From assembly GCF_021735925.1 (NCBI RefSeq), contig NZ_WMEA01000001.1:809001-873000 (forward strand): a DNA stretch of 64,000 nucleotides. Reading direction: 5' to 3'. Both the position numbers and the translations under genes were made by a program. Below the pieces are notes generated by a model, which worked only from the letters and a program-made list of their open reading frames with translations, was not told where the DNA came from and did not search any database. Shown in pieces: positions 1-64,000 of this stretch (the first letter of the stretch is position 1; each line of letters begins with the position of its first letter). This DNA comes from Loktanella sp. M215 (GTDB lineage Bacteria > Pseudomonadota > Alphaproteobacteria > Rhodobacterales > Rhodobacteraceae).

Positions 1-2245
1 CGTCGATCTGCAGGACGCTGTCGGCCACCAGTTTGTATTCGCCAAAGGCATAGGTCATCACGCCGGTCACCGGGGCAGTGATCTCTGCCCCGATCCGCAG
101 GGTTCCACCGGCGGACAGATCGTCGCCAATATCCAGATAGCCGTTGCCATTGTCCCCGTCGGTCACGTTGGGGATATAGGCAAAGCCCGTCTGGTTCTGC
201 GCAAAGATTCCGTCGTCGATGGTCAGCCGATTCGCCGCATTCGCCTGCTGCAGGGCTGCGATCTCTTCGGCCTGCGTCTGGGCGTCGTAGATTTGCGTCG
301 GCTGGAACTGCGGCCCTTCGGACACCACGATCTCGCCATAACGTCCCAGTTCGAAGGTCTCGATCACCTGCAACGGCGCATCCGACGTGCCGATATCCAG
401 CGAAACGCGCATGCCCTCGACCGCCTCCAGCGTCGCATCATCGCCGAAGGGCAATGAAATATCTGCCGCCGTCGGCAAATTGGCCAGCGGCCCGATGATG
501 TCGAAGGTCGCATCGCTCAGCTGGGTCGATCCGTTGAATTCCGCCACCGTGCCGATGACCGACACCGCATAGGACACCTCCACATTCGGCGTGTCGCCGG
601 TAAAGACAAAGATCCCCTCTGACGTCGCCGCATTGCCGTCCGCGTCGGCGTCTTCCTCCTGCAGGTAAAACCCGTTGGCCGCGATCATCGTGACCACGGC
701 AGAGACCTGCACCACCTGCCCCACCAGCGCGCTGGCAAAACCGTCGCCCTGGATGGTCGAAATCAGCGTCGTCTCGGTCGGCGGCGGCGGCGGCGCAATG
801 TCAACGGTCGCCGCACCGGGGGTCTGTGCCACAGGGCCGATCCAGGTGCCGTCCGCTTGCCGTTGCAGCGACAGGCCCACGGGGTCACTGTTTGTCTCGG
901 CCACACCGATATCGACAGACGTCATGCCCGCTGCCGGGCCGCTGGTCGCGGTCAAGGTCCCTTCGTAGGACAGGAATTCGGTGACCGTGCCGTTGGGATC
1001 GACCAGCGCCAGACCGTCAGGGGCGCCATTCTGCAGCCCCACGATATCGAAGACGGCATACCCCTGCCCCGGATCGGCGGACAGCGTGCCGGTCAGGGCG
1101 ACTGTCCCATAGGCCGCGCCCCCGCTCCCGTTGTAGGCCACCAGCGTCCAGCCGGTCAGATCGCCGCCCGACGGGCCTGCGATTTCCACGAACTCTCCGA
1201 CATCGTTACCCGCGTTGTCATAGTGGATTTCGTTGATGAAGGGCGTCGCATCATCCACGTCGGCCACGGTGATGCTGACGTCGGACGTGGCGGACAACCC
1301 GCCGCTATCGGTCGCCGTCACGGACAGGTCATAGACATTGTCGCCACCTGCATCCGTCGGTGCCTCGGCATCCGGCGCAGTGGCAAAAGACAGCGCGCCT
1401 GTCGCCGCGTCGATCACGAACAGCGCCGCATCGGTGCCGGAAATGCTGTAGGTCACCGCATCGCCGTCGACATCCGTCGCCGCGGCCATCAGCACATCGA
1501 CGCTGTTTTCAAAGACCTGCGCATCGGCCAGCGTCAGCACAGGCGCATCGTTCACCCCTGTCACCGTGATCGTCACCGTCGCGGTGTCGCTGCTGCCGCG
1601 CCCGTCGGTCACCGTATAGGACAGCGTCGTCGTCGCGGTCTCACCCGCCTTCAGGCCGGCATAGGCTCCCATCGCGTCATAGGCGATACTGCCGTCCGCA
1701 TTCAGCGTGGCGCGACCCACCAGATCGGTCGTGTCGATCGAGGTGATCCGCAGGCTATCGCGGTCAAAGTCAAAGTCATTGGCGGCAAGCCCCGTCAGCA
1801 CCCCCGGCGCATCGGCCGTGACAGTGGCGGCATCGTCGCGCGCCAGCACGGCGTTGTTCCGCCCCGTCAGATCGGCAGTATAATCGTCAGCGGCGAAATA
1901 AAGCCGCTCGACGCTGTGCAGCCGGTCCCGGCCACCGGTCAGGTCCGTGACCGTCGCCTGCACCGGACTGAACCCGCGCGCCGGGGTGAACGCGATCCGG
2001 TAATCCTCGACCCCGCCCTCGTAGACGGCCGTGTCCTGCCCGGACCCACCAAAGATCCGGTCGCTGCCGGCCGCCCCCAGGATCGTGTCGTCACCCAATC
2101 CGCCGAAGATGATGTCGTCACCGGCCCCGGCGTCGATCCGGTCGCGGCCAAAACCACCGAACAGAATGCCGCCGGTGTCCGATCCCTCGATCGTGTCAGC
2201 GCCGAAGCCCCCGAAAAACAGCCCGATCTTGAAGAATTTCGTCAT
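1..2245 (-). CDS. ExeM/NucH-type extracellular nuclease, RTX-bearing N-terminal part (3' end off the window)
   Basis: The frame stays open from an ATG at 2245 to the left edge, giving 748 codons without a stop, so the C-terminus is missing. There is no classical signal peptide. Residues about 12-65 are glycine/aspartate-rich RTX nonapeptides (GGFGADTIEG, GAGDDIIFG, GLGDDTILG), which bind calcium in type I-secreted proteins. A cadherin/VCBS-like domain follows (about 125-230, ending VNDAP), then a second cadherin-like domain (about 230-335). A lamin-tail domain (about 335-470, PFINEIHYDN, GEFVEI, LTGWTL) comes next, followed by the region typical of ExeM/NucH proteins (TLISTIQGDG, VVTMIAANGFYLQEED). 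The metal-dependent endonuclease domain expected in this family would lie beyond the edge and is inferred. Likely role: secreted DNase for DNA use or biofilm turnover. An adhesin with a lamin-tail domain is the alternative. Confidence 0.8.
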   Translation of the reverse strand, partial: MTKFFKIGLFFGGFGADTIEGSDTGGILFGGFGRDRIDAGAGDDIIFGGLGDDTILGAAGSDRIFGGSGQDTAVYEGGVEDYRIAFTPARGFSPVQATVTDLTGGRDRLHSVERLYFAADDYTADLTGRNNAVLARDDAATVTADAPGVLTGLAANDFDFDRDSLRITSIDTTDLVGRATLNADGSIAYDAMGAYAGLKAGETATTTLSYTVTDGRGSSDTATVTITVTGVNDAPVLTLADAQVFENSVDVLMAAATDVDGDAVTYSISGTDAALFVIDAATGALSFATAPDAEAPTDAGGDNVYDLSVTATDSGGLSATSDVSITVADVDDATPFINEIHYDNAGNDVGEFVEIAGPSGGDLTGWTLVAYNGSGGAAYGTVALTGTLSADPGQGYAVFDIVGLQNGAPDGLALVDPNGTVTEFLSYEGTLTATSGPAAGMTSVDIGVAETNSDPVGLSLQRQADGTWIGPVAQTPGAATVDIAPPPPPTETTLISTIQGDGFASALVGQVVQVSAVVTMIAANGFYLQEEDADADGNAATSEGIFVFTGDTPNVEVSYAVSVIGTVAEFNGSTQLSDATFDIIGPLANLPTAADISLPFGDDATLEAVEGMRVSLDIGTSDAPLQVIETFELGRYGEIVVSEGPQFQPTQIYDAQTQAEEIAALQQANAANRLTIDDGIFAQNQTGFAYIPNVTDGDNGNGYLDIGDDLSAGGTLRIGAEITAPVTGVMTYAFGEYKLVADSVLQID

Positions 2246-2610
2246 GTTGCGCAGTCCCCGCCACAGATTTTTCCATTTGATAAAAAAATCTACCGCGCAT
2301 TTGTAGCAGGTATTCTGTTCCCTTGGGTCAACCTAAAGGAGAATGTGGCAAAACCTGATCTATGCTGAATTTTGCGGCGGCGGCCTGCGTGTTTCGGCGC
2401 CATGTCGCCCGTCACCGCCAGCCATTTGACCGTTTCCGCAACAGATGGTGCCGCCCAGCCACCAGCCCGGCGGTCCCGTCAGGGCGCGCCGCGCGCGCTT
2501 GATGCTGTCAGGGATGGTGTGACGCAGGCTGAACCTGCCGCAGCGCGCGTCATGAACCGCGCCGGTCCGAAGGGGGGCGCCGCGGTTCACACCGCGACGC
2601 CGGTCTTATC
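2246..2610. other. Intergenic region with a weak hairpin
   Basis: No supported gene lies here. The short open frames lack family signatures and Shine-Dalgarno sites. The part next to the nuclease start (about 2255-2345) is AT-richer than its surroundings and is the likely promoter/leader of the minus-strand nuclease gene. A small hairpin (CGCGGT, loop TCAC, ACCGCG, 2581-2596) lies just past the stop of the substrate-binding protein gene. It could mark the end of that transcript, but no U-tract follows it. Confidence 0.4.
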
Positions 2611-3594
2611 TCAGTTCAACGCCTTGTCGGTGATCTCGTGCGTCCAGGCGCCTTCAGGTGCCTTGGAAATCACCGGGTCAGACCCGCCCGCCAGCAACGT
2701 GTCGACGGTGCGCTGATAGTCGGCCTCGTCCAGCGTGCCGTTCGATCCGGCCGTCAGCTTGGCGACTTCGCCCATCATGCGTTCCTGCGCCGCCAGCGAC
2801 TGGGCACCGGTCTCGTCGTTGTCCAGCACGATCTGCGCCGCCTCGTCGGGATTCTCTTCAGCGTACTTCCAGCCTTTCATGGACGCACGGACGAACTTCA
2901 CCATCTTGTCGACGAATTCCGGGTTCTTGAGGTTATCCTCCAGCACCCACATGCCGTCTTCCAGCGTGGCGACGCCCTGGTCTTCATACTTGAAGGTCAC
3001 CAGCTCCTCCGGTGTCACGCCCGCATCCAGCACCTGACCGTATTCATTATAGGTCATGGTGGAAATGCAGTCCGCCTGCCGCTGCAACAGCGGATCGACG
3101 TTAAACCCCTGCTTCAACACCGTGACACCGTCATCGCCGCCGTCGGTGGAAATACCGGCCTGGCTCATCCACGACAGGAACGGATATTCGTTGCCAAAGA
3201 ACCAGACGCCGATGGTCTTGCCCTTGAAATCCTCCACGCTCGTGATGCCGGTGTCCTTCCAGCAGGTCAGCATCAGGCCCGATGTCTTGAACGGCTGCGC
3301 GATATTCACGACCGGCAGCCCCTTTTCCCGGGCGGCGAGGGCAGAGGGCATCCAGTTCAGCATGACGTCCGCACCGCCACCGGCCAGCACCTGCGGCGGC
3401 GCGATGTCGGGACCGCCGGGCAGGATGGTGACGTTCAGCCCCTCTTCCTCGTAATAGCCCTTGTCCTGCGCCACGTAATAGCCCGCGAACTGCGACTGCG
3501 TGACCCACTGCAGCTGCAGTTTCACGTCGCTGTCCTGCGCGGTCGCCGCACTGGCGACAAAGGCCAGCGTGGCGGCGGTGATCAGATGCTTCAT
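2611..3594 (-). CDS. NMT1/THI5-like ABC transporter substrate-binding protein
   Basis: A 327-residue periplasmic binding protein of the NMT1/SsuA/ThiY fold. A Sec signal peptide is visible (residues 1-19, ending ATA-Q). The family pattern follows: LQWVTQSQFAGYYVAQDKGY near residue 30, then a GGPDIAPPQVLAGGGADVM loop. It is the last gene of a minus-strand block with two permeases and an ATPase, and lies 24 bp after the preceding permease. These genes follow dihydropyrimidinase and ureidopropionase-type genes, so a pyrimidine, hydantoin or related N-heterocycle is the likely ligand. That specificity is inferred from context; the family also binds thiamine precursors, sulfonates and riboflavin. 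A clear SD (GAAGGAGAG) precedes the ATG. Confidence 0.85.
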   Translation of the reverse strand: MKHLITAATLAFVASAATAQDSDVKLQLQWVTQSQFAGYYVAQDKGYYEEEGLNVTILPGGPDIAPPQVLAGGGADVMLNWMPSALAAREKGLPVVNIAQPFKTSGLMLTCWKDTGITSVEDFKGKTIGVWFFGNEYPFLSWMSQAGISTDGGDDGVTVLKQGFNVDPLLQRQADCISTMTYNEYGQVLDAGVTPEELVTFKYEDQGVATLEDGMWVLEDNLKNPEFVDKMVKFVRASMKGWKYAEENPDEAAQIVLDNDETGAQSLAAQERMMGEVAKLTAGSNGTLDEADYQRTVDTLLAGGSDPVISKAPEGAWTHEITDKALN

Positions 3595-3618
3595 GTCTCT
3601 CTCCTTGTTGGTTGTTTT

Positions 3619-4455
3619 TTATGTACGTTGCGACGGATGCCAGAAGGTCAGCCGTTTCTCGATCAGCGCCATCGCACCGTAAAAGGCACTGCCGGCAAGG
3701 GCTGCGACGACAATCTCCGCCCAGACGAGGTCCAGCGCAAGCTGCCCCACGCTGGTCGAGATGCGAAAGCCCATCCCCACGGTAGGAGAGCCGAAGAATT
3801 CCGCAACGATGGCCCCGATCAGCGCCAGCGTCGTGGCAATCTTCAACCCGTTGAACACGAAAGGCAGCGCCGCAGGCACCCGCAGCTTCAACAGGCTGGG
3901 CCAGTAGCCGGCGCCATATGTCCGCATCAGGTCGCGCTGCATTGCCGTGGTATCGCGCAGCCCCGCGACCGTGTTCACGAGGATCGGAAAGAACACCATG
4001 ACGCCCACGACGGCGGCTTTCGACGGCCAGTCGCTGCCCAGCCACTTCACGAAGATCGGCGCGGTGCCCACGATCGGCAGCGCCGCCATGAAGGCCCCCA
4101 CGGGCAGGATGCCCCGCGTCAGAAAATCCGACCGGTCGACCATGACCGCGACGGCAAAGGCCGCCAGCGCGCCCAGCACGTATCCCGTCAACGCCCCCTT
4201 CAGGATCGTCTGCGCAAAATCCGCCCAGAGGATCGGCAGGCTGTCCATGAACCGGACAGCGATGGCACTGGGCGGCGGCAGGATGATCGGACTGACATTG
4301 CCCAGCCGCACCCCCACCTCCCAGATCACCAACAGCGTCAGGCCAAAGACCAAAGGCGCCAGCCATCCGGCGGCCCGGTGGTCCCTCCGTGCCAGCATCA
4401 GGTTGATGACCCAGCCCGCGCCCCAGACGACCATGACGGCGGCCAGCGCCATCAT
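3619..4455 (-). CDS. ABC transporter inner-membrane permease (NMT1-type system)
   Basis: A 278-residue BPD_transp_1 permease with about six hydrophobic segments. The cytoplasmic EAA-like coupling loop is visible as RDLMRTYGAGYWPSLLKLR, followed by a proline-containing segment (VPAALPFVFNGLKI) as in SsuC/ThiX proteins. The ATG overlaps the stop of the preceding permease (ATGA), so the two are translationally coupled and probably form a heterodimeric channel. It works with the ATPase at 5441-6214 and the binding protein at 2611-3594. Function as importer subunit is secure; the substrate is inferred from the linked pyrimidine genes. Confidence 0.87.
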   Translation of the reverse strand: MMALAAVMVVWGAGWVINLMLARRDHRAAGWLAPLVFGLTLLVIWEVGVRLGNVSPIILPPPSAIAVRFMDSLPILWADFAQTILKGALTGYVLGALAAFAVAVMVDRSDFLTRGILPVGAFMAALPIVGTAPIFVKWLGSDWPSKAAVVGVMVFFPILVNTVAGLRDTTAMQRDLMRTYGAGYWPSLLKLRVPAALPFVFNGLKIATTLALIGAIVAEFFGSPTVGMGFRISTSVGQLALDLVWAEIVVAALAGSAFYGAMALIEKRLTFWHPSQRT

Positions 4456-5369
4456 CGCACCATCCCCATACGCTTCAGCGACGCCCGCTCCAGCGCGCTG
4501 AAGATCCCGACCAGCACCGCTGCCGTGATCGCAGCGGCGAACAGCGCCGCCCAGGTCACCAGCGGCTGGCCGTACTGATCCCCCACCAGCATCCGCGCCC
4601 CGAACCCGGCCCGCGCGCCGGTCGGCAATTCACCCACGATCGCCCCCACCAGCGCTGCCGAAATCCCGATCTTCAACGAGGCGAAAAGATAGGGCAATGA
4701 CGCCGGCAACCGCAGTTTCCAGAACCCCTGCGCCGGGCTCGCGTAATAGGTCCGCAGCAGGTCCAGCTGCATTGCGTCGGGGCTGCGCAACCCCTTCACC
4801 ATGCCGACCACCACGGGAAAGAATGACAGATAGGCACTGATGATCGCCTTCGGCAGCAAGCCCTGAATGCCCAGCGACCCCATGATCACGATGATCATCG
4901 GCGCCAGCGCCAGAATGGGGATCGTCTGGCTGGCAATCGCCCAGGGCATGACGCTCAGATCCATCGTCCGCGAAAACACGATTCCGACGGCCAAAGCGAT
5001 CCCCAGCGTCGTGCCGATGGCAAACCCCAGCAGCGTCGCCGACAGCGTCACCCAGCCATGATAGACAAGGCTCTGTTTCGACGAAATCCGCGTCCCCACG
5101 GTCGTTTTCCACAGCTCCGCCACGACCTGCTGCGGCCCCGGCAGTCGCGGCCTGTCCAGCGTATAGGTGGCCCCGATCACCCCCGGATTGCGCGCGGCCA
5201 GCGCCAGCGCCCCCACCTCCTGCCGCGCGACAGGCGTCTCCGGCACCACCACCACGCCGTCCCGCTGCGCCTGATCCACCGCCAGATGAATGTTCATCGG
5301 CACCACCGCCAGCACCCAAAGGCCCAGCAACACCGCCACAACCGTCAGAACCGGCAGCACGTTACGCAT
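4452..5369 (-). CDS. ABC transporter inner-membrane permease with enlarged periplasmic loop
   Basis: Second permease of the system, about 305 residues. TM1 is residues about 4-25; an unusually long periplasmic stretch of about 70 residues comes before the BPD_transp_1 core. The coupling loop reads LDLLRTYYASPAQGFWKLR. Start choice: the frame can be read from a GTG at 5444 that overlaps the ATPase stop. However, the extra 25 residues would be encoded largely by a dispersed intergenic element (5380-5417), which elsewhere lies between genes. GAGGA from that element lies about 8-11 nt before GTG/ATG at 5372/5369, and the protein then begins with its first TM (MRNVLPVLTVV). I therefore prefer 5369. 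The 3' end overlaps the next permease by 4 bp. Confidence 0.8.
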   Translation of the reverse strand: MRNVLPVLTVVAVLLGLWVLAVVPMNIHLAVDQAQRDGVVVVPETPVARQEVGALALAARNPGVIGATYTLDRPRLPGPQQVVAELWKTTVGTRISSKQSLVYHGWVTLSATLLGFAIGTTLGIALAVGIVFSRTMDLSVMPWAIASQTIPILALAPMIIVIMGSLGIQGLLPKAIISAYLSFFPVVVGMVKGLRSPDAMQLDLLRTYYASPAQGFWKLRLPASLPYLFASLKIGISAALVGAIVGELPTGARAGFGARMLVGDQYGQPLVTWAALFAAAITAAVLVGIFSALERASLKRMGMVR

Positions 5370-5379
5370 CACCGCCGGC

Positions 5380-5417
5380 GTCCTCGCTTTTTTCGAAATA
5401 CGCCCCGCGGAGCGTCC
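5380..5417 (-). repeat. Dispersed intergenic element, copy A
   Basis: Read on the minus strand it runs GGACGCTCCGCGGGG, CGTATTTCGAAAAAA, GCGAGGAC. It is nearly identical to copy C at 26197-26234, differing at a few positions around the AT-rich centre. It lies between the ATPase gene and the functional start of the permease. Its terminal GCGAGGAC probably serves as that permease's ribosome-binding site. Confidence 0.75.
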
Positions 5418-5440
5418 GGCAAAGGCCAAGACCGCAAAGC

Positions 5441-6214
5441 TCACTCATACGAATGCCCCGCCCGCAGCCCGTCCCGCACCCGGTGCGCGATCGCGATGAA
5501 TTCCGCCGAGTCGCGAATGTCCAGGGGCCGCTCCTTCGGCAGGGTGCTCTCGATCACATCCGCAATCCGCCCGGGACGCGGGCTCATCACGACGATCTTG
5601 GTCGACAGATAGACCGCCTCGGGGATCGAGTGCGTGACGAAGCCGATGGTCTTGTCCGTCCGCGCCCACAACTGCAACAACTGCTCGTTCAGATGGTCCC
5701 GCACGATCTCGTCCAGCGCCCCGAAAGGTTCGTCCATCAGCAGGATATCCGCATCGAACGCCAGCGCCCGCGCGATGCTCGCCCGCTGCTGCATCCCGCC
5801 AGAAAGCTGCCAGGGAAACTTCCGCTCGAACCCCGCCAGGTCCACAAGGTCCAGCACGCGCTTTACCCGCTCCGCCTGTTCGGCTTTGGAAAACCCCATG
5901 ATCTCCAGCGGCAGCTTCACGTTGCCCCCGATGGTCCGCCACGGATAAAGCCCCGCCGCCTGAAACACATAGCCATAGGCCCGCGCCTTGCGCGCCGCCT
6001 CCGGCGACATCCCGTTCACGGTCAGCGTGCCGCCCGTCGGAGTCTCCAGCCCCGCGATGCAGCGCAGAAACGTCGTCTTCCCGCACCCCGAAGGCCCGAT
6101 GAAACTGACGAAATCGCCCTTGTTGATGTCCAGCGTGACGTCCTTCAGCGCGTGAACCGGGCCGTCGTTGGTCTGGAAGGTCAGGTCCACACCAGTTGCT
6201 GAGATGGCGGTCAA
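5441..6214 (-). CDS. ABC transporter ATP-binding protein (NMT1-type system)
   Basis: A 257-residue SsuB/TauB-type ATPase that powers the two permeases. All motifs are intact: Walker A GPSGCGKTT (40-48), Q-loop Gln85, signature LSGGMQQ (137-143), Walker B ILLMDEP with Glu162, and His195 in VTHS. The start is TTG at 6214, overlapping the TGA of the low-GC gene upstream (TTGA), with GGAAGA immediately before it. A TTG start is unusual here. It may reflect loss of the original upstream region when the GIY-YIG gene was inserted: AT-rich DNA begins directly upstream of this codon. A possible in-frame alternative is a GTG seven codons further in. Confidence 0.88.
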   Translation of the reverse strand: MTAISATGVDLTFQTNDGPVHALKDVTLDINKGDFVSFIGPSGCGKTTFLRCIAGLETPTGGTLTVNGMSPEAARKARAYGYVFQAAGLYPWRTIGGNVKLPLEIMGFSKAEQAERVKRVLDLVDLAGFERKFPWQLSGGMQQRASIARALAFDADILLMDEPFGALDEIVRDHLNEQLLQLWARTDKTIGFVTHSIPEAVYLSTKIVVMSPRPGRIADVIESTLPKERPLDIRDSAEFIAIAHRVRDGLRAGHSYE

Positions 6215-6750
6215 TCTTCCACGTCCACTTTGCGAATATAATTATGGTTTGAAGATATAGGCATGAGAGCCCATTTGAATCCCCTCCCTGAACCTGGATT
6301 TAATATGTTCATAAAACCACTTGCGTATGTGTGTATCCGATCATGGTATTCATTCTGCTTATTAAGCAATGGCAAAGCGCCGTAATCCTTGCAAAAGCGC
6401 CACAGCAGGTCGGCCTCAACATCCCTATGTCTTGCCTTGTTTTTCTTTGTAACTGGTCTAGTATAGCGAATTTCTATTTTGAGCGATGGAAAGTCCTTCG
6501 CTAAATCTACCACCCAGGTCTTTAAATGCTTACGCAATCTTAGTTTTGTATTCCCTTCCCCAATATACAGAACTGGCGAAGGCTTTTTTGGATAAGCAAT
6601 TGAAAACGGCCTCACCGTTCTAATCACATAAACCCCTTCATTCGGAAGTTGCTCATCCACAGCTTTTAGATGCGCTTTGACTGTTGCCCAACCATCACTG
6701 GCGGTGATTGATGATCCTAGGCTCATCCACTCAGATGCGATTTTGGCCAA
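6211..6750 (-). CDS. Stand-alone GIY-YIG-like nuclease, low-GC insertion
   Basis: A 179-residue protein whose spaced residues match a GIY-YIG catalytic fold: GVY (39-41), LYIG (61-64), a basic helix with Arg71/Arg73 and His75, Glu112 in DVEADLLWRF, and Asn130 in PLLNK. The GVY-to-YIG gap (about 20 residues) is longer than the usual 10-11. Sampled stretches are about 33-43% GC against about 65% in the flanking genes, so recent acquisition is likely. It starts 3 bp after the dihydropyrimidinase stop and its TGA overlaps the ATPase start. The tight fit suggests a selfish or homing-type insertion, or a captured defence nuclease, that kept the operon readable. No intein, intron or partner methylase is visible. 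The fold call is good; its biological role is unknown. Confidence 0.72.
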   Translation of the reverse strand: MAKIASEWMSLGSSITASDGWATVKAHLKAVDEQLPNEGVYVIRTVRPFSIAYPKKPSPVLYIGEGNTKLRLRKHLKTWVVDLAKDFPSLKIEIRYTRPVTKKNKARHRDVEADLLWRFCKDYGALPLLNKQNEYHDRIHTYASGFMNILNPGSGRGFKWALMPISSNHNYIRKVDVED

Positions 6751-6753
6751 AGC

Positions 6754-8205
6754 TCACACCCCCGTCGCCGGAATCCCCGACCGCTCCACCGGGCGCGGCG
6801 CAGTCAGCTCTTTCCACGTCGACAGCGCCCGGTTGACCGACCCCTTCGCCTCTCGCGCCACGAACTGCCCATGCCCCGGCTCGGGAATGATCGCACCATC
6901 GGCAAAGGCCACGCGGCCCCGCGTCAGCGTATAGCGCGGCAGGCCCTTTACCTCCTTCCCCTCAAAGACGTTGTAATCGATGTTCGACTGCTGGGCACCC
7001 GCCGTGATCGTCTTGGCAGCCTCCGGGTCCCAGACGACCAGATCGGCATCAGACCCCACCAGCACGGCCCCCTTGCGGGGATAGCAGTTCAGGATCTTGG
7101 CGATATTGGTCGAGGTCACGGCGACGAATTCGTTCGGCGTCAGCCGCCCGGTGCTGACCCCATGGGTCCAAAGCATCGGCAGCCGATCCTCCAGCCCGCC
7201 TGTGCCATTCGGGATCTTGGTGAAATCGCCCACGCCTGTGCGCTTCTGCGCGGTGGTAAAGGCGCAATGGTCCGTCGCCACGACCGACAGCGACCCCGAC
7301 TGCAGCCCGGCCCACAGACTGTCCTGATGCTGCTTGTTCCGGAACGGCGGCGACATGACGCGCCGCGCCGCGTGGTCCCAGTCGGTGTCGAAATACTCGC
7401 TCTCGTCCAGCGTCAGATGCTGGATCAGCGGCTCGCCCCAGACCCGCTTGCCCTGCATCCGGGCCCGACGGATCGCTTCGTGGCTCTCCTCGCAGGACGT
7501 ATGCACGACATACAGCGGCATCCCCGCCATGTCGGCGATCATGATCGCCCGGTTCGTCGCCTCGCCCTCGACCTGCGTGGGGCGGGAATAGGCATGCGCT
7601 TCTGGCCCGGTATTGCCCGCCGCCAGCAGCCGCGCCGACAACTCCGCCACGACATCGCCATTCTCCGCATGGACCATGCCGATCCCGCCCAGCTCGGCCA
7701 GACGAGAGAACGAAGCAAAAAGCTCGTCATCGTTCACCATCAGCGCGCCCTTGTAGGCCATGAAATGCTTGAACGTCGTGATACCCCGTTCGATGACCTT
7801 CGGCATCTCATCGAAGACCTGCTTGTCCCACCACGTCACCGCCATGTGAAAGGAATAGTCGCAATGCGCCCGCGTCGACTTGTTGTCCCACATCTGCAAC
7901 GCGTCCAGCAGCCCCTGCCCCGGGCTTGGCAAGGCAAAGTCCACGACCATCGTCGTCCCCCCCGCCAGCGCCGCCCGCGTCCCGCTCTCGAAATCGTCCG
8001 CCGAATAGGTGCCCATGAAGGGCATCTCGAGGTGCGTATGCGGGTCGATCCCGCCCGGCATGACATAGCACCCGGTTGCGTCCAGCACCTCGTCCCCCTC
8101 AAGGTCCGGCCCGATCGCGACGATCACATCACCTTCGATCAGCACGTCCGCCTTGTAGGTCAGATCGGCAGTCACGACCGTCCCGTTCTTGATCACCTTG
8201 CTCAT
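6754..8205 (-). CDS. hydA: Dihydropyrimidinase / hydantoinase
   Basis: A 483-residue cyclic amidohydrolase that opens 5,6-dihydrouracil/dihydrothymine (or hydantoins) to N-carbamoyl products. Metal ligands are in place: HTH in DPHTHLEMP (His56, His58), the lysine expected to be carbamylated in FMAYKG (Lys152), His179 in VHAEN, His235 in VVHTSCEES, and the Asp of VATDHCAF. Start: the ATG at 8205 has AGGAG 7 nt upstream and is preferred over the adjacent in-frame GTG at 8208. It follows the carbamoyl-amino acid hydrolase gene by 77 bp, a gap filled by a dispersed element. Together the two carry out steps two and three of reductive pyrimidine degradation. Confidence 0.93.
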   Translation of the reverse strand: MSKVIKNGTVVTADLTYKADVLIEGDVIVAIGPDLEGDEVLDATGCYVMPGGIDPHTHLEMPFMGTYSADDFESGTRAALAGGTTMVVDFALPSPGQGLLDALQMWDNKSTRAHCDYSFHMAVTWWDKQVFDEMPKVIERGITTFKHFMAYKGALMVNDDELFASFSRLAELGGIGMVHAENGDVVAELSARLLAAGNTGPEAHAYSRPTQVEGEATNRAIMIADMAGMPLYVVHTSCEESHEAIRRARMQGKRVWGEPLIQHLTLDESEYFDTDWDHAARRVMSPPFRNKQHQDSLWAGLQSGSLSVVATDHCAFTTAQKRTGVGDFTKIPNGTGGLEDRLPMLWTHGVSTGRLTPNEFVAVTSTNIAKILNCYPRKGAVLVGSDADLVVWDPEAAKTITAGAQQSNIDYNVFEGKEVKGLPRYTLTRGRVAFADGAIIPEPGHGQFVAREAKGSVNRALSTWKELTAPRPVERSGIPATGV

Positions 8206-8224
8206 CACATTTCTCCTCGTCCGA

Positions 8225-8280
8225 CCTTCTTCTGGTCAAAAATACTTCGGGGGAGGCGCATAGCGCCGGGGGCAGAGCCC
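8225..8280 (-). repeat. Dispersed intergenic element, copy B (divergent variant)
   Basis: On the minus strand a GGGGGCTCTGCCCCC hairpin is followed by GCGCTATGCGC, then CCCGAAGTATTTTTGACC and AGAAGAAGG. The order (hairpin, GTATTT core, purine-rich tail) matches the other copies, but the tail is AGAAGAAGG instead of AAAAAGCGAGGAC. It occupies the gap between the two pyrimidine-pathway enzyme genes. Confidence 0.5.
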
Positions 8281-8282
8281 CC

Positions 8283-9533
8283 TTACGCCACGATTCCCGC
8301 CGTCTCGACGACCGCATGGAACAGCACATCCGTCCCCGCCGCGGCCCACTCTTTCGAGATCTCTTCCGCCTCATTGTGGCTCAGCCCGTCCACGCAGGGG
8401 CACATCACCATCGCCGTCGGAAACAGCCGGTTCATCCAACAGGCGTCGTGGCCCGCGCCGGACACGATGTTCATGTGGGAATACCCCAGCCGCTCCGCCG
8501 CGTCCCGGATCGCGGTCACGCAGCCTTCGTCAAAGGTGACGGGGTCGAAATGCCCAACGGGTTCGATCGCAATCTCCAACCCCAGATCGGCGGCAATCTC
8601 CGCCGCCTCCGCCTCCAGCTTTTCGCGCATCGACGTCAGCTTCGCGAGGTCCGGCGAACGGAAGTCGATGGTGAACACCGCCTTGCCGGGAATCACGTTG
8701 CGCGAGTTCGGATAGACGTTGGCCTGCCCCACGGCCCCCACGGCGGCGGGCTGGTGATCCATCGCGATCCGGTGCACCGCTTCGGTGATCCGCGCCATGC
8801 CCAGCCCCGCATTGACCCGCATGTTCATGGGCGTGGACCCGGTATGCGCGGCCTTGCCGGTCAGCGTCACCTCCAGCCACCACAGGCCCTGCCCGTGGGT
8901 GACGACACCGATCTGCTTGCCCTCGGCCTCCAGAATCGGCCCCTGTTCGATGTGCAGCTCGAAAAAGGCGTGCATCTTGCGCGCGCCCACCCGCTCGTCA
9001 CCTTCCCAGCCGACGCGGCGCAGTTCGTCGCCAAAGGTCTTGCCGTCGGCGTCCGTGCGCGCCTTGGCCCAGTCCTCCGTATGCTCTCCTGCGAACACAC
9101 CCGACGCCAGCATCGCGGGGGCGAACCGCGTCCCTTCTTCGTTCGTCCAGTTGGTGACGACGATGGGATGCTTCGTCTTGATGCCAAGGTCGTTCAGCGA
9201 CCGGATCACCTCCAGCCCGCCCAGCACGCCCAGCACACCGTCGTATTTGCCCCCCGTCGGCTGCGTATCGAGGTGCGATCCGACGTAGACCGGCAGCGCG
9301 TCCGGGTCCGTCCCCTCGCGCCGCGCAAACATGTTGCCCATCGTGTCGACGCCCATCTTCAGCCCGGCCTTGGCGCACCAGCTGGCGAACAGGTGCCGCC
9401 CTTCACTGTCGGCATCCGTCAGCGTCTGGCGGTTGTTGCCGCCCGCGACCCCGGGGCCGATCTTGGCCATCTCCATCAAGGTATCCCACAGGCGATCGGG
9501 ATTGATCCGCAGATTTTCTCCGGGGGCTGCCAT
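8283..9533 (-). CDS. hydC: M20-type N-carbamoyl amino acid / beta-ureidopropionase-type amidohydrolase
   Basis: A 416-residue Zn-dependent hydrolase of the allantoate amidohydrolase / beta-ureidopropionase / hydantoin-racemase-linked group. Metal-binding and catalytic residues are visible: His87 in VGSHLDTQ, Asp98 in GGKYDGVLGV, and Glu132/Glu133 in TNEEGTRF. It should release beta-alanine (or beta-aminoisobutyrate), CO2 and ammonia from the HydA product. It is the first gene of the minus-strand operon, with SD AGGAGAAC before ATG, and lies divergent from the RutR-like gene. Allantoate as substrate is the main alternative, but the neighbours favour pyrimidines. Confidence 0.88.
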   Translation of the reverse strand: MAAPGENLRINPDRLWDTLMEMAKIGPGVAGGNNRQTLTDADSEGRHLFASWCAKAGLKMGVDTMGNMFARREGTDPDALPVYVGSHLDTQPTGGKYDGVLGVLGGLEVIRSLNDLGIKTKHPIVVTNWTNEEGTRFAPAMLASGVFAGEHTEDWAKARTDADGKTFGDELRRVGWEGDERVGARKMHAFFELHIEQGPILEAEGKQIGVVTHGQGLWWLEVTLTGKAAHTGSTPMNMRVNAGLGMARITEAVHRIAMDHQPAAVGAVGQANVYPNSRNVIPGKAVFTIDFRSPDLAKLTSMREKLEAEAAEIAADLGLEIAIEPVGHFDPVTFDEGCVTAIRDAAERLGYSHMNIVSGAGHDACWMNRLFPTAMVMCPCVDGLSHNEAEEISKEWAAAGTDVLFHAVVETAGIVA

Positions 9534-9559
9534 GGGCGGTTCTCCTGCACATTCTCGAT

Positions 9560-9575
9560 TTGACCGTTCGGTAAA
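9560..9575. promoter_or_regulatory. Predicted RutR operator
   Basis: TTGACCG-TT-CGGTAAA is a near-perfect inverted repeat matching the known RutR pattern TTGACCA-NN-TGGTCAA, with 7-bp arms and one break in symmetry. It lies 27 bp upstream of hydC and 129 bp upstream of the regulator, well placed to repress both. Uracil or thymine release of repression is inferred from the RutR family. Confidence 0.72.
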
Positions 9576-9703
9576 ACAAACGCTATCAGAGGGTCAGGGT
9601 CAGTCAAGCGTCACGCGCATTCATGCGGCAAACGCCCAACAATCGGGCAGACGACCGTGAAGCCGCCGAACCCTGCCGTATTTTGCGGCGCAAGGAGAAT
9701 GTG

Positions 9704-10330
9704 ATGACCGAGGCCCCGCCGTTGACCCGCATCCAGACCCGCAACCGCGCGGCGATCCTGTCCGGTGGCCTCGACGCCTTCTCGTCTGCGGGCTTCAAGG
9801 GCGCGACCCTCGACCAGATCGCCGAGGCCGCGGGCCTGTCGAAACCCAACCTGCTCTATTACTTCCCCTCCAAGGACGCGATCTACACGGCCCTGCTGGA
9901 AGGGTTGCTGGACACATGGCTCGACCCGCTGCACGCACTGGACGCCGACGGCGACCCCGTGGCCGAAATCCTCGCCTACGCCCACCGCAAGCTGTTGATG
10001 AGCCGCGATTATCCCCGCGAAAGCCGCCTTTTCGCCAACGAGATCCTCGCCGGTGCACCGCAGATCGGCGCGGTCCTGTCCGGCCCCCTGCGCACCCTTG
10101 TCGACGAAAAGGCGCAGGTCCTGCGCGGCTGGATGGACGCGGGGCGGATCAGGCCCAGTGACCCCCATCACCTGATCTTCTCGATCTGGGCGCTGACCCA
10201 GCATTACGCCGATTTCGACGTGCAGGTGCGCGCGGTGCTGGGCGACGCGGACCCGTTCACCGGGGCCGAACGCTTTATCGACCAGCTGTTCCGCAGCGTT
10301 CTGGAACCCGCAAAAGACGCGCCCTTGTAA
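9704..10330 (+). CDS. rutR: RutR-like TetR-family regulator of pyrimidine catabolism
   Basis: A 208-residue TetR-family protein. The helix-turn-helix spans about residues 33-57 (FKGATLDQIAEAAGLSKPNL), and LYYFPSKDAIY is typical of the RutR/YcdC branch. The C-terminal part (RESRLFANEIL, FSIWALTQHYADF) also matches that branch. In E. coli RutR binds uracil and controls pyrimidine degradation. Start: ATG at 9704 has AAGGAGAAT just upstream; the frame extends further up but without a good ribosome-binding site. It is divergent from hydC, with a RutR-type site between, so autoregulation and control of the hyd/ABC operon are expected. Confidence 0.85.
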   Translation: MTEAPPLTRIQTRNRAAILSGGLDAFSSAGFKGATLDQIAEAAGLSKPNLLYYFPSKDAIYTALLEGLLDTWLDPLHALDADGDPVAEILAYAHRKLLMSRDYPRESRLFANEILAGAPQIGAVLSGPLRTLVDEKAQVLRGWMDAGRIRPSDPHHLIFSIWALTQHYADFDVQVRAVLGDADPFTGAERFIDQLFRSVLEPAKDAPL

Positions 10331-10384
10331 AGACCCACCGACAGGGCTAGGTCGCCGCTTGCTGCCATCATCTGGGCCACTGCC

Positions 10385-12280
10385 ATGTCCCCTGTCCACG
10401 CCGGCCCGTCCGGTTATGCTGCCAAACCCGCCAGCACCCTTGCCCTTGCGGTCGGGTCGGTGGGTGTCGTCTACGGCGATATCGGCACAAGTCCCCTTTA
10501 CGCCCTGCGCGAAGGTCTGGCCGCCGCGACCCGCGGCAGCGAGGCGCAGGCCGGTGACGTGCTGGGCATCGTGTCCCTGCTGCTGTGGCTGCTGATCCTG
10601 ATCGCGACCTTCAAATACGTCGTCCTGATCCTGCGCGCCGACAACCGGGGCGAAGGCGGCACCCTGTCCCTGCTGGCGCTGGGCCAGCGCGCGCTGGGGA
10701 AAAAGCGCGCGCTCCTGATGCTGGGCATCATCGGTACATCGCTCTTTTTCGGCGACGCGATGATCACGCCCGCGATTTCCGTGCTCTCGGCGGTCGAGGG
10801 CGTCACGCTGATCGTCCCCTCCTTCGGCCCCTACGTCATTCCCGTCACCATCGGCATCCTGATCGCCCTGTTCGCCGCCCAACGCCGCGGCACCGAAGGC
10901 ATCAGCCGCCTGTTCGGCCCGATCATGCTGGTGTGGTTCGCGATGCTGGCGATCATGGGCCTGATCCACATCGCCGACGATCCGCATATCCTGGGCGCGT
11001 TCAGCCCGGTGCCGGGATTGCGCTTCCTGCTGACCCACGGCGCCTCCGCCCTGCCCGTCCTGGGCTCCGTCTTCCTCGCGATCACCGGGGCAGAGGCGCT
11101 TTATGCCGATATGGGTCACTTCGGGCGCAAGCCGATCCGCCTCGCCTGGGTCTTCGTCGTGTTTCCGGCCCTTGCGCTGTCCTATCTGGGTCAGGGCGCG
11201 CTGGTGCTGTCCGACCCCTCCGCCGCACGCGATCCGTTCTTTCTGATGGCCCCCGAATGGGCGCTGCCGGTCCTCGTGGCCTTCGCCACCGTCGCCACGG
11301 TCATCGCCTCGCAGGCCGTCATCACCGGCGCCTTCTCTGTCGCGCATCAGGCGGTTCAACTGGGCCTGCTGCCACGGATGGAGGTGCACCACACCTCTGA
11401 AACCCAACTGGGCCAGATCTACATCCCGCGGATGAACGCGATCCTGCTGATGTGCGTCGTGGTCCTCGTGCTGGCCTTCGGGTCCTCCGCAAACCTCGCC
11501 ACCGCCTACGGCATCGCCGTGACCGGAGAGATGCTGGTCACCACCATCCTCGCCTTCGTCGTCTACCGCTACCTGTGGAAATGGTCGGTCCCGCTGGCGC
11601 TGGCCATGCTCGCCCCCCTCGCCGTGATCGAAATCGGCCTCTTTACCGCCAACATGACCAAGTTCTTTCAAGGCGGCTACCTGCCGCTGACCGTCGCCGC
11701 GCTGCTGATCGTCATCATGGTGACATGGGTGCGCGGCAACCACATCGTGCAGGACAAGTCGCGGTCGGAATCCATCCCGCTGTCCACGCTGATCATGTCG
11801 CTGGAAGGATCCGAAAACCTGCGCCACGTGCGCGGCACGGCCATGTTCCTGACGGCGGAACCGGTCGTCGCGCCGCCCGCCCTGCTGCACAACCTCAAGC
11901 ACAATCAGGTGCTGCACGACCGCAACTACATCGTGACGGTCACCACGACGAACGCCCCCTACGTCCTGCCCGCCGATCAGGTCGTGACCGAGACGATCAC
12001 CGACGCCTTCACCCGCGTCTTTGTCACCTTCGGCTACATGGACGACCCCAACGTGCCGCGCGCGCTGGCGATGGCCCGCAAACTCGGCGTGAAGTTCGAG
12101 ATCATGTCGACCTCGTTCTTCATCAACCGCCGCAGCTTCAAGATGGCCGAAAACGGCGTCATGCCCGGATGGCAGCAGCGGCTGTATACGGCGATGACCA
12201 AGACCGCCTCCAACGCGCCCGCCTATTACCACCTGCCGCCGAACCGCGTCATCGAACTGGGTCAGCAGATCGTCATCTGA
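10385..12280 (+). CDS. kup: KUP/HAK-type potassium uptake permease
   Basis: A 631-residue KUP-family potassium/proton symporter. The hallmark N-terminal sequence LAVGSVGVVYGDIGTSPLYA begins near residue 20. About twelve hydrophobic segments follow, then a hydrophilic C-terminal domain of roughly 170 residues starting near NHIVQDKS. Length and order match the family. It stands alone 54 bp after rutR and nothing links it to pyrimidine use. No recognisable regulatory site was seen. Confidence 0.95.
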   Translation: MSPVHAGPSGYAAKPASTLALAVGSVGVVYGDIGTSPLYALREGLAAATRGSEAQAGDVLGIVSLLLWLLILIATFKYVVLILRADNRGEGGTLSLLALGQRALGKKRALLMLGIIGTSLFFGDAMITPAISVLSAVEGVTLIVPSFGPYVIPVTIGILIALFAAQRRGTEGISRLFGPIMLVWFAMLAIMGLIHIADDPHILGAFSPVPGLRFLLTHGASALPVLGSVFLAITGAEALYADMGHFGRKPIRLAWVFVVFPALALSYLGQGALVLSDPSAARDPFFLMAPEWALPVLVAFATVATVIASQAVITGAFSVAHQAVQLGLLPRMEVHHTSETQLGQIYIPRMNAILLMCVVVLVLAFGSSANLATAYGIAVTGEMLVTTILAFVVYRYLWKWSVPLALAMLAPLAVIEIGLFTANMTKFFQGGYLPLTVAALLIVIMVTWVRGNHIVQDKSRSESIPLSTLIMSLEGSENLRHVRGTAMFLTAEPVVAPPALLHNLKHNQVLHDRNYIVTVTTTNAPYVLPADQVVTETITDAFTRVFVTFGYMDDPNVPRALAMARKLGVKFEIMSTSFFINRRSFKMAENGVMPGWQQRLYTAMTKTASNAPAYYHLPPNRVIELGQQIVI

Positions 12281-12346
12281 CAGCATGTCGCTGGAACCCC
12301 CGCCGCTTGGCCGGGTTTTCCCTGCAACACATGCAGGAGAATTCCG

Positions 12347-13015
12347 ATGACCCATACGCTCACGATCACCGCGCTGTCCCCCGTCACCCACGACACATGG
12401 CATCTGGTCTGCGACCGCCCCGCAGGTTTTGACTTCAAGGCCGGTCAGGCGACGCACATGGCGCTGGACAAGGATGGCTGGCGGGACGAGGACCGCCCCT
12501 TCACCATGACGTCCCAGCCCGAGGATGCGGCCGTGGAATTCGTCATCAAGTCCTACCCGGACCACGACGGCGTCACCGAACAGATCCCCGACCTGAAACC
12601 CGGCGACGCCTTCATCGCCGAAGATCCCGCCGGCGCGATCACCGACCACGGTACGGGCGTGTTTCTGGCCGCAGGAGCCGGCGTGACCCCCTTCATTGCG
12701 CTGCTGGACAAGCATGCCAAGGAGGGTGTGACCGGCGATCATCTGCTGTTCGCCAACAAGACCGACCGTGACATCATCCTCAAGGACAAGTGGGACGCGA
12801 TGGACGGGCTGCGCGCCATCTATGTCATCAGCGACCAGCCGGACACCGACCACATCAAGGGCCAGATCGACCGCGAAATGCTGCAGGATCTGCTCAGCGA
12901 TCTCGACCAGACGTTCTACATCTGCGGCCCCGGCCCGTTTGTCGATGCGATGCGCGACGCGCTGACCGATCTGAGCGTGCCGAAGGACAAGCTGGTCATT
13001 GAAAACGGCTGGTAA
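12347..13015 (+). CDS. FAD-dependent NAD(P)H oxidoreductase (ferredoxin/flavodoxin reductase fold)
   Basis: A 222-residue flavoprotein reductase. FAD contact motif RPFTMTS is at residues 50-56, the NAD(P)-binding loop GAGVTPF begins at 110, and the C-terminal nicotinamide motif is YICGPGPFVDAM. It lacks an attached 2Fe-2S or globin domain, so it must pass electrons to a separate partner, which is not identifiable here. SD GCAGGAGAAT precedes the ATG. A strong hairpin terminator follows 41 bp after the stop. The fold call is firm; the physiological acceptor is unknown. Confidence 0.82.
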   Translation: MTHTLTITALSPVTHDTWHLVCDRPAGFDFKAGQATHMALDKDGWRDEDRPFTMTSQPEDAAVEFVIKSYPDHDGVTEQIPDLKPGDAFIAEDPAGAITDHGTGVFLAAGAGVTPFIALLDKHAKEGVTGDHLLFANKTDRDIILKDKWDAMDGLRAIYVISDQPDTDHIKGQIDREMLQDLLSDLDQTFYICGPGPFVDAMRDALTDLSVPKDKLVIENGW

Positions 13016-13056
13016 AGACCGGCCCCACCGGCATCCCACGGGTGCCGGCACAAATG

Positions 13057-13085
13057 AAAAGGCCGCCTGATCCGGCGGCCTTTTT
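13057..13085. terminator. Bidirectional rho-independent terminator
   Basis: AAAA-GGCCGCC, loop TGATCC, GGCGGCC-TTTTT. The 7-bp GC stem extends through A-T pairs on both sides, so it can end the reductase transcript from the left and the 45-codon gene from the right. A second hairpin (CCGGCA...TGCCGG, about 13028-13048) lies just before it. Confidence 0.85.
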
Positions 13086-13087
13086 GC

Positions 13088-13225
13088 TTACTTGTCGTCG
13101 GCCTCTTTGGCCTTGTCGTCCTTGAGGGGGATGTGATCCGCGCCCTCTGGCTTGTTCTTCTGACGCTCATTGGCATCCACGGCCTTGCCGCCGCCCGTCG
13201 TGCTGTCGTTTGTCTGGCCGGTCAT
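13088..13225 (-). CDS. Small hydrophilic protein of 45 residues, unknown function
   Basis: ATG at 13225 opens a 45-codon frame beginning MTGQTNDSTTGGGKAVDAN and ending in a Lys/Asp/Glu-rich tail (KDDKAKEADDK). A strong SD (AAGGAGATAAATC) precedes it, and its stop abuts the bidirectional terminator. This favours a real gene despite the size. There is no signal peptide, membrane segment, cysteine or recognised domain; the composition suggests a disordered, stress-type protein. The function is not recognised. Confidence 0.65.
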   Translation of the reverse strand: MTGQTNDSTTGGGKAVDANERQKNKPEGADHIPLKDDKAKEADDK

Positions 13226-13370
13226 GATTTATCTCCTTCATGTTAAGGGGCCAACGCGACGTCGTGCGCGCTTGTTCCATATTTTGGGCAGTGTGCAGGA
13301 TCGCCTTGACCCCCCGTCGCCAAGGCAGTCTGTTGCGCGGTGACGCGCCACCCCTGAAAAGGCCGACCCC

Positions 13371-15011
13371 ATGACCGACCCCATTACCGAAGCCGACATC
13401 GCCGCGACCGAGCGGATGCTGGGTCTGGCCTATACCGCGCAGGAACGCGCGCAGATGGTCGGCAATCTGGACGGACAGCGCGATCTCGCCGTGGCCCGCC
13501 GCGCCGTAAGGCTCGATAACGCCACGCCCACCGCCACCCGTTTCGATCCCCGCCTGCCCGATTTCGCGATGCCGCACGGCATGGACGCGCTGCACCTGTC
13601 GCCCGTCACCGCCGCCCTGCCCGACAACGCCGAAGATATCGCCTTCGCGCCCCTGACCCACCTCTCGCACTGGATCAGAACCCGCCAGATCACCAGCCGC
13701 GCGCTGACCGACCTCTACCTCGACCGCATCGCCACCCTGAACCCCCGGCTGGAATGCTACGCCACCGTCACCGCCGATCTGGCAAGGGCCGAGGCGGACG
13801 CGATGGACAGCCTGACCTCTGCCGGCATCTGGCTCGGCCCCCTGCACGGCATCCCCTACGGGCTGAAGGATCTGTTCGACACCCGCGGCATCACCACCGG
13901 CTGGGGCGCCGAACCCTATGCCCACCGCATCCCCGACACAGACGCCACCGTCACCCGCAAGCTGCGCGCAGCGGGCGCGGTCCTGCTGGGCAAGACGACG
14001 CTGGGCGCGCTGGCCTACAACGACCTGTGGTATGGCGGCTGGACCCGCAACCCTTGGAACCTGAACGAAGGCTCCTCAGGCTCCTCCGCCGGATCCGCCT
14101 CGGCCACCGCCGCGGGCCTCTGCGGGTTTTCCATCGGAACGGAAACCCTCGGCTCCATCACCTCGCCGTCGCAGCGCTGCGGCACCACCGGTCTGCGCCC
14201 GACCTTCGGCCGGGTCAGCCGCGCAGGCGGCATGACGCTCTCCGGCTCGCTCGACAAGGTCGGCCCGATCTGCCGCTCGGTGGAGGATACGGCCCTGGTC
14301 CTCGCCGCGATCAACGGCGGCGATCCCGCCGACCGCGGCTCCATCGCCGCCCCCTTCCACTTCGACGCGCAGGCCACCATCTCCGGCATGACCCTCGGCT
14401 ACCTGCCCGCGGCGTTCGAAGAGGGCGCCACCGACATCGACCGCGCCGCCCTCGACGCCGCCCGGACCCTTGGCATCACGGTGAAGGAGGTCACGCTGGA
14501 GGACCTGCCCTACGCCTCGCTCATGGCCATCCTCTACGCCGAAGCCGCCGCCGCCTTCGAGGATCTGACCCTGTCGGACGCCGACGACACCCTGCGCTGG
14601 CAGGACGAGGGCGCCTGGCCCAACACGATGCGCAAGGCGCGCTTCCTCTCCGCCGTCGACCACGTGCAGGCCGACCGCCTGCGCTACCGCGTGATGCAGG
14701 CGCTGGGCGACACCATGGGACAGGTCGACGCGCTGATCGGCCCGTTCCAGACCGGCCCGATGCTGGTCGCCTCGAACTTCACCGGCCACCCCTGCCTGCA
14801 CCTGCGCGCAGGGTTCTCCGACTTGGCCACACGCAGCCGCGGCACCCTCGACAACCGCACGCCAGAGGCCACGGGCGCCACCACCTTCACCGTGCCGCAG
14901 GGCATCTCCCTGTGGGGGCAACTCTTCGACGAAGGCCCCCTGCTGACCCTCGGCATGGCGCTGGAATCAAAACTCGACGTCGCCAGCCGCCGCCCGACCT
15001 TTCCGCAATAA
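13371..15011 (+). CDS. Amidase-signature family hydrolase
   Basis: A 546-residue amidase-signature enzyme. The Ser-cisSer-Lys triad can be placed: Lys166 in YGLKDLFD, cis-Ser238 in SGSSAGSA and nucleophile Ser262 in TETLGSIT, with the usual 24-residue spacing between the serines. The signature reads LGSITSPS instead of the common GGSIRxPA, and about 90 extra N-terminal residues precede the core. It hydrolyses an amide to acid and ammonia; the substrate is unknown. It is first in a three-gene operon with an M20 hydrolase (11 bp downstream) and an acetamidase/formamidase-type protein, suggesting stepwise breakdown of a conjugated amide. GatA is unlikely, as no gatB/gatC is nearby. Confidence 0.85.
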   Translation: MTDPITEADIAATERMLGLAYTAQERAQMVGNLDGQRDLAVARRAVRLDNATPTATRFDPRLPDFAMPHGMDALHLSPVTAALPDNAEDIAFAPLTHLSHWIRTRQITSRALTDLYLDRIATLNPRLECYATVTADLARAEADAMDSLTSAGIWLGPLHGIPYGLKDLFDTRGITTGWGAEPYAHRIPDTDATVTRKLRAAGAVLLGKTTLGALAYNDLWYGGWTRNPWNLNEGSSGSSAGSASATAAGLCGFSIGTETLGSITSPSQRCGTTGLRPTFGRVSRAGGMTLSGSLDKVGPICRSVEDTALVLAAINGGDPADRGSIAAPFHFDAQATISGMTLGYLPAAFEEGATDIDRAALDAARTLGITVKEVTLEDLPYASLMAILYAEAAAAFEDLTLSDADDTLRWQDEGAWPNTMRKARFLSAVDHVQADRLRYRVMQALGDTMGQVDALIGPFQTGPMLVASNFTGHPCLHLRAGFSDLATRSRGTLDNRTPEATGATTFTVPQGISLWGQLFDEGPLLTLGMALESKLDVASRRPTFPQ

Positions 15012-15022
15012 GGACCACCTCC

Positions 15023-16189
15023 ATGCCGATCCGCAACCGCATCTCTGACCTGCACGCCGACGTCACCGCATGGCGGCGCGACTTTCACATGAACCCCGAA
15101 CTGCTTTACGACACGCACCGCACCTCTGGCATCGTCGCTGACAAGCTGCGCGCCTTCGGCTGTGACGAGGTCGTGACCGGCATGGGCCGCACCGGTGTCG
15201 TCGGCCTGATCCGCGGCAAGTCCAACGCGTCGGGCAAGACCGTGGCGCTGCGCGCCGACATGGACGCCTTGCCCATCTTCGAGGCGACGGGAGCGGACCA
15301 CGCCTCGACCGTCCCCGGTAAGATGCACGCCTGCGGCCACGACGGCCACACGGCGATGCTGCTGGGTGCTGCGCAATATCTGGCCGAGACCCGCAATTTC
15401 GACGGCACCGTCGCCGTCGTCTTTCAACCCGCCGAAGAAGGCGGCGCCGGTGCGCTGGAAATGGTGCAGGACGGCCTCATCGACCGCTTCGGCATCTCCG
15501 AGATCTACGGGATGCACAATTCCCCCCTGCTGCCCGAAGGCGCCTTTGCCATCCGCCCCGGCCCCTTCTACGCCGCCGTCGACCTGTTCGAGATCACACT
15601 GACCGGCAAGGGCGGCCACGCGGCACGGCCCAACAACTGCATCGACACGACGCTGGCGGGGGCGGCGCTGGTGATGAACCTGCAGCAGATCGTGTCCCGC
15701 AACACCGACCCGCAGCAGGCCGCCGTGGTCACGGTGACGTCGTTCCGCACGGAATCCGACGCCTTCAACGTGATCCCCGAAACCGTCACCCTGCGCGGCA
15801 CGGTCCGCACCTTTGACGCCGCCGTGCGCAAGAATATCGAGGACCGGATCAAGTCCATCGCAGCCCTCACCGCCGAAACTTACGGCGCACGCGCCGCCGT
15901 CGACTGGCCCGAAGACGGCTACCCGGTCATGGCCAACCACGCCGAAGAAACCGATTTCGCCGCCGCCGCCGCCCGCGCGGTCGCAGGCGACTGCAACACC
16001 GAGGCGCCCCGCACTACCGGCGGAGAGGACTTCGCCTATATGCTGAATGCCTGCCCCGGCGCCTACATCCAGATCGGCAACGGCCCCTCCAAGGGCCTCC
16101 ACCACCCGGAATACGACTTCAACGATGCGATCATCCCCGTCGGCGCGTCCTACTGGGTCGAACTCGCTGAACAAAGGCTGCCCGCATGA
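15023..16189 (+). CDS. M20-family amidohydrolase (hippurate hydrolase type)
   Basis: A 388-residue M20D amidohydrolase related to hippurate, indole-acetyl-amino acid and N-acyl-amino acid hydrolases. Metal ligands are visible: Cys104 and His106 in MHACGHDGHT, the Glu pair in QPAEEGGAGAL, and the His of IYGMHNSP. It begins 11 bp after the amidase stop and overlaps the next gene by 4 bp, so the three are one translational unit. It would cleave an N-acyl amino acid. The substrate is inferred only at that level. Confidence 0.87.
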   Translation: MPIRNRISDLHADVTAWRRDFHMNPELLYDTHRTSGIVADKLRAFGCDEVVTGMGRTGVVGLIRGKSNASGKTVALRADMDALPIFEATGADHASTVPGKMHACGHDGHTAMLLGAAQYLAETRNFDGTVAVVFQPAEEGGAGALEMVQDGLIDRFGISEIYGMHNSPLLPEGAFAIRPGPFYAAVDLFEITLTGKGGHAARPNNCIDTTLAGAALVMNLQQIVSRNTDPQQAAVVTVTSFRTESDAFNVIPETVTLRGTVRTFDAAVRKNIEDRIKSIAALTAETYGARAAVDWPEDGYPVMANHAEETDFAAAAARAVAGDCNTEAPRTTGGEDFAYMLNACPGAYIQIGNGPSKGLHHPEYDFNDAIIPVGASYWVELAEQRLPA

Positions 16190-17115
16190 CCATCCTGAAC
16201 GCCGGTCCCGACACATGCCACTGGGGCTTCTTCGACGCGACACTGCCCCCCGCCGTCACGATCCAAAGCGGCGAGGAGGTTACGATCCACACCGTTTCCG
16301 GCGGGCCGCAGATGCTGCCGGGTGACGGGTTCCATGTGCCCCCCGAACTCTACGCCATCCACGACAAGGGCGAGACGATGCGCGGTCACATCCTCACCGG
16401 GCCCGTCGCCGTCGAAGGCGCCATGCCCGGCGACGTCCTTCAGGTCGACATCCTTGATGTGCAGCTGCGTCAGGACTGGGGCTACAACGTGATCCGCCCG
16501 CTGGCCGGCACGCTGCCCTATGATTTCGAGGAATCCCACCTGACGATCCTGCCGCTGGACGCGGACCGCGGCATTGCCACGATGCCCTGGGGTCTGGAAC
16601 TGCCCCTCGCCCCGTTCTTCGGTGTCATGGGTGTCGCCCCGCCGCCCAACTGGGGCCGGATTTCCACCATCGAACCCCGCCGTCACGGCGGCAACATCGA
16701 CAACAAGGAACTGGTCGCTGGCACGACCCTCTACCTGCCCGTCCACGCCCCCGGTGCCCTCTTTTCCTGCGGCGACGGCCACGGCGCGCAGGGCGACGGC
16801 GAAGTCTGCATCACCGCGATCGAAACAGCGCTGACCGGCCGCTTCCGCCTGACCCTGCGCCGCGATCTGGCGCTGAGTTATCCGCAGGCGGAAACGCCGA
16901 CCCATGTCATCACGATGGGCATGGACCCCGACCTTGAACGCTGCACCGAAATGGCCCTGCGCGACATGATCGCGCTGGTGTCGGACCGCGCCGGGATCAC
17001 CCGGGCGCAGGCCTATATGCTCTGTTCGCTCGCGGGCGACCTGCACATCACGCAGACCGTCAATGGCTGCAAGGGTGTGCACATGATGATGGCCAAGGCG
17101 CTGCTGGGCACCTAG
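16186..17115 (+). CDS. Acetamidase/formamidase (FmdA/AmdA) family protein
   Basis: A 309-residue FmdA_AmdA protein: PGDVLQVDILDVQLRQDWG near residue 85 and, later, PVHAPGALFSCGDGHGAQGD, the family's metal-site region. Such enzymes release ammonia from short amides. The ATG overlaps the stop of the M20 gene (ATGA). The 3' end overlaps the convergent RND pump gene by 4 bp, leaving no room for a separate terminator. As the third gene it may process the small amide left by the first two enzymes; this is inference. Confidence 0.85.
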   Translation: MTILNAGPDTCHWGFFDATLPPAVTIQSGEEVTIHTVSGGPQMLPGDGFHVPPELYAIHDKGETMRGHILTGPVAVEGAMPGDVLQVDILDVQLRQDWGYNVIRPLAGTLPYDFEESHLTILPLDADRGIATMPWGLELPLAPFFGVMGVAPPPNWGRISTIEPRRHGGNIDNKELVAGTTLYLPVHAPGALFSCGDGHGAQGDGEVCITAIETALTGRFRLTLRRDLALSYPQAETPTHVITMGMDPDLERCTEMALRDMIALVSDRAGITRAQAYMLCSLAGDLHITQTVNGCKGVHMMMAKALLGT

Positions 17116-20100
17116 GCCCCCAGCGCCTTCGCCTCGCGCAACTCGCGCACCAGCCGCGCTTCCTCTTCCGCCTTGGGCGTCGTGAACCGCGCCAGCAGCA
17201 GATAGGCCACCGGCGTCAGGTAAAGGGTCGATATCGTGGCCAGCCCCAGCCCGCCCACGATGATCCAGCCCAGCGCCTCGCGCGCCTCTGCCCCGGCGCC
17301 TGCGGAAAAGATCAGCGGCACGCCGCCCAACACGGTCGAGACCATGGTCATCATCACCGGCCGCAGCCGGATGGTGGAGGCATCGAAGATCGCCGACCGG
17401 ATATCCTGCCCGTCATCGCGCAACTGGTTAGCAAATTCCACGATCAGGATGCCGTTCTTGGCCATGATCCCCACCAGCATCACCAGCCCGATCTGGCTGT
17501 AGACGTTCAGGCTTTGCCCCGACAGCAGCAGCGCAAAGATCGCGCAGGCCAGCCCCAGCGGCACGGTGGACATGACCACGATGGCGGAGATGAAGCTTTC
17601 GAACTGCGCCGACAGCACGAGGAACACGATCAGGATCGCGAAACCAAACGTCACGACCAGACCGCCCGCCGTCTGGTCCAGCGTCGCCGCCTCGGCCAGC
17701 GGCACGATGCGGTTCTGCTCGGCCAGCACCTCGGCCCCGATCTGCTGCACCTGATCCAGTGCCGCGCCCAGCGCCAGCTCCGGCGTCAGGCCTGCCGTGA
17801 TCTCGACCGCGCGGTTCTGCCCCTCGCGGGTCAGCTCTGGTGCGACGGCACGTTCCTCCAGCGTGACGAAGCTGGACATCGGCACCATCTGCCCGTCGCC
17901 CGACTGGATAAAGACATTCTCCAGATCGCCCGGATCGTTCACCGGATCGCGGGTCGACAGCATCTCGATATCGTAGCTCGTGTCGTCGATGAACACCGAC
18001 CCCACCGGCGCGCCGTCCAGCACGGCCCGCAACGCCTGCCCCAACCCGGTGATATCGATCCCCAGATCGGCAGCGCGCGTCCGGTCGATCTGGATGAACA
18101 ATTGCGGCTGCGTCGTCTCGTAGCCAAGGTCGATCTGCCCCAGCGCCGGGTCCTGCCGCATCCGCTCCACCATCGCCGCCGACACCTCGGCCAGTTGCGC
18201 ATAATTGTCGCCGGTGATCGCGAACCGCAGACCTTCACCAGCGCCCCGGATCCCAAGCGAGTTCGGCTGGATCGCAAAGGCCCGGACGCCCACGATTCCG
18301 CGCAGCTTGCCGTTGATTTCGCCGACGATCTCCTGCTGGCTGCGGGCGCGATCCTCCCACTTGGCCAGACTGATGACCATGAACCCGCCGTTACCGCCGA
18401 AGCCGCTGATCGCAAAGACATTCGTGACCTCGCCGCTGGCACGCAGCGGGTCGATGATGCCCTCGATCTCTTTCATCTTGGCATTGGTGTAATCTACCGA
18501 CACCCCCTGCGGCACCGACACGCGCAACAGCGCCACGGCGCGATCCTCCGGCGGGGTCAGCTCGCTGCGGATGCCACCGGCGACCAGAAACGCCGTCGCC
18601 CCGAACAGCGCCGCCACCAGCACGACGACCAGCGGGGCGGCCAGCGCCCCCTTCAGCGTCGCGGCATAGAATCCGCCCAACCGATCGCCCAGCCAGACCA
18701 TCGGCCCGCGCGGCGCTTGCGTCATGTCGCGGGTCAGCAACCGGCTGGCCAGCACCGGGCACAGGGTCAGCGCCACGACCGACGACAGCATGACCGCGAT
18801 GGCCAGCGTGAACCCGAACTCGCGGAACAGCCCGCCCGCCTGTCCCGGCAGGAACGACAGCGGCACGAACACGGCGGCCAGCGTCGCGGTGGTCGTGACG
18901 ACGGCAAAGAACACCTGCTGCGTGCCCAGCACGGCGGCCGCCCGCGCGCCCATCCCTTCGGACCGGCGCCGCACGATGTTTTCCAGCACCACGATGGCGT
19001 CGTCCACCACCATCCCCGTCGCCAGCACCAAGGCCAGCAAAGTCAGGATATTGACCGAGAATCCGGCAATATAGACCGCCGCAAGCGTCCCGATCAACGA
19101 CACCGGCAACGTCAGCGCCGGGATCAGCGTTGCCCGCCAGTCGCGCAAAAAGACATAGATGATGATGACCACGATCAGCGTCGCCAGCCCCAGCGTCTTC
19201 AGCACCTCGGTAATGGCGCCGTTGATGAACACGGCGTCGTCGGACGTGACAAAGATGCTGACATCATCCGGCAGGGTCCGGTCCAGTTCGGCCACGACCG
19301 CGCGTACGGCCTTGGAAATCTCCAGCGTGTTGCTCGTCGCCTGCCGGATCACGCCAAGGCCAAGGCCGGTCTGCCCGTTCGCCCGCAGCACCGTCTCATT
19401 CGGCGCGGGGCCAAGGGTCACGGTCGCCACATCGCGGATAAAGACGTTGTCGGCCAGTTCAAGATCGCCGAACGCCTCTGGCGTCGCCACGGTCGCGGTG
19501 GTCCGCACGTTGATCGTCTGACGGCTGCCAGACAGATCGCCCGCGGGCGCGTCAAAGGCCACGTCGGACAGCGCATTGCGCATATCAGCCAGCGTCAGCC
19601 CCCGGCTGGCCAGCGCCGCCATGTCGATATCGACGCGAAAGATCGGCGCGCGGTCGCCGTAGATCTGCAAATCCGCCACCCCGGCGACAGAGATCAGGCG
19701 ATCCTCCACCTGCTCCTGCACGATATTGGTCAGGTCCTGCGGCGACCGCGTGGCAGAGGTGACGGCCACCCGGATCACCGGCTGCGCATTCGCATCCGCC
19801 TTGACGATCCGCGGCTCGTCCGCGCCTTCGGGCAGGTTGTTGACGATCCGCGCCACCGCGTCGCGCGCGTCGGTCGCTGCCACATCCAGATCGACGTCGT
19901 CGCCGAATTCCAGCGTCACGCGGCTTTCGCCGAACTCCGAACTTGATGAAATGCTGCGGATGCCAGACACCCGGCCCAGTGCGCCCTCGATCCGGCCGGT
20001 CAGCTCCTGATCCACGGTTTCGGGCGAGGCGCCTTCGAAATCCGTCCGCACCGTAATCACGGGCCGGTCGACGTCGGGCAATTCCCGCACCTCGACCCCC

Positions 20101-20237
20101 AGCAGCCCCGCGACGCCTGCGATGATGATCAAAGCACTCAGCACAAAGGCCAGAATCGGCCGCCGCACGAACAGCGCGGTGCCGCCGGGGGCGGTGGCGT
20201 CGGTATCGGTGTCAGGCTGGGGTCCGGTCTGCGTCAT
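17112..20237 (-). CDS. RND-family efflux transporter, inner-membrane pump
   Basis: A 1041-residue AcrB/MexB-type pump with a first TM (PILAFVLSALIIIAGVAGLL), a large periplasmic loop (VDRPVITVRTDFEGASPETV), a central TM block (VVDDAIVVLENIVRR) and a second periplasmic loop and TM block (MLVGIMAKNGILIVEFAN). Start: ATG at 20237 (MTQTGPQPD) lies 32 bp after the adaptor gene stop. An upstream in-frame start would overlap the adaptor and encode a proline/arginine-rich leader, so I rejected it. The outer-membrane channel is not in the window. Exported compounds are unknown. Confidence 0.93.
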   Translation of the reverse strand: MTQTGPQPDTDTDATAPGGTALFVRRPILAFVLSALIIIAGVAGLLGVEVRELPDVDRPVITVRTDFEGASPETVDQELTGRIEGALGRVSGIRSISSSSEFGESRVTLEFGDDVDLDVAATDARDAVARIVNNLPEGADEPRIVKADANAQPVIRVAVTSATRSPQDLTNIVQEQVEDRLISVAGVADLQIYGDRAPIFRVDIDMAALASRGLTLADMRNALSDVAFDAPAGDLSGSRQTINVRTTATVATPEAFGDLELADNVFIRDVATVTLGPAPNETVLRANGQTGLGLGVIRQATSNTLEISKAVRAVVAELDRTLPDDVSIFVTSDDAVFINGAITEVLKTLGLATLIVVIIIYVFLRDWRATLIPALTLPVSLIGTLAAVYIAGFSVNILTLLALVLATGMVVDDAIVVLENIVRRRSEGMGARAAAVLGTQQVFFAVVTTTATLAAVFVPLSFLPGQAGGLFREFGFTLAIAVMLSSVVALTLCPVLASRLLTRDMTQAPRGPMVWLGDRLGGFYAATLKGALAAPLVVVLVAALFGATAFLVAGGIRSELTPPEDRAVALLRVSVPQGVSVDYTNAKMKEIEGIIDPLRASGEVTNVFAISGFGGNGGFMVISLAKWEDRARSQQEIVGEINGKLRGIVGVRAFAIQPNSLGIRGAGEGLRFAITGDNYAQLAEVSAAMVERMRQDPALGQIDLGYETTQPQLFIQIDRTRAADLGIDITGLGQALRAVLDGAPVGSVFIDDTSYDIEMLSTRDPVNDPGDLENVFIQSGDGQMVPMSSFVTLEERAVAPELTREGQNRAVEITAGLTPELALGAALDQVQQIGAEVLAEQNRIVPLAEAATLDQTAGGLVVTFGFAILIVFLVLSAQFESFISAIVVMSTVPLGLACAIFALLLSGQSLNVYSQIGLVMLVGIMAKNGILIVEFANQLRDDGQDIRSAIFDASTIRLRPVMMTMVSTVLGGVPLIFSAGAGAEAREALGWIIVGGLGLATISTLYLTPVAYLLLARFTTPKAEEEARLVRELREAKALGA

Positions 20238-20268
20238 GGCTGGGCCTCGGTCAGGAAAGGGACGACGG

Positions 20269-21441
20269 TCAGTCGGCGGCGGGCGGGGTCTCTGCCGGGG
20301 CGGCAGCGGCGCGCGCGGCGTCAGAGGGGACGATATCCACCGCCGCACCGTCGCGCAGGGTCTGCACGCCTTCGGTGATGACGTCCTCGCCTTCGGTCAA
20401 TTCAGCCTCCACCAGAATGCTATCGGCATTGCGCTGGCGGATCACCACGGGCACGCGCGCGGCCTTGCCGTCGCGCACCGCCCAGACGTATGACCCTTCG
20501 TTCGACCATTGCAGCGCCAGCGGGTCGATCACCGGATAGGGGTCGCCCTCGAACGCGAGGTCCACGCGGAACGACATGCCCGACCGCAGCATGTCGTCGT
20601 CATTGGCCACGACGCCCTGCACCCGCAGGGTGCGGCTGGCCAGATCCACCACGTTGTCGATGGCGCGAATCCGCCCTTCCAGCGTCTGATCGGGGCGGGC
20701 CAGCGGCGTCAGGCGGATCGTCTGGCCCACGGACAGCTGCCCGATCACCCGTTCCGGCAGGCTGAAGGCGATCAGCATCTGCGACTGGTCGGTGATGACC
20801 CCGATGGGATCCTGCGTGGCGATGCGGGCCCCTTCCTCGACCGACAGCAGACCGATCCGGCCCGCGATGGGGGCGCGGACGGTGCGCTGCGACAGATCAT
20901 AATCCGCCTGCCGCACCGCCAGTTCCGCCGTCTGCACAGCCAGCTGTGCCGCCTGAAACGTCACCGCCGCCGACGCACCGGTCTGGCGCAACTGCGTCTG
21001 CCGCGCCAGCTCTGCCTGCGCATCGTCCAGCATGACCTGCGCGGTGGACACCGCGATCTGCTGCGCGTCGTCGTCAAGCTCTGCCAGAATGTCGCCCTGT
21101 GCCACCACACCGCCGTCGTCCACCGCCACACGCCGGACAAGGCCCGCGGCCTCTGACCGGACGGTCACGGACCGGATCGCCTGTGCGTCGCCGATGGCGC
21201 TGACCCGGTCGTCCAGCACGCCCATCGCCACGGGAATGCTGATGACCCGCGCCGCGCCGCCGCCACCGCGCGGACCGGCGGGGGCGGCACTTGCCGCTGC
21301 CGCTTGCGGGGCGATGCCCAGCAGGTCCGTCACGCCCGCACGCTCCAGCAGGCCCCGCGCCGAGGGGACGTAGGCGATCCACGCGGCCAGGGCGATGCCC
21401 AGAACCACCAGACCGATCAGGCATTGCTTGAACAGGGACAT
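20269..21441 (-). CDS. RND efflux periplasmic adaptor (membrane fusion protein)
   Basis: A 390-residue HlyD/AcrA-type adaptor that bridges the RND pump to an outer-membrane channel. One N-terminal membrane anchor (LIGLVVLGIALAAWIAY) is followed by a lipoyl/barrel-sandwich half (SEAAGLVRRVAVDDGGVVAQGD), a coiled-coil hairpin (about 135-190) and the second half (VRAPIAGRIGLLSVEEGARI). It is the first gene of a two-gene operon; no dedicated regulator is adjacent. The 245-bp gap upstream, shared with divergent serB, must hold both promoters, but I could not assign boxes with confidence. Confidence 0.92.
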   Translation of the reverse strand: MSLFKQCLIGLVVLGIALAAWIAYVPSARGLLERAGVTDLLGIAPQAAAASAAPAGPRGGGGAARVISIPVAMGVLDDRVSAIGDAQAIRSVTVRSEAAGLVRRVAVDDGGVVAQGDILAELDDDAQQIAVSTAQVMLDDAQAELARQTQLRQTGASAAVTFQAAQLAVQTAELAVRQADYDLSQRTVRAPIAGRIGLLSVEEGARIATQDPIGVITDQSQMLIAFSLPERVIGQLSVGQTIRLTPLARPDQTLEGRIRAIDNVVDLASRTLRVQGVVANDDDMLRSGMSFRVDLAFEGDPYPVIDPLALQWSNEGSYVWAVRDGKAARVPVVIRQRNADSILVEAELTEGEDVITEGVQTLRDGAAVDIVPSDAARAAAAPAETPPAAD

Positions 21442-21686
21442 GCGTTTTCCTATCAGGTCGCGGGCCAGCCGTGGCCATCTTGCTGCAAGTTAGTGCCACG
21501 GAACGCCGCGTCCCGCCACGTTGATACGGCGGTCCATCACATTCCCGTCGATCCGCGATCTAATTTTGTGCAGGCCACGCCCAGATGCCATGTTGTCGCA
21601 CCTTTGCGTTGCGGCGGCACACCCTTTCACCGGCCCCGGAAACAGGCTAGCAGGACCGCAAATCCGCCCGCGAAAGGTCTTGCCCG

Positions 21687-22556
21687 ATGTTCACCATCAC
21701 CCTGATCGCCAAGCCCGGCCAGCTCGACGCCACCGTGGCCGAGACGCTGCGCAAGGCCTGGGCCGGTGGCCCGGTCCAGTGGCTCTCTCCGACAGAGGCG
21801 GCGGCCTTCGTCGTGCAGGGCGCGCCGGACCGCTTCTGGGGCGTCTGGGACGACCTGCAACCGCGCGGCATCGACCTCGTCATGCAGCCCAGCGCCAACC
21901 GCCGCAAGCGGATGCTGCTGGCCGACATGGACTCCACGATGATCCGTCAGGAATGCATCGACGAACTCGCGGCAGAGGCGGGCGTGGGCGAACGCGTCGC
22001 CGCCATCACCGCCAAGGCGATGAACGGCGAACTCGATTTCGAAGGCGCCCTGATCGAACGGGTCGGCCTGCTCAAGGGCCTGCCAGAGACGATCATCCAG
22101 CACGTCCTCGACACCCGCATCCAGTTGATGCCCGGCGGCTATGAACTCGTGCAGACGATGAAGGCGCACGGCGGCCACGCGGCGCTCGTCTCCGGCGGCT
22201 TCACCGCCTTTACGCAGAAAATTGCGTCGGCGCTCGGCTTTGACGAACACCGCGCCAACACGCTGCTGGTCGACGGCGGCCGCCTGACCGGCTACGTCGC
22301 CCGCCCGATCCTTGGCCGTCAGGCCAAGGTCACGGCACTGGAGGAGATTACCACTCGCCTCGGCATCACGCCCGACGACGTCATCGCCGTGGGCGACGGC
22401 GCGAATGACCTCGGCATGCTGGGCCGCGCCGGGATCGGGGTCGCACTGCATGCGAAACCATCAGTACAGGCCGAATGCGACGTGCGGATCAACCACGGCG
22501 ACCTGACCGCCCTGCTGTTCGTCCAAGGCTACGCCCGCAGCGAATTTGCAACCTGA
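21687..22556 (+). CDS. serB: Phosphoserine phosphatase
   Basis: A 289-residue SerB, last step of serine synthesis. The HAD nucleophile motif is LLADMDSTMI with Asp80 and Asp82; later motifs are SGGFTAFT and VGDGANDLGML. The first 70 residues form an N-terminal ACT-like region, as in proteobacterial SerB. The TSUP gene starts 3 bp after its stop, implying co-transcription. Confidence 0.95.
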   Translation: MFTITLIAKPGQLDATVAETLRKAWAGGPVQWLSPTEAAAFVVQGAPDRFWGVWDDLQPRGIDLVMQPSANRRKRMLLADMDSTMIRQECIDELAAEAGVGERVAAITAKAMNGELDFEGALIERVGLLKGLPETIIQHVLDTRIQLMPGGYELVQTMKAHGGHAALVSGGFTAFTQKIASALGFDEHRANTLLVDGGRLTGYVARPILGRQAKVTALEEITTRLGITPDDVIAVGDGANDLGMLGRAGIGVALHAKPSVQAECDVRINHGDLTALLFVQGYARSEFAT

Positions 22557-22558
22557 CC

Positions 22559-23320
22559 ATGTTCGAAGTCGCGAATGACGTCCTGATCTGGCTGATGCTG
22601 GCTGCCTTCATCGCCGGCATGGTCGATTCCATTGCCGGCGGCGGCGGCCTGATCACCCTGCCGGTGCTGGTGCTGGCCGGTGCGCCGCCGGTGACGGCGA
22701 TCGCCACGAACAAGGTGCAGGGCGTCTTCGGCGCCGGGATGGCCGCGATCAGCTATGCCCGCGGCGGCCACGTCGATCCGCGCAAACAGGTGAAACCGGC
22801 GCTGCTGGCGCTTGGGGCGGGCATGGGCGGTGCGCTGCTGACGTCGCACCTGCCGACCGACGTGATCCGGCTGGGCCTGCCGGTCCTGCTGATCGGGATC
22901 GCGCTGTTCTTTGCGCTGAAACCCGGCCTGAACGACATCGACCGCGCCCAGCGGATCGCGCCGGGCGTCTTTGCGCTGACCATCGTGCCGCTCGTCGCCT
23001 TCTACGACGGGCTGATCGGACCGGGGGCCGGGGCGTTCTACATGCTGGGGTTCGTGGCCCTTGCAGGCTACGGCGTGCTGCGCGCCACCGCGCATACCAA
23101 GCTGCTGAACCTTGCGTCCAACCTTGGCGGCATCACCATCTATGCGCTGGTGGCCCACCCGTGGTGGAGCGTCGGTCTCGCGATGGGGGCCGCCCAGATG
23201 GCGGGGGCTTGGGTCGGGTCGCGCCTTGCCATGCGGATCGGCGCGCGCCTAATCAAGCCTGTGCTGGTCACAGCCGCAACGGCGCTTGCCGTGCGGCTGC
23301 TTTGGCAGATGTGGGGCTGA
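22559..23320 (+). CDS. TSUP (TauE/SafE/YfcA) family membrane exporter
   Basis: A 253-residue membrane protein with eight or so hydrophobic segments and the family repeat signature, seen as SIAGGGGLITLPVL near residue 24 and GLIGPGAGAFYMLGF in the second half. TSUP proteins move sulfite, sulfoacetate or other organic anions. ATG at 22559 is 3 bp past the serB stop; the open frame extends upstream only as a shadow of serB. Its stop directly abuts the stop of the convergent rhodanese gene. Confidence 0.87.
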   Translation: MFEVANDVLIWLMLAAFIAGMVDSIAGGGGLITLPVLVLAGAPPVTAIATNKVQGVFGAGMAAISYARGGHVDPRKQVKPALLALGAGMGGALLTSHLPTDVIRLGLPVLLIGIALFFALKPGLNDIDRAQRIAPGVFALTIVPLVAFYDGLIGPGAGAFYMLGFVALAGYGVLRATAHTKLLNLASNLGGITIYALVAHPWWSVGLAMGAAQMAGAWVGSRLAMRIGARLIKPVLVTAATALAVRLLWQMWG

Positions 23321-23701
23321 TTACGCCTCTTCGGTTGGACCGCCGGCCTCTTTCCAGTCCGGCACGCCGCCGACGTTGGTGACGTCGGTGTAACCCATCT
23401 CTTTCAGCGTCTTGCCGGCCAGGGCCGCCTGACCGCCGGCACCGCAGACAAGGTAGTACTTGCCGTCGGGCTTCAGGAAATCCTTGTGATAGGGCGAGGC
23501 CGGGTCGGCCGCGAATTCCATGAACCCACGCGGCACGCGCTTGGCGCCCTTGATGGTGCCGGTCTTGGCGATATCGCCGCTGTCGCGCACGTCGATCCAG
23601 ATGCCGCCGTCGTCGGACCCATGGGCCTTGATCGCATCGGCGGTCGGCATCCGGGTGATCACTTCGTTGGCTTCTGCGAGGTAGTCTTTTGCGGTTTTCA
23701 T
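23321..23701 (-). CDS. Single-domain rhodanese-like protein
   Basis: A 126-residue rhodanese homology domain. The active-site loop is LVCGAGGQAA with Cys86; IWIDVRDSGD and GGVPDWKEAG match the CH2A/CH2B motifs. It has no signal peptide, so it is cytoplasmic sulfur-transfer or persulfide chemistry. A strong SD (AAGGAG) precedes the ATG. It lies convergent to the TSUP exporter; the pairing with a possible sulfur-oxyanion exporter is suggestive but not proof of a shared pathway. Confidence 0.85.
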   Translation of the reverse strand: MKTAKDYLAEANEVITRMPTADAIKAHGSDDGGIWIDVRDSGDIAKTGTIKGAKRVPRGFMEFAADPASPYHKDFLKPDGKYYLVCGAGGQAALAGKTLKEMGYTDVTNVGGVPDWKEAGGPTEEA

Positions 23702-23768
23702 ACGCGCTCTCCTTGTTGGTGCGTTGCGGCCCTCAATCTAGCGCGATCCGCCGCACGTCCAGTCGCGT

Positions 23769-24056
23769 TCACAGCTTGCGAAGGTACGCCTTGGAGGCAT
23801 AGCCCGTCACACCCTGCCCGTCGTCCAGCGTCAACCGGCACCACGACGTGTTGCCGTTCGGATCGCAACTGTCGACTAGGACCTCCGTGCCGTTCGGCAG
23901 GCCCAGCACGGCGATATAGCCGGTGCCCGGCCCGGCCCGCAGCTTCAGCATGTCGTCCGCCTCGACGCCCTGCACGACATAGCGGCCCTGCACGACTTCC
24001 GGTACGGCGCACCCGGCAAGACCCGCGGCCAGTGCTGCGGCGATAATCGTCTTCAT
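23769..24056 (-). CDS. Small SH3-domain lipoprotein
   Basis: A 95-residue protein with a lipoprotein signal (MKTIIAAALAAGLAGC; lipobox LAGC) and one bacterial SH3 domain (LKLRAGPGTGYIAVLGLPNG, then CRLTLDDGQGVTGYASKAYL). SH3b domains bind peptidoglycan or peptides. ATG at 24056 has AGGAG upstream; earlier in-frame starts lack one. Two extra cysteines (in DSCDPNG and SWCRL) may form a disulfide. It could serve cell-wall sensing or anchoring; the exact role is unknown. Confidence 0.82.
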   Translation of the reverse strand: MKTIIAAALAAGLAGCAVPEVVQGRYVVQGVEADDMLKLRAGPGTGYIAVLGLPNGTEVLVDSCDPNGNTSWCRLTLDDGQGVTGYASKAYLRKL

Positions 24057-24157
24057 GGCAATGCTCCTGCTCTGCTTCTTTTGCGATAAGTCTACCGCGC
24101 CGGGGCCGCCGTGAAAACCGCGCAACGCAGCGCCCGGCGCACCCCCGCGCGGCGGCC

Positions 24158-24186
24158 AAAAAAAAGCCCGGGCACAAGGCCCGGGC
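24158..24186 (-). terminator. Rho-independent terminator of the response-regulator gene
   Basis: An 8-bp GCCCGGGC stem with loop ACAAG, read on the minus strand and followed by eight U residues. It lies about 90 bp past the stop of the response regulator and isolates it from the SH3 lipoprotein gene. Confidence 0.85.
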
Positions 24187-24274
24187 GCAGTCCAACAGGG
24201 AGGGTGTCACATAACCCGGTGACGCGGGATTCTGATCTAGTAACGAAGGCTAAACAGGTTTGGTTCCCGACCGT

Positions 24275-24961
24275 TTACGCTACCAGCCGATAACCACCCT
24301 GTTCCGTCACCAGCAGCCGGGCATTGGACGGATCGGGCTCGATCTTCTGACGCAGGCGATAGATGTGCGTTTCCAGCGTATGCGTCGTGACTCCGGCGTT
24401 ATAGCCCCAGACCTCGTGCAGCAGCACGTCGCGGGCGACCACACCGTCAGAGGCACGATACAGGAACTTGAGGATGTTCGTTTCCTTCTCGGTCAGCCGC
24501 ACCTTCTTGTCGTCCTCGGTCACCAGCATCTTCTGCGCCGGGCGGAAGGTATACGGCCCCAGCTGGAACACAGCATCCTCGGATTGTTCGTGGGTGCGCA
24601 GCTGGCTGCGGATCCGGGCCAGCAGGACCGGAAACTTGAACGGCTTGCTGACATAATCGTTGGCGCCGGCGTCGAGGCCATAGATCGTGTCCGCGTCGCT
24701 GTCCTGCGCCGTCAGCATGACAATCGGGCATTTCACGCCCTGCTTGCGCATCAGGCGGCACAGCTCTCGGCCATCCGTATCGGGCAGGCCGACGTCAAGG
24801 ATGATCAGGTCGTAAAGCTGCTCCTTGGCTTTCGTCATCGCGGTCGCGCCATCATCGGCCTCGAACACGTCGAAATCTTCGGTCATCAACAACTGCTCGC
24901 CCAGCGCTTCGCGCAGGTCGTCGTCGTCGTCCACCAGCAAAATCTTTTTCAATTGGGCCAT
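24275..24961 (-). CDS. OmpR/PhoB-type response regulator, orphan
   Basis: A 228-residue regulator. The receiver domain has the acidic pocket (DDDDD, 11-15), phospho-acceptor Asp56 in ILDVGLPDTDG and the conserved Lys in VSKPF. The C-terminal winged helix has VRLTEKETNILKFL, then HTLETHIYRLRQKIE. No histidine kinase is adjacent. It has its own terminator, and the leader carries two TCACA/TGTGA palindromes that may be its own binding sites. Regulators of this type in Rhodobacterales are often orphans; I do not assign a target. Confidence 0.9.
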   Translation of the reverse strand: MAQLKKILLVDDDDDLREALGEQLLMTEDFDVFEADDGATAMTKAKEQLYDLIILDVGLPDTDGRELCRLMRKQGVKCPIVMLTAQDSDADTIYGLDAGANDYVSKPFKFPVLLARIRSQLRTHEQSEDAVFQLGPYTFRPAQKMLVTEDDKKVRLTEKETNILKFLYRASDGVVARDVLLHEVWGYNAGVTTHTLETHIYRLRQKIEPDPSNARLLVTEQGGYRLVA

Positions 24962-24980
24962 GACAACCTCCAGAACTCTT

Positions 24981-25048
24981 TCACAGCAAGTGTGATGCAC
25001 TCACGTGTTCAACAAGTTGTGCTGCAAAAGGTTCACACGGACGTGTGA
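24981..25048. promoter_or_regulatory. Paired TCACA...TGTGA palindromes between the response regulator and ribA
   Basis: TCACAGCAAGTGTGA (24981-24995) and TCACACGGACGTGTGA (25033-25048) share the same outer arms. The second is perfect with 7-bp arms around GA. Their centres are about 52-53 bp apart, close to five helical turns, in an AT-rich intergenic region. They fit a dimeric regulator acting on one or both divergent genes; autoregulation by the response regulator is the simplest guess. Confidence 0.5.
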
Positions 25049-25120
25049 TTTCATATACAAATGTTTCATTTGCCGCAGGCAACGCCTAAGTCGGGCTGAC
25101 GATTGCAAAGGCCTTGACCC

Positions 25121-26191
25121 ATGGGGTTCGCACCCGACAGCACCGAACGACTCGCCCGCGCCCGCGCCGATCTGCGCATGGGGGTGCCCGTCGTGGTGGC
25201 GGGACAGGGTGTCATCCTCGCGGCAGAGACATTGCAGCCCGACCGGCTGGCCGTGCTGCGCGACCTTGGCGCCGCCGTGGCGATCACCGACTGGCGCGCC
25301 CAGACGCTGAAGGTCGCGGCCTACGACGGCGACATCGCCCGGATCGTGATCCCGCGCGACGCGGATGCCGCATGGGTCCGTGCGCTGGCCGACCCCGCAG
25401 GCGACCTGCGCAGCCCGATGAAAGGGCCGCTGCGGGCCTTGCGCGACGGGTCAGCCGACCTCGCGCGCGCCGCCGTCGCCCTGTGCAAATCCGCCCGCTT
25501 GCTGCCTGCGGCCGTGATCGCACCGCTCGACGAAGCGGACGGCTTTGCCGCGCAACACGGTCTGACCGTGATCGACGGCACCGCCGCCCGCGCCACCGAC
25601 ATGTCACCCCTGCACGGCGTCGTCAGCGCCCGCCTGCCCATGTCCGTGTCAGAGGCCGGCCGCCTGCACGTCTTTCGCCCCGCCGACGGTGGCGAAGAAC
25701 ACTATGCAGTCGAAATCGGCCAGCCCGACCGCAGTCAGCCGGTACTGGCGCGTCTGCACTCCGCCTGTTTCACCGGCGACCTGCTGGGATCGCTGAAATG
25801 CGACTGCGGCCCGCAATTGCGCGCGGCCTTGGGCCAGATGGGGGCAGAGGGGCACGGCGTCCTCCTTTACCTCAACCAGGAAGGCCGCGGCATTGGCCTC
25901 GCCAACAAGATGCGCGCTTACCGGTTGCAGGATCAGGGGTTCGATACGGTCGAGGCGAATCACCGCCTCGGCTTTCACGACGACGAACGCGATTTCCGCA
26001 TCGGCGCCGCGATCCTGCGGCAGATGGGCTTTGGCGCCGTCCGCCTGCTGACCAACAACCCCGCCAAGATCGCCCGGATGGAAGCGTCGGGCATCAAGGT
26101 CGTGGAACGCGTTCCGCTGAAGGTCGGCGAAAACGCCCACAACCATGCCTATCTGGCGACGAAGGCGGCAAAGTCGGGGCATCTGCTTTGA
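25121..26191 (+). CDS. ribA: GTP cyclohydrolase II with N-terminal extension
   Basis: A 356-residue protein for the first step of riboflavin synthesis. The catalytic half has Zn ligands Cys216, Cys227 and Cys229 (CFTGD...LKCDCG), LYLNQEGRGIGLANK and LLTNNPAKI. The first roughly 180 residues are an extra domain, seen in alphaproteobacterial RibA, that does not show the DHBP synthase active-site motifs. So GTP cyclohydrolase activity is expected but DHBP synthase activity is not. It is divergent from the response regulator. The next gene's ribosome-binding site comes from dispersed element C just downstream. Confidence 0.9.
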   Translation: MGFAPDSTERLARARADLRMGVPVVVAGQGVILAAETLQPDRLAVLRDLGAAVAITDWRAQTLKVAAYDGDIARIVIPRDADAAWVRALADPAGDLRSPMKGPLRALRDGSADLARAAVALCKSARLLPAAVIAPLDEADGFAAQHGLTVIDGTAARATDMSPLHGVVSARLPMSVSEAGRLHVFRPADGGEEHYAVEIGQPDRSQPVLARLHSACFTGDLLGSLKCDCGPQLRAALGQMGAEGHGVLLYLNQEGRGIGLANKMRAYRLQDQGFDTVEANHRLGFHDDERDFRIGAAILRQMGFGAVRLLTNNPAKIARMEASGIKVVERVPLKVGENAHNHAYLATKAAKSGHLL

Positions 26192-26196
26192 CCATC

Positions 26197-26234
26197 GGAC
26201 GCTCCGCGGGGAGTATTTCAGAAAAAGCGAGGAC
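26197..26234 (+). repeat. Dispersed intergenic element, copy C
   Basis: GGACGCTCCGCGGGG, AGTATTTCAGAAAAA, GCGAGGAC. It begins 5 bp after the ribA stop. Its GAGGA lies 7 nt before the GTG of the next gene and is the only visible ribosome-binding site. It is nearly identical to copy A in the pyrimidine ABC operon. Confidence 0.75.
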
Positions 26235-26240
26235 GAGCGT

Positions 26241-26735
26241 GTGAAAGCGACTGACCTTGTGGTGATGCCCACGCATCTGCGGTTTCTCGGGCGGCGGTTT
26301 GCCTGCACCATCGGGCGCGGCGGTCTGACGGACGCCAAACGCGAAGGCGACGGGGCGACGCCACGCGGCACGCACCGAATCGTCGGGATGCTCTACCGGC
26401 CCGACCGACTGGGGCCGCCCGCCGATTGGGCTGTGCCGATCTGGCCCGGCGATCTGTGGTCCGACGACGTGACCGATCCCGATTACAACATGATGGTGCG
26501 GGTGCCGCACCCGAATCGCCACGAGTATCTGCGCCGCGCCGACCCGATGTATGATCTGGTGATTCTCACCGACTGGAACTGGCCGTATCCGGTGAAAGGC
26601 CGTGGTTCCGCGATCTTTATCCACCAGTGGCGGGGACCGGGACGCCCGACTGCAGGCTGTATCGGCCTGTCGCGGCGGCATCTGGCATGGATAGCCCCAA
26701 GGATTATGTATAACACTCGGCTTGTTATCGCTTAG
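26241..26735 (+). CDS. YkuD-type L,D-transpeptidase family protein
   Basis: A 164-residue YkuD-fold protein with the catalytic motif [19 protein letters not shown]: His128 and nucleophile Cys140. Earlier, [18 protein letters not shown] matches the start of the domain. No signal peptide is seen at the GTG start (26241), which has GAGGA 7 nt upstream. The frame is open further left, but that part is ribA and repeat DNA. Without a signal it may be cytoplasmic, or secreted by an unrecognised route, which is odd for a peptidoglycan enzyme. Confidence 0.82.
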
Positions 26736-26781
26736 CGCTGGACGTTTGGGGCAAAAAGCTTCCAAACGAAAGGACCAGACG

Positions 26782-27285
26782 ATGAAAACCCAAGGCCATT
26801 TCATGACACTCGACCAGATCGAACAGCTGCCCTACCGCCCCTGCGTGGGCGTCATGCTTGCGAACACCCGCGGGCATGTCTTCGTGGGTCAGCGCCGCGA
26901 TAGCGACACCCCCGCCTGGCAGATGCCCCAGGGCGGCGTCGATGCGGGAGAGAAATGTCTGGACGCGGCCCTGCGCGAGCTGTGGGAAGAAACCGGCGTC
27001 ACCGAGAAGCTGGTCAGCGTCGAGGCGGAAACCCGCGGTCTGATTCGCTATGACCTGCCGCACGATCTGGTCGGCAAGGCCTGGGGCGGCAAGTATCGCG
27101 GTCAGGAACAGAAGTGGTTCCTGTTCCGCTTTCACGGCACCGATGCGGACGTGAACATCGCGACCGAACACCCCGAGTTCTCTTCTTGGAAATGGATACC
27201 CAAGGACCAGCTGGTCGACGCGATCGTCCCGTTCAAGCGCGCCGTCTACACGCAGGTGCTGGCCGAACTGGGCGACCGCCTGTGA
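26782..27285 (+). CDS. rppH: RNA pyrophosphohydrolase (Nudix)
   Basis: A 167-residue RppH/Nud[12 protein letters not shown] near residue 18, WQMPQGGVD, and the Nudix box spanning 51-73 ([17 protein letters not shown] then WEETGV). The [17 protein letters not shown] segment is typical of RppH. It removes 5' pyrophosphate from mRNA to start decay. SD AAAGGA precedes the ATG at 26782. The stop overlaps the GTG start of the next gene. Confidence 0.92.
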
Positions 27286-27743
27286 GGCGCCTTCTGACCG
27301 GCGCCGCCCTGCTGGCGGCCGGTCAGGCGCAGGCCCTGTCCTGCCGCGCGCCGGACCTGATGACCAGCTACGCCGCAGCCGCGGCCAGCGACCTGCCCTA
27401 TCTGGTGCTGACCGGTACGATCACGGACCTGCCAGCCACCGGCAAGATCGAAAAACCGACGCAGGCCACCGCGCACATGACCGGTATGGGCCTGACGCCC
27501 GACGGCTTCACCGTCCCCTTCGACGGACAGGTCATCGTGAACGTCACCTGCGCCGGGCCGTGGTGCGGCGGCTTTCCGGGGCCGGACCCGCTGCTCGCCT
27601 TCGTGCAGATCGACGGCGAAATCCCGGTGCTGACCATGGGCGCCTGCGGTGGCTGGACCTTTGCCGCACCGGATGCGGCCACGACCGACCGCCTCGCCGC
27701 CTGCATGTCAGGCGCCGATTGCTCAGCGCAGCCGCTCCAGTAA
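27282..27743 (+). CDS. Small secreted protein, unknown function
   Basis: A 153-residue protein beginning with a GTG that overlaps the rppH stop (GTGA). A Sec signal ([17 protein letters not shown]) is followed by LSCRAPDL. It has several cysteines ([25 protein letters not shown]), suggesting disulfides in the periplasm, and a predicted beta-rich middle ([12 protein letters not shown]). The 3' end overlaps convergent mltB by 21 bp. I do not recognise the family. Confidence 0.75.
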
Positions 27744-28988
27744 CGTCAGACTGGCATAGCCGTCCTGCGGCAGGCCCAACCGCGCCTGATAGGCCCTGAT
27801 CGCCCGGCGCGAGGCCGGTCCGATCTTGCCGTCCGCCCCACCGGTGCCGAACCCCGCCGCCGTCAGACGCTGCTGCAACTCCACCCGCTCTGCCCGCTTC
27901 AGACTGCGTTCGCCCGCGACGAAAGGATGCACCAGCGGCCCCGCCCCCGCGATCCGGTCGCCCAGATGCCCGACACCGATGATATAGGCCTCGGCGTTGT
28001 TGTAACGGCTGATGGCATCATAGTTCTTGAACACCAGAAACGCGGGCCCGCCGGCCCCGGTCGGCGTGATTAGGCTGGCCGAGCCCTGCCCCGCAACGGC
28101 CCGGCCGCCGGTCCCGACAACGCCTAACGCCGCCCAGTCCGCCGTCGTCCGCGACACGCTGTGCGCCGAAAGGCTGTAATCGAACCCCACCGGCAACCGC
28201 ACCTCTACCCCCCAGGGCTGGCCCTTTGTCCAACCAAAGTGCGCCAGATAGGCGGCGGTCGAGGCGAGCGCGTCACTCGGATCGTCCGACCAGATGTCAC
28301 GCCGCCCATCGCCGGTGAAATCCACCGCATAGGCGGCATAGCTCGTCGGCATGAACTGCGTATGCCCCATCGCCCCGGCCCACGACCCGGTCATATTTGC
28401 GGGCGTCGTATCGCCCCGCTGCAGGATCTGCAGCGCCGCCACCAGCTGCCCTTCAAAGAACCGCCCCCGACGCCCCTCGTAGGCCAGCGTGGCGAGGGTC
28501 GAGATCAGCGGCACCGCCCCGCGCCTGCGGCCAAAGTTGCTCTCCATTCCCCAGACCGCCAGCACCACCTGACGATCGACACCGTATTTTGCCTCGATCC
28601 GGTCCAGCAGGCCGCCAAATTGCACCAGCATCGCGCGGCCCGTGGCCACCCGCTCGTCCGACGCAGCCGTCGCCATGTACTCCGACAGCGGCTTGACGAA
28701 CTCCGCCTGATTGCGGTCCAGCGCGATGCTGTCCGGAATGAACCCGGCCCGCGCGAAGGCCGCATCGAACGTGGCCCCCGACACCCCCTGCCCCAGCGCC
28801 CGCTTGCGAAAGCCCCGCACCCAGGCGTCAAACCCCGCGTCGGGTACCTGCGCATAAGTCCGCGCAGGTGGTGCGACCGCAGCAGGGGCGGTGGCCGCCG
28901 CAGGCCGCACGGACGGGCGCATGCTACGCTCCGGTGCGGCGCTGGCGGCCGTCGCAACCGAAAGGCAAAAGGTCAGGGCAAGGCGCAT
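27723..28988 (-). CDS. MltB-type lytic murein transglycosylase with peptidoglycan-binding domain
   Basis: A 421-residue SLT-family enzyme. A signal peptide (1-18) and a proline/alanine-rich linker precede the catalytic domain, with Glu149 in VWGMESNFG, then GAMGHTQFMPTSY and the GDGRRDIWSDDPSDALAS stretch. The last 60 residues are a PG_binding_1 domain (KIGPASRRAIRAYQARLGLP). It cleaves glycan strands to 1,6-anhydromuropeptides. It follows rnr on the same strand after a gap holding element D. Confidence 0.92.
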   Translation of the reverse strand: MRLALTFCLSVATAASAAPERSMRPSVRPAAATAPAAVAPPARTYAQVPDAGFDAWVRGFRKRALGQGVSGATFDAAFARAGFIPDSIALDRNQAEFVKPLSEYMATAASDERVATGRAMLVQFGGLLDRIEAKYGVDRQVVLAVWGMESNFGRRRGAVPLISTLATLAYEGRRGRFFEGQLVAALQILQRGDTTPANMTGSWAGAMGHTQFMPTSYAAYAVDFTGDGRRDIWSDDPSDALASTAAYLAHFGWTKGQPWGVEVRLPVGFDYSLSAHSVSRTTADWAALGVVGTGGRAVAGQGSASLITPTGAGGPAFLVFKNYDAISRYNNAEAYIIGVGHLGDRIAGAGPLVHPFVAGERSLKRAERVELQQRLTAAGFGTGGADGKIGPASRRAIRAYQARLGLPQDGYASLTLLERLR

Positions 28989-29091
28989 ATCTCAGTGTCC
29001 GATATCGTTTTGACCTACCATAACGGCACCGACCGCTCAGCCCACCCCCGGTCCGCCGCAGCCGGCACATTTCCACCGGCCGCCAACCGCC

Positions 29092-29143
29092 GTCCTCGCT
29101 TTTTACCAAATACTCCCGCCGGAGGCATCCGGCACAGCCGGAT
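29092..29143 (-). repeat. Dispersed intergenic element, copy D, with leading hairpin
   Basis: Minus strand: ATCCGG-CTGTG-CCGGAT hairpin, then GCCTCCGGCGGGAGTATTTG, GTAAAAAGCGAGGAC. It lies 7 bp after the rnr stop and 103 bp before the mltB start. The core is near-identical to copy F. Confidence 0.75.
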
Positions 29144-29150
29144 ATCCCCC

Positions 29151-31400
29151 TCAGCGCGCCTTGCGCACCCGGCTGACCTTGCGCGCCGTCTTGGCGGATT
29201 TCTTCTTGGCCGCACCCTGCCTGAACCGCGGCGGCTTGCCGCGCCCGGCGGGCGGCCCCTTGGGCTGGCTCCGTCCGTCCAACTCCAGCAGTTCCACGAT
29301 CAGGCCACCGGTGACCGGCGCCGCCTCGACCAGCCGCACGCGGGCGCGCTGGCCCAGACCGATGATCTGGCCGGACTCGCTGCCCATCAAGGTCTGGGTG
29401 TCCGCGTCATAGTGGAAGTATTCACGCCCCAGATTGCGAATCGGGATCATCCCGTCGGCCCCGGTCCCGTCCAGTTTCACGAAGACACCGAACCGCGCGA
29501 TTCCGGCAATGCGGCCCGTGAACTCTGCCCCGACCTGATCCTCGAGGAAGGCGGCCAGATAGCGGTCCGTCGTGTCACGCTCCGCCGCCATCGACCGGCG
29601 CTCGGTGTCAGAGATCATCTTGGCCGTCTCGTCCAGATGCTCGATGTCCCAAGGCGACAACCCGTCCTTGCCCCAGCCGTGGGCCGCGATCAGCGCGCGG
29701 TGGACGATCAGGTCGGAATAGCGCCGGATCGGCGAGGTGAAATGCGCGTAGTTCCGCAGCGCCAGCCCGAAATGACCGAAGTTTTCCGCGTTGTAATAGG
29801 CCTGCGTCATGCTGCGCAGGGTGGCAAGGTTGATCAGCTCGTCCGCGTCCGTCCCCTCCGCCTGCGCCAGCAGCCGGTTCAGGTGCATGGTCTTCAGCAC
29901 CTGACCCTTGGCCAGCACGAGGCCAGAGGCTTCCGCCACCTCGCGGAGCGCGTCCAGTTTTTCCGGACTGGGTTCTTCGTGGACCCGGAACAGCAGCGGC
30001 GTCTTCTTTGCGATCAGCGTTTCGGCGGCGCAGACGTTGGCGAGGACCATGAATTCCTCGATCAGCCGGTGCGCGTCGAGGCGATCCTTGAAGTTGACGC
30101 CAACCACCTTGCCATCGTCATCCAATTCGATCCGCCGTTCCGGCAAATCAAGGTCCAGCGGCTGCCGCCGTTCCCGCGCGCGCGCCAGCACGGCGTAGGC
30201 AGCGTAAAGCGGCTTGATCACCGTCTCGACCAATGGCGCTGTCTGCGCATCGGGCAGGCCGTCCATCGCCGCCTGCGCCTGTTCATAGGTCAGGGACGCG
30301 ACGGAGTTCATCACGGCGCGGTGGAAGGTGTGGCCGGTCTTGTTGCCCTCTGCATCGACCTGCATTTCGACGGCAAGGCAGGCGCGGTCGACACCTTCGT
30401 GCAGCGAACACAGATCGCCCGACAGCGTATCGGGCAGCATCGGCACGACACGGTCGGGGAAATAGCTGGAATTGCCCCGCTTGCGCGCCTCGCGGTCCAG
30501 TTCCGACCCCGGTGTGACGTAATAGGCGACGTCGGCGATGGCGACCCAGATCGTGAAGCTGCCGTCGTCGTGCGCATCGACATAACAGGCATCGTCATGA
30601 TCGCGGGCGTCGGCGGGGTCGATGGTCAGCAGATCCATCTTGCGCAGATCCTTGCGGCCCTTCATCGGCGCGGGTTTCGCCGCGTCCGCCTCGGCCACCA
30701 CGTCATCGGGGAAATGGTCCGGGATGCCGTGCTGGTGGATCGCGATCAGGCTGACGGCGCGGGGACCTGTGGGATCGCCCAGCCGTGTGACGATGCGCGC
30801 CTTGGGCAGGCCCATGCGGCCCTTGGGGCCGGTCTGTTCCGCCTCGACCAGCTCGCCGTCCTTGGCGCCACCGGTGGCACCCGCAGCAATCACGTATTGC
30901 CGGTCGGACCCCTTGTCGATCGGCATGACGCGCCCGCCTTCGGAGGCGGCGCGATAAACGCCGAGGATGCGTTCGGGATTGCTGCCGATCCGCCGGATCA
31001 TCCGCGCCATGTAGGCATGCGCCTCGCCCGGTGTTTCCGTCAGCCGCGCAAGGATGCGGTCACCCGCACCCAGTGCCGGGTCGGAGGACCGCAGCGTCAG
31101 CAGGATGCGGGGCGGCGGCAGGGTATCGTTCCACTCCATCGGCTTGGCATGCAGATCGCCGTCGGCGTCGGGCGCCAGCACCTCCAGCACGCTGACGGGG
31201 GGCAGCTTCTGCGCATCGCGGTAGGACGAGCGGCGCTTGGCCAACTGCCCGTCCGCCTCCATCTCGCGCAGAAGCTGTTTCAGCAGAACGCGGTCGGACC
31301 CCTTGATGCCAAAGGCGCGCGCGATGTCGCGCTTGGCACTTTGGGTCGGGTTGTCCGCGATGAACGCGAGGATGTCGGTCTTGGAGGGGATCTGTGTCAT
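29151..31400 (-). CDS. rnr: Ribonuclease R
   Basis: A 749-residue RNase II/R exonuclease. An N-terminal winged helix and cold-shock domains precede the RNB domain, whose catalytic aspartates are in DPADARDHDD (Asp261, 267, 269, 270), with the same spacing as the RNase II active site. An S1 domain (about 650-715) and a basic Lys/Arg tail follow. It degrades structured RNA 3' to 5'. Start: ATG at 31400 (MTQIPSKTDIL); upstream codons encode an unlikely cysteine/arginine leader. It is about 96 bp downstream of dapE. Confidence 0.95.
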   Translation of the reverse strand: MTQIPSKTDILAFIADNPTQSAKRDIARAFGIKGSDRVLLKQLLREMEADGQLAKRRSSYRDAQKLPPVSVLEVLAPDADGDLHAKPMEWNDTLPPPRILLTLRSSDPALGAGDRILARLTETPGEAHAYMARMIRRIGSNPERILGVYRAASEGGRVMPIDKGSDRQYVIAAGATGGAKDGELVEAEQTGPKGRMGLPKARIVTRLGDPTGPRAVSLIAIHQHGIPDHFPDDVVAEADAAKPAPMKGRKDLRKMDLLTIDPADARDHDDACYVDAHDDGSFTIWVAIADVAYYVTPGSELDREARKRGNSSYFPDRVVPMLPDTLSGDLCSLHEGVDRACLAVEMQVDAEGNKTGHTFHRAVMNSVASLTYEQAQAAMDGLPDAQTAPLVETVIKPLYAAYAVLARARERRQPLDLDLPERRIELDDDGKVVGVNFKDRLDAHRLIEEFMVLANVCAAETLIAKKTPLLFRVHEEPSPEKLDALREVAEASGLVLAKGQVLKTMHLNRLLAQAEGTDADELINLATLRSMTQAYYNAENFGHFGLALRNYAHFTSPIRRYSDLIVHRALIAAHGWGKDGLSPWDIEHLDETAKMISDTERRSMAAERDTTDRYLAAFLEDQVGAEFTGRIAGIARFGVFVKLDGTGADGMIPIRNLGREYFHYDADTQTLMGSESGQIIGLGQRARVRLVEAAPVTGGLIVELLELDGRSQPKGPPAGRGKPPRFRQGAAKKKSAKTARKVSRVRKAR

Positions 31401-31449
31401 GGCGGGGCACCTAGCACGGCACGGGGCGGTCGTCATGTTTTATGTCGGA

Positions 31450-31495
31450 CCGGGGCCAGCCCCGGACCCCGGAGTATTTGGAAAAAAGCGAGGAC
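31450..31495 (+). repeat. Dispersed intergenic element, copy E, opposite to gene direction
   Basis: CCGGGG-CCAG-CCCCGG hairpin, then ACCCCGGAGTATTTGG, AAAAAAGCGAGGAC on the plus strand. It lies 1 bp past the dapE stop, and both flanking genes run on the minus strand, so this copy is inverted relative to transcription, unlike the others. Confidence 0.75.
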
Positions 31496-31496
31496 C

Positions 31497-32639
31497 TCAG
31501 GCGAAGTAGTCGCGCAGGATGCGGGTGTAGATGGATTTGAGGGTGATGATGTCGGCCACGGGGACGCGTTCGTCGACCATGTGCATGGTCTTGCCGACGA
31601 GGCCGAATTCCACGACCGGGCAGTGATCCTTGACGAAACGCGCATCCGAGGTGCCGCCGGAGGTGGAGAGTTCGGGCGTTTTGCCGGTTTCCGCGTGGAC
31701 AGCCTTGCCGATCAGGTCCGACAGCGCACCGGGCGGGGTCAGGAAGCTTTCGCCGCTGATCTTGACGCGCATGTCGATGCGGATGCCGGTGTCGGCGGCG
31801 ACGGTGTCCAGTTCGGACTGCATCCAGTCGGTCAGGGCGGCGCCGGTGTGATCGTCGTTGAACCGGATGTTCACGGCGGCGCGGCAGGTGGCGGGGATCA
31901 CGTTGGTGGCGGGGTTGCCGGTGTCCATCGTGACGATGGCAAGCGAGCTGGGGTCGAAGTGATCGGTGCCATCGTCGAGGGTATGACTGGCGAGCCGGTC
32001 CATCAGGCGGGCCATGGCGGGCAACGGGTTCTTGGCCCGGTGCGGATAGGCGGAATGACCCTGCTGCCCATGGAACGTGAACCAGGCGGTCATGGACCCG
32101 CGACGGCCGATCTTCATCGCCTCGCCCATGTGGTTGGGACTGGTGGGTTCGCCCACAAGGCAGTCGGTCATCGCCTCGCCGTTGGCGGCCATCCAGTCCA
32201 GCAGGGCGGTGGTGCCGTCCAGCGCGTCGGCTTCCTCGTCCCCGGTGATGGCGAGGATCAGGGCCCCGTCTGGGGGCGTGTCGGTCACGAAATCGCAGGC
32301 GGCGGCGGCGAAGGCGGCGACGCCGGATTTCATGTCCGTGGATCCGCGTCCGTAGAGGAAACCGTCGCGAATTTCGGCCCCGAAGGGGTCCACGGTCCAG
32401 TCGTCGGGGTTGCCGATGGGGACCACGTCAGTATGGCCATTGAAGCCAAAGCTGCGATTGGCACCCTTGCGGCCCCAGCGGGCGTAGAGGTTTGCGATGC
32501 CACCCCGGTCGACGCGGGTGCAGGCGAAACCGGCCTCGGTCAGGACACGCTCCAGCAGGACCAGCGCGCCGCCCTCGGCGGGGGTGACGGAATTGCAGCG
32601 CACCAGCTGTGCGGTGAGGTCGACGGGGTCGAGGGGCAT
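31497..32639 (-). CDS. dapE: Succinyl-diaminopimelate desuccinylase
   Basis: A 380-residue M20 peptidase-fold enzyme of lysine/diaminopimelate synthesis. Zn ligands and catalytic residues are His69 and Asp71 (FNGHTDVVP), Asp102 ([10 protein letters not shown]) and Glu135/Glu136 (ITGDEEADA). ATG at 32639 is preceded by AAAGGATC. dapD lies 2.2 kb upstream on the same strand, with a hypothetical gene, an antiporter and two small membrane genes between. Confidence 0.94.
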
Positions 32640-32700
32640 GGGCGATCCTTTCGGTTGACCGAGAGGTAGCGCGGGGCTGCGGCGCATGCAAATGCCGCGG

Positions 32701-33045
32701 TTACTGGACCGGCGTTGCGTCATCCTCGTCGCCGAAGAAGGGCGTCATCTGCGCCACGATCACGCTGTTTTCATCTAGCGCGCGCTGCATCAGGGCGCGT
32801 TCCGCGTCGTCGATGTCGTGGCCTTCGGCCAGACGTTCGTCCAGCGTGCCGTAGCCCGAGACATCCAGCGGCGACAGATCCGCCTGTTTCAGGATCGCAA
32901 CGGTTTCGCGCACGGCCTCTGCCTCGTCCACGCCGGAGGCGTAGCACATCAGGGCGGCCCCGGTGGCGCCCTTGGGCAGGCCGTCGTCGGTGGACCGGCC
33001 AACCTCGACCAGCAGTGTATAGACCTGTTGCGTGCGTTTGTTCAT
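32701..33045 (-). CDS. Conserved-looking small acidic protein, unknown function
   Basis: About 114 residues starting [17 protein letters not shown], with an acidic tail ([12 protein letters not shown]). Helix-rich, with no signal or TM segment. ATG at 33045 is chosen; another in-frame ATG 12 nt upstream has AAGGCG close to it, so the start is uncertain. It lies 61 bp upstream of dapE in the same direction and may be co-transcribed. I do not recognise a domain. Confidence 0.7.
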
Positions 33046-33077
33046 GGAGGCTGGCATCGCGCCTTGGCCCGCGCCTG

Positions 33078-34103
33078 TCAAGCCAGTTCCAGACCCAGCG
33101 CAGCACCGTAGACCGCGATCATCAGCACGCTTTCGATGCCGATCCGGCCCGGCCCCGCCCGTTGCCGCACGATCAGCCCGCCCAGCAGGACGGCGGTCAT
33201 CAGCAGGCCCGTCGTCAGCCAGTACAGGTCGTTGTCGCCGATGGCGTGAAACAGCGACCCGTCGCGATAGCTGGCGTCAGAGGCGACGAGGAACAGCGTA
33301 TCAAACGTATTGCCGCCGATGATCCCGCCGACCGCCAGTTGCAGCGCACCGCGGCGCACGGCGACCAGCGTCGTCACCAGTTCCGGCAGGGAGGTGACGA
33401 CCGCCGTGATGACGGCCCCGACCAGCGAGGACGCCAGCCCGAAACGGTCGATCAGCACGCCGCCGACCTGGGAAATCGCAAGACCGCCAAGGCCCATCAG
33501 CGCCACGAGGCCCGCGAAGTAAAGCGCCGGGCGCAGGGCGGATTTGTCGGCGGCGTCGGGGTCGTCTGGCGTATCCGCGCGGGTCGCGTCGGTCTGGACC
33601 GGGCGCCACATGGGCTGGTCGACCACCGTCGACGCAATCTTCATCCCGCCGAGGTAGGCCGCGAACATGATGAGGGAGACCGGGTGCAGGCCGAAGATCG
33701 ACACCGCGGGGCCAGCCACGGCGCATAAAGGCAGCGTCAGAAGGCCGATCAGCAGGACGGCCTGGAACAGGTTCGCAGGTTCTGCCGCGGCATGTTCCAG
33801 ATTGGCGCGGCGATAGATCATGTCGGCCAGCGCCAGGAACAGCGTCTGCGCCGCAATGCCGCCGACCGCGTTGGAAAAGGCATAGCTTGCGTCGCCGGAC
33901 AGGGCTGCGTTGACGGACACCACCACCCCCGCCAGCGACGTGGCACCGCCCAAGATCAGGCCGCCCACCAGCGCCTCGCCCATGCGGGTGCGGTCCGCGA
34001 TGACATCGGCCAGCCCCGTCGCCTTGATCGAGGCGAGCACGACCACGACCACCGCCACGGCGAAGACGCCAAGCAGCGGCAGGAGCGACAGGCTGGCAAT
34101 CAT
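33078..34103 (-). CDS. Sodium/calcium exchanger (CaCA) family antiporter
   Basis: A 341-residue membrane protein with two related halves, each with an ion-binding alpha repeat: GGATSLAGVVVSVNAALSG near residue 52, and AVVTSLPELVTTLVAVRRG with GGIIGGNTFDTLF in the second half. A hydrophilic loop of about 30 residues (TDATRADTPDDPDAADKS) separates them. The first half lacks the usual SxPE acidic residue (SLAGVVVS), so ion coupling may be altered. It exchanges Ca2+ or another cation for Na+ or H+. It sits within the dapD-dapE block without an obvious link to lysine synthesis. Confidence 0.85.
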   Translation of the reverse strand: MIASLSLLPLLGVFAVAVVVVVLASIKATGLADVIADRTRMGEALVGGLILGGATSLAGVVVSVNAALSGDASYAFSNAVGGIAAQTLFLALADMIYRRANLEHAAAEPANLFQAVLLIGLLTLPLCAVAGPAVSIFGLHPVSLIMFAAYLGGMKIASTVVDQPMWRPVQTDATRADTPDDPDAADKSALRPALYFAGLVALMGLGGLAISQVGGVLIDRFGLASSLVGAVITAVVTSLPELVTTLVAVRRGALQLAVGGIIGGNTFDTLFLVASDASYRDGSLFHAIGDNDLYWLTTGLLMTAVLLGGLIVRQRAGPGRIGIESVLMIAVYGAALGLELA

Positions 34104-34134
34104 GAGGGCGGTCTCCTCTGGGGTCGGGTCAATG

Positions 34135-34164
34135 AAAAACGGCGCGCAGGGGTCTGCGCGCCGT
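34135..34164 (-). terminator. Rho-independent terminator after the GlsB-type gene
   Basis: An 11-bp perfect stem (CTGCGCGCCGT paired with ACGGCGCGCAG, loop GGGT), followed on the minus strand by a short U-run. It separates the dapD-side genes from the antiporter gene. Confidence 0.82.
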
Positions 34165-34191
34165 CATGTAGCGTGGTCTGCGATCAGACGA

Positions 34192-34440
34192 TCAGGTCTT
34201 GCGACGGACCAGACGGGCGATCCAGATCAGCAGGCAGGCACCGATGAAACCCGCGATCAGGTAGCTGATCCAGCTTTCGGCGGCATAGAGGCCCAGCAGG
34301 CTGCCGAAGATCAGGTTGAACACGAAGGCACCGACGATGCCCAGAATGATGTTCATCAGAACACCCATGTTCGATTTCATGAATTGTTCGGCGAGCCATC
34401 CTGCGATGCCACCGACGATAATTGCTGCAAGCCAGCCCAT
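34192..34440 (-). CDS. GlsB/YeaQ/YmgE family stress membrane protein
   Basis: An 82-residue protein with three hydrophobic segments: MGWLAAIIVGGIAGWLA, LMNIILGIVGAFVFNLIFG and YLIAGFIGACLLIWIARL, the transglycosylase-associated/GlsB family layout. ATG at 34440 with AAAGGAAC upstream. Its own terminator follows. The family is often stress-induced, but the molecular role is not known. Confidence 0.88.
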   Translation of the reverse strand: MGWLAAIIVGGIAGWLAEQFMKSNMGVLMNIILGIVGAFVFNLIFGSLLGLYAAESWISYLIAGFIGACLLIWIARLVRRKT

Positions 34441-34496
34441 ACGACGTTCCTTTGTCTCGATTAGCCCTCCAACAGGGCATTCTGCGACAGAACGCC

Positions 34497-34820
34497 TCAT
34501 GTCCGGGGAATGTTCCCGCCATCGTGATCGCTTTGTGAAGGCGGGGCATCGGATTCCACCCAGCGCGATCGCGTGGCCCAGAGGGAGGAGACCACCAGCA
34601 CGATCTGGATCGGGATGAAGAAGATCAGGAAGAAGACGATGATCGTGACCGGCAGCGGCAGGTTCAGCGCCGACAGGGGCCCGATCAGCAGGGGGAAGGC
34701 CACGCCCAGCACCGCCGCCAGACTCAGGGCGTCGATCATCACCGGACCCCAGGCCGCCCACCAGCCGGGCCGCGTGCCCGCAGCGATCCGGCTGCGGGCC
34801 AGGGTCCGGCTGAGGATCAT
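34497..34820 (-). CDS. Small two-TM membrane protein coupled to dapD
   Basis: A 107-residue protein with two hydrophobic hairpins (ALSLAAVLGVAFPLLIG and PVTIIVFFLIFFIPIQIVLVV) and a polar tail. Its ATG shares a base with the dapD stop (TGATG), so it is translationally coupled to dapD. No family is recognised. A role near diaminopimelate synthesis is possible from position only. Confidence 0.72.
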   Translation of the reverse strand: MILSRTLARSRIAAGTRPGWWAAWGPVMIDALSLAAVLGVAFPLLIGPLSALNLPLPVTIIVFFLIFFIPIQIVLVVSSLWATRSRWVESDAPPSQSDHDGGNIPRT

Positions 34821-35647
34821 CAGGTGCGCAGCAGCTCGTTGATGCCGGTCTTGCTGCGGGTGCGCTCGTCCACCCGCTTTACGATCACAGCACAATAGAG
34901 CGAGATGTCGTTCTTGGACGGCATGGTGCCTGCGACGACCACGGAATAGGGCGGCACTTCGCCATAGGTGACTTCGCCGGTCTCGCGGTCGACGATCTTG
35001 GTGGACTGGCCGATGAAGACGCCCATGCCAAGGACAGAGCCTTCGCGGATGATGCAGCCTTCGACGACTTCGGACCGGGCGCCGATGAAACAATTGTCCT
35101 CGATGATCGTGGGGCCGGCCTGCATCGGTTCAAGCACGCCGCCGATGCCGACACCGCCCGACAGGTGGACATTCTTGCCAATCTGCGCGCAAGAGCCGAC
35201 CGTGGCCCAGCCGTCGACCATCGTGCCTTCGTCGACATAGGCGCCAAGGTTCACGAAGGACGGCATCAGCACGACACCCTTGGCGATATAGGCCGACCGG
35301 CGCACGATGGAGCCCGGGACGGCGCGGAAACCGGCCTCGCGCCACTGGTTTTCGCCCCAGCCGTCGAACTTGGATGGCACCTTGTCCCACCAGGTGCTGC
35401 CGCCGTTGCCGCCAGAGATCGGCTCCATGTCGTTCAGGCGGAACGACAGCAGGACCGCCTTCTTGGCCCACTGGTTGACGTGCCACGACCCGTCCGCCTG
35501 CTTTTCAGCGACGCGCAGGGTGCCGGAGTCCAGCGCGTTCAGCGTATCCTCGATCGCCTCGCGGGTCTCTCCCGTCGTGGCAGGGGTGATCTGGTCGCGG
35601 GCGTCCCAGGCGGATTCGATGGCGGTTTCAAGTGCTGCATTCGACAT
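34820..35647 (-). CDS. dapD: 2,3,4,5-tetrahydropyridine-2,6-dicarboxylate N-succinyltransferase
   Basis: A 275-residue DapD: an N-terminal helical domain ([16 protein letters not shown]), then a left-handed beta-helix of hexapeptide repeats ([54 protein letters not shown]). It makes N-succinyl-amino-ketopimelate in the succinylase branch; dapE in the same block acts later in the same branch. ATG at 35647 chosen (MSNAALE). Divergent from the LOG-family gene. Confidence 0.95.
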
Positions 35648-35730
35648 GGCGACGGACCTCTTGGCTGGTTCTGCGGGTTCGCAAGGGCTATAGACGCGCA
35701 AGCTTTGCCGCGCAATCTCAAGGACGTTTC

Positions 35731-36576
35731 ATGCCCGAAGACCACGAAAACAAGTTCCGCCGCTCTGGCGAGGACCGTGCCACCGCGCAGCAGGTGCCCG
35801 ACACAGCCCAGACCCGCGCCCCGTCCTATGCGCTCGCCTTTGCCGACGACGACTTTCTGGCCCGTCCGGAATTGCGCCCGATCCGGCTGCAACTGGAACT
35901 GATGAAGCCCGAGATCCTGATGAACGAGGCCGGGGTGAAATCCACCGTCGTCCTGTTCGGCGGCGCGCGGATCCCCGATCCCGTCAACAAGGCGCAGGCG
36001 CGGACCGAGACTCTGGCGGACCTGACCAAGTATTACGCCGAGGCGCGGACCTTTGCCCGGATGGTGACCGAGCGGGCGCTGGCCGATGATCCTTGCGAGA
36101 ACATCATCGCCACGGGCGGTGGTCCGGGCGTGATGGAGGCGGGCAATCGCGGGGCGGCGGATGCGGGCGGCCAGTCGATTGGCCTGAACATCGTGCTACC
36201 GCACGAACAGGCGCCCAATGCATACGTCACGCCGGATTTGTGTTTCAACTTCCATTACTTCGCGATCCGCAAGATGCACTTTCTGATGCGCGCCTCTGCG
36301 GTCTGTGTCTTTCCAGGCGGCTTTGGCACGCTGGACGAGATGTTCGAGGCGCTGACCCTGATCCAGACCGGCCGCATGGCGCGCGTGCCGTTCCTGCTGT
36401 TTGGCAGGTCTTTCTGGGAAGGTATCATCAACTGGCAGGCGCTGGCCGACGCGGGGACCATCGCGCAGGCGGACCTCGATCTGTTCCGCTATGTCGAAAC
36501 GGCAGAGGAGGCCCTGGCCGCGCTGGACGACTGGGACGGCAAGGGGACAAAGCGGCGGGATATTCCGGGGCGCTGA
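35731..36576 (+). CDS. LOG-family protein (TIGR00730, cytokinin-riboside phosphoribohydrolase-like)
   Basis: A 281-residue Rossmann-fold LOG protein with GGGPGVMEAGNRGA (129-142) and the nucleotide-hydrolysing motif PGGFGTLDE (195-203). It carries an N-terminal extension of about 70 residues compared with short LOG enzymes, as in the long bacterial group that includes nucleotide 5'-monophosphate nucleosidases. ATG at 35731 with AAGGAC upstream. It may release bases from NMPs; that is family-level inference. Confidence 0.87.
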   Translation: MPEDHENKFRRSGEDRATAQQVPDTAQTRAPSYALAFADDDFLARPELRPIRLQLELMKPEILMNEAGVKSTVVLFGGARIPDPVNKAQARTETLADLTKYYAEARTFARMVTERALADDPCENIIATGGGPGVMEAGNRGAADAGGQSIGLNIVLPHEQAPNAYVTPDLCFNFHYFAIRKMHFLMRASAVCVFPGGFGTLDEMFEALTLIQTGRMARVPFLLFGRSFWEGIINWQALADAGTIAQADLDLFRYVETAEEALAALDDWDGKGTKRRDIPGR

Positions 36577-36693
36577 CAGCACGGATTGCTGGGCTGTTGT
36601 CGCTGTCCTGCGGGCGGATCGCGGCCTATCCGGTCAGCCTGATCCTGCTGCGGTTCGGCGTGAAGAACCCGCGCGAGGCCCGAGGCGGCAGGG

Positions 36694-37170
36694 TCAGACG
36701 ATGCGGCGCCTGCGGCTGCGCAGGGCTGCGATTCCGGCGAGGGCTGACATCAGCAGCAGGCCCGCGGCAGGCACCGGCACGGCGGCTGGCACGACGGCTG
36801 GCACGACAGTTGCGATGGCATAAACGGCGTTCTTGTTGTTGGCGCTGACCGTCGCGGTCGCCACGCTTCCAGGGATTGCTTGCAGGGAAAAGGCCGTGCC
36901 GTTGACCGTGTTATTAACGAGAGATGTCGCGAAGAGCGGGACGAAATTGTTCTTGTTCGGCTGGCCGAACAGGTTGAGGACGAGAGCCGCGAACGAGGTT
37001 GCGACGTTCGATTTATTCCACCAGACTTGGCTTTGCAGAACGCCCAGGTTGTCGTTGAAACGGCCTGTTAGCGTCGTCACTTCGTAGGTGGTGTTGTCGA
37101 CACTCACAGTGGCCGCCGAGGCGGAGGTGGCGAGTGACAGGCTGAAGAGGGCGGCAAACAGGGTTTTCAT
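36694..37170 (-). CDS. VPLPA-CTERM sorted surface protein
   Basis: A 158-residue exported protein: signal peptide 1-19 (ending ASA), an Asn/Thr-rich middle of unknown function (TVSVDNTTYEVTTLTG, LVNNTVNGTAFSLQ), and a C-terminal sorting signal with VPVPAAG (131-137), a TM helix (LLLMSALAGIAAL) and an Arg cluster (RSRRRR). This is the VPLPA variant of PEP-CTERM, processed by an exosortase in Rhodobacterales. No exosortase is in the window. ATG at 37170 with AAGGTCG upstream. Confidence 0.88.
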   Translation of the reverse strand: MKTLFAALFSLSLATSASAATVSVDNTTYEVTTLTGRFNDNLGVLQSQVWWNKSNVATSFAALVLNLFGQPNKNNFVPLFATSLVNNTVNGTAFSLQAIPGSVATATVSANNKNAVYAIATVVPAVVPAAVPVPAAGLLLMSALAGIAALRSRRRRIV

Positions 37171-37680
37171 CGAATCGACCTTAATGAGGCTTAACCAACA
37201 TCGCGGGAGACTGTGGCGGGATAAGGTCGGAAGGGTGGCGTTTTGGCGGCCGAGGTGGCTTTGCGCGGGTCTCTGACGCGGGCGCGCGGAAATACATCAC
37301 AAAAACCAAATGTTTCGCGTGCGATACATATTATGTAAAACGAGGGTGGTTTGTTAGGATTGGTTAACGAATTCTTGAAATCTCATGCATTTCCGCAATG
37401 TCCGCTTTGAGCCCAACGTCCGAAGATTCAGCTTCGCAGCGAACGTCAGCTGGTAGTCGGTGGCAAGATATCTTGAACGACGCCCCGGGTTTCGGGTGGG
37501 TTTCTTGGCAACGCGAAGACAGGTGTTTTTGACACGCCCGATTCTGTTGACGGCGTGGATGCCTCTCGCGACGCCATCCACGCCGTCAACAAAGCCGATC
37601 ATCTCTTTACGTTGAGCTTATGGCGCCTCAAATAGAAGGTCATCAGATAGAGGACAAAAGCCCTGAAAACTTTTATTTTT
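37171..37680. other. AT-enriched intergenic region, no supported gene
   Basis: The left part (37171-37350) is the leader/promoter of the VPLPA-CTERM gene, with AT-rich blocks and TTAATGAGGCTTAAC, which loosely resembles a CtrA-type site with one base less spacing. An 82-codon minus-strand frame (37354-37602) starts inside the inverted repeat, has no SD and no recognised family, so I do not call it. The region also holds the inverted repeat listed next. Confidence 0.5.
37545..37591. repeat. 17-bp perfect inverted repeat with 13-nt spacer
   Basis: Arms TGTTGACGGCGTGGATG and CATCCACGCCGTCAACA enclose CCTCTCGCGACGC. The arms are GC-richer than the surrounding DNA, and GTTGACGGCG recurs at about 38283 inside the IS3 relic. 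It could be a strong transcript-end hairpin (no U-run follows) or a remnant of mobile DNA. Confidence 0.7.
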
Positions 37681-38085
37681 ATGTTCTTTATTGTGATTTC
37701 GCTGTCTGCTGTTTTTGCAGTCGAACCCTTGGTAGGTCGCCAGACGGTTACAGTTTCGATTGAGTATATTGATGCTGCCCGTGAGTGTACAACCAGGGAT
37801 AGCGGGCTTCTTAGCTTATCAAGAAGGTCTTCAACTCCTGTAAAATCGCCGGGTAGCTTCTGTGGATACGTCTATTCAAACTTCGGATACTTTGAGCTTC
37901 CGCCAAGCGGGTTTTCCTTCTTCGATCGCAGGGAGAAGCTGTTTGACGCTTTGCGGGGGGGATGTGACGTGGAAATTGTAGTCAGCGGATATGGAACCGA
38001 TCTTACCCCAGATATTTTCGTGAGTGGCAGGAAGGCAAAGGTTTTACGAAAAGTGGTTCGTGAGATCGGATGTCATTCGTCATAA
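37681..38085 (+). CDS. Small exported or membrane-anchored protein, unknown, lower GC
   Basis: A 134-residue frame starting with a hydrophobic stretch (MFFIVISLSAVFAV), then a polar domain with four cysteines (36, 61, 95, 131) that could form two disulfides. A sampled stretch is about 47% GC, below the neighbours. No convincing SD precedes the ATG; the upstream DNA is A/T-rich. It sits between a strong inverted repeat and an IS3 relic, so it may be acquired DNA. No family is recognised. The continuous, biased frame supports a gene, but confidence is moderate. Confidence 0.5.
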   Translation: MFFIVISLSAVFAVEPLVGRQTVTVSIEYIDAARECTTRDSGLLSLSRRSSTPVKSPGSFCGYVYSNFGYFELPPSGFSFFDRREKLFDALRGGCDVEIVVSGYGTDLTPDIFVSGRKAKVLRKVVREIGCHSS

Positions 38086-38194
38086 AGTCCTGATTGGTCA
38101 ATGGTGACCCTCAGTGTTTCCGCTCTCGAGAGATAGAACAAATTCAGCCGGTATGACTTTGGCGGAACTCCCGGTGTTTGAGAATGCGGAATGG

Positions 38195-38445
38195 TCTTGT
38201 CGCATATTTGCACCGCTCGGTGTGCTCGTTTTGGCCCCTTGGCGTTCGAAGGCCAAGGGGCTTTTCCCTCTCACTGCTGAATGTTGACGGCGCGGGTTTC
38301 AAAAGCCGCTGATGACCTCGGAGATCGCCACCTCAGCCTGCCGCCGGGTTGCCCATGACCGACGCTAGATCAGCTCGGCCTTGCTGGTCTTGAAGAACGT
38401 CTCGACGGCCGCTTCGTCCGCTGACCAGACATAGGCAAGGAGTCG
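38195..38445 (-). pseudogene. Relic of IS3-family transposase OrfB (integrase core C-terminus)
   Basis: On the minus strand the frame reads DEAAVETFFKTSKAELI, stop, RRSWATRRQAEVAISEVI, SGF, stop, NPRRQHSAVRGKSPLAFE. This is the conserved end of the IS3 OrfB integrase domain (usual form AAVETFFKTIKAELIW, NGFYNPRRRHSALG). Stops replace the expected Trp and Tyr codons. The rest of the element and clear terminal repeats are missing. It is an old, dead insertion next to rlmN. Confidence 0.85.
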
Positions 38446-38554
38446 ACTATTTGCTAAAGATCTTTCGCACGCGCCCATTTGCAAGCCTCCGCACGGTGCA
38501 TAAGGGCCCGGGCGGGCGGTAAGACTTGGTTATCGCAGGTTGACGAGAGGTGAA

Positions 38555-39736
38555 TTACAGCCCCGCGTCCGCCGCGATCTCTTTTCGCGATTTGCGGGCG
38601 CGTTCCGTCTCGGACTTCAGCTGGCCGCAGGCGGCCATGATGTCTTCGCCGCGCGGTTTGCGGACGGGAGAGGCGTAGCCGGCCTTGTAGATGATGTCGG
38701 CGAAAGCGTGTATGCGGTTGCCGGAGGAGCGTTTGTAAGGCGCGCCGGGCCATTCGTTGAACGGGATCAGGTTGATCTTGGCGGGGATGCCCTCGATCAG
38801 TTTGACCAGACGGTGGGCGTCGGCGTCGGAATCGTTCACGCCGTCGAGCATCACGTATTCGAAGGTGATCCGTTCCGAGTTCGAGACCTTGGGATAGACG
38901 CGCAGGGCGTCGAGCAGGTCGGCGATGGGCCATTTCTTGTTGATCGGGACCAGCTTGTCGCGGACCTCGTCCGTGGTCGCGTGAAAGCTGACGGCCAACT
39001 GGCAGCCGATTTCCTGCGCGGTGCGGGCAATTTCGGGGACCACGCCGGAGGTGGAGAGCGTGATGCGGCGGCGCGAGAGGGCGATGCCCTCGCCATCCAT
39101 CGCGATCTTCATCGCGTCGCGGACGTTTTCGAAGTTATAAAGCGGCTCTCCCATGCCCATCAGCACGATGTTGGACAACATGCGCGGGCCGTTGTCGCCC
39201 GTCCCCTGCCCCGGCTGCGGCCATTCGCCAAGGTCGTCGCGGGCGATCAGGATCTGGCCGACGATTTCGGCAGGGGTCAGGTTGCGGACCAGTTTCTGCG
39301 TGCCGGTGTGGCAGAAGGAACAGGTCAGGGTGCAACCGACCTGGGACGAGATGCAGAGCGTGCCGCGGTCTTCCTCGGGGATATAGACGACCTCGACCTC
39401 GTGGCCGCCGGCGATGCGGACGAGGTATTTGCGGGTGCCGTCGGTGCTGACCTGACGGGTCACGACTTCGGGCAGCTGGATGACGAAGGTGTCGGCCAGC
39501 ATGGCGCGGTAGTCTTTCGCCAGATTGGTCATCGCCGCGAAATCACGCACGCCCCAGTGATAAAGCCACTGCCACAGCTGGTTCACACGCATCTTGGCCT
39601 GCTTTTCGGGCGTGCCGGCGGTGATGAGCGCCGCGCGCATCTGGTCGCGCGTCAGGCCGATTAGGTTGACGGGACCGTCGGGCACCTTCCGGGGGATGGT
39701 GTGGACGTCTTGCGTGATGGGGGCGGTGGCGGTCAT
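38555..39736 (-). CDS. rlmN: 23S rRNA (adenine-2503-C2) / tRNA methyltransferase, radical SAM
   Basis: A 393-residue RlmN. The radical SAM cluster motif is CTLTCSFC with Cys135, Cys139 and Cys142; [12 protein letters not shown] and [10 protein letters not shown] follow. The C-terminal Cys in MAACGQLK is placed as the methyl-carrying residue. It methylates A2503 of 23S rRNA and A37 of some tRNAs. ATG at 39736. A terminator for the upstream IalB gene lies just before its start. Confidence 0.96.
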
Positions 39737-39777
39737 GGGTCGGGACCTTTCGGACGGTGAAGCGAGCCTCATATAGG

Positions 39778-39812
39778 AAAAAGGCCCCGGTTTCCAAGCG
39801 AAAACCGGGGCC
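39778..39812 (-). terminator. Rho-independent terminator of the IalB-family gene
   Basis: An 11-bp stem (AAACCGGGGCC/GGCCCCGGTTT, 8-nt loop), followed on the minus strand by five U residues. It lies 38 bp past the IalB gene stop and 42 bp before the rlmN start. Confidence 0.87.
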
Positions 39813-39849
39813 AGAGCGGTGCAGGGGTGATTTTTCCGCAGAAAAACCG

Positions 39850-40383
39850 TTATCCGGCGCAGCGGTTGGCGGCCTCTTCCACGGCGGCGGTGAAGCCGAG
39901 CAGGGAGAAGGTGTCGGTGGTGATGTTGCCGCGACCGGAGCGGGCCTTCAGCTCTACCTCTGATCCGCGCTTCATCGCGGCGATGACGCGGGCGTCATCC
40001 TCTGGCGTGGCGGGCCAGGCATATTCGCCTTCGGTGAACATCTGGAACGCCGTGCCGCCGACACTCATGTCGACGGTCGAGCCGGGGGCAAAGGGATAGC
40101 CGCCGGTGAACATGATCTGGCCCTTCACGTTTTCGGACGGGCGGTAGAAGACCATCAGGTAGATATCGCCACGGTTGCCGGTCGTCGGATTGCCGGAGCT
40201 GTCGGTCAGCGTGCTGTTCTTGGGCGCCGAGGTGCTGATGCATTCGCGCGGGTTTTCCGCCTCGAACGTGCTCCAGTCCGTGTTCGCCGCCACGAGGTTG
40301 TCGGTCGTCGCCTGTGCGCCCGCCTGTGTCGCCATCAGTGTGGCGATCGCCAGTGTCAGACTGCGAAATGTCGTCGTGATCAT
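39850..40383 (-). CDS. IalB (invasion-associated locus B) family periplasmic protein
   Basis: A 177-residue protein: signal peptide (about 1-23, ending AGA-Q), then the IalB layout with [38 protein letters not shown] and [32 protein letters not shown] and [20 protein letters not shown] close the domain. Two cysteines near the ends may pair. The family is widespread in alphaproteobacteria; its function is unclear outside Bartonella, where it aids erythrocyte invasion. Confidence 0.85.
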
Positions 40384-40568
40384 TGTATATAGGCCTCCAA
40401 GCTGCCCTTGCCTCTGTCCTGCCCGCCGTGTGGGTTTTCACAACCTTTTCGTCTGGCGGGTCGGTGTTCAACGCGATAGCCATGTCCCTAGCAAAAAATC
40501 GCCCAAACTGCAAAGCCCCGATCCATGCACAAACCCGTGGGGCGGGTGTGACAAGAAGGAACATGCCG

Positions 40569-41564
40569 ATGAACGCATCCGTAGATCTGGTCGACGTCTG
40601 GCGCGGCGACATTCTGGAATCCCGCCATCAGGGTCATGCCGTCGTCTGCGGCGCGGATGGAGAGATCGTTCACAGCTGGGGCGATGCCACGGCCACGATC
40701 TATCCCCGGTCGTCGTGCAAGATGATCCAGGCGCTGCCGCTGATCGAAAGCGGTGCGGCGGATGCGCATGGGTTGGGGGTCGAGCAGCTGGCGCTGTCCT
40801 GTGCGTCGCATCAGGGCGCGCATATCCATACGGACCGGGTGCAGGTCTGGCTGGACCAGCTGGGTCTGGCGGACGGGGATTTCCGGTGCGGGCCGCAGTG
40901 GCCGAACGACATCCCCGCCCGCAACGAGATCATCCGCGCCCATGCGGCGCCTTGCCAGATCCACAACAACTGTTCCGGAAAGCACGCGGGATTCCTGACG
41001 CTGAACAAGCATCTGGGTGGCGGTGCGGATTACGAGTTGCTCGATCATCCGGTGCAGCAGGCCTGCAAGGCCGCGTTCGAGGAGGTGACGGGCGAGACGT
41101 CCCCCGGGTACGGGATCGACGGGTGTTCGGCGCCGAACTTTGCCACGTCCGTTCATGGTCTGGCCCGCGCGATGAGCTTTTTTGCCACTGCCCATGACCG
41201 CAGCGATGCGCGGTCGAAGGCCGCCGTGCGTCTGCGCGATGCGATGGCGACGTTTCCTGAACTGGTGGCCGGAGAGACCCGCGCCTGCACCGACTTGATG
41301 CGCGCCATGGACGGTCGGGTGTCGATCAAGACCGGGGCGGAGGGTGTCTTTGTCGCGATCATCCCCGAAAAGCGGCTGGGTGTGGCGCTGAAGATAGCGG
41401 ACGGGGCGACGCGGGCGTCGGAATCCGCGATTGCGGCGATCCTCGTGAAACTGGGGGTGCTGGATGCCGCGCACCCCGCCGCGCGCGCGCGGATGGAACC
41501 CGAGATCCGCAACTGGCGCGGCACGCTGTGCGGCCATATCACGCCCAGCGCCGCGCTGCTGTAA
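40569..41564 (+). CDS. L-asparaginase II (rhizobial AsnA-type, thermolabile class)
   Basis: A 331-residue protein of the rhizobial asparaginase family, unrelated to E. coli AnsA/AnsB: SRHQGHAVVCGADGEIVHSW, YPRSSCKMIQALPLIESGAA, ALSCASHQG, NNCSGKHAGFL, GIDGCSAPNFA and MDGRVSIKTGAEGVF. It hydrolyses asparagine to aspartate and ammonia. Of two close ATGs I choose 40569, since AAGGA lies 8 nt upstream; the one at 40563 would be too close. xthA follows 9 bp after the stop. Confidence 0.87.
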   Translation: MNASVDLVDVWRGDILESRHQGHAVVCGADGEIVHSWGDATATIYPRSSCKMIQALPLIESGAADAHGLGVEQLALSCASHQGAHIHTDRVQVWLDQLGLADGDFRCGPQWPNDIPARNEIIRAHAAPCQIHNNCSGKHAGFLTLNKHLGGGADYELLDHPVQQACKAAFEEVTGETSPGYGIDGCSAPNFATSVHGLARAMSFFATAHDRSDARSKAAVRLRDAMATFPELVAGETRACTDLMRAMDGRVSIKTGAEGVFVAIIPEKRLGVALKIADGATRASESAIAAILVKLGVLDAAHPAARARMEPEIRNWRGTLCGHITPSAALL

Positions 41565-41573
41565 GGACTGACC

Positions 41574-42362
41574 ATGACCTTTACCCTTGCGACATGGAAC
41601 ATCAACTCTGTCCGGCTGCGCGAAAACCTTGTGGTGACGCTGCTGCGGGACGAGGCCCCGGACGTGCTGTGCCTGCAGGAATGCAAGAGCCCGCTGGACA
41701 AGATCCCGCTGGAGCAGTTTCAGGCGCTTGGCTACGTCCATATGATCGGGCGCGGGCAGAAGGGCTATAACGGGGTCGCGATCCTGTCCAAGCTGCCGAT
41801 CGTCGAGACGGGGGCGGCGGATTACGCGAGCCTGGGTCACGCGCGGCATATCGCCGGGCGGCTGGAGAATGGTGTCACGATCCACAACTTCTATGTCCCC
41901 GCGGGGGGCGACAAGCCGGACCGCGCGATCAACGACAAGTTCGGCCAGAAGCTGGATTACCTGACCGAGATGCGCGACGCCTTTCACGCGGATCGTCCCG
42001 AACGGGCGATCATGGTGGGCGACCTGAACATCGCGCCGCGCGAGGATGACGTCTGGGATCACAAGAAGCTGTTGCGCGTGGTCAGCCACACGCCCGTCGA
42101 GGTCGAGCATCTGGCGCAGGCGCAGGATGCGGGCAACTGGGTGGACGTGACGCGTCAGGACATTCCGCAGGGCAACCTGTACAGTTGGTGGTCCTACCGG
42201 TCGCCGGACTGGGATGCCGCCGACAAGGGCCGGCGGCTGGATCACATCTGGGCCACCCCCGACATCGCCGGCGCCGCCCACGGCAGCCGCATCCTGCGCC
42301 ACGTGCGCGGGTGGGAGCAGCCGAGCGACCATGCGCCGGTGTTTGCGACATTCGATCTGTAG
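41574..42362 (+). CDS. xthA: Exodeoxyribonuclease III / AP endonuclease
   Basis: A 262-residue ExoIII-fold DNA repair enzyme: TWNINSVRLR (7-16), LCLQECKSP with the metal-binding Glu, GYNGVAILSK, MVGDLNIAPREDD with the catalytic Asp-Asn pair, and SDHAPVFATFDL with the catalytic Asp-His. Full family length, cytoplasmic. The short spacing from the asparaginase gene suggests one transcript. Element F follows the stop. Confidence 0.94.
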   Translation: MTFTLATWNINSVRLRENLVVTLLRDEAPDVLCLQECKSPLDKIPLEQFQALGYVHMIGRGQKGYNGVAILSKLPIVETGAADYASLGHARHIAGRLENGVTIHNFYVPAGGDKPDRAINDKFGQKLDYLTEMRDAFHADRPERAIMVGDLNIAPREDDVWDHKKLLRVVSHTPVEVEHLAQAQDAGNWVDVTRQDIPQGNLYSWWSYRSPDWDAADKGRRLDHIWATPDIAGAAHGSRILRHVRGWEQPSDHAPVFATFDL

Positions 42363-42385
42363 CGCGTGACCGCGGTTTGGGGCAG

Positions 42386-42444
42386 ATCCTGTCCCCTTGG
42401 GACAGGATGCCTCCGGCGGGAGTATTTGGGGAAAAAGCGAGGAC
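42386..42444 (+). repeat. Dispersed intergenic element, copy F, with leading hairpin
   Basis: ATCCTGTCC, loop CCTTG, GGACAGGAT hairpin, then GCCTCCGGCGGGAGTATTTG, GGGAAAAAGCGAGGAC. It lies 24 bp after xthA and 60 bp before gpmI. The core (GCCTCCGGCGGGAGTATTTG) is identical to copy D, whereas the hairpin differs, so the stem is conserved in position but not sequence. Confidence 0.78.
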
Positions 42445-42504
42445 GCGGTCGTTTTACATGATCGGCCGTTGCGTTAGGGTACGCGAAATTTCAGGAGAGT
42501 TGCC

Positions 42505-44031
42505 ATGCCGCTGACCCAGCCCGTGCCGAAACCCGTCGTGCTGTGCATCCTTGACGGGTGGGGATTGCGCGACAGCCGCGAGGCGAATGCGCCCGTCTTG
42601 GCGGACACGCCCAATTTTGACCGGCTGATGGCGGAGTGTCCGCATGCGACGCTGGTGACCTTTGGTCCCGACGTGGGGCTGCCCAAGGGACAGATGGGCA
42701 ATTCAGAGGTCGGGCATACCAATATCGGCGCGGGCCGGGTGGTGGCGATGGATCTAGGGCAGATCGATCTGGCGATCGAGGATGGCAGCTATCCCGAGCA
42801 GGCGGCGATCCAGCGGTTCGCGGCGCGGTTGAAGGACACCGGCGGGCGGGCGCATCTGATGGGGGTCGTGTCCGACGGCGGCGTTCACGGCCATGTGGCG
42901 CATCTGGTGGAGACCGCGCGGCTGCTGGCCGCAGAGGGCATTGCCGTCGTCATTCATGCGATCACCGACGGGCGGGATGTGGCGCCAAGCTCTGCGCCTA
43001 CGTTCATGGACGACATGCTGGCGAAGCTGCCCGAGGGGGTTGCGGTCGTGACCGTCACCGGGCGCTATTACGCGATGGATCGCGACAACCGGTGGGAGCG
43101 GGTCGAGACCGCCTTTGATGCTATGGTCAACGGCAAGGGTACGCGGGCGGAGACGCCGCAGGCGGCGATCCGTGCGGCGCACGATGATGGCAAGACCGAC
43201 GAGTTCATCCCGGCCACGGTGATCGGCGATTACGACGGGATGCGGCCTGCGGACGGGCTCTTTTGTCTGAACTTCCGGTCCGACCGGGCGCGGGAGATTC
43301 TGGAGGCGATCGGCAATCCCGACTTTGACGGCTTTGCGCGAGAGATGCCGGATCTGGCGGTGCGGTTGGGGATGGTCGAATATTCCGACCGGCACGTCGC
43401 GTGGTATGATGCGGTGTTTCCCAAGCGAGACATCCGGAACACGCTGGGGGAATGGGTCGCGCATCATGGCAAGACCCAGTTCCGGCTGGCGGAGACGGAG
43501 AAGTATCCGCATGTCACCTTCTTTCTGAACGGCGGCAAGGAAGCGCCAGAGGAAGGCGAAGACCGCGAGATGCCGAAGTCGCCGAAGGTCGCGACCTATG
43601 ATCTGCAGCCCGAGATGTCCTCGGTCGAAGTCACCGACGATTTCGTAGCGGCGATCGAGAAGGGCTACGACCTGATCGTGACGAATTATGCCAATCCGGA
43701 CATGGTGGGGCATACCGGCGATCTGGAGGCCGCGATGAAGGCCTGCGAGGCGGTGGACCGGGGCCTTGGGCGGGTGCTGGCGGCGCTGGAAAAGGCCGGT
43801 GGCGCGATGGTGGTCTGTGCGGACCACGGCAACTGCGAGACGATGGTCGATCCCGAAACCGGGGGGCCGCATACGTCGCATACCACGAACCTCGTGCCGG
43901 TGATCCTGTTCGGTGGGCCGGAAGGGGCGCGCGTGCACGACGGGCGGCTGGCGGATCTGGCGCCGACGCTGTTGCAGCTGATGGGCCTGCCGCAGCCCGC
44001 CGAGATGACGGGCCGGAGCCTGATCGACTGA
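42505..44031 (+). CDS. gpmI: 2,3-bisphosphoglycerate-independent phosphoglycerate mutase
   Basis: A 508-residue Mn-dependent mutase of the alkaline-phosphatase fold. The phospho-serine is Ser67 in KGQMGNSEVGHTNIGAG; DGRDVAPSSA, FRSDRAREI, YANPDMVGHTG and CADHGNCE are the other conserved metal and substrate motifs. It interconverts 3- and 2-phosphoglycerate. Its stop overlaps the ATG of the envC-like gene by one base, starting a gpmI-envC-ctpA operon typical of this bacterial family. Confidence 0.96.
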   Translation: MPLTQPVPKPVVLCILDGWGLRDSREANAPVLADTPNFDRLMAECPHATLVTFGPDVGLPKGQMGNSEVGHTNIGAGRVVAMDLGQIDLAIEDGSYPEQAAIQRFAARLKDTGGRAHLMGVVSDGGVHGHVAHLVETARLLAAEGIAVVIHAITDGRDVAPSSAPTFMDDMLAKLPEGVAVVTVTGRYYAMDRDNRWERVETAFDAMVNGKGTRAETPQAAIRAAHDDGKTDEFIPATVIGDYDGMRPADGLFCLNFRSDRAREILEAIGNPDFDGFAREMPDLAVRLGMVEYSDRHVAWYDAVFPKRDIRNTLGEWVAHHGKTQFRLAETEKYPHVTFFLNGGKEAPEEGEDREMPKSPKVATYDLQPEMSSVEVTDDFVAAIEKGYDLIVTNYANPDMVGHTGDLEAAMKACEAVDRGLGRVLAALEKAGGAMVVCADHGNCETMVDPETGGPHTSHTTNLVPVILFGGPEGARVHDGRLADLAPTLLQLMGLPQPAEMTGRSLID

Positions 44032-45134
44032 TGCGCCTTGTCGCGATCCTGTTGGCGCTGTGTATCGCCGGGCCGCTGGCGGCGCAGTCGCCCGGCGATG
44101 CGGCGACGCAGGCGGCAGAACGGCTGCGCGCCGCCAAGGGGCAGCTGGAGGCGGCGGCAGGGTCGCGGGACCGGGTGGCCGCCCTGACCGAGACGGTGCG
44201 CGCCTATGAGGATGGCTTGGTCGCCCTGCGCGACGGGTTGCGCCGGGTGGCGATCCGGCAGGATACGCTGCAGGTGCAACTGGATGCGCGGCAGGCGGAG
44301 GTGTCGCAGTTGCTGGGCGTGCTTGCGTCCATCGGCAAGGCACCAGCGCCGCTGTTGCTGCTGAACCCGGCGGGGCCGCTGGGGACCGTGCGGTCGGGGC
44401 TGCTGGTGGCGGATGTGACGCCCGCGTTGCAGACGCAGGCGGACGCCCTGCGCGCGCAGTTACAGGAACTGGCCCTGCTGCAGTCCTTGCAGGAGACTGC
44501 CGCGGATACGCTGCGCGACGGATTGCAGGGGGCGCAGCAGGCGCGGGCGGCCCTGTCGGCGGCGGTGTCGGACCGCACCGACCTGCCGCAGCGCTATACC
44601 GAGGATTCGGTGCAGACGGCGTTGCTGCTGGCCAGCACCGACACGCTGGCGGCCTTTGCCGATGCGCTGTCGGGCAGCGTCGATGTGGCCGCGCCAGAGC
44701 TGGCGCCGCAGGGCGATCTGCCGCTGCCGGTGCGCGGGACCGTGCTGCGCGCCTTCAACGCACCCGATGCGGCAGGGATCGCGCGGCCCGGTGTCGTGAT
44801 TGCCGCCCGGCCCCGGGCACTGGTGACGACGCCGGTCGCGGCGACGCTGCTGTTCCGCGGGCCGCTGCTGGATTACGGCAACGTGGTCATTCTGGAACCG
44901 GCGCAGGACGTGCTGTTCGTGATCGGCGGGCTGGCAGAGGTTTACGGCGAGGCGGGACAAGTCCTGCCCGCGGGTGCGCCGCTGGGGCTGCTGGGCGGGG
45001 ATTCGCCCGACGTTGACGCGATTTTGACCGATCCGGCGCCCGGATCGGCTGTTGCGGCAACACAGACCCTTTATCTTGAAGTCAGAGACGGGCAAAGTCC
45101 CGTCAACCCAGGCACCTGGTTTGCGCTGGACTAG
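44031..45134 (+). CDS. EnvC-like murein hydrolase activator with degenerate LytM domain
   Basis: A 367-residue exported protein: signal peptide (about 1-19, ending AAQ), a long coiled coil (about 25-240, rich in Ala/Leu/Glu/Gln), and a C-terminal LytM/M23-like region (YGNVVILEPAQDVLFVIGGL, VLPAGAPLGLLGG, LYLEVRDGQSPVNPGTW). The zinc-ligand histidines of active LytM enzymes are absent, as in EnvC activators. It likely turns on amidases at the septum. Coupled to gpmI (TGATG) and 12 bp before ctpA. Confidence 0.85.
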   Translation: MRLVAILLALCIAGPLAAQSPGDAATQAAERLRAAKGQLEAAAGSRDRVAALTETVRAYEDGLVALRDGLRRVAIRQDTLQVQLDARQAEVSQLLGVLASIGKAPAPLLLLNPAGPLGTVRSGLLVADVTPALQTQADALRAQLQELALLQSLQETAADTLRDGLQGAQQARAALSAAVSDRTDLPQRYTEDSVQTALLLASTDTLAAFADALSGSVDVAAPELAPQGDLPLPVRGTVLRAFNAPDAAGIARPGVVIAARPRALVTTPVAATLLFRGPLLDYGNVVILEPAQDVLFVIGGLAEVYGEAGQVLPAGAPLGLLGGDSPDVDAILTDPAPGSAVAATQTLYLEVRDGQSPVNPGTWFALD

Positions 45135-45146
45135 ATAGGAACACGC

Positions 45147-46556
45147 ATGAAGAAAATTCTGATGGCAGCCGCCGGCGGCACCGTGCTGGGCCTTGTGGCC
45201 ACCACCCAATTCGCGGGCCCGCTGCTGGCGCAGACCGCCAGCAGCGAGTCGAGCGTTTACGAGCAGCTTGACCTGTTCGGCGATATCTTCGAGCGGATCC
45301 GGCAAGGCTATGTCGAGGACGTCGATGACAAGAAGCTGATCGAGGCTGCGATCAACGGGATGCTGACATCGCTGGATCCGCATTCGTCCTATCTGTCGGA
45401 AGACGACGCCAAGGACATGCAGGTCCAGACCAAGGGCGAATTCGGCGGTCTGGGGCTGGAGGTCACGCAGGAAGAAGGCTGGGTCAAGGTCGTGTCGCCC
45501 ATCGACGGCACGCCCGCGGCTGCGGCCGGGATGATGGCCGGCGACTATATCACGGCCGTCGATGGCGAGAACGTGCTGGGTCTGACGCTGGACGAGGCGC
45601 TGAAGTTGCTGCGCGGGCCGGTCGGGTCAGAGGTCGTGGTGACCGTGGTGCGCGGCGACAAGCCGGAGCCTTTTGACGTGTCCATCGTGCGCGACACGAT
45701 CAAGCTGACCGCCGTGCGGGCGCGCACCGAAGGCAAGGCCGTGGTGCTGCGTGTGACCACGTTCAACGCGCAGACATTCCCGAACCTTGAAGAGGGTCTG
45801 AAAAAGCAGATCGACGAGGCCGGTGGCGTCGCGAACGTCGACGGGATCGTGCTGGATCTGCGCAACAATCCGGGCGGTCTGCTGAATCAGGCGGTCTTCG
45901 TGTCGGATGCCTTCCTTGAGGGCGGCGAGATCGTGTCGACCCGGGGCCGCAACTCTGCCGAAAGCGACCGTTACAATGCAACCGCGGGCGATCTTGCGCA
46001 GGGTCTGCCGATGGTCGTGCTGATCAACGGCGGGTCGGCCTCTGCCTCTGAAATCGTGGCGGGTGCGTTGCAGGATCATCGCCGGGCCATCGTGGTCGGC
46101 ACCAAATCCTTCGGCAAGGGGTCGGTGCAGACCGTCGTGCCGCTGCAGGGCAACGGCGCGATGCGCCTGACGACGGCGCGCTATTACACGCCGTCGGGCC
46201 GGTCGATCCAGAACCTTGGCATCTCTCCTGATATCATTGTCGAACAACCTGCCCCCCTGCCCGCCGATGCGACAGAGGAAGAGGATACATCGGCCAACAA
46301 GATGCGGTCTGAGGCCGATCTGCGCGGTACCCTGTCCAATGACAGCCTGACCGCAGACGAGATCAAGCAGATCGAGGACGACCGGGCGCGGGCCGAGGAT
46401 GCGGCCAAGCTGCGGGACGAGGATTACCAGCTGGCCTATGCCATCGATATCCTCAAGGGCCTGCACGCGCTTGGGCCGCAGGTCGAGGTCGACGTGACCG
46501 TGACCGACGCGAATACGCCGGCGGACGGCGACACGGCGGCCCCTGCGAACAACTGA
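45147..46556 (+). CDS. ctpA: C-terminal processing peptidase (S41)
   Basis: A 469-residue S41 protease: signal peptide (1-29, ending LLAQ), a PDZ domain (about 95-180; FGGLGLEVTQEEGWVKVVSP), then the catalytic dyad Ser299 in NGGSASASEIVAGALQD and Lys324 in VGTKSFGKGSVQ, 25 residues apart as in plant CtpA. A C-terminal acidic extension follows the core. It trims periplasmic substrates and can control cell-wall hydrolases, which fits its position after envC. A terminator follows. Confidence 0.95.
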   Translation: MKKILMAAAGGTVLGLVATTQFAGPLLAQTASSESSVYEQLDLFGDIFERIRQGYVEDVDDKKLIEAAINGMLTSLDPHSSYLSEDDAKDMQVQTKGEFGGLGLEVTQEEGWVKVVSPIDGTPAAAAGMMAGDYITAVDGENVLGLTLDEALKLLRGPVGSEVVVTVVRGDKPEPFDVSIVRDTIKLTAVRARTEGKAVVLRVTTFNAQTFPNLEEGLKKQIDEAGGVANVDGIVLDLRNNPGGLLNQAVFVSDAFLEGGEIVSTRGRNSAESDRYNATAGDLAQGLPMVVLINGGSASASEIVAGALQDHRRAIVVGTKSFGKGSVQTVVPLQGNGAMRLTTARYYTPSGRSIQNLGISPDIIVEQPAPLPADATEEEDTSANKMRSEADLRGTLSNDSLTADEIKQIEDDRARAEDAAKLRDEDYQLAYAIDILKGLHALGPQVEVDVTVTDANTPADGDTAAPANN

Positions 46557-46577
46557 TCCTTCGCAGCTTTGCGACAG

Positions 46578-46604
46578 ACGCCCTGCCATCTGGCGGGGCG
46601 TTTT
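46578..46604 (+). terminator. Terminator of the gpmI-envC-ctpA operon
   Basis: ACGCCCTGCC, loop ATCT, GGCGGGGCGT-TTTG: a 10-bp stem with one G-U pair and a short U-run, 21 bp past the ctpA stop. Confidence 0.78.
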
Positions 46605-46662
46605 GCGTTTGGGGGGCTGGCGGTGAGTGGGACCGGGGTGGGGTCTGTTGGTGCGCGCAGCG

Positions 46663-47046
46663 TCAGGCGTCTGCCTTTGCCTCGTGACAGACCGCCTCGA
46701 TCCGGTTGCCATCGGGGTCACGGACGAAGGCGGCGTAATAGGTGGCGGCATACGCCGGGCGAAGGCCGGGCGCGCCGTCGTCGGTGCCGCCGGCGTTCAG
46801 GGCGCTGGCATGAAACCGGTCGACGCTGGCCCGGTCGGGCGCACGGAACGCGACATGGGTGCCGTGGCGGGCCTGCCCGGTGTCCAGTTGCAGGCCGAAA
46901 TCCTCGTCCCCGGCGCCATAGGTCAGCATCGTCGGATTTTCCCAGAGCAGGGGCAGGCCGAGGGGCGCCATGACGGCATCGTAGAACCGGCGCGCTGCCT
47001 TGAGGTCGGAGACACCCAAGGTGACGTGGTCATAGATCGACGGCAT
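46663..47046 (-). CDS. VOC (glyoxalase/bleomycin-resistance) family protein
   Basis: A 127-residue single vicinal-oxygen-chelate domain: YDHVTLGVSDLKAARRFYDA at the start, LDTGQARHGTHVAFRAPDRA in the middle, and YYAAFVRDPDGNRIEAVCH at the end. His and Glu metal-ligand positions are visible. Many such proteins have unknown small-molecule substrates. It stands alone between two oppositely oriented units. Confidence 0.87.
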   Translation of the reverse strand: MPSIYDHVTLGVSDLKAARRFYDAVMAPLGLPLLWENPTMLTYGAGDEDFGLQLDTGQARHGTHVAFRAPDRASVDRFHASALNAGGTDDGAPGLRPAYAATYYAAFVRDPDGNRIEAVCHEAKADA

Positions 47047-47127
47047 CGGGTCCTTCTCCTCAAGCCGAGTCGCGGGACCCGGATCGCCGCATTTTAATCG
47101 CGACTGACCGGACCGAGAAAGGGTGCG

Positions 47128-48015
47128 TCAGACGATGCGATGACCTGCGGCGGTGATCGCCTGTGCCAGTGCCGCGATATGGGCCGGGCCGACCTCGCAG
47201 CAGCCGCCGACGATGGTGGCGCCGGCGTCGATCCAGCGCATCGCGTGGGTGGCGTAGGACGCGGGCGACAGGTCGCGGGCGGTCAGGGAGGAGACGGTCG
47301 GCTTGTCTGCGAGGAAGTCTGCCGTGATCCGCTCGAACCCGTTGGCGTAGGCGCCGCAGGGCAGTGTGCCGCGGGATAGGATGGCGAGCGTGGCGTGGAT
47401 CGCCTCTGGTGCAGAGCAGTTGACCAGCACGGCGGCGGCGCCTTCGTGCGCGATGGGCAGGATGCCACCCACGGGTTCGCCGGACCGCAGGCGGCGGCCG
47501 TCGCGGTCGTCGACGGTGATCGACAGCCAGACCGGCAGGCCAGTCTGTTTGGCGCCATCCAGCACCGCGCGGGCGTGGGCCAGCGAGGCCACGGTTTCGC
47601 AGATCAGCAGATCACAGGCGGATGCAAGCAACGTGGCAACCTCGGCGTAGAGCGGCGCGGCCCTGGCGTGGGGCGGGTGGACATCCGGACGGTAGCTTCC
47701 GATCAGCGGGCCGATGCTGCCGGCGATCCGGCCGGTGCCGTGGGCCGTGCGGGCGGCAGTCGCCTCGGCCAGGGCCAGCGCGTGGAGGTCGGCAAAGCGG
47801 CTTTCATTCTCGCCGGTCAGGCGGTCGCGGTGGATGGCGTAGGTGTTGGTCGTGGCGACGGTCGCGCCGGCGGCGAAGTAGTCGGCGTGGACCTGTTGCA
47901 CGAGGCCGGGATGGTCGATCATCACCTGTGTCGACCACAGGTTTGTCGGCGTGTCACCGGCGCGGTGCACCAGTTCCTGCCCGAGGCCGCCGTCCAGAAG
48001 CGTGATATCGGTCAA
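47128..48015 (-). CDS. Homocysteine S-methyltransferase family protein
   Basis: A 295-residue single-domain protein of the MmuM/BHMT fold: LLDGGLGQELVHRAGD at the start, zinc-binding Cys in LVNCSAPEAI, and the Cys pair in GGCCEVGPAHI. It would make methionine from homocysteine with S-methylmethionine or a similar donor. It is the last of three same-strand genes with a LysE exporter (21 bp upstream) and a free-methionine sulfoxide reductase, giving a methionine-centred cluster. Confidence 0.88.
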   Translation of the reverse strand: MTDITLLDGGLGQELVHRAGDTPTNLWSTQVMIDHPGLVQQVHADYFAAGATVATTNTYAIHRDRLTGENESRFADLHALALAEATAARTAHGTGRIAGSIGPLIGSYRPDVHPPHARAAPLYAEVATLLASACDLLICETVASLAHARAVLDGAKQTGLPVWLSITVDDRDGRRLRSGEPVGGILPIAHEGAAAVLVNCSAPEAIHATLAILSRGTLPCGAYANGFERITADFLADKPTVSSLTARDLSPASYATHAMRWIDAGATIVGGCCEVGPAHIAALAQAITAAGHRIV

Positions 48016-48036
48016 TGGATCGTCCCTTTCAAAGCG

Positions 48037-48657
48037 TCAGCCGCGGCCCGGTGTGTGGGCTGTCCCCAGTAGCACGCCATAGAGGATGAAGCACAGGGCC
48101 AGCAGGCGGCGGAACCAGACGTTGAACACGGCCCCCAGCGCCGCACGGCCCAGACCGGCACCGAGAGCTGTATAGGTGGTATAGCTGACGGCGGTCAGGG
48201 TCAGGGCAGTCGGCACGATCACCCCCATCTGCGCCAGGATCGGCACGTCGGGCTGCACGAATTGCGTGAAGGCCGCAAGGTAGCCCGCCACGGATTTCGG
48301 GTTGATCGTGGCGATCAGGAAACCGCGCAGATAGACGGAGCCTGCGGCGCGCGTATCCTCTGCCACGGGCGTGCCCGCGCGCATCCAGCCGCGGATGCCG
48401 GTCCAGATGAGGAAGGCGGCGCCGACCAGCTTGGCCACCGTAAAGGCCGCGGCCGAGGCCGTCAGCAGCGCCGTCACGCCCAGCGCCGACAGGGTCAGGA
48501 ACAGGCAGGCCTGCGTCAGGATGCCCGCCACCCCCGGCAGCGCGCGCCAGAACCCCAGCGCCATGCCCGTCGTGATGCAGTTCACCGCGTTCGGCCCCGG
48601 CGTGGTGACGAAGACGATCCAGAACAGCGCGAAGACGGTCCAGGCGTGGAAATCCAC
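48037..48657 (-). CDS. LysE/RhtB family amino acid exporter
   Basis: A 206-residue LysE-type translocator with five to six TM segments: VTTPGPNAVNCITTGMALGF near residue 17, then FLIWTGIRGWMR, and LIATINPKSVAGYLAAF. GTG start whose first base is the last position of the preceding TAG stop, so it is coupled to the sulfoxide reductase gene. RhtB-type exporters carry threonine, homoserine, leucine or methionine; the neighbours make methionine or a derivative a fair guess. Confidence 0.88.
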   Translation of the reverse strand: MDFHAWTVFALFWIVFVTTPGPNAVNCITTGMALGFWRALPGVAGILTQACLFLTLSALGVTALLTASAAAFTVAKLVGAAFLIWTGIRGWMRAGTPVAEDTRAAGSVYLRGFLIATINPKSVAGYLAAFTQFVQPDVPILAQMGVIVPTALTLTAVSYTTYTALGAGLGRAALGAVFNVWFRRLLALCFILYGVLLGTAHTPGRG

Positions 48658-49118
48658 TAGCGCGCCCGAGAGAAGGTCGCCGCCAGAATCGCTGTCAGGG
48701 CGTCCGCATCGGCTGACGTGAAGGCGTCGGGCTGGTTGCTGTCGATATCGAAGACGCCCAGCAGGGCGCCCTGTCCGTCAAAGACCGGCAGCACGATTTC
48801 CGACCGGGTGGACGAAGCGCAGGCGATGTGGCCCGGAAAGGCATCGACGTCCGGCACGAGCTGGACCTGACCGGTGCGGGCGGCAGCGCCGCAGACACCC
48901 CGGCTGAACGGGATGACAAGGCAGCCGTGACCGCCCTGGTAGGGGCCGATCTTCAACAGCTCTGGCGCGGTGACGCGGTAGAAGCCGGTCCAGTCGAAGC
49001 GGTCGTCGGCGTGATGCACCTCGCACGCGAGGGTCGCCATCAGGGCCACGGCATCGGTTTCGCCTTCGGTCAGGGCGGCGACGGTCTGCGTCAGCAGGGG
49101 ATAATCGACATGTTTCAT
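48657..49118 (-). CDS. msrC: Free methionine-(R)-sulfoxide reductase (GAF domain)
   Basis: A 153-residue stand-alone GAF protein of the fRMsr family. The three catalytic cysteines are Cys66 (GGHGCLVIP), Cys76 (SRGVCGAAA) and Cys100 (HIACASSTRSEIVLPV), with exactly the 10 and 24 spacing of E. coli fRMsr. FDWTGFYRV and PDVDAFPGH are also typical. It reduces free Met-R-sulfoxide using thioredoxin. First gene of the methionine trio. Confidence 0.92.
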   Translation of the reverse strand: MKHVDYPLLTQTVAALTEGETDAVALMATLACEVHHADDRFDWTGFYRVTAPELLKIGPYQGGHGCLVIPFSRGVCGAAARTGQVQLVPDVDAFPGHIACASSTRSEIVLPVFDGQGALLGVFDIDSNQPDAFTSADADALTAILAATFSRAR

Positions 49119-49357
49119 AGGTCATGACCTAGCGCCTTATTCGCGCCCGAAAAAGCCCCGAAAGCAGCGGCGGCCCGCCCACTTGCCGCCATTTTTGTGA
49201 GGCATCAATGTGGGGTAGCTGCAAAAGCTTCATCGGCACCGCGCTTTCGAAGCCCCCACCCAGTAGCGCGGTGCCGGACCCCGGCTTTTCCCAAATGTGT
49301 GATTGTCTTTCCCGGATGAATGACGGACGTTGCGTCCGGACAACAGGGAGAGGGTTG

Positions 49358-50935
49358 ATGCGCGATTTTCAGATACCGGGCCGGTCGGCCACATTTGCCG
49401 AAAACGGCATGTGCGCCACGTCGCACCCGCTGGCCGCCAAGGTCGCGATCCAGATACTGGAGGCGGGCGGCAACGCCGTCGACGCCGCCATTGCCGGCGC
49501 CGTGCTGCTGGGCATCTGCGAGCCGCAGATGACGGGGATCGGGGGCGACTGCTTTGTCCTGATGACGCCGCCGGGGTCGGACAGGATTCACGCGCTGAAC
49601 GGATCGGGCCGCGCGCCTGCCGCCTATTCCGCCGCCGATCTGCGGGCGAAAGGGCACACCGTCGTGCCGGTCAGCGATCCCGCTGCCGTGACCGTGCCGG
49701 GGGCGATCGACGCGTTCTGCACGCTGTCCAAGGACTGGGGCAAGCTGGGGCTGAAGGCGTCGCTGGCGCCCGCCATTCACTATGCCCGCGCCGGTGTGCC
49801 GGTCAGCCCGCGCGTGGCGTTTGACTGGGCGATGGACGAAGGCGTGCTGCAGGGGGCGGCGCGCGACCGGTTCATGCTGAACGGCCGCGTGCCGCAGCCC
49901 GGGCAAATGTTCCGCGCACCCGATCAGGCCGAGGTGCTGACCCGCATCGCCACCGAAGGCCGCGCCGGGTTCTATGAGGGCGAAGTGGCCGAGGATATGG
50001 TCGCGTCGCTGAACGCGATGGGCGGCGTGCATACGCTGGACGATTTCGCGCAGACGCAAAGCACATGGGGCGATCCGGTGCAGGGCGGCTACGGCGGGCT
50101 GGATCTGTACGAGCATCCGCCAAACGGTCAGGGCGCGACGGCGATCCTGATCCTGAACATCCTGTCGCAGTTCGATATTGCCAGCATGGACCCCTGGGGG
50201 GCGCAGCGCGTGCATATCGAGGCGGAGGCGACGAAGCTGGCCTATGACGCGCGCAACCGGTTCCTGTCGGACCCGGACCACATGACGCGGCTGGATCACA
50301 TGCTGTCGATGGACACGGCCAAGGCGCTTGCCGCGCTGATCGACCCGGCCAAGGCTTTGCCCGGTCATCTGCCGGGCGCCGAGGCGGTGCACAAGGAGAC
50401 GATCTATATCACCGTCGTCGACCGCGACCGGATGGCCGTGTCGCTGATCTATTCGATCTTTCACGGCTTCGGGTCGGGGATCGCGTCTGACAAGTTCGGG
50501 ATCCTGTTCCAGAACCGCGGCGCGGGCTTCAGCCTGACCGAAGGGCATGCCAACGAAGGCGGCCCCGGCAAGCGGCCGATGCACACGATCATTCCGGGCA
50601 TGTTGCAGAAGGGCGGCAAGACGATCATGCCGTTCGGCGTCATGGGCGGGGCGTATCAGTCCACCGGTCACGCGCGATTCGTGTCGAACGTCACCGACTT
50701 CGGGCTGGACCCGCAGGCGGCGATCGACGGGCCGCGCAGCTTTGCCGAGATGGGGCATGTCAAGCTGGAGCGCGGCTATGCCGACACGGTGCGGGCGGAA
50801 TTGACCGACATGGGGCACGAGGTCGTGACGCCGGACACGGCAATCGGCGGCGCGCAGGCGATCCTGATGCGCGACGACGGCGTGCTGCAGGGCGGGTCCG
50901 ATCCGCGCAAGGACGGCTGCGCGCTGGGCTACTAA
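49358..50935 (+). CDS. Gamma-glutamyltransferase family protein
   Basis: A 525-residue Ntn-hydrolase. GGNAVDAAIAGAVLLGICEP and MTGIGGDCF are near the N-terminus; the autoprocessing nucleophile is Thr348 in KETIYITVVD; GAGFSL and MPFGVMGGAYQ mark the small subunit. No signal peptide is seen, so it may be cytoplasmic, unlike classical GGT. Some relatives act on other gamma-glutamyl or acyl amides. ATG at 49358 with AGGGAG upstream. The divergent 239-bp gap upstream holds no gene I can support. Confidence 0.87.
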   Translation: MRDFQIPGRSATFAENGMCATSHPLAAKVAIQILEAGGNAVDAAIAGAVLLGICEPQMTGIGGDCFVLMTPPGSDRIHALNGSGRAPAAYSAADLRAKGHTVVPVSDPAAVTVPGAIDAFCTLSKDWGKLGLKASLAPAIHYARAGVPVSPRVAFDWAMDEGVLQGAARDRFMLNGRVPQPGQMFRAPDQAEVLTRIATEGRAGFYEGEVAEDMVASLNAMGGVHTLDDFAQTQSTWGDPVQGGYGGLDLYEHPPNGQGATAILILNILSQFDIASMDPWGAQRVHIEAEATKLAYDARNRFLSDPDHMTRLDHMLSMDTAKALAALIDPAKALPGHLPGAEAVHKETIYITVVDRDRMAVSLIYSIFHGFGSGIASDKFGILFQNRGAGFSLTEGHANEGGPGKRPMHTIIPGMLQKGGKTIMPFGVMGGAYQSTGHARFVSNVTDFGLDPQAAIDGPRSFAEMGHVKLERGYADTVRAELTDMGHEVVTPDTAIGGAQAILMRDDGVLQGGSDPRKDGCALGY

Positions 50936-51004
50936 GGCGACGGTCGCGCCGCGCGCACTTTTGCGTGATGGCGCGACCTTGGTCCGATGGATTCTGAAAA
51001 ACGT

Positions 51005-51041
51005 CCTGTAGCCTGTCCGTGGACAGGAATCTTACAGGAGG
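51005..51041 (+). promoter_or_regulatory. Leader hairpin overlapping the ribosome-binding site of the cytochrome gene
   Basis: An inner stem CCTGTC/GACAGG (51012-51017 with 51022-51027) sits inside an outer stem CCTGTA/TACAGG (51005-51010 with 51033-51038). The right outer arm takes in the first bases of the perfect SD AGGAGG (51036-51041). Folding would hide the SD, so translation could respond to temperature or a binding factor. This is a structural prediction. Confidence 0.5.
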
Positions 51042-51046
51042 CGAAC

Positions 51047-51526
51047 ATGGCACTTTTCAAGCGTTTCGGCACGGTTCTGGCGGGCACGGCCCTGATGGCA
51101 ACGGCGGCCTTTGCGGCCAGCCACATGGACCCGGCCGCCGAGAAGGCCGTGAAGGCGCGGCAGTCGCACATGACGCTCTATTCCTTCAACATCGCCACGC
51201 TGGGCGGCATGGCGCAGGACAAGATGCCCTATGACGCCGAAGCCGCCGGACGGGCGGCCACGAACCTCGCAGCACTCGCGAGCATCGACCAGACCGGATA
51301 TTGGGTCGAGGGCACCGATGCGGGCACGATCGAAGGCACCAAGGCCAAGGCCGAAATCTGGTCGAACATGGCCGATTTCGAAGAGCACGAGCAGACGCTG
51401 GCCACGGCGACGGCTGCACTGGCCGAGGTCGCCGGGACCGATCTGGACAGCCTGAAGGCGGCCTTTGGCGATGTGGGCAAGGCCTGCGGCTCTTGCCACG
51501 AAGATTACCGCGTCTCTGACAAATAG
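51047..51526 (+). CDS. Cytochrome c' (class II c-type cytochrome)
   Basis: A 159-residue periplasmic cytochrome. Signal peptide 1-23 (ending AFA-A), a four-helix bundle body, and a C-terminal haem motif CGSCH (147-151) followed by EDYR, as in cytochrome c'. ARQSHM (38-42) sits at the first helix. Class II cytochromes bind NO or act in electron transfer. Perfect SD AGGAGG, partly covered by a leader hairpin. The diheme cytochrome gene starts 1 bp after its stop. Confidence 0.9.
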   Translation: MALFKRFGTVLAGTALMATAAFAASHMDPAAEKAVKARQSHMTLYSFNIATLGGMAQDKMPYDAEAAGRAATNLAALASIDQTGYWVEGTDAGTIEGTKAKAEIWSNMADFEEHEQTLATATAALAEVAGTDLDSLKAAFGDVGKACGSCHEDYRVSDK

Positions 51527-51527
51527 G

Positions 51528-52421
51528 ATGCGGCGCGCGCTAAGCGGGCTGGCGCTGGCGGGTATCGTGGTGCTGATCGGCGGGGCTGTGGCGACACGGC
51601 CCCAGCCGCTGGCTGACGATGCGCTGATCGACCTGACGCCGGACGCGGGCCAGGGTGCCGTGATCTATGCGGCGGCAGGCTGTGCGTCGTGCCATGCCGC
51701 GGCGGATGGCCCGGCGAATGTGCTGTCGGGTGGCAAGGCGTTTGTCAGCGCCTTCGGCACCTTTCATGCGCCCAATATCAGTCAGGACGCAGATCAGGGC
51801 ATCGGCGGCTGGTCTGATCTGCAGATCGCCAACGCGATCACGCAGGGTGTCGGCGCCGATGGCGCACATCTGTACCCGGCGTTTCCCTATACGGCTTATC
51901 ACAAGGCAGAGCTGCAGGATGTGGTGGATCTGATCGCCCACCTGCGCACCCTGCCCGCCGATCCGACGCCCAGCCAGCCGCATGATCTGGGCTTTCCGTT
52001 CAACATCCGCGCGGGACTGGGCCTGTGGAAGGCGCTGTATCTGAAGGACGGTTGGGTGCTGGCAGAGGCGCCCTCGCCCGAAGTCACGCGGGGTCGCTAT
52101 CTGGCCGAGGCGCTGGGCCATTGCGGCGAATGCCATACGCCGCGCGACGCGCTGGGCGGGCTGGACCGCGGCGCATGGCTGTCGGGCGCGCCAAATCCGT
52201 CCGGCAAGGGACGCATCCCCAACATCACCCCGGGCGGGTTGTCGTGGTCAGAGGGCGAAATTGCGGAGTATCTGTCGAGCGGGTTCACCCCGGATTTCGA
52301 TACCGCGGGCGGTGCGATGGCCGAAGTCGTGAAGAACACGGCACAATTGCCCGATACGGACCGCGCGGCGATTGCCGCCTATCTGAAGGCGGTGCCTGCG
52401 GTCGCGGACCCGCCTAGTTAA
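51528..52421 (+). CDS. Diheme c-type cytochrome
   Basis: A 297-residue protein with an N-terminal signal/anchor (LSGLALAGIVVLIGGAVAT) and two class I haem motifs, CASCH (52-56) and CGECH (199-203). Methionine ligands are not obvious for both. This layout resembles the cytochrome subunits of alcohol/aldehyde dehydrogenases and related oxidoreductases, but no dehydrogenase is adjacent. It is coupled to the cytochrome c' gene (1-bp gap), so the two probably work together. The 3' end overlaps convergent hspQ by 8 bp. Confidence 0.87.
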   Translation: MRRALSGLALAGIVVLIGGAVATRPQPLADDALIDLTPDAGQGAVIYAAAGCASCHAAADGPANVLSGGKAFVSAFGTFHAPNISQDADQGIGGWSDLQIANAITQGVGADGAHLYPAFPYTAYHKAELQDVVDLIAHLRTLPADPTPSQPHDLGFPFNIRAGLGLWKALYLKDGWVLAEAPSPEVTRGRYLAEALGHCGECHTPRDALGGLDRGAWLSGAPNPSGKGRIPNITPGGLSWSEGEIAEYLSSGFTPDFDTAGGAMAEVVKNTAQLPDTDRAAIAAYLKAVPAVADPPS

Positions 52422-52740
52422 GCTGGACGTGCAGGGGGTAGTGACCATCCTCGAACGGACCGAAGAGGTCCGGCAGGTCTGGGTGGTCGACCGGTTCGCC
52501 GGAATAATCGGCCACGAGGTTCTGTTCCGAGACATAGGCCACGTAGAAGCTTTGGTCGTTCTCGGCCAGCAGGTGATAGTAGGGCTGATCCTTGGCCGGG
52601 CGCGATTCCTCTGGAATCGCTTCGTACCAGGCGTCGGTGTTGGAAAACATCGCGTCCACATCGAAGACGACACCCCGGAACGGGTGTTTGCGGTGTCTGA
52701 CCACCTGGCCGAGATGATATTTCGCGCGCGTCTTGAACAT
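52414..52740 (-). CDS. hspQ: HspQ heat-shock protein (YccV-like hemimethylated-DNA-binding fold)
   Basis: A 108-residue HspQ: KYHLGQVVRHRKHPFRGVVF at the start, then FDVDAMFSNTDAWYEAIP, PAKDQPYYHLLAENDQ and YVAYVSEQNLV. In enterobacteria it is a Lon specificity-enhancing factor. ATG at 52740 (MFKTRAKYHLG); the frame is open further upstream but without family similarity. I saw no clear heat-shock promoter in the leader. Confidence 0.9.
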   Translation of the reverse strand: MFKTRAKYHLGQVVRHRKHPFRGVVFDVDAMFSNTDAWYEAIPEESRPAKDQPYYHLLAENDQSFYVAYVSEQNLVADYSGEPVDHPDLPDLFGPFEDGHYPLHVQLN

Positions 52741-52959
52741 GGATTCACTTACCCCCGCAGGTTCAATAGACCTTTCTTGCCGGAAAAGTCCATATTTTAG
52801 GGGTCTGTAAACCAGAAACAGTCTGTGTGCATCCACCTTTGGTTCAATGATCGGCGGGTTCCGACCTTTTCGTGATCGGACCCTTTCACCTTAACCGTTC
52901 ACAAACGGGTCATTTCCGGCTAGAGTGGAAAAAAATAAAAGACGAAAAGCGAGAGGCAG

Positions 52960-53544
52960 ATGAGCAGTTTCTTTCGCGCACTGGTGTTGCTTGCGTTGCT
53001 GGGTTCCTGCGGCAGCCGCGAGTATTCCGCCCCGCGCGACCTTGATAATGCGTGCAATATCCTGAGCGAGCGGCCGGAGTACCGGCGCGCCTTCAAGAAG
53101 GTCGAGAAGAAGTACGGCGTCCCGATGCCGGCGATGATGGCGATCATCTATCAGGAATCGAAATTCATCGGGAACAACCGCCCGCCGCATCAGTATGCGC
53201 TGGGGGTGATTCCCGTCGGCCGGCAGTCGTCGGCGATGGGGTATTCACAGGCGCTGGACGGCACCTGGGAGGAATACCAGCAGGCCTCTGGCAACCGGAG
53301 GGCCAAGCGCGAGGATATCGACGCGGCGTCGGATTTCATGGGTTGGTACATGGTCGCCACGGTGCGCGAGACCGGTGTGCCGCTGTACGACGTGCGCAAC
53401 CAGTATCTGGCCTATCACGACGGGCGGGGCGGTTACATGCGTGGCACATGGCGCGACAAGAGCTGGCTGATCCGGATTGCCGGAGAGGTCGAGGCGCGCG
53501 CGCTTTTGTACGACACCCAACTGCGGTCCTGCCGCAAGCGCTGA
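52960..53544 (+). CDS. Lytic transglycosylase-like lipoprotein (SLT fold)
   Basis: A 194-residue lipoprotein: signal MSSFFRALVLLALLGSC with lipobox LGSC (Cys17), then an SLT-like domain with the probable catalytic Glu66 in IIYQESKF and SAMGYSQALDGTWEEYQ, which matches the ES and GxxQ motifs. DIDAASDFMGWY and YLAYHDGRGGYMRGTW follow. The linking cysteines (31 and near the end) may pair. It likely cleaves peptidoglycan at the outer-membrane inner face. The AT-rich leader (52741-52959) shared with hspQ has no further gene. Confidence 0.8.
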   Translation: MSSFFRALVLLALLGSCGSREYSAPRDLDNACNILSERPEYRRAFKKVEKKYGVPMPAMMAIIYQESKFIGNNRPPHQYALGVIPVGRQSSAMGYSQALDGTWEEYQQASGNRRAKREDIDAASDFMGWYMVATVRETGVPLYDVRNQYLAYHDGRGGYMRGTWRDKSWLIRIAGEVEARALLYDTQLRSCRKR

Positions 53545-53546
53545 GG

Positions 53547-53577
53547 GGAAAAACGCGCCGCGGGGTCGCGGCGCGTT
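53547..53577. terminator. Bidirectional terminator between the lipoprotein gene and dps
   Basis: AACGCGCCGCG, loop GGGT, CGCGGCGCGTT: an 11-bp perfect stem preceded by five A residues, which give a U-run on the minus strand. It ends dps and probably also the SLT gene. Confidence 0.8.
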
Positions 53578-53590
53578 CCGGTGTGATGGG

Positions 53591-54070
53591 TCAGACCGGT
53601 GCGTTGGCGCCGATGAACCATGCGTCCTTGTCGATCGCGCGGCTGACTTCCGTCAGGATGTCGGCGGTGTCTTCGTCACCGGCCTCGCCTGCGGCGTCGA
53701 TGCCCTTGCGGACCGCTTCGCCGACGAACAGGAAACGCTCTTTCAGCGCCGCGATGTGGTCGTTGATGCTGCTGATCTCGACCGGGTAGGGTTCCATCTT
53801 GGCGGTATCGGCGACAACTTCCTGCGTGCCGCGGGCGAAGCCACCCAGGATGACGGCGCGTTCGGCCAAAAGGTCGGTGCCGTCGCGCAGGCGGGCCGCG
53901 ACGTCGTCCAGCAGTTCATGCACGCCGATAAAGCCCTGACCCTTGAGGTTCCAGTGCGCCTGCTTGACGGCGAGCGTCAGGGCGATGCCCTCTGCCAGAT
54001 TGGCATTGAGGATGTCGATGAATTTCTTGCGGGTCTGGCCGTCGAGGCCTGCGACGAAAACGTCTGGCAT
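53591..54070 (-). CDS. dps: DNA-binding protein from starved cells (Dps), ferritin-like
   Basis: A 159-residue Dps. Inter-subunit ferroxidase residues His39, His51, Asp55, Asp66 and Glu70 have exactly the spacing of known Dps proteins (KQAHWNLKG, HELLDDV, DLLAERAVILGG). It stores iron with peroxide as oxidant and may coat DNA, although the N-terminal tail has few basic residues, so DNA binding is uncertain. A bidirectional terminator follows. Confidence 0.94.
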   Translation of the reverse strand: MPDVFVAGLDGQTRKKFIDILNANLAEGIALTLAVKQAHWNLKGQGFIGVHELLDDVAARLRDGTDLLAERAVILGGFARGTQEVVADTAKMEPYPVEISSINDHIAALKERFLFVGEAVRKGIDAAGEAGDEDTADILTEVSRAIDKDAWFIGANAPV

Positions 54071-54260
54071 GTAAATTCTCCTTCAGATGAGGCGGGTCGG
54101 TCCGCCCCTTCGCCCTTACAATGCGGCAACCCCCGGGCTTGTTCCCGGCGGCGGCTAGGCGCTGACCCGGTGGCGTTATCGCATGTCAGCGCCCATATCG
54201 GCATGGAAGACCGAACACCCCGGCCCTATCTGGGGGGTAACGCAATGCAAGGTGAATGCC

Positions 54261-54860
54261 ATGAACAGACGCACCCTTTTCCTTTCGGCCGCCGCACTGG
54301 TGCTGGCGGGCAGTGCTGCCAGCGCGCAGCAGCTGTCCCTGAACGAGGTGTCGACATACCTCAACAATATGCAGACGGCCCAGGGCGGGTTTACGCAGAT
54401 CAACGGTGACGGCACGCTGTCCACGGGGCAGCTGTACATCAAGCGGCCGGGCCGTATCCGGTTCGAATACAACGCCCCCGACAACAGCCTTGTGCTGGCG
54501 GGTGCGGGCGAGGTCGGCGTGTTCGATCCCAAGTCGAACCAGCCGGTCGAACGCTATCCCCTGTCCAAGACCCCGCTGAGCATCATTCTGGATCGCAACG
54601 TCAATCTGGGTCAGGCGCGGATGGTGACGGGCCATACGTCGGACGGGACGACCACGACAATCACGGCGCAGGACCCGGCGCATCCGGAATACGGCAACAT
54701 CCAGATGGTGTTCACCGCAAACCCGGTGGAACTGCGCCAGTGGATCGTGACCGACGACGTGGGCGAAAAGACGACGGTGATCCTGAACGATCTGGCGAAG
54801 GGCGGCAGCATCGCCGACAACCGTTTCAACATCGACGCAGAGGTCGCACGGCAGCGGTGA
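54261..54860 (+). CDS. lolA: Outer-membrane lipoprotein carrier LolA
   Basis: A 199-residue periplasmic carrier: signal peptide (about 1-22, ending ASA), then the LolA fold (LNNMQTAQGGFTQINGDGTL, GQLYIKRPGRIRFEYNAPD, VGVFDPKSNQPVERYPLSKT). It moves lipoproteins from LolCDE to the outer membrane. ATG at 54261 with AAGGTG upstream. Its stop lies 2 bp from the convergent puuD stop. Confidence 0.9.
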   Translation: MNRRTLFLSAAALVLAGSAASAQQLSLNEVSTYLNNMQTAQGGFTQINGDGTLSTGQLYIKRPGRIRFEYNAPDNSLVLAGAGEVGVFDPKSNQPVERYPLSKTPLSIILDRNVNLGQARMVTGHTSDGTTTTITAQDPAHPEYGNIQMVFTANPVELRQWIVTDDVGEKTTVILNDLAKGGSIADNRFNIDAEVARQR

Positions 54861-54862
54861 CC

Positions 54863-56083
54863 TCAGGATGCGGCGCGGAACCAGCGGGCGAGCACCTGCC
54901 GGTCCGCGTCGCTGATCTCTGTCACATTGGCGGGGGGCATGGCGTGGCTGATGCCCGCCTGCACATAGATCTGGTGGGCATGGCTGGCGATGTCGGCCTT
55001 AGTTTCCAGGAAGACGCCTTTGGGCGCCCAGCGGATGCCGTCCCAAACGGGGTCGCGGGCGTGGCACATGGAACAGCGGCCCTGCACGATCTGGGCCGCG
55101 TCCTGAAACCCCTCGGCCTGGGCAAAGCGTGCTTCGGTGGGTGTCAGGGCGCGCGCCTCTGACGCATCAATGGTGTCGTACCCCGGGAACGACGACAGCC
55201 ACGCCATGACGATGAAGATTACGACCGTCGCGGCCCAGGTCCATGTGGGCTTGCCTTTGCGGGCGTGCATGGAATTGAAATAGTGCCGGATCGTGACCCC
55301 CAGCAGGAATACGAGTGCTGCGATGATCCACGCGTATTGCGTCCCGAAGGCCAGCGGGTAGTGGTTCGACAACATCAGGAAGATCACCGGCAGCGTCAGG
55401 TAGTTGTTGTGCGTGCTGCGCAGCTTGGCGATCTTGCCGTACTTGGGATCCGGCTTGCGCCCCGCCTTGAGGTCGGCCACGACGATGCGCTGGTTCGGCA
55501 TGATGATCAGGAAGACGTTCGCCGTCATGATCGTCGCGGTGAAGGCACCCAGATGCAGTAGCGCCGCGCGGCCCGTGAAGACCTGATTGTAGCCCCATGA
55601 CATGACGACCAGCATCGCAAACAGCAGCAGCATCAGGACCGTGGGCCGCTCGCCCAGTGGCGATTTGCACAGGAAATCATAGATCACCCAGCCCACCGCC
55701 AGCGACCCGGCCGAGATCAAAATTGCCTGCCAGATCGCCAGATCGGCCTTGGCCGGGTCGATCAGGAACAGGTTCGCGCCCGCCCAGTAGACCACCATCA
55801 GCATGGCGAAGCCGGACAGCCATGTGGAATAACTCTCCCACTTGAACCATGTCAGGTGGGCGGGCATCGCGTCGGGGGCCACCAGATATTTCTGGATGTA
55901 GTAGAAGCCGCCGCCGTGGACCTGCCATTCCTCGCCGTCGGCGGGGCCGGGGATGTTGCGGTTCAGGCCAAGGTCGAGGGCGATGAAATAGAAGCTGGAC
56001 CCGATCCAGGCGATCGCGGTGATGACATGGGTCCAGCGCACGGCAAAGGCCAGCCATTCCCACAGGATCGCCATGTCGTACAT
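54863..56083 (-). CDS. puuD: Membrane urate hydroxylase PuuD with C-terminal cytochrome c domain
   Basis: A 407-residue membrane protein with eight or so TM segments (LWEWLAFAVRWTHVITAIAW at the start) and a periplasmic C-terminal cytochrome c domain with haem motif CSMCH, followed by a Met ligand region (ISHAMPPANVTEI). PuuD hydroxylates urate to 5-hydroxyisourate, passing electrons to the chain. ATG at 56083 (MYDMAILWEW) with GAGAGGG upstream; an in-frame GTG lies 33 nt earlier. It is divergent from puuE-uraD. Confidence 0.92.
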   Translation of the reverse strand: MYDMAILWEWLAFAVRWTHVITAIAWIGSSFYFIALDLGLNRNIPGPADGEEWQVHGGGFYYIQKYLVAPDAMPAHLTWFKWESYSTWLSGFAMLMVVYWAGANLFLIDPAKADLAIWQAILISAGSLAVGWVIYDFLCKSPLGERPTVLMLLLFAMLVVMSWGYNQVFTGRAALLHLGAFTATIMTANVFLIIMPNQRIVVADLKAGRKPDPKYGKIAKLRSTHNNYLTLPVIFLMLSNHYPLAFGTQYAWIIAALVFLLGVTIRHYFNSMHARKGKPTWTWAATVVIFIVMAWLSSFPGYDTIDASEARALTPTEARFAQAEGFQDAAQIVQGRCSMCHARDPVWDGIRWAPKGVFLETKADIASHAHQIYVQAGISHAMPPANVTEISDADRQVLARWFRAAS

Positions 56084-56150
56084 CTGCTTTGCCCTCTCGC
56101 CAGTCGCGTCAATCACGGTATAAACGGCCCGATCCCAAAGGAAGACCGAA

Positions 56151-57554
56151 ATGACCCGCTACCCCCGCGACATGATCGGCTATGGCGCGCAGACGCCAGA
56201 CCCGAAATGGCCGAACGCCGCGAAAATCGCCATCCAGATCGTCGTGAACTACGAGGAAGGCGGCGAAAACAACATTCTGCACGGGGATGCGGCCTCGGAG
56301 GCCTTCCTGTCCGAGATCGTGGGGGCGGCGGCTTGGCCCGGGCAGCGGCACTGGAACATGGAAACGATCTATGAATACGGCGCGCGGGCCGGGTTCTGGC
56401 GGCTGCACCGCCTGCTGAAGGACTTGCCGGTCACGGTGTTCGGCGTGGCGACCGCGCTGGCGCGGGGGCCGGAACAGGTGGCCGCGATGCAGGATTCCGG
56501 CTGGGAAATCGCATCGCACGGGTTGAAGTGGATCGAATATAAGGACGCGCACGAGGATACCGAGCGCGCCCATATCCAGCGCGCGATCCGCCTGCATACG
56601 GAAGTGACGGGATCGCGCCCGCGGGGGTTCTATCAGGGGCGTGCCTCGATCAACTCGGTGCGGCTGGCGGCAGAGGAAGGCTTCGACTACCTCGCTGACA
56701 GCTACGCGGACGAGTTGCCCTACTGGATGGAGATGGGCGAGCGGGATCAGCTGATCGTGCCCTATACGCTGGACGTCAACGACATGCGGTTCGCCACGCC
56801 GCAAGGTTTCAACGCGGGCGCACAGTTCCTCGATTACCTCAAGGCCAGCTTTGACGCGCTGTATCGCGAGGGGCAGGAAGGGCAGGCCAAGATGATGTCC
56901 GTGGGCCTGCACTGCCGCCTTGTCGGCCGGCCGGGCCGCATCGAAGCGCTGCGGCAGTTCATCGACTATGCGCAGGGCCACGAGGGCGTCTGGTTCGCCA
57001 CGCGCGCCGAGATCGCCGATCACTGGCGCACGCATTTCCCCCACGTCCGCCGCGAGCGGCCCAGCCAGATGGCCAAGGCCGCCTTCGTCGAAAAATTCGG
57101 CGGGATCTACGAGCACTCCCCCTGGATCGCCGAACGCGCCCACGGTCTGGAACTGGGGGCAGCGCATGACACGCCCACCGGCCTTGCCAACGCGCTGGCC
57201 CGCATGTTCCGGTCCAGCGCGACCGAGGACCGGCTGAAGGTGCTGCGCGCCCATCCGGACCTTGCGGGCAAGCTCGCGGCAGCGAAACGCCTGACCGCCG
57301 ACAGCACGGCGGAACAGGCGGCCGCCGGCCTTGATGCGCTGACCGACGCGGAACGCGAGACGTTCCAGAAAGCCAATGCCGCCTATGTCGCCAAGTTCGG
57401 CTTTCCCTTCATCATCGCCGTGCGCGACCACACCAAGGACAGCATCCTGCGCGCCTTTGGCGACCGGTTGCAGAACAGCGTCGAGGTGGAGTTCGCCACC
57501 GCCTGCGATCAGGTCGAGCGGATCGCGGAACTGCGCCTGCGGGCGATGATGTGA
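56151..57554 (+). CDS. puuE: PuuE allantoinase fused to OHCU decarboxylase (UraD)
   Basis: A 467-residue fusion. Residues about 1-305 are a polysaccharide-deacetylase-fold allantoinase (RYPRDMIGYGAQTPDPKWP, VVNYEEGGENNILHGD, NMETIYEYGARAGFWR). Residues about 310-467 are UraD (FVEKFGGIYEHSPWIAERA, VLRAHPDLAGKLA, LTADSTAEQAAAGLD, KFGFPFIIAV). UraD decarboxylates OHCU to S-allantoin, which PuuE opens to allantoate. The HIU hydrolase step between PuuD and UraD is not encoded here. allA overlaps the 3' end by 4 bp. Confidence 0.93.
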   Translation: MTRYPRDMIGYGAQTPDPKWPNAAKIAIQIVVNYEEGGENNILHGDAASEAFLSEIVGAAAWPGQRHWNMETIYEYGARAGFWRLHRLLKDLPVTVFGVATALARGPEQVAAMQDSGWEIASHGLKWIEYKDAHEDTERAHIQRAIRLHTEVTGSRPRGFYQGRASINSVRLAAEEGFDYLADSYADELPYWMEMGERDQLIVPYTLDVNDMRFATPQGFNAGAQFLDYLKASFDALYREGQEGQAKMMSVGLHCRLVGRPGRIEALRQFIDYAQGHEGVWFATRAEIADHWRTHFPHVRRERPSQMAKAAFVEKFGGIYEHSPWIAERAHGLELGAAHDTPTGLANALARMFRSSATEDRLKVLRAHPDLAGKLAAAKRLTADSTAEQAAAGLDALTDAERETFQKANAAYVAKFGFPFIIAVRDHTKDSILRAFGDRLQNSVEVEFATACDQVERIAELRLRAMM

Positions 57555-58033
57555 TCACCGCCCGCCCCCTGACCGCCGCGGCCTTCGCCCCTTTCGGCGA
57601 CGTGCTGGATACGGGCGGAGACCCCGACAAGCTGATCAACGCGGGCCTTTGCGGGCGCTATCACGACCGCGCCCGCCTTGATTTCGGCGACGGACGTGCG
57701 GGGATCAGCCTCTTCGATGCGCAGCCCCGCAGCCTGCCCTATACCTGCGACCTGCTGGAACGGCATCCGGAGGGGTCGCAGGCCTTCATCCCGATGAGCC
57801 ACGCGCCCTTCCTCGTCATCGTGGCCCCCGACGACGATGGCCGTCCCGGCGCCCCGCAGGCCTTCATCACGGCCCCGGGTCAGGCGATCAACCTGCACCG
57901 CGGCACGTGGCACGGCGTGCTGACGCCGCTGCACGCCCCTGGCCTTTTCGCCGTGGTCGACCGCATCGGCACCGGTGCGAACCTGCAAGAGGTGCGTGTG
58001 ACGCCCTTCACGGTTCATCCTTCTTCGGATTGA
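57551..58033 (+). CDS. allA: Ureidoglycolate lyase
   Basis: A 160-residue AllA cupin: ARPLTAAAFAPFGDVLD at the start, ISLFDAQPRSLPYTCDLLER with HPEGSQAFIPM, and INLHRGTWHGVLTPL with a typical cupin His pair. It splits ureidoglycolate to glyoxylate and urea. The GTG start overlaps the puuE stop (GTGA). The 150-bp gap that follows (58034-58185) shows no gene or clear terminator. Confidence 0.9.
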   Translation: MITARPLTAAAFAPFGDVLDTGGDPDKLINAGLCGRYHDRARLDFGDGRAGISLFDAQPRSLPYTCDLLERHPEGSQAFIPMSHAPFLVIVAPDDDGRPGAPQAFITAPGQAINLHRGTWHGVLTPLHAPGLFAVVDRIGTGANLQEVRVTPFTVHPSSD

Positions 58034-58185
58034 ACAGACCTGCGGGGGGGTGTCTGAGGTGCCCTCCGAAAACGGGACACGGACGTCAGTTTCGATTTGC
58101 TGTCTGGTGATCTTCACCACGCAGGCGATCCCGTGAATCGTTTATTCGACAGCGGTATGCCAGCGTGGAAATAACGGACGGGGTT

Positions 58186-59145
58186 CTAGACAACGTTGGC
58201 AGGTGTTTCGCCACGAAAGAAACTGTCAAGATTGTCGAGGGCCATGGCGCCCATGGCGTCACGCGTTTGCATCGTGGCACTGCCCACATGGGGCATCATG
58301 ACGATGTTCCGATGCTTGGCGAAAGCGGGGTTTCCACCCGGCTCTACATCGAAGCAATCCAGACCTGCCGCCGCAAGATGGCCGGTCTCAATTGCAGCGA
58401 GGAGAGCGTCTTCATCGACCAGACTGCCTCTGGCCGTATTCACGAGAACCGCCCCGGGTGGCAGTAGATCCAGTCGCCGCGCGTTTATCAGGCCTTTGGT
58501 CTGGGGCGTGGACGGGCAGTGAAGCGACAGGAAATCGGACGCGGCGAGGAGGTCGTCGAGGTCATCATGGTAGATTGCACCGGCTTCCATGTCCGGCGAA
58601 AGTCGTGTGCGATTATGGTAATGAATTTTCATGTCAAAGCCGCGGGCCTTGCGCGCCATCGCGAGCCCGACGCCCCCCATGCCGATGATCCCAAGCCGCG
58701 CGCCCGTCACCTGCTTGCCCACCAGCAAGGCCGGGGACCAGGCATCCCAAGCGCCTGTCCGCACGAGACTGTCGCCGGCGATTCCGTGCCGCGCGGCGGC
58801 CAGCATCAGCATCATCGCCAGTTCCGCGGTGGCATCCGACAGAACACCCGGCGTGTTCGTGACTGTAATGCCGCGTGATCGCAACGCGGGCAGATCACAA
58901 TGATCGACCCCGACGGAATGGTTTGCGATGATTTTCAGACGCGGATCAAGCTGCGCCACCACGTCGGCGGTGAAGTGTTCGGAATGACACGGAATGACCC
59001 CGTCTATCTGCCCGCTCATCGCGATGATGTCAGCGGCACGTCCCGGCGTATCGGCATCGTTCCAGATCACGTCGTAATCGCGCCGCGCCCGCGCCAGCGT
59101 CGCCGCGGACAGTGTCCGCGTGATCCAAATCACCGGTTTCGACAT
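58186..59145 (-). CDS. D-2-hydroxyacid dehydrogenase
   Basis: A 319-residue NAD(P)-dependent dehydrogenase of the glyoxylate/hydroxypyruvate reductase type: GMGGVG nucleotide loop (155-160), catalytic Arg239 (NTARGSLVDE), Glu268 (DCFDVEPGG) and His286 (MMPHVGSAT). It lies at the end of the minus-strand TRAP/amidase unit and may reduce a 2-ketoacid released by the amidase. It could instead serve glyoxylate made by AllA, which converges on it. Confidence 0.9.
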   Translation of the reverse strand: MSKPVIWITRTLSAATLARARRDYDVIWNDADTPGRAADIIAMSGQIDGVIPCHSEHFTADVVAQLDPRLKIIANHSVGVDHCDLPALRSRGITVTNTPGVLSDATAELAMMLMLAAARHGIAGDSLVRTGAWDAWSPALLVGKQVTGARLGIIGMGGVGLAMARKARGFDMKIHYHNRTRLSPDMEAGAIYHDDLDDLLAASDFLSLHCPSTPQTKGLINARRLDLLPPGAVLVNTARGSLVDEDALLAAIETGHLAAAGLDCFDVEPGGNPAFAKHRNIVMMPHVGSATMQTRDAMGAMALDNLDSFFRGETPANVV

Positions 59146-59151
59146 CGGTGA

Positions 59152-59313
59152 TCAGTCCTTTTTATCGCGGCTTGATGTGGCGAAGTCATAGCCGGCCAAC
59201 AGGATCGTCAGGCCCAGCACCACGAGCAGGTCCGGGCTTGGCACCCTGTAGGCCAGAATGCCAAGGAAGCCCGCGAGAATGACGAAGGCGAACAGGGCGA
59301 GAATGCGGTTCAT
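59152..59313 (-). CDS. Small two-TM membrane protein, unknown
   Basis: A 53-residue protein with two hydrophobic segments (ILALFAFVILAGFLGILAY and LLVVLGLTILLAGY) and a charged tail (SSRDKKD). The ATG overlaps the amidase stop (ATGA), with AAAGGAAAC upstream. It lies 6 bp before the dehydrogenase gene. The family is not recognised; the coupling makes it a plausible operon member. Confidence 0.75.
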   Translation of the reverse strand: MNRILALFAFVILAGFLGILAYRVPSPDLLVVLGLTILLAGYDFATSSRDKKD

Positions 59314-60689
59314 GATGTTTCCTTTGTCGTGGTGTCGCCACCAGTGGCCCAGTCGTGAAGCCATTGTGCGGTGCGTAGCAGGCGGGTGTCGTTGCCACGC
59401 GCCGCCACCAGTTGCACGCCCATCGGCATGTCGTCCGCGTCGATCAGCAACGGCAGGGTGAGGCAGGGCGTGCCGCAGAACGTCCAGAGCCCGTTGAAGA
59501 TCGGATCGCCGGTGGTATCGAGGCCTTTTGGGGCCGGTCCGGTCGCGGCCGGGCAGATGATCGCGTCGCAGCGGTCGAAGATCTCCTCCAGCGCTGCGTT
59601 CAGAACACGCGGCACGTCGCGGGCCGACAGATAGTCGCGTGCGGCTGTCGCATTGCCCTTTTCGATGCCGGCACGCGTTTGAGGGCCCAGCTGGTCTGCG
59701 CCGTCGCGCCAGTAGCGGTAGTAGTGATAGGCCATTTCGGAGGCATTGATCGTCTGCCGCTGTGCCGCCGCGGCGGTGAAGACGTCCGGCAATGTCACCT
59801 CGAAGACCTGATCGCCGAGGGCCGCCACCAGTTCGTCGAAAGCCGCATGAAGGCTTGGGTCCGCGTCCGCCCAGCCGGGCGGTTTGACGAAGGCGAAGAC
59901 GGGGGGCAGCGGCGGCAGCGTGCGGGTGGCCCGCACGAGCGCGGGCGAAGGTTCCGGGTGGATGGCCGGATCCTCGGCGTCGTACCCAAACAGGACTTCG
60001 GCCAAAAGCGCCGCACCGCCGGGGTCGCCGGCGAAGACGCCGACCGTATCGAGTGAGGGCGACTGGGGCAGGATGCCGGTGCGGGGAATGGCACCGAACG
60101 TCGGCTTGTACCCGGTGACGCCGCAGAAGGACGCGGGGCGGATCACCGATCCGCCGGTCTGCGTGCCGATCGCCAGCGGCACCATGCCGTCGGCGACAGC
60201 GGCGGCAGAGCCTTGCGACGATCCGCCGGGGGAATGGGACAGGTTGTGCGGGTTGGCCGTCTTGCCGGGCTGCATAAAGGCCAGTTCCGTCGTCACGGTT
60301 TTACCCATGATGATCGCGCCTTCTTTCTTCAGTCGCGCGACGACCCAGGCATCACGGAACGGGATGCGGCCCGCGTCGAGGGCGCAGCCGTTTTCCGTCG
60401 GGATCCGGGTGGTGTCGATGATGTCCTTGATCCCGACGGGCAGCCCGTGCAGGCGGCCCAGCGGCTTGCCTGCACGCCGGTGCGCATCCAGCGCCCGCGC
60501 CTGGGTGCGGGCGAACTCTGGGTCGAACCAGGCCCAAGCCCCGACCTGAGACTCTCGTTCCGCGATCCGGGCGATGTAGCTTTCGACGAGCGCCAGCGCA
60601 TCGAGCGCGCCCGAGGCCAGCCTGTCGCGCAACAGCAAGGCGCCCGGTGCGGCGAGGAGCTGTTCGCTTTGCTTGGGCTTAGCGGCCAT
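59310..60689 (-). CDS. Amidase-signature family hydrolase, TRAP-linked
   Basis: A 459-residue amidase. The triad is Lys88 (VGIKDIIDT), cis-Ser157 (PGGSSQGSAA) and Ser181 (GTQTGGSVIRPA), all at canonical spacing. It overlaps the DctM gene by 11 bp and is followed by a small membrane protein and a hydroxyacid dehydrogenase, so it likely hydrolyses an amide imported by the TRAP system. It is only distantly similar to the amidase at 13371-15011 (different motifs), so the two are not recent duplicates. Confidence 0.9.
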   Translation of the reverse strand: MAAKPKQSEQLLAAPGALLLRDRLASGALDALALVESYIARIAERESQVGAWAWFDPEFARTQARALDAHRRAGKPLGRLHGLPVGIKDIIDTTRIPTENGCALDAGRIPFRDAWVVARLKKEGAIIMGKTVTTELAFMQPGKTANPHNLSHSPGGSSQGSAAAVADGMVPLAIGTQTGGSVIRPASFCGVTGYKPTFGAIPRTGILPQSPSLDTVGVFAGDPGGAALLAEVLFGYDAEDPAIHPEPSPALVRATRTLPPLPPVFAFVKPPGWADADPSLHAAFDELVAALGDQVFEVTLPDVFTAAAAQRQTINASEMAYHYYRYWRDGADQLGPQTRAGIEKGNATAARDYLSARDVPRVLNAALEEIFDRCDAIICPAATGPAPKGLDTTGDPIFNGLWTFCGTPCLTLPLLIDADDMPMGVQLVAARGNDTRLLRTAQWLHDWATGGDTTTKETS

Positions 60690-62097
60690 AGAACAGGTCC
60701 GGCAGATAGAAGACGATCTGCGGGAAGATATACATCAGCACCATGCTGATGAGCACGCAGAGCAGGAATGGCATGACCCCCTTGAAGATCTGCGTCAGAC
60801 GCAGTTCCGGCGGCGCGATACCCTTGAGGTAATAGGCCGACATGGCCATCGGCGGCGTGAGGAAGCTGGTCTGCAGGTTCAGCGCCACGAGGATGCCGAA
60901 GAACAGTGGATCGATCCCGAAGACTTCGAGCAGCGGCAGGAAGATCGGCACGAAGATGATGATGATCTCTGACCATTCCAGCGGCCAGCCCAGCAGAAAG
61001 ATGATCAGCTGCGCGATGATCAGGAACTGGATCGGCGTCAGGTCCAGACTGGAGACGAATTCCCCGATGACCTGTTCCCCGCCAAGGTAGGAAAACACGG
61101 CCGAGAAGGTGTAGGAGCCGACGAAGAGCCAGCAGACCATCGCCGTCGTCCGCACGGTCAGATAGACGCTTTCGCGCAGCCGTTGCCACGTCATCGCACG
61201 GTAGAGGAAAGCCAGCAGGATCCCCCCCAGCGCACCGATGGACGCGGCTTCGGTCGGGGTGGCCAGACCGAACAGGATGGACCCGAGCACCGCGAAGATC
61301 AGGAAGGCCAGCGGCACGAAGGACGTGATGATCAGCCACAGAACCTGCATCCGTGGCATGTCCGGGACTTCGTCCTCCGTGGGCTTTGGCGCCGACGAGG
61401 GTTGCAGGATGGACCGACCGACAATGTAGATCAGGTAAAGGCCCACCAGCGTCAGGCCCGGCAGCAAGGCCGCCGCATAAAGCCGGACGATCGAGACGTT
61501 CGTCGCCGCCGCATAGACGATCAGCATGATCGACGGCGGGATCAGGATGCCCAGCGTGCCACCGGCACAGATGATGCCGGCCGCGAAAGACGGGTCGTAG
61601 CGCGCCTTGAGCATCGCGGGCAGCGCCAGCAGACCCATCAGCGTGACGACGGCGCCGACGATGCCGGTCGCGGTCGCAAAGAGCGCGCAGGTGATCAGCG
61701 CCGCGACGCCCATCGAGCCGGGGACGTTCTTGGATGCGATGTTCAGGGTGGTGAACAGGCGGTCGACGATGTTCGACCGTTCCACGATGTAGCCCATGAA
61801 CAGGAACAGCGGGACGGCGGTCAGAACCTCGTTCGACATGACTGTAAAGGTCTGGTTCACGAAGAGGTCGAAGATCCTGTTGTTCAGAAACCCCTCGATC
61901 CAGGTCGACCAGCTGTCCCAGGTGCTGGCGGTGTCGTCCAGACGTTCGAACGCGCGCCACATGCGGCTGGGATCGAAGTAGGCGAAATAGCCGAACCCGA
62001 TGCCCATCGCCATCAGCGTGAAGGCGATCGGGAAACCCAGAAAGACGAAAACGATGAACAGCCCCAGCATCATCAGGGCAACTTGCGGGTCAGTCAT
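60679..62097 (-). CDS. dctM: TRAP transporter large permease (DctM type)
   Basis: A 472-residue DctM with about twelve to thirteen TM segments and family motifs VPLFLFMGYIVERSNIV near residue 90, GTLGILIPPSIMLIVYAAAT, and LLGWPLEWSEIIIIFVPIF. It provides the Na+-driven channel of the uptake system. The ATG overlaps the dctQ stop by 4 bp. Substrate undefined. Confidence 0.94.
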   Translation of the reverse strand: MTDPQVALMMLGLFIVFVFLGFPIAFTLMAMGIGFGYFAYFDPSRMWRAFERLDDTASTWDSWSTWIEGFLNNRIFDLFVNQTFTVMSNEVLTAVPLFLFMGYIVERSNIVDRLFTTLNIASKNVPGSMGVAALITCALFATATGIVGAVVTLMGLLALPAMLKARYDPSFAAGIICAGGTLGILIPPSIMLIVYAAATNVSIVRLYAAALLPGLTLVGLYLIYIVGRSILQPSSAPKPTEDEVPDMPRMQVLWLIITSFVPLAFLIFAVLGSILFGLATPTEAASIGALGGILLAFLYRAMTWQRLRESVYLTVRTTAMVCWLFVGSYTFSAVFSYLGGEQVIGEFVSSLDLTPIQFLIIAQLIIFLLGWPLEWSEIIIIFVPIFLPLLEVFGIDPLFFGILVALNLQTSFLTPPMAMSAYYLKGIAPPELRLTQIFKGVMPFLLCVLISMVLMYIFPQIVFYLPDLFYGR

Positions 62098-62678
62098 GAC
62101 AGATGATCTTTCTCGGCCTTGTTGGCTTCACGCATCAGAAGGTCTTCGGTTTCGAACACGTCTTCGGACGCCTCGATCCATTCATTGGTGCGCATGGCGA
62201 TAATGCAGCGCATGAGTTGCGCGATGCCCTGCACGAAGAGCAACAGACCCGCCGCCACGATGACGGTCTTGAATTGATAGATCGGCACGCCCGCCGGGCT
62301 GGCCGCGGACACTTCGGCGTAGCCCCACGACCGCGCGGCATATTTCCAGCCCGCGAAGATCAGGGCGGTCACGCCGGGAAAGAAGAAGATGATGTAGAGG
62401 ACAAAGTCGATCTTGGCCTGCGTGCGCGGTTGCAACAGCCTGTAGAGGAAGTCGCCGCGTACGTGCCCACCACGTGACAAGGTATAGGCCCCGCCCATCA
62501 TGAAGAGCGCACCGTACATGATGAACGACACGTCCAGCGCCCAAGAGGTCGGGTCGTTCAGCACGTAGCGTACGAAGACCTCGTAGCCCGTGCCAACCGC
62601 CATGACGATGATAAGCCAGGCGAAAGCTTTTCCGAACCATGCGGAAAGGCCGTCGGCGAACCGAATGAATGCGATCAT
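62094..62678 (-). CDS. dctQ: TRAP transporter small permease (DctQ type)
   Basis: A 194-residue DctQ with four TM segments (FAWLIIVMAVGTGYEVFVRY, IMYGALFMMGGAYTLSRGGH, VLYIIFFFPGVTALIFAGW, FKTVIVAAGLLLFVQGIAQL) and a hydrophilic C-terminal tail. ATG at 62678 (MIAFIRFADG) with GGGGAT upstream; the longer frame begins in the hairpin spacer. It pairs with DctM. Confidence 0.9.
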   Translation of the reverse strand: MIAFIRFADGLSAWFGKAFAWLIIVMAVGTGYEVFVRYVLNDPTSWALDVSFIMYGALFMMGGAYTLSRGGHVRGDFLYRLLQPRTQAKIDFVLYIIFFFPGVTALIFAGWKYAARSWGYAEVSAASPAGVPIYQFKTVIVAAGLLLFVQGIAQLMRCIIAMRTNEWIEASEDVFETEDLLMREANKAEKDHLS

Positions 62679-62696
62679 GATATCCCCGCAGATCGT

Positions 62697-62729
62697 CGAA
62701 AAAACCTCGGCGCAGGTTGCGCCGAGGTT
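62697..62729 (-). terminator. Intra-operon hairpin between dctP and dctQ
   Basis: An 11-bp perfect stem (AACCTCGGCGC/GCGCCGAGGTT, loop AACCT as read on the minus strand) followed by a U-run. It would stop part of the transcripts after dctP, raising binding protein over permease. Such attenuating hairpins are common after binding-protein genes. Confidence 0.78.
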
Positions 62730-62751
62730 CAGAACGGCCAAATTGACCGGA

Positions 62752-63882
62752 TTACAGCTTCACCTTGCCCGGGAAGTAGTGATCGTAGGCCAACCCGTAA
62801 TCAGGAGAGTTCATGAGCTCGTAATACGATACGCGCTCGACCCACGCCCGTTGGCTATCAAGGGTCTTCTTCATGAAGGGATCGGTTTCCAGTTCGGGGA
62901 TCAGCTCGTCCCAGGCCGCCAGCTGCGCGTCGAGGATTTCCTTCGACGTCCGGTGGACCGTGACGCCCGCATCGTTCTGCAACCATTGCAGGTCGGCGGA
63001 ATAGCGGTCCATGGCCTTGGCCGTGTTGGCGGTCGAGGCTGCCTCGACGCCATATTTCAGGATGGCCTGGAAGTCGGGATCGAGATCCTCGAGGAAGGCG
63101 CGCGAGAACAGGAATTCGAAGCTCTCGGAGGCCTGATGGTAGGACGAAAGGTAGTAGTTCTTGGCCACGTCCTGCGCGCCGAAGTCCTTGTCCGACGACG
63201 GGTTGTTGAATTCGAACGCGTCGATGACGCCACGTTCCATGGCGGGCACGATCTCTCCGCCGGGCAACTGGGCCACGGACATGCCCATCTTGGCCATCAG
63301 GTCAGCGGCCAGACCGACGGTGCGGTACTTCAGGCCCTGCAGGTCGGCGACGGTGTTGACCTCGTTCTTGAACCAGCCGAAGGGCTGCGCGAACATCGGG
63401 AAACCCAGACGGCCGACGACATCAAGACCCATGATCTCTTGCGTCAGTTCGTCATAGAGCTCCATGCCGCCGCCGGCGTAGAACCAGGACAGCATCGTCG
63501 TGGCGGATCCGCCGAAAACCGGGCCGGTGCCGAACAGCGACGCGGCCTTGTTCTTGCCGTACCAGTAGACGGGCACCGAGTGGGCGGCGTCGATCAGACC
63601 GTCGTTGACGGCATCCAGCACCTGAAACGCACCGACGACGGCGCCTGCGGGCAGCACGTCGATCTTCATGCGGCCGCCGGACATTTCCTCGACCCGGGTG
63701 GCATAGTCGCGGGCAAAGTCCTGCCAGATATTCGCATCGTTCCACGATGTCTGCATCTTCACGACAAGCGGCGACTGGGCCAGAACGGCGGGTGCCGCCA
63801 GCATGCTGCCGGTTGCGACACCGCCCGCCAGCGCGGACTTCGTCAGGAAAGATCGGCGATTGAAATTTTTCAATTGTGTCAT
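62752..63882 (-). CDS. dctP: TRAP transporter substrate-binding protein (DctP type, Tat-exported)
   Basis: A 376-residue binding protein. The N-terminus NRRSFLTKSALAGGVATG is a Tat-type signal (RRSFL), ending near APAVLA-Q. Body motifs: VVKMQTSWNDANIWQDFAR, LPAGAVVGAFQVLDAVNDG, LKYRTVG (ligand-binding Arg) and AFEFNNPSSDKDFGAQD. It resembles the group near keto-acid, mandelate-like and chloroaromatic binders, so a 2-keto or hydroxy acid, or its amide, is likely. GGAGGAG SD before ATG at 63882. The 118 bp upstream of it includes a CACTGCAGTG palindrome and probably the operon promoter. Confidence 0.93.
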   Translation of the reverse strand: MTQLKNFNRRSFLTKSALAGGVATGSMLAAPAVLAQSPLVVKMQTSWNDANIWQDFARDYATRVEEMSGGRMKIDVLPAGAVVGAFQVLDAVNDGLIDAAHSVPVYWYGKNKAASLFGTGPVFGGSATTMLSWFYAGGGMELYDELTQEIMGLDVVGRLGFPMFAQPFGWFKNEVNTVADLQGLKYRTVGLAADLMAKMGMSVAQLPGGEIVPAMERGVIDAFEFNNPSSDKDFGAQDVAKNYYLSSYHQASESFEFLFSRAFLEDLDPDFQAILKYGVEAASTANTAKAMDRYSADLQWLQNDAGVTVHRTSKEILDAQLAAWDELIPELETDPFMKKTLDSQRAWVERVSYYELMNSPDYGLAYDHYFPGKVKL

Positions 63883-64000
63883 GGTTCTCCTCCCAGAGTG
63901 ATCGTCACTGCAGTGTTTGCACATTTTTCGGGCGCAATGACGTATCGCCGCGAAGTAAAACCATATGTCGGTCCTTTGCAAGTATGTTAGCGTCGGACAA

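Follow-up and report, generated by a model that had tools for sequence, protein, structure and literature searches.

The window, as we call the whole 64-kb stretch of DNA analyzed here, carries on its minus strand a pyrimidine-breakdown operon headed by a hyuC-type amidohydrolase gene (8283..9533; NF006769, 699.6 bits, cut-off 452). The next gene is hydA, encoding a dihydropyrimidinase/D-hydantoinase (6754..8208; TIGR02033, 595.5 bits, cut-off 393.25). It is followed by a GIY-YIG nuclease gene of 179 codons with a TTG start and a TGA stop (6211..6750), recognized from its open reading frame, its homologues, and a structural model with its fold match. Downstream lie the gene of an ABC transporter ATPase with a TTG start (5441..6214; PF00005, 107 bits), two ABC permease genes (4452..5444, with weak family matches, and 3619..4455), and the gene of an ABC substrate-binding protein (2611..3594). 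All family matches of the permeases and the binding protein are below cut-off. A RutR-like regulator of the TetR family is encoded divergently on the plus strand (9623..10330; TIGR03613, 232.6 bits, below the cut-off of 368).

Between the hydA stop and the TTG start of the nuclease gene there are 3 bp. At its other end, the nuclease gene overlaps the ATPase gene by 4 bp, the letters TTGA containing both its stop and the TTG start of the ATPase (6214). These coordinates agree with the original prediction, made from the sequence of the window, as does its statement that the operon reading frames are left unbroken. The 3′ end of hydA is intact. Overlaps of 4 bp are also found at the ATPase/permease and permease/permease junctions. 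The TTG start of the nuclease gene is credible because the homologues align from residue 1 (MA.I...W).

With a GC content of 0.431, the nuclease gene is the lowest-GC 540-nt stretch of the window (mean 0.65, sd 0.04). The six other operon genes (hyuC, hydA, ATPase, two permeases, and binding protein) range from 0.62 to 0.66. The drop in GC relative to the neighbors is thus real, its size being about 22 points and not 25 as first estimated. The low GC3 of 0.42 among operon genes at 0.84–0.86, together with the absence of the gene from most relatives, bears out the view of the nuclease as foreign: the gene is horizontally acquired. The next low-GC region of the window (0.459 at 37604) belongs to a second low-GC stretch at 37231-38250, which goes down to 0.459 over 540 nt and contains a 134-aa ORF at 37681-38085. 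From about 38340, we found what we take from the translation to be an insertion-sequence transposase remnant beside a presumed rlmN-like gene.

The TTG start of the ATPase gene had been read as a sign that its original start region was replaced, a reading that did not hold. Among 115 loci, an in-frame ATG is available at the ATPase start in 82, a GTG without ATG in 25, and only a TTG in 8, including loci with short junctions such as L003. We therefore reject the TTG start as an insertion scar, TTG- or GTG-only starts occurring at 33 of the 115 loci, some of them with a short junction. The window ATPase start, TTGACCGCCAT, aligns with the ATGAC[AC]GTCAT of two other loci (L006 and L032), so that a point change from ATG explains its TTG.

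Fold and Family of the Nuclease

The hallmark of the GIY-YIG superfamily is the motifs GIY and YIG followed by a central arginine and a C-terminal glutamate (PMC1564403). By its sequence, the window protein belongs to this superfamily, with VY41, Y62-I-G64, R71, E112, and N130. One profile search at E 0.001 retrieved 196 family proteins. Of these, 120 were listed and 119 retained in alignment A2, a 99-aa fragment (P0015) being dropped. The following residues are invariant in A2: the tyrosine Y41 of the first motif (GVY; codon 6628..6630, minus strand as for all codons given here), Y62 and G64 of the YIG motif (codons 6559..6567), R71 of the R71-x3-H75 motif (codons 6526..6540), the predicted metal-binding glutamate E112 (codon 6415..6417), and N130 (codon 6361..6363). 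I63 and H75 are each conserved in at least 90% of the sequences. The sensible placing of the catalytic residues claimed in the original prediction (Y41, Y62-I-G, R71, H75, E112, and N130) was confirmed codon by codon. The model of the window protein (pLDDT 92) contains a GIY-YIG core with its arginine and glutamate, the absence of which had been named as a counterargument. Among 997 solved chains compared, the 12 best are GIY-YIG folds, three of which we presume to be so. The window protein, whose catalytic residues are intact, is very probably an active DNA nuclease. A first rank of DNA polymerase kappa in Foldseek alone, at E 0.027, was taken as chance. In the Foldseek viral library, all rows have E above 0.01; the first is an unnamed protein (probability 0.98, TM-score 0.40) and the tenth a Serratia phage "GIY-YIG domain-containing protein."

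The sequence libraries tried missed this family. The window protein has no match up to E 1 in Pfam, NCBIfam, PADLOC, or PHROGs, and a sequence profile search of PDB gave chance-like rows with no GIY-YIG chain. Pfam applied to the 15 members of alignment A1 returned only five unrelated families in one member each (best E 0.048), and applied to ten wider homologues only weak unrelated matches in three (best E 0.0089). PADLOC matches among the 15 A1 members were only weak, PDC-S14 in two and DpdD in one (best E 0.042 and 0.044). The 196 proteins found at E 0.001 form a GIY-YIG family that is unnamed in the libraries tried and known in kind.

Several characterized enzymes resemble the window protein. 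T4 endonuclease II (DenA) is a phage enzyme that degrades host DNA; it shares 15% identity with the window protein, which has no match in the phage collection. The 5hmC-specific restriction enzyme PD-T4-3 (PDB 9u75) is longer, with 248 residues against 179. The GIY-YIG type II restriction enzyme R.Eco29kI, for which residues R104 and H108 are described (PMC1952068), has the same R-x3-H spacing (R104-x3-H108 and R71-x3-H75). The window protein differs from it in that no methyltransferase is encoded beside it and that the PDB profile search returned no GIY-YIG chain. A restriction-modification pair was rejected, the direct neighbors of the nuclease gene being hydA and the ABC ATPase gene and neither a methyltransferase.

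The structural neighbors of the model include the GIY-YIG domain of UvrC, and the residues are under strong constraint. Both would fit a structure-specific repair or recombination nuclease that is useful to the host, retained by it, and expressed together with the operon. We consider this improbable, as nearly all relatives lack the gene, its composition is foreign, and it has no known functional link to pyrimidine catabolism.

The hydA/ATPase Junction in Relatives

Counting the window's own genome each time, the nuclease gene is carried by 1 of 101 relatives, 1 of 9 genus genomes, 1 of 394 family genomes, 4 of 398 genomes in a draw from the phylum, and 4 of 385 in a draw from the class. The other matches in the last two draws are distant or partial, one with an internal stop and one at E 5e-4. 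Relatives that all carry the gene at normal GC, the counterevidence suggested in the original prediction, were thus not what we found: the 393 other family genomes lack it.

At an E-value limit of 1e-220, hydA is present in 260 of the 394 family genomes, and about 150 places are among the matches listed. We surveyed the hydA/ATPase junction in 118 genomes: the window's own, 17 relatives (L003–L019), and 100 taken in hydA rank order, so that the survey is weighted to close hydA relatives. Eight further genomes with their first match in L020–L027 were not used. Five of the 118 have no measurable gap (L018, L019, L098, L117, and L123), and 113 were measured, with lengths good to a few codons because the gap starts follow residue 1 of the window ATPase. 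Among the 112 junctions other than that of the window, 68 are under 150 bp, 5 are of 150–299 bp, and 39 of 300 bp or more. The 68 short ones provide the empty junctions that were expected in relatives.

The 39 long junctions are diverse in content. A glyoxalase-like gene is found in ten, a cupin gene in seven (in opposite orientation in all seven, one being only a 27-residue piece), an SDR gene in three, a PLP decarboxylase gene in two, and genes for DHDPS, a DUF4240 protein, and a CPCC protein in one each, with two recognized kinds in two loci. None of these seven kinds occurs in the remaining 16. Among their contents are a molybdopterin-domain protein and several small membrane proteins that match no Pfam family; in a few of these gaps no gene is convincing. 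A GC content under 0.5 was measured in three long gaps in addition to those of the three nuclease carriers. An NYN protein occupies the slot in one more genome, and six more junctions, chosen for long table distances, were left out of the counts. At the junctions of L066 and L071, we observed similar ORFs of 60–61 aa (CECGCG..T.GGDFLPGHD) beginning at the hydA stop; the one from L066 matches no Pfam family above cut-off.

Variation extends to other junctions of the operon. At 20 of 107 loci (carriers included), the ATPase/permease distance reaches at least 300 bp, against 37 of the same 107 for hydA/ATPase. Between hyuC and hydA, distances of 52 to 1314 bp were measured at 26 loci, some of which belong to one genome, and this junction is a second cargo site. 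As all three junctions vary, the operon can be described as a general recipient of single genes. Between hyuC and hydA, AT-rich genes with no Pfam family lie in an Aurantimonas coralicida metagenome-assembled genome (MAG) (L033:7715-8551, 278 aa, GC 0.49) and in G012 (L155:7959-8624, 221 aa, GC 0.46), both on the minus strand. The junctions of this metabolic operon serve as slots into which single genes of diverse kinds are placed.

In two other hosts, the hydA/ATPase junction holds a homologue of the window nuclease. In Sulfitobacter sp. 20_GPM-1509m (L032; Rhodobacterales), 2 bp separate the hydA stop from its TTG start, and its stop codon overlaps the ATG of the ATPase gene. In the Aurantimonas MAG (L033; Hyphomicrobiales), a binned 99-kb contig whose organism name is less sure, it begins with ATG 4 bp after the hydA stop and ends directly before the ATPase GTG. 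Their identity to the window protein is 46–47% and 49%, respectively, and GC3 is 0.41–0.42 in all three nucleases versus 0.79–0.88 in the flanking genes. In a tree of 35 chosen rows, a subset of the homologues, the three carriers belong to one clade of 16 rows (support 100/100), in which their branches are separate. Metagenomic rows and Fuscovulum fall between them, and the dnaN-associated, plasmid, and other members fall outside the clade. All three members with a readable place are at the hydA/ATPase junction, the 13 other rows, including Fuscovulum blasticum (P0008), being without readable DNA context, which most weakens this count. At the ATPase/permease and hyuC/hydA junctions, the nuclease was found in none of the three carriers.

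Of chief interest is this recurrence at a single junction. That three hosts from two orders carry the gene at one place might be taken for vertical descent of an old operon member lost in most lineages, and among the loci compared the Sulfitobacter ATPase matches that of the window best, by a hair (81.8% vs. 81.4%). However, 393 of the 394 sampled family genomes lack the gene, 260 of them with a hydA relative at the limit used. GC3 stays at 0.41–0.42 beside flanks at 0.79–0.88 in all three hosts, and the nucleases are 46–49% identical against 73–84% for the ATPases. Because near-universal loss and a composition that never adapts would be needed, vertical descent is highly unlikely. Transfer of the whole operon between carriers is not evident. 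The best match of the Aurantimonas ATPase is that of a non-carrier, L015. The Sulfitobacter ATPase matches the window (81.8%) ahead of another non-carrier, L116 (81.4%), a margin so slight that it is weak evidence.

The flanks of the window gene look native. From nt 31 on, the ATPase flank best matches its own genus, and for the last 48 nt of hydA the own genus is best or tied best (89–92%). No raised similarity common to the three carriers was observed at the ATPase start, on which the comparison of carrier flanks rests; the conserved hydA end limits resolution. With native-looking flanks and nothing common to the carriers at the ATPase start, the nuclease came in with little or no recognizable flanking DNA. 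A search for nuclease relics in 86 survey gaps and six more loci scored only in the three carriers and in none of the 83 other gaps. Two processes remain: swapping of the slot by recombination in the conserved flanking genes, or copying driven by the nuclease. Either foreign genes are repeatedly acquired at this junction, or the enzyme directs its own insertion there.

Proposed Defense or Homing Role

Exchange of the slot by recombination would allow one cargo clade to turn up repeatedly at this place in different genera. Our leading explanation, to which we give a little less than an even chance, is a standalone defense-type nuclease, read from the operon transcript and carried in an exchangeable slot. 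The cassette, with no room for a promoter of its own, would depend on transcription of the operon, and translation would begin at the weak TTG just behind hydA, the last codons of which (GGGGG) could act as a ribosome-binding site. The product would cut invading DNA on its own, as a nuclease of the EndoII, PD-T4-3, or Eco29kI type. No methyltransferase partner would be needed because the proposed targets are modified bases or sequences that the host lacks. The host may be spared through dependence on modified bases, absent sites, or low expression from the TTG start. The slot would be filled and emptied through recombination between the conserved flanking genes. As a single-domain enzyme fits a short or modified target better, we place defense first.

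Several observations argue against this explanation. No activity is known, and among curated defense models the window protein has no PADLOC match up to E 1, with only three weak matches among the 15 A1 members. As for the slot, a mere cargo site does not predict that three of three readable clade places are this junction. The flanks bear no trace of recent exchange, and the other junctions vary too, yet carry the nuclease in none of the three carriers.

The main rival is a free-standing, homing-like nuclease. It would cleave an empty allele within hydA or the ATPase gene, and repair of the double-strand break would copy the nuclease gene in ("intronless homing"), as with the Seg enzymes in T4-like phages. 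By this logic, the nuclease should live at this junction wherever the clade occurs. This very junction is indeed occupied by homologues from separate branches in Sulfitobacter and, in another order, in the Aurantimonas MAG. The presence of the gene is sporadic, and its GC3 contrasts with that of the flanks in all three carriers. The 68 of 112 junctions under 150 bp provide empty alleles in relatives. The 3′ end of hydA is conserved, the motif AT[TC]CC[GC]GC occurring within its last 45 nt in 97 of 119 loci. The promoterless place between conserved genes is also that of the free-standing T4 endonucleases. The Seg and Mob genes of T4 are described as intergenic; seven of them seem to have no promoter, and the sites cut lie at distances of hundreds or thousands of bases (PMC2988022). 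Seg genes are placed there between conserved genes, several of them promoterless in a polycistronic unit (PMC2988022). The window nuclease differs in being located in a cellular chromosome, in its homing being putative, and in that no separate DNA-binding domain was seen.

Against homing, many unrelated genes use the junction, no co-conversion tract was seen, and the three carriers have no ATPase flank in common. Degenerate copies were found in none of the 83 other survey gaps, and family members outside the clade occupy other places, one of them in an Erythrobacter MAG, at a distance of 4 bp from dnaN. The model appears as one compact domain of 179 residues with no extra domain recognized beside the nuclease core, and thus no evident domain for binding a long DNA target. 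We therefore regard homing as possible and rather doubtful. The original prediction had proposed a homing-like or selfish nuclease, or a small defense gene. Its first part gains from the two homologues in other hosts at the same junction and loses from the many unrelated occupants, the lack of visible co-conversion or relics, and the apparently single compact domain. The small defense gene is at least as likely.

Under either explanation, one nuclease clade at one junction in two orders would be a case of site-directed mobility or of slot-mediated exchange of defense genes. A clade of single-domain GIY-YIG nucleases directing itself to one operon junction in alphaproteobacterial chromosomes, across orders, is unlikely in our view. 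If true, it would extend free-standing nuclease homing to cellular genomes, with a metabolic operon of the host as a fixed address across orders. A literature search returned no paper joining dihydropyrimidinase and GIY-YIG.

Distant Members of the Family

Phage origin by direct match was rejected. The INPHARED phage collection contains no match of the window protein, none of 16 pattern matches of viral contigs to the nuclease alignment was confirmed, and PHROGs gave none for the window protein and weak matches in three of six proteins. Distant relatives with 35–36% identity are located on plasmids of Pantoea, Escherichia albertii, and Duffyella; the E. albertii homologue has no close DNA match by megablast in E. 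coli genomes. Another distant member (L152) lies in a stretch with a phage-type integrase. The member from the Erythrobacter MAG (L034:6152-6754), which begins 4 bp after the dnaN stop, again follows a conserved gene. A 212-aa distant member (L153, G690:C86) is encoded beside type III CRISPR genes (Cmr2, Cmr3, and RAMP; Cmr/Cas10), a WYL regulator, and a NERD-domain protein.
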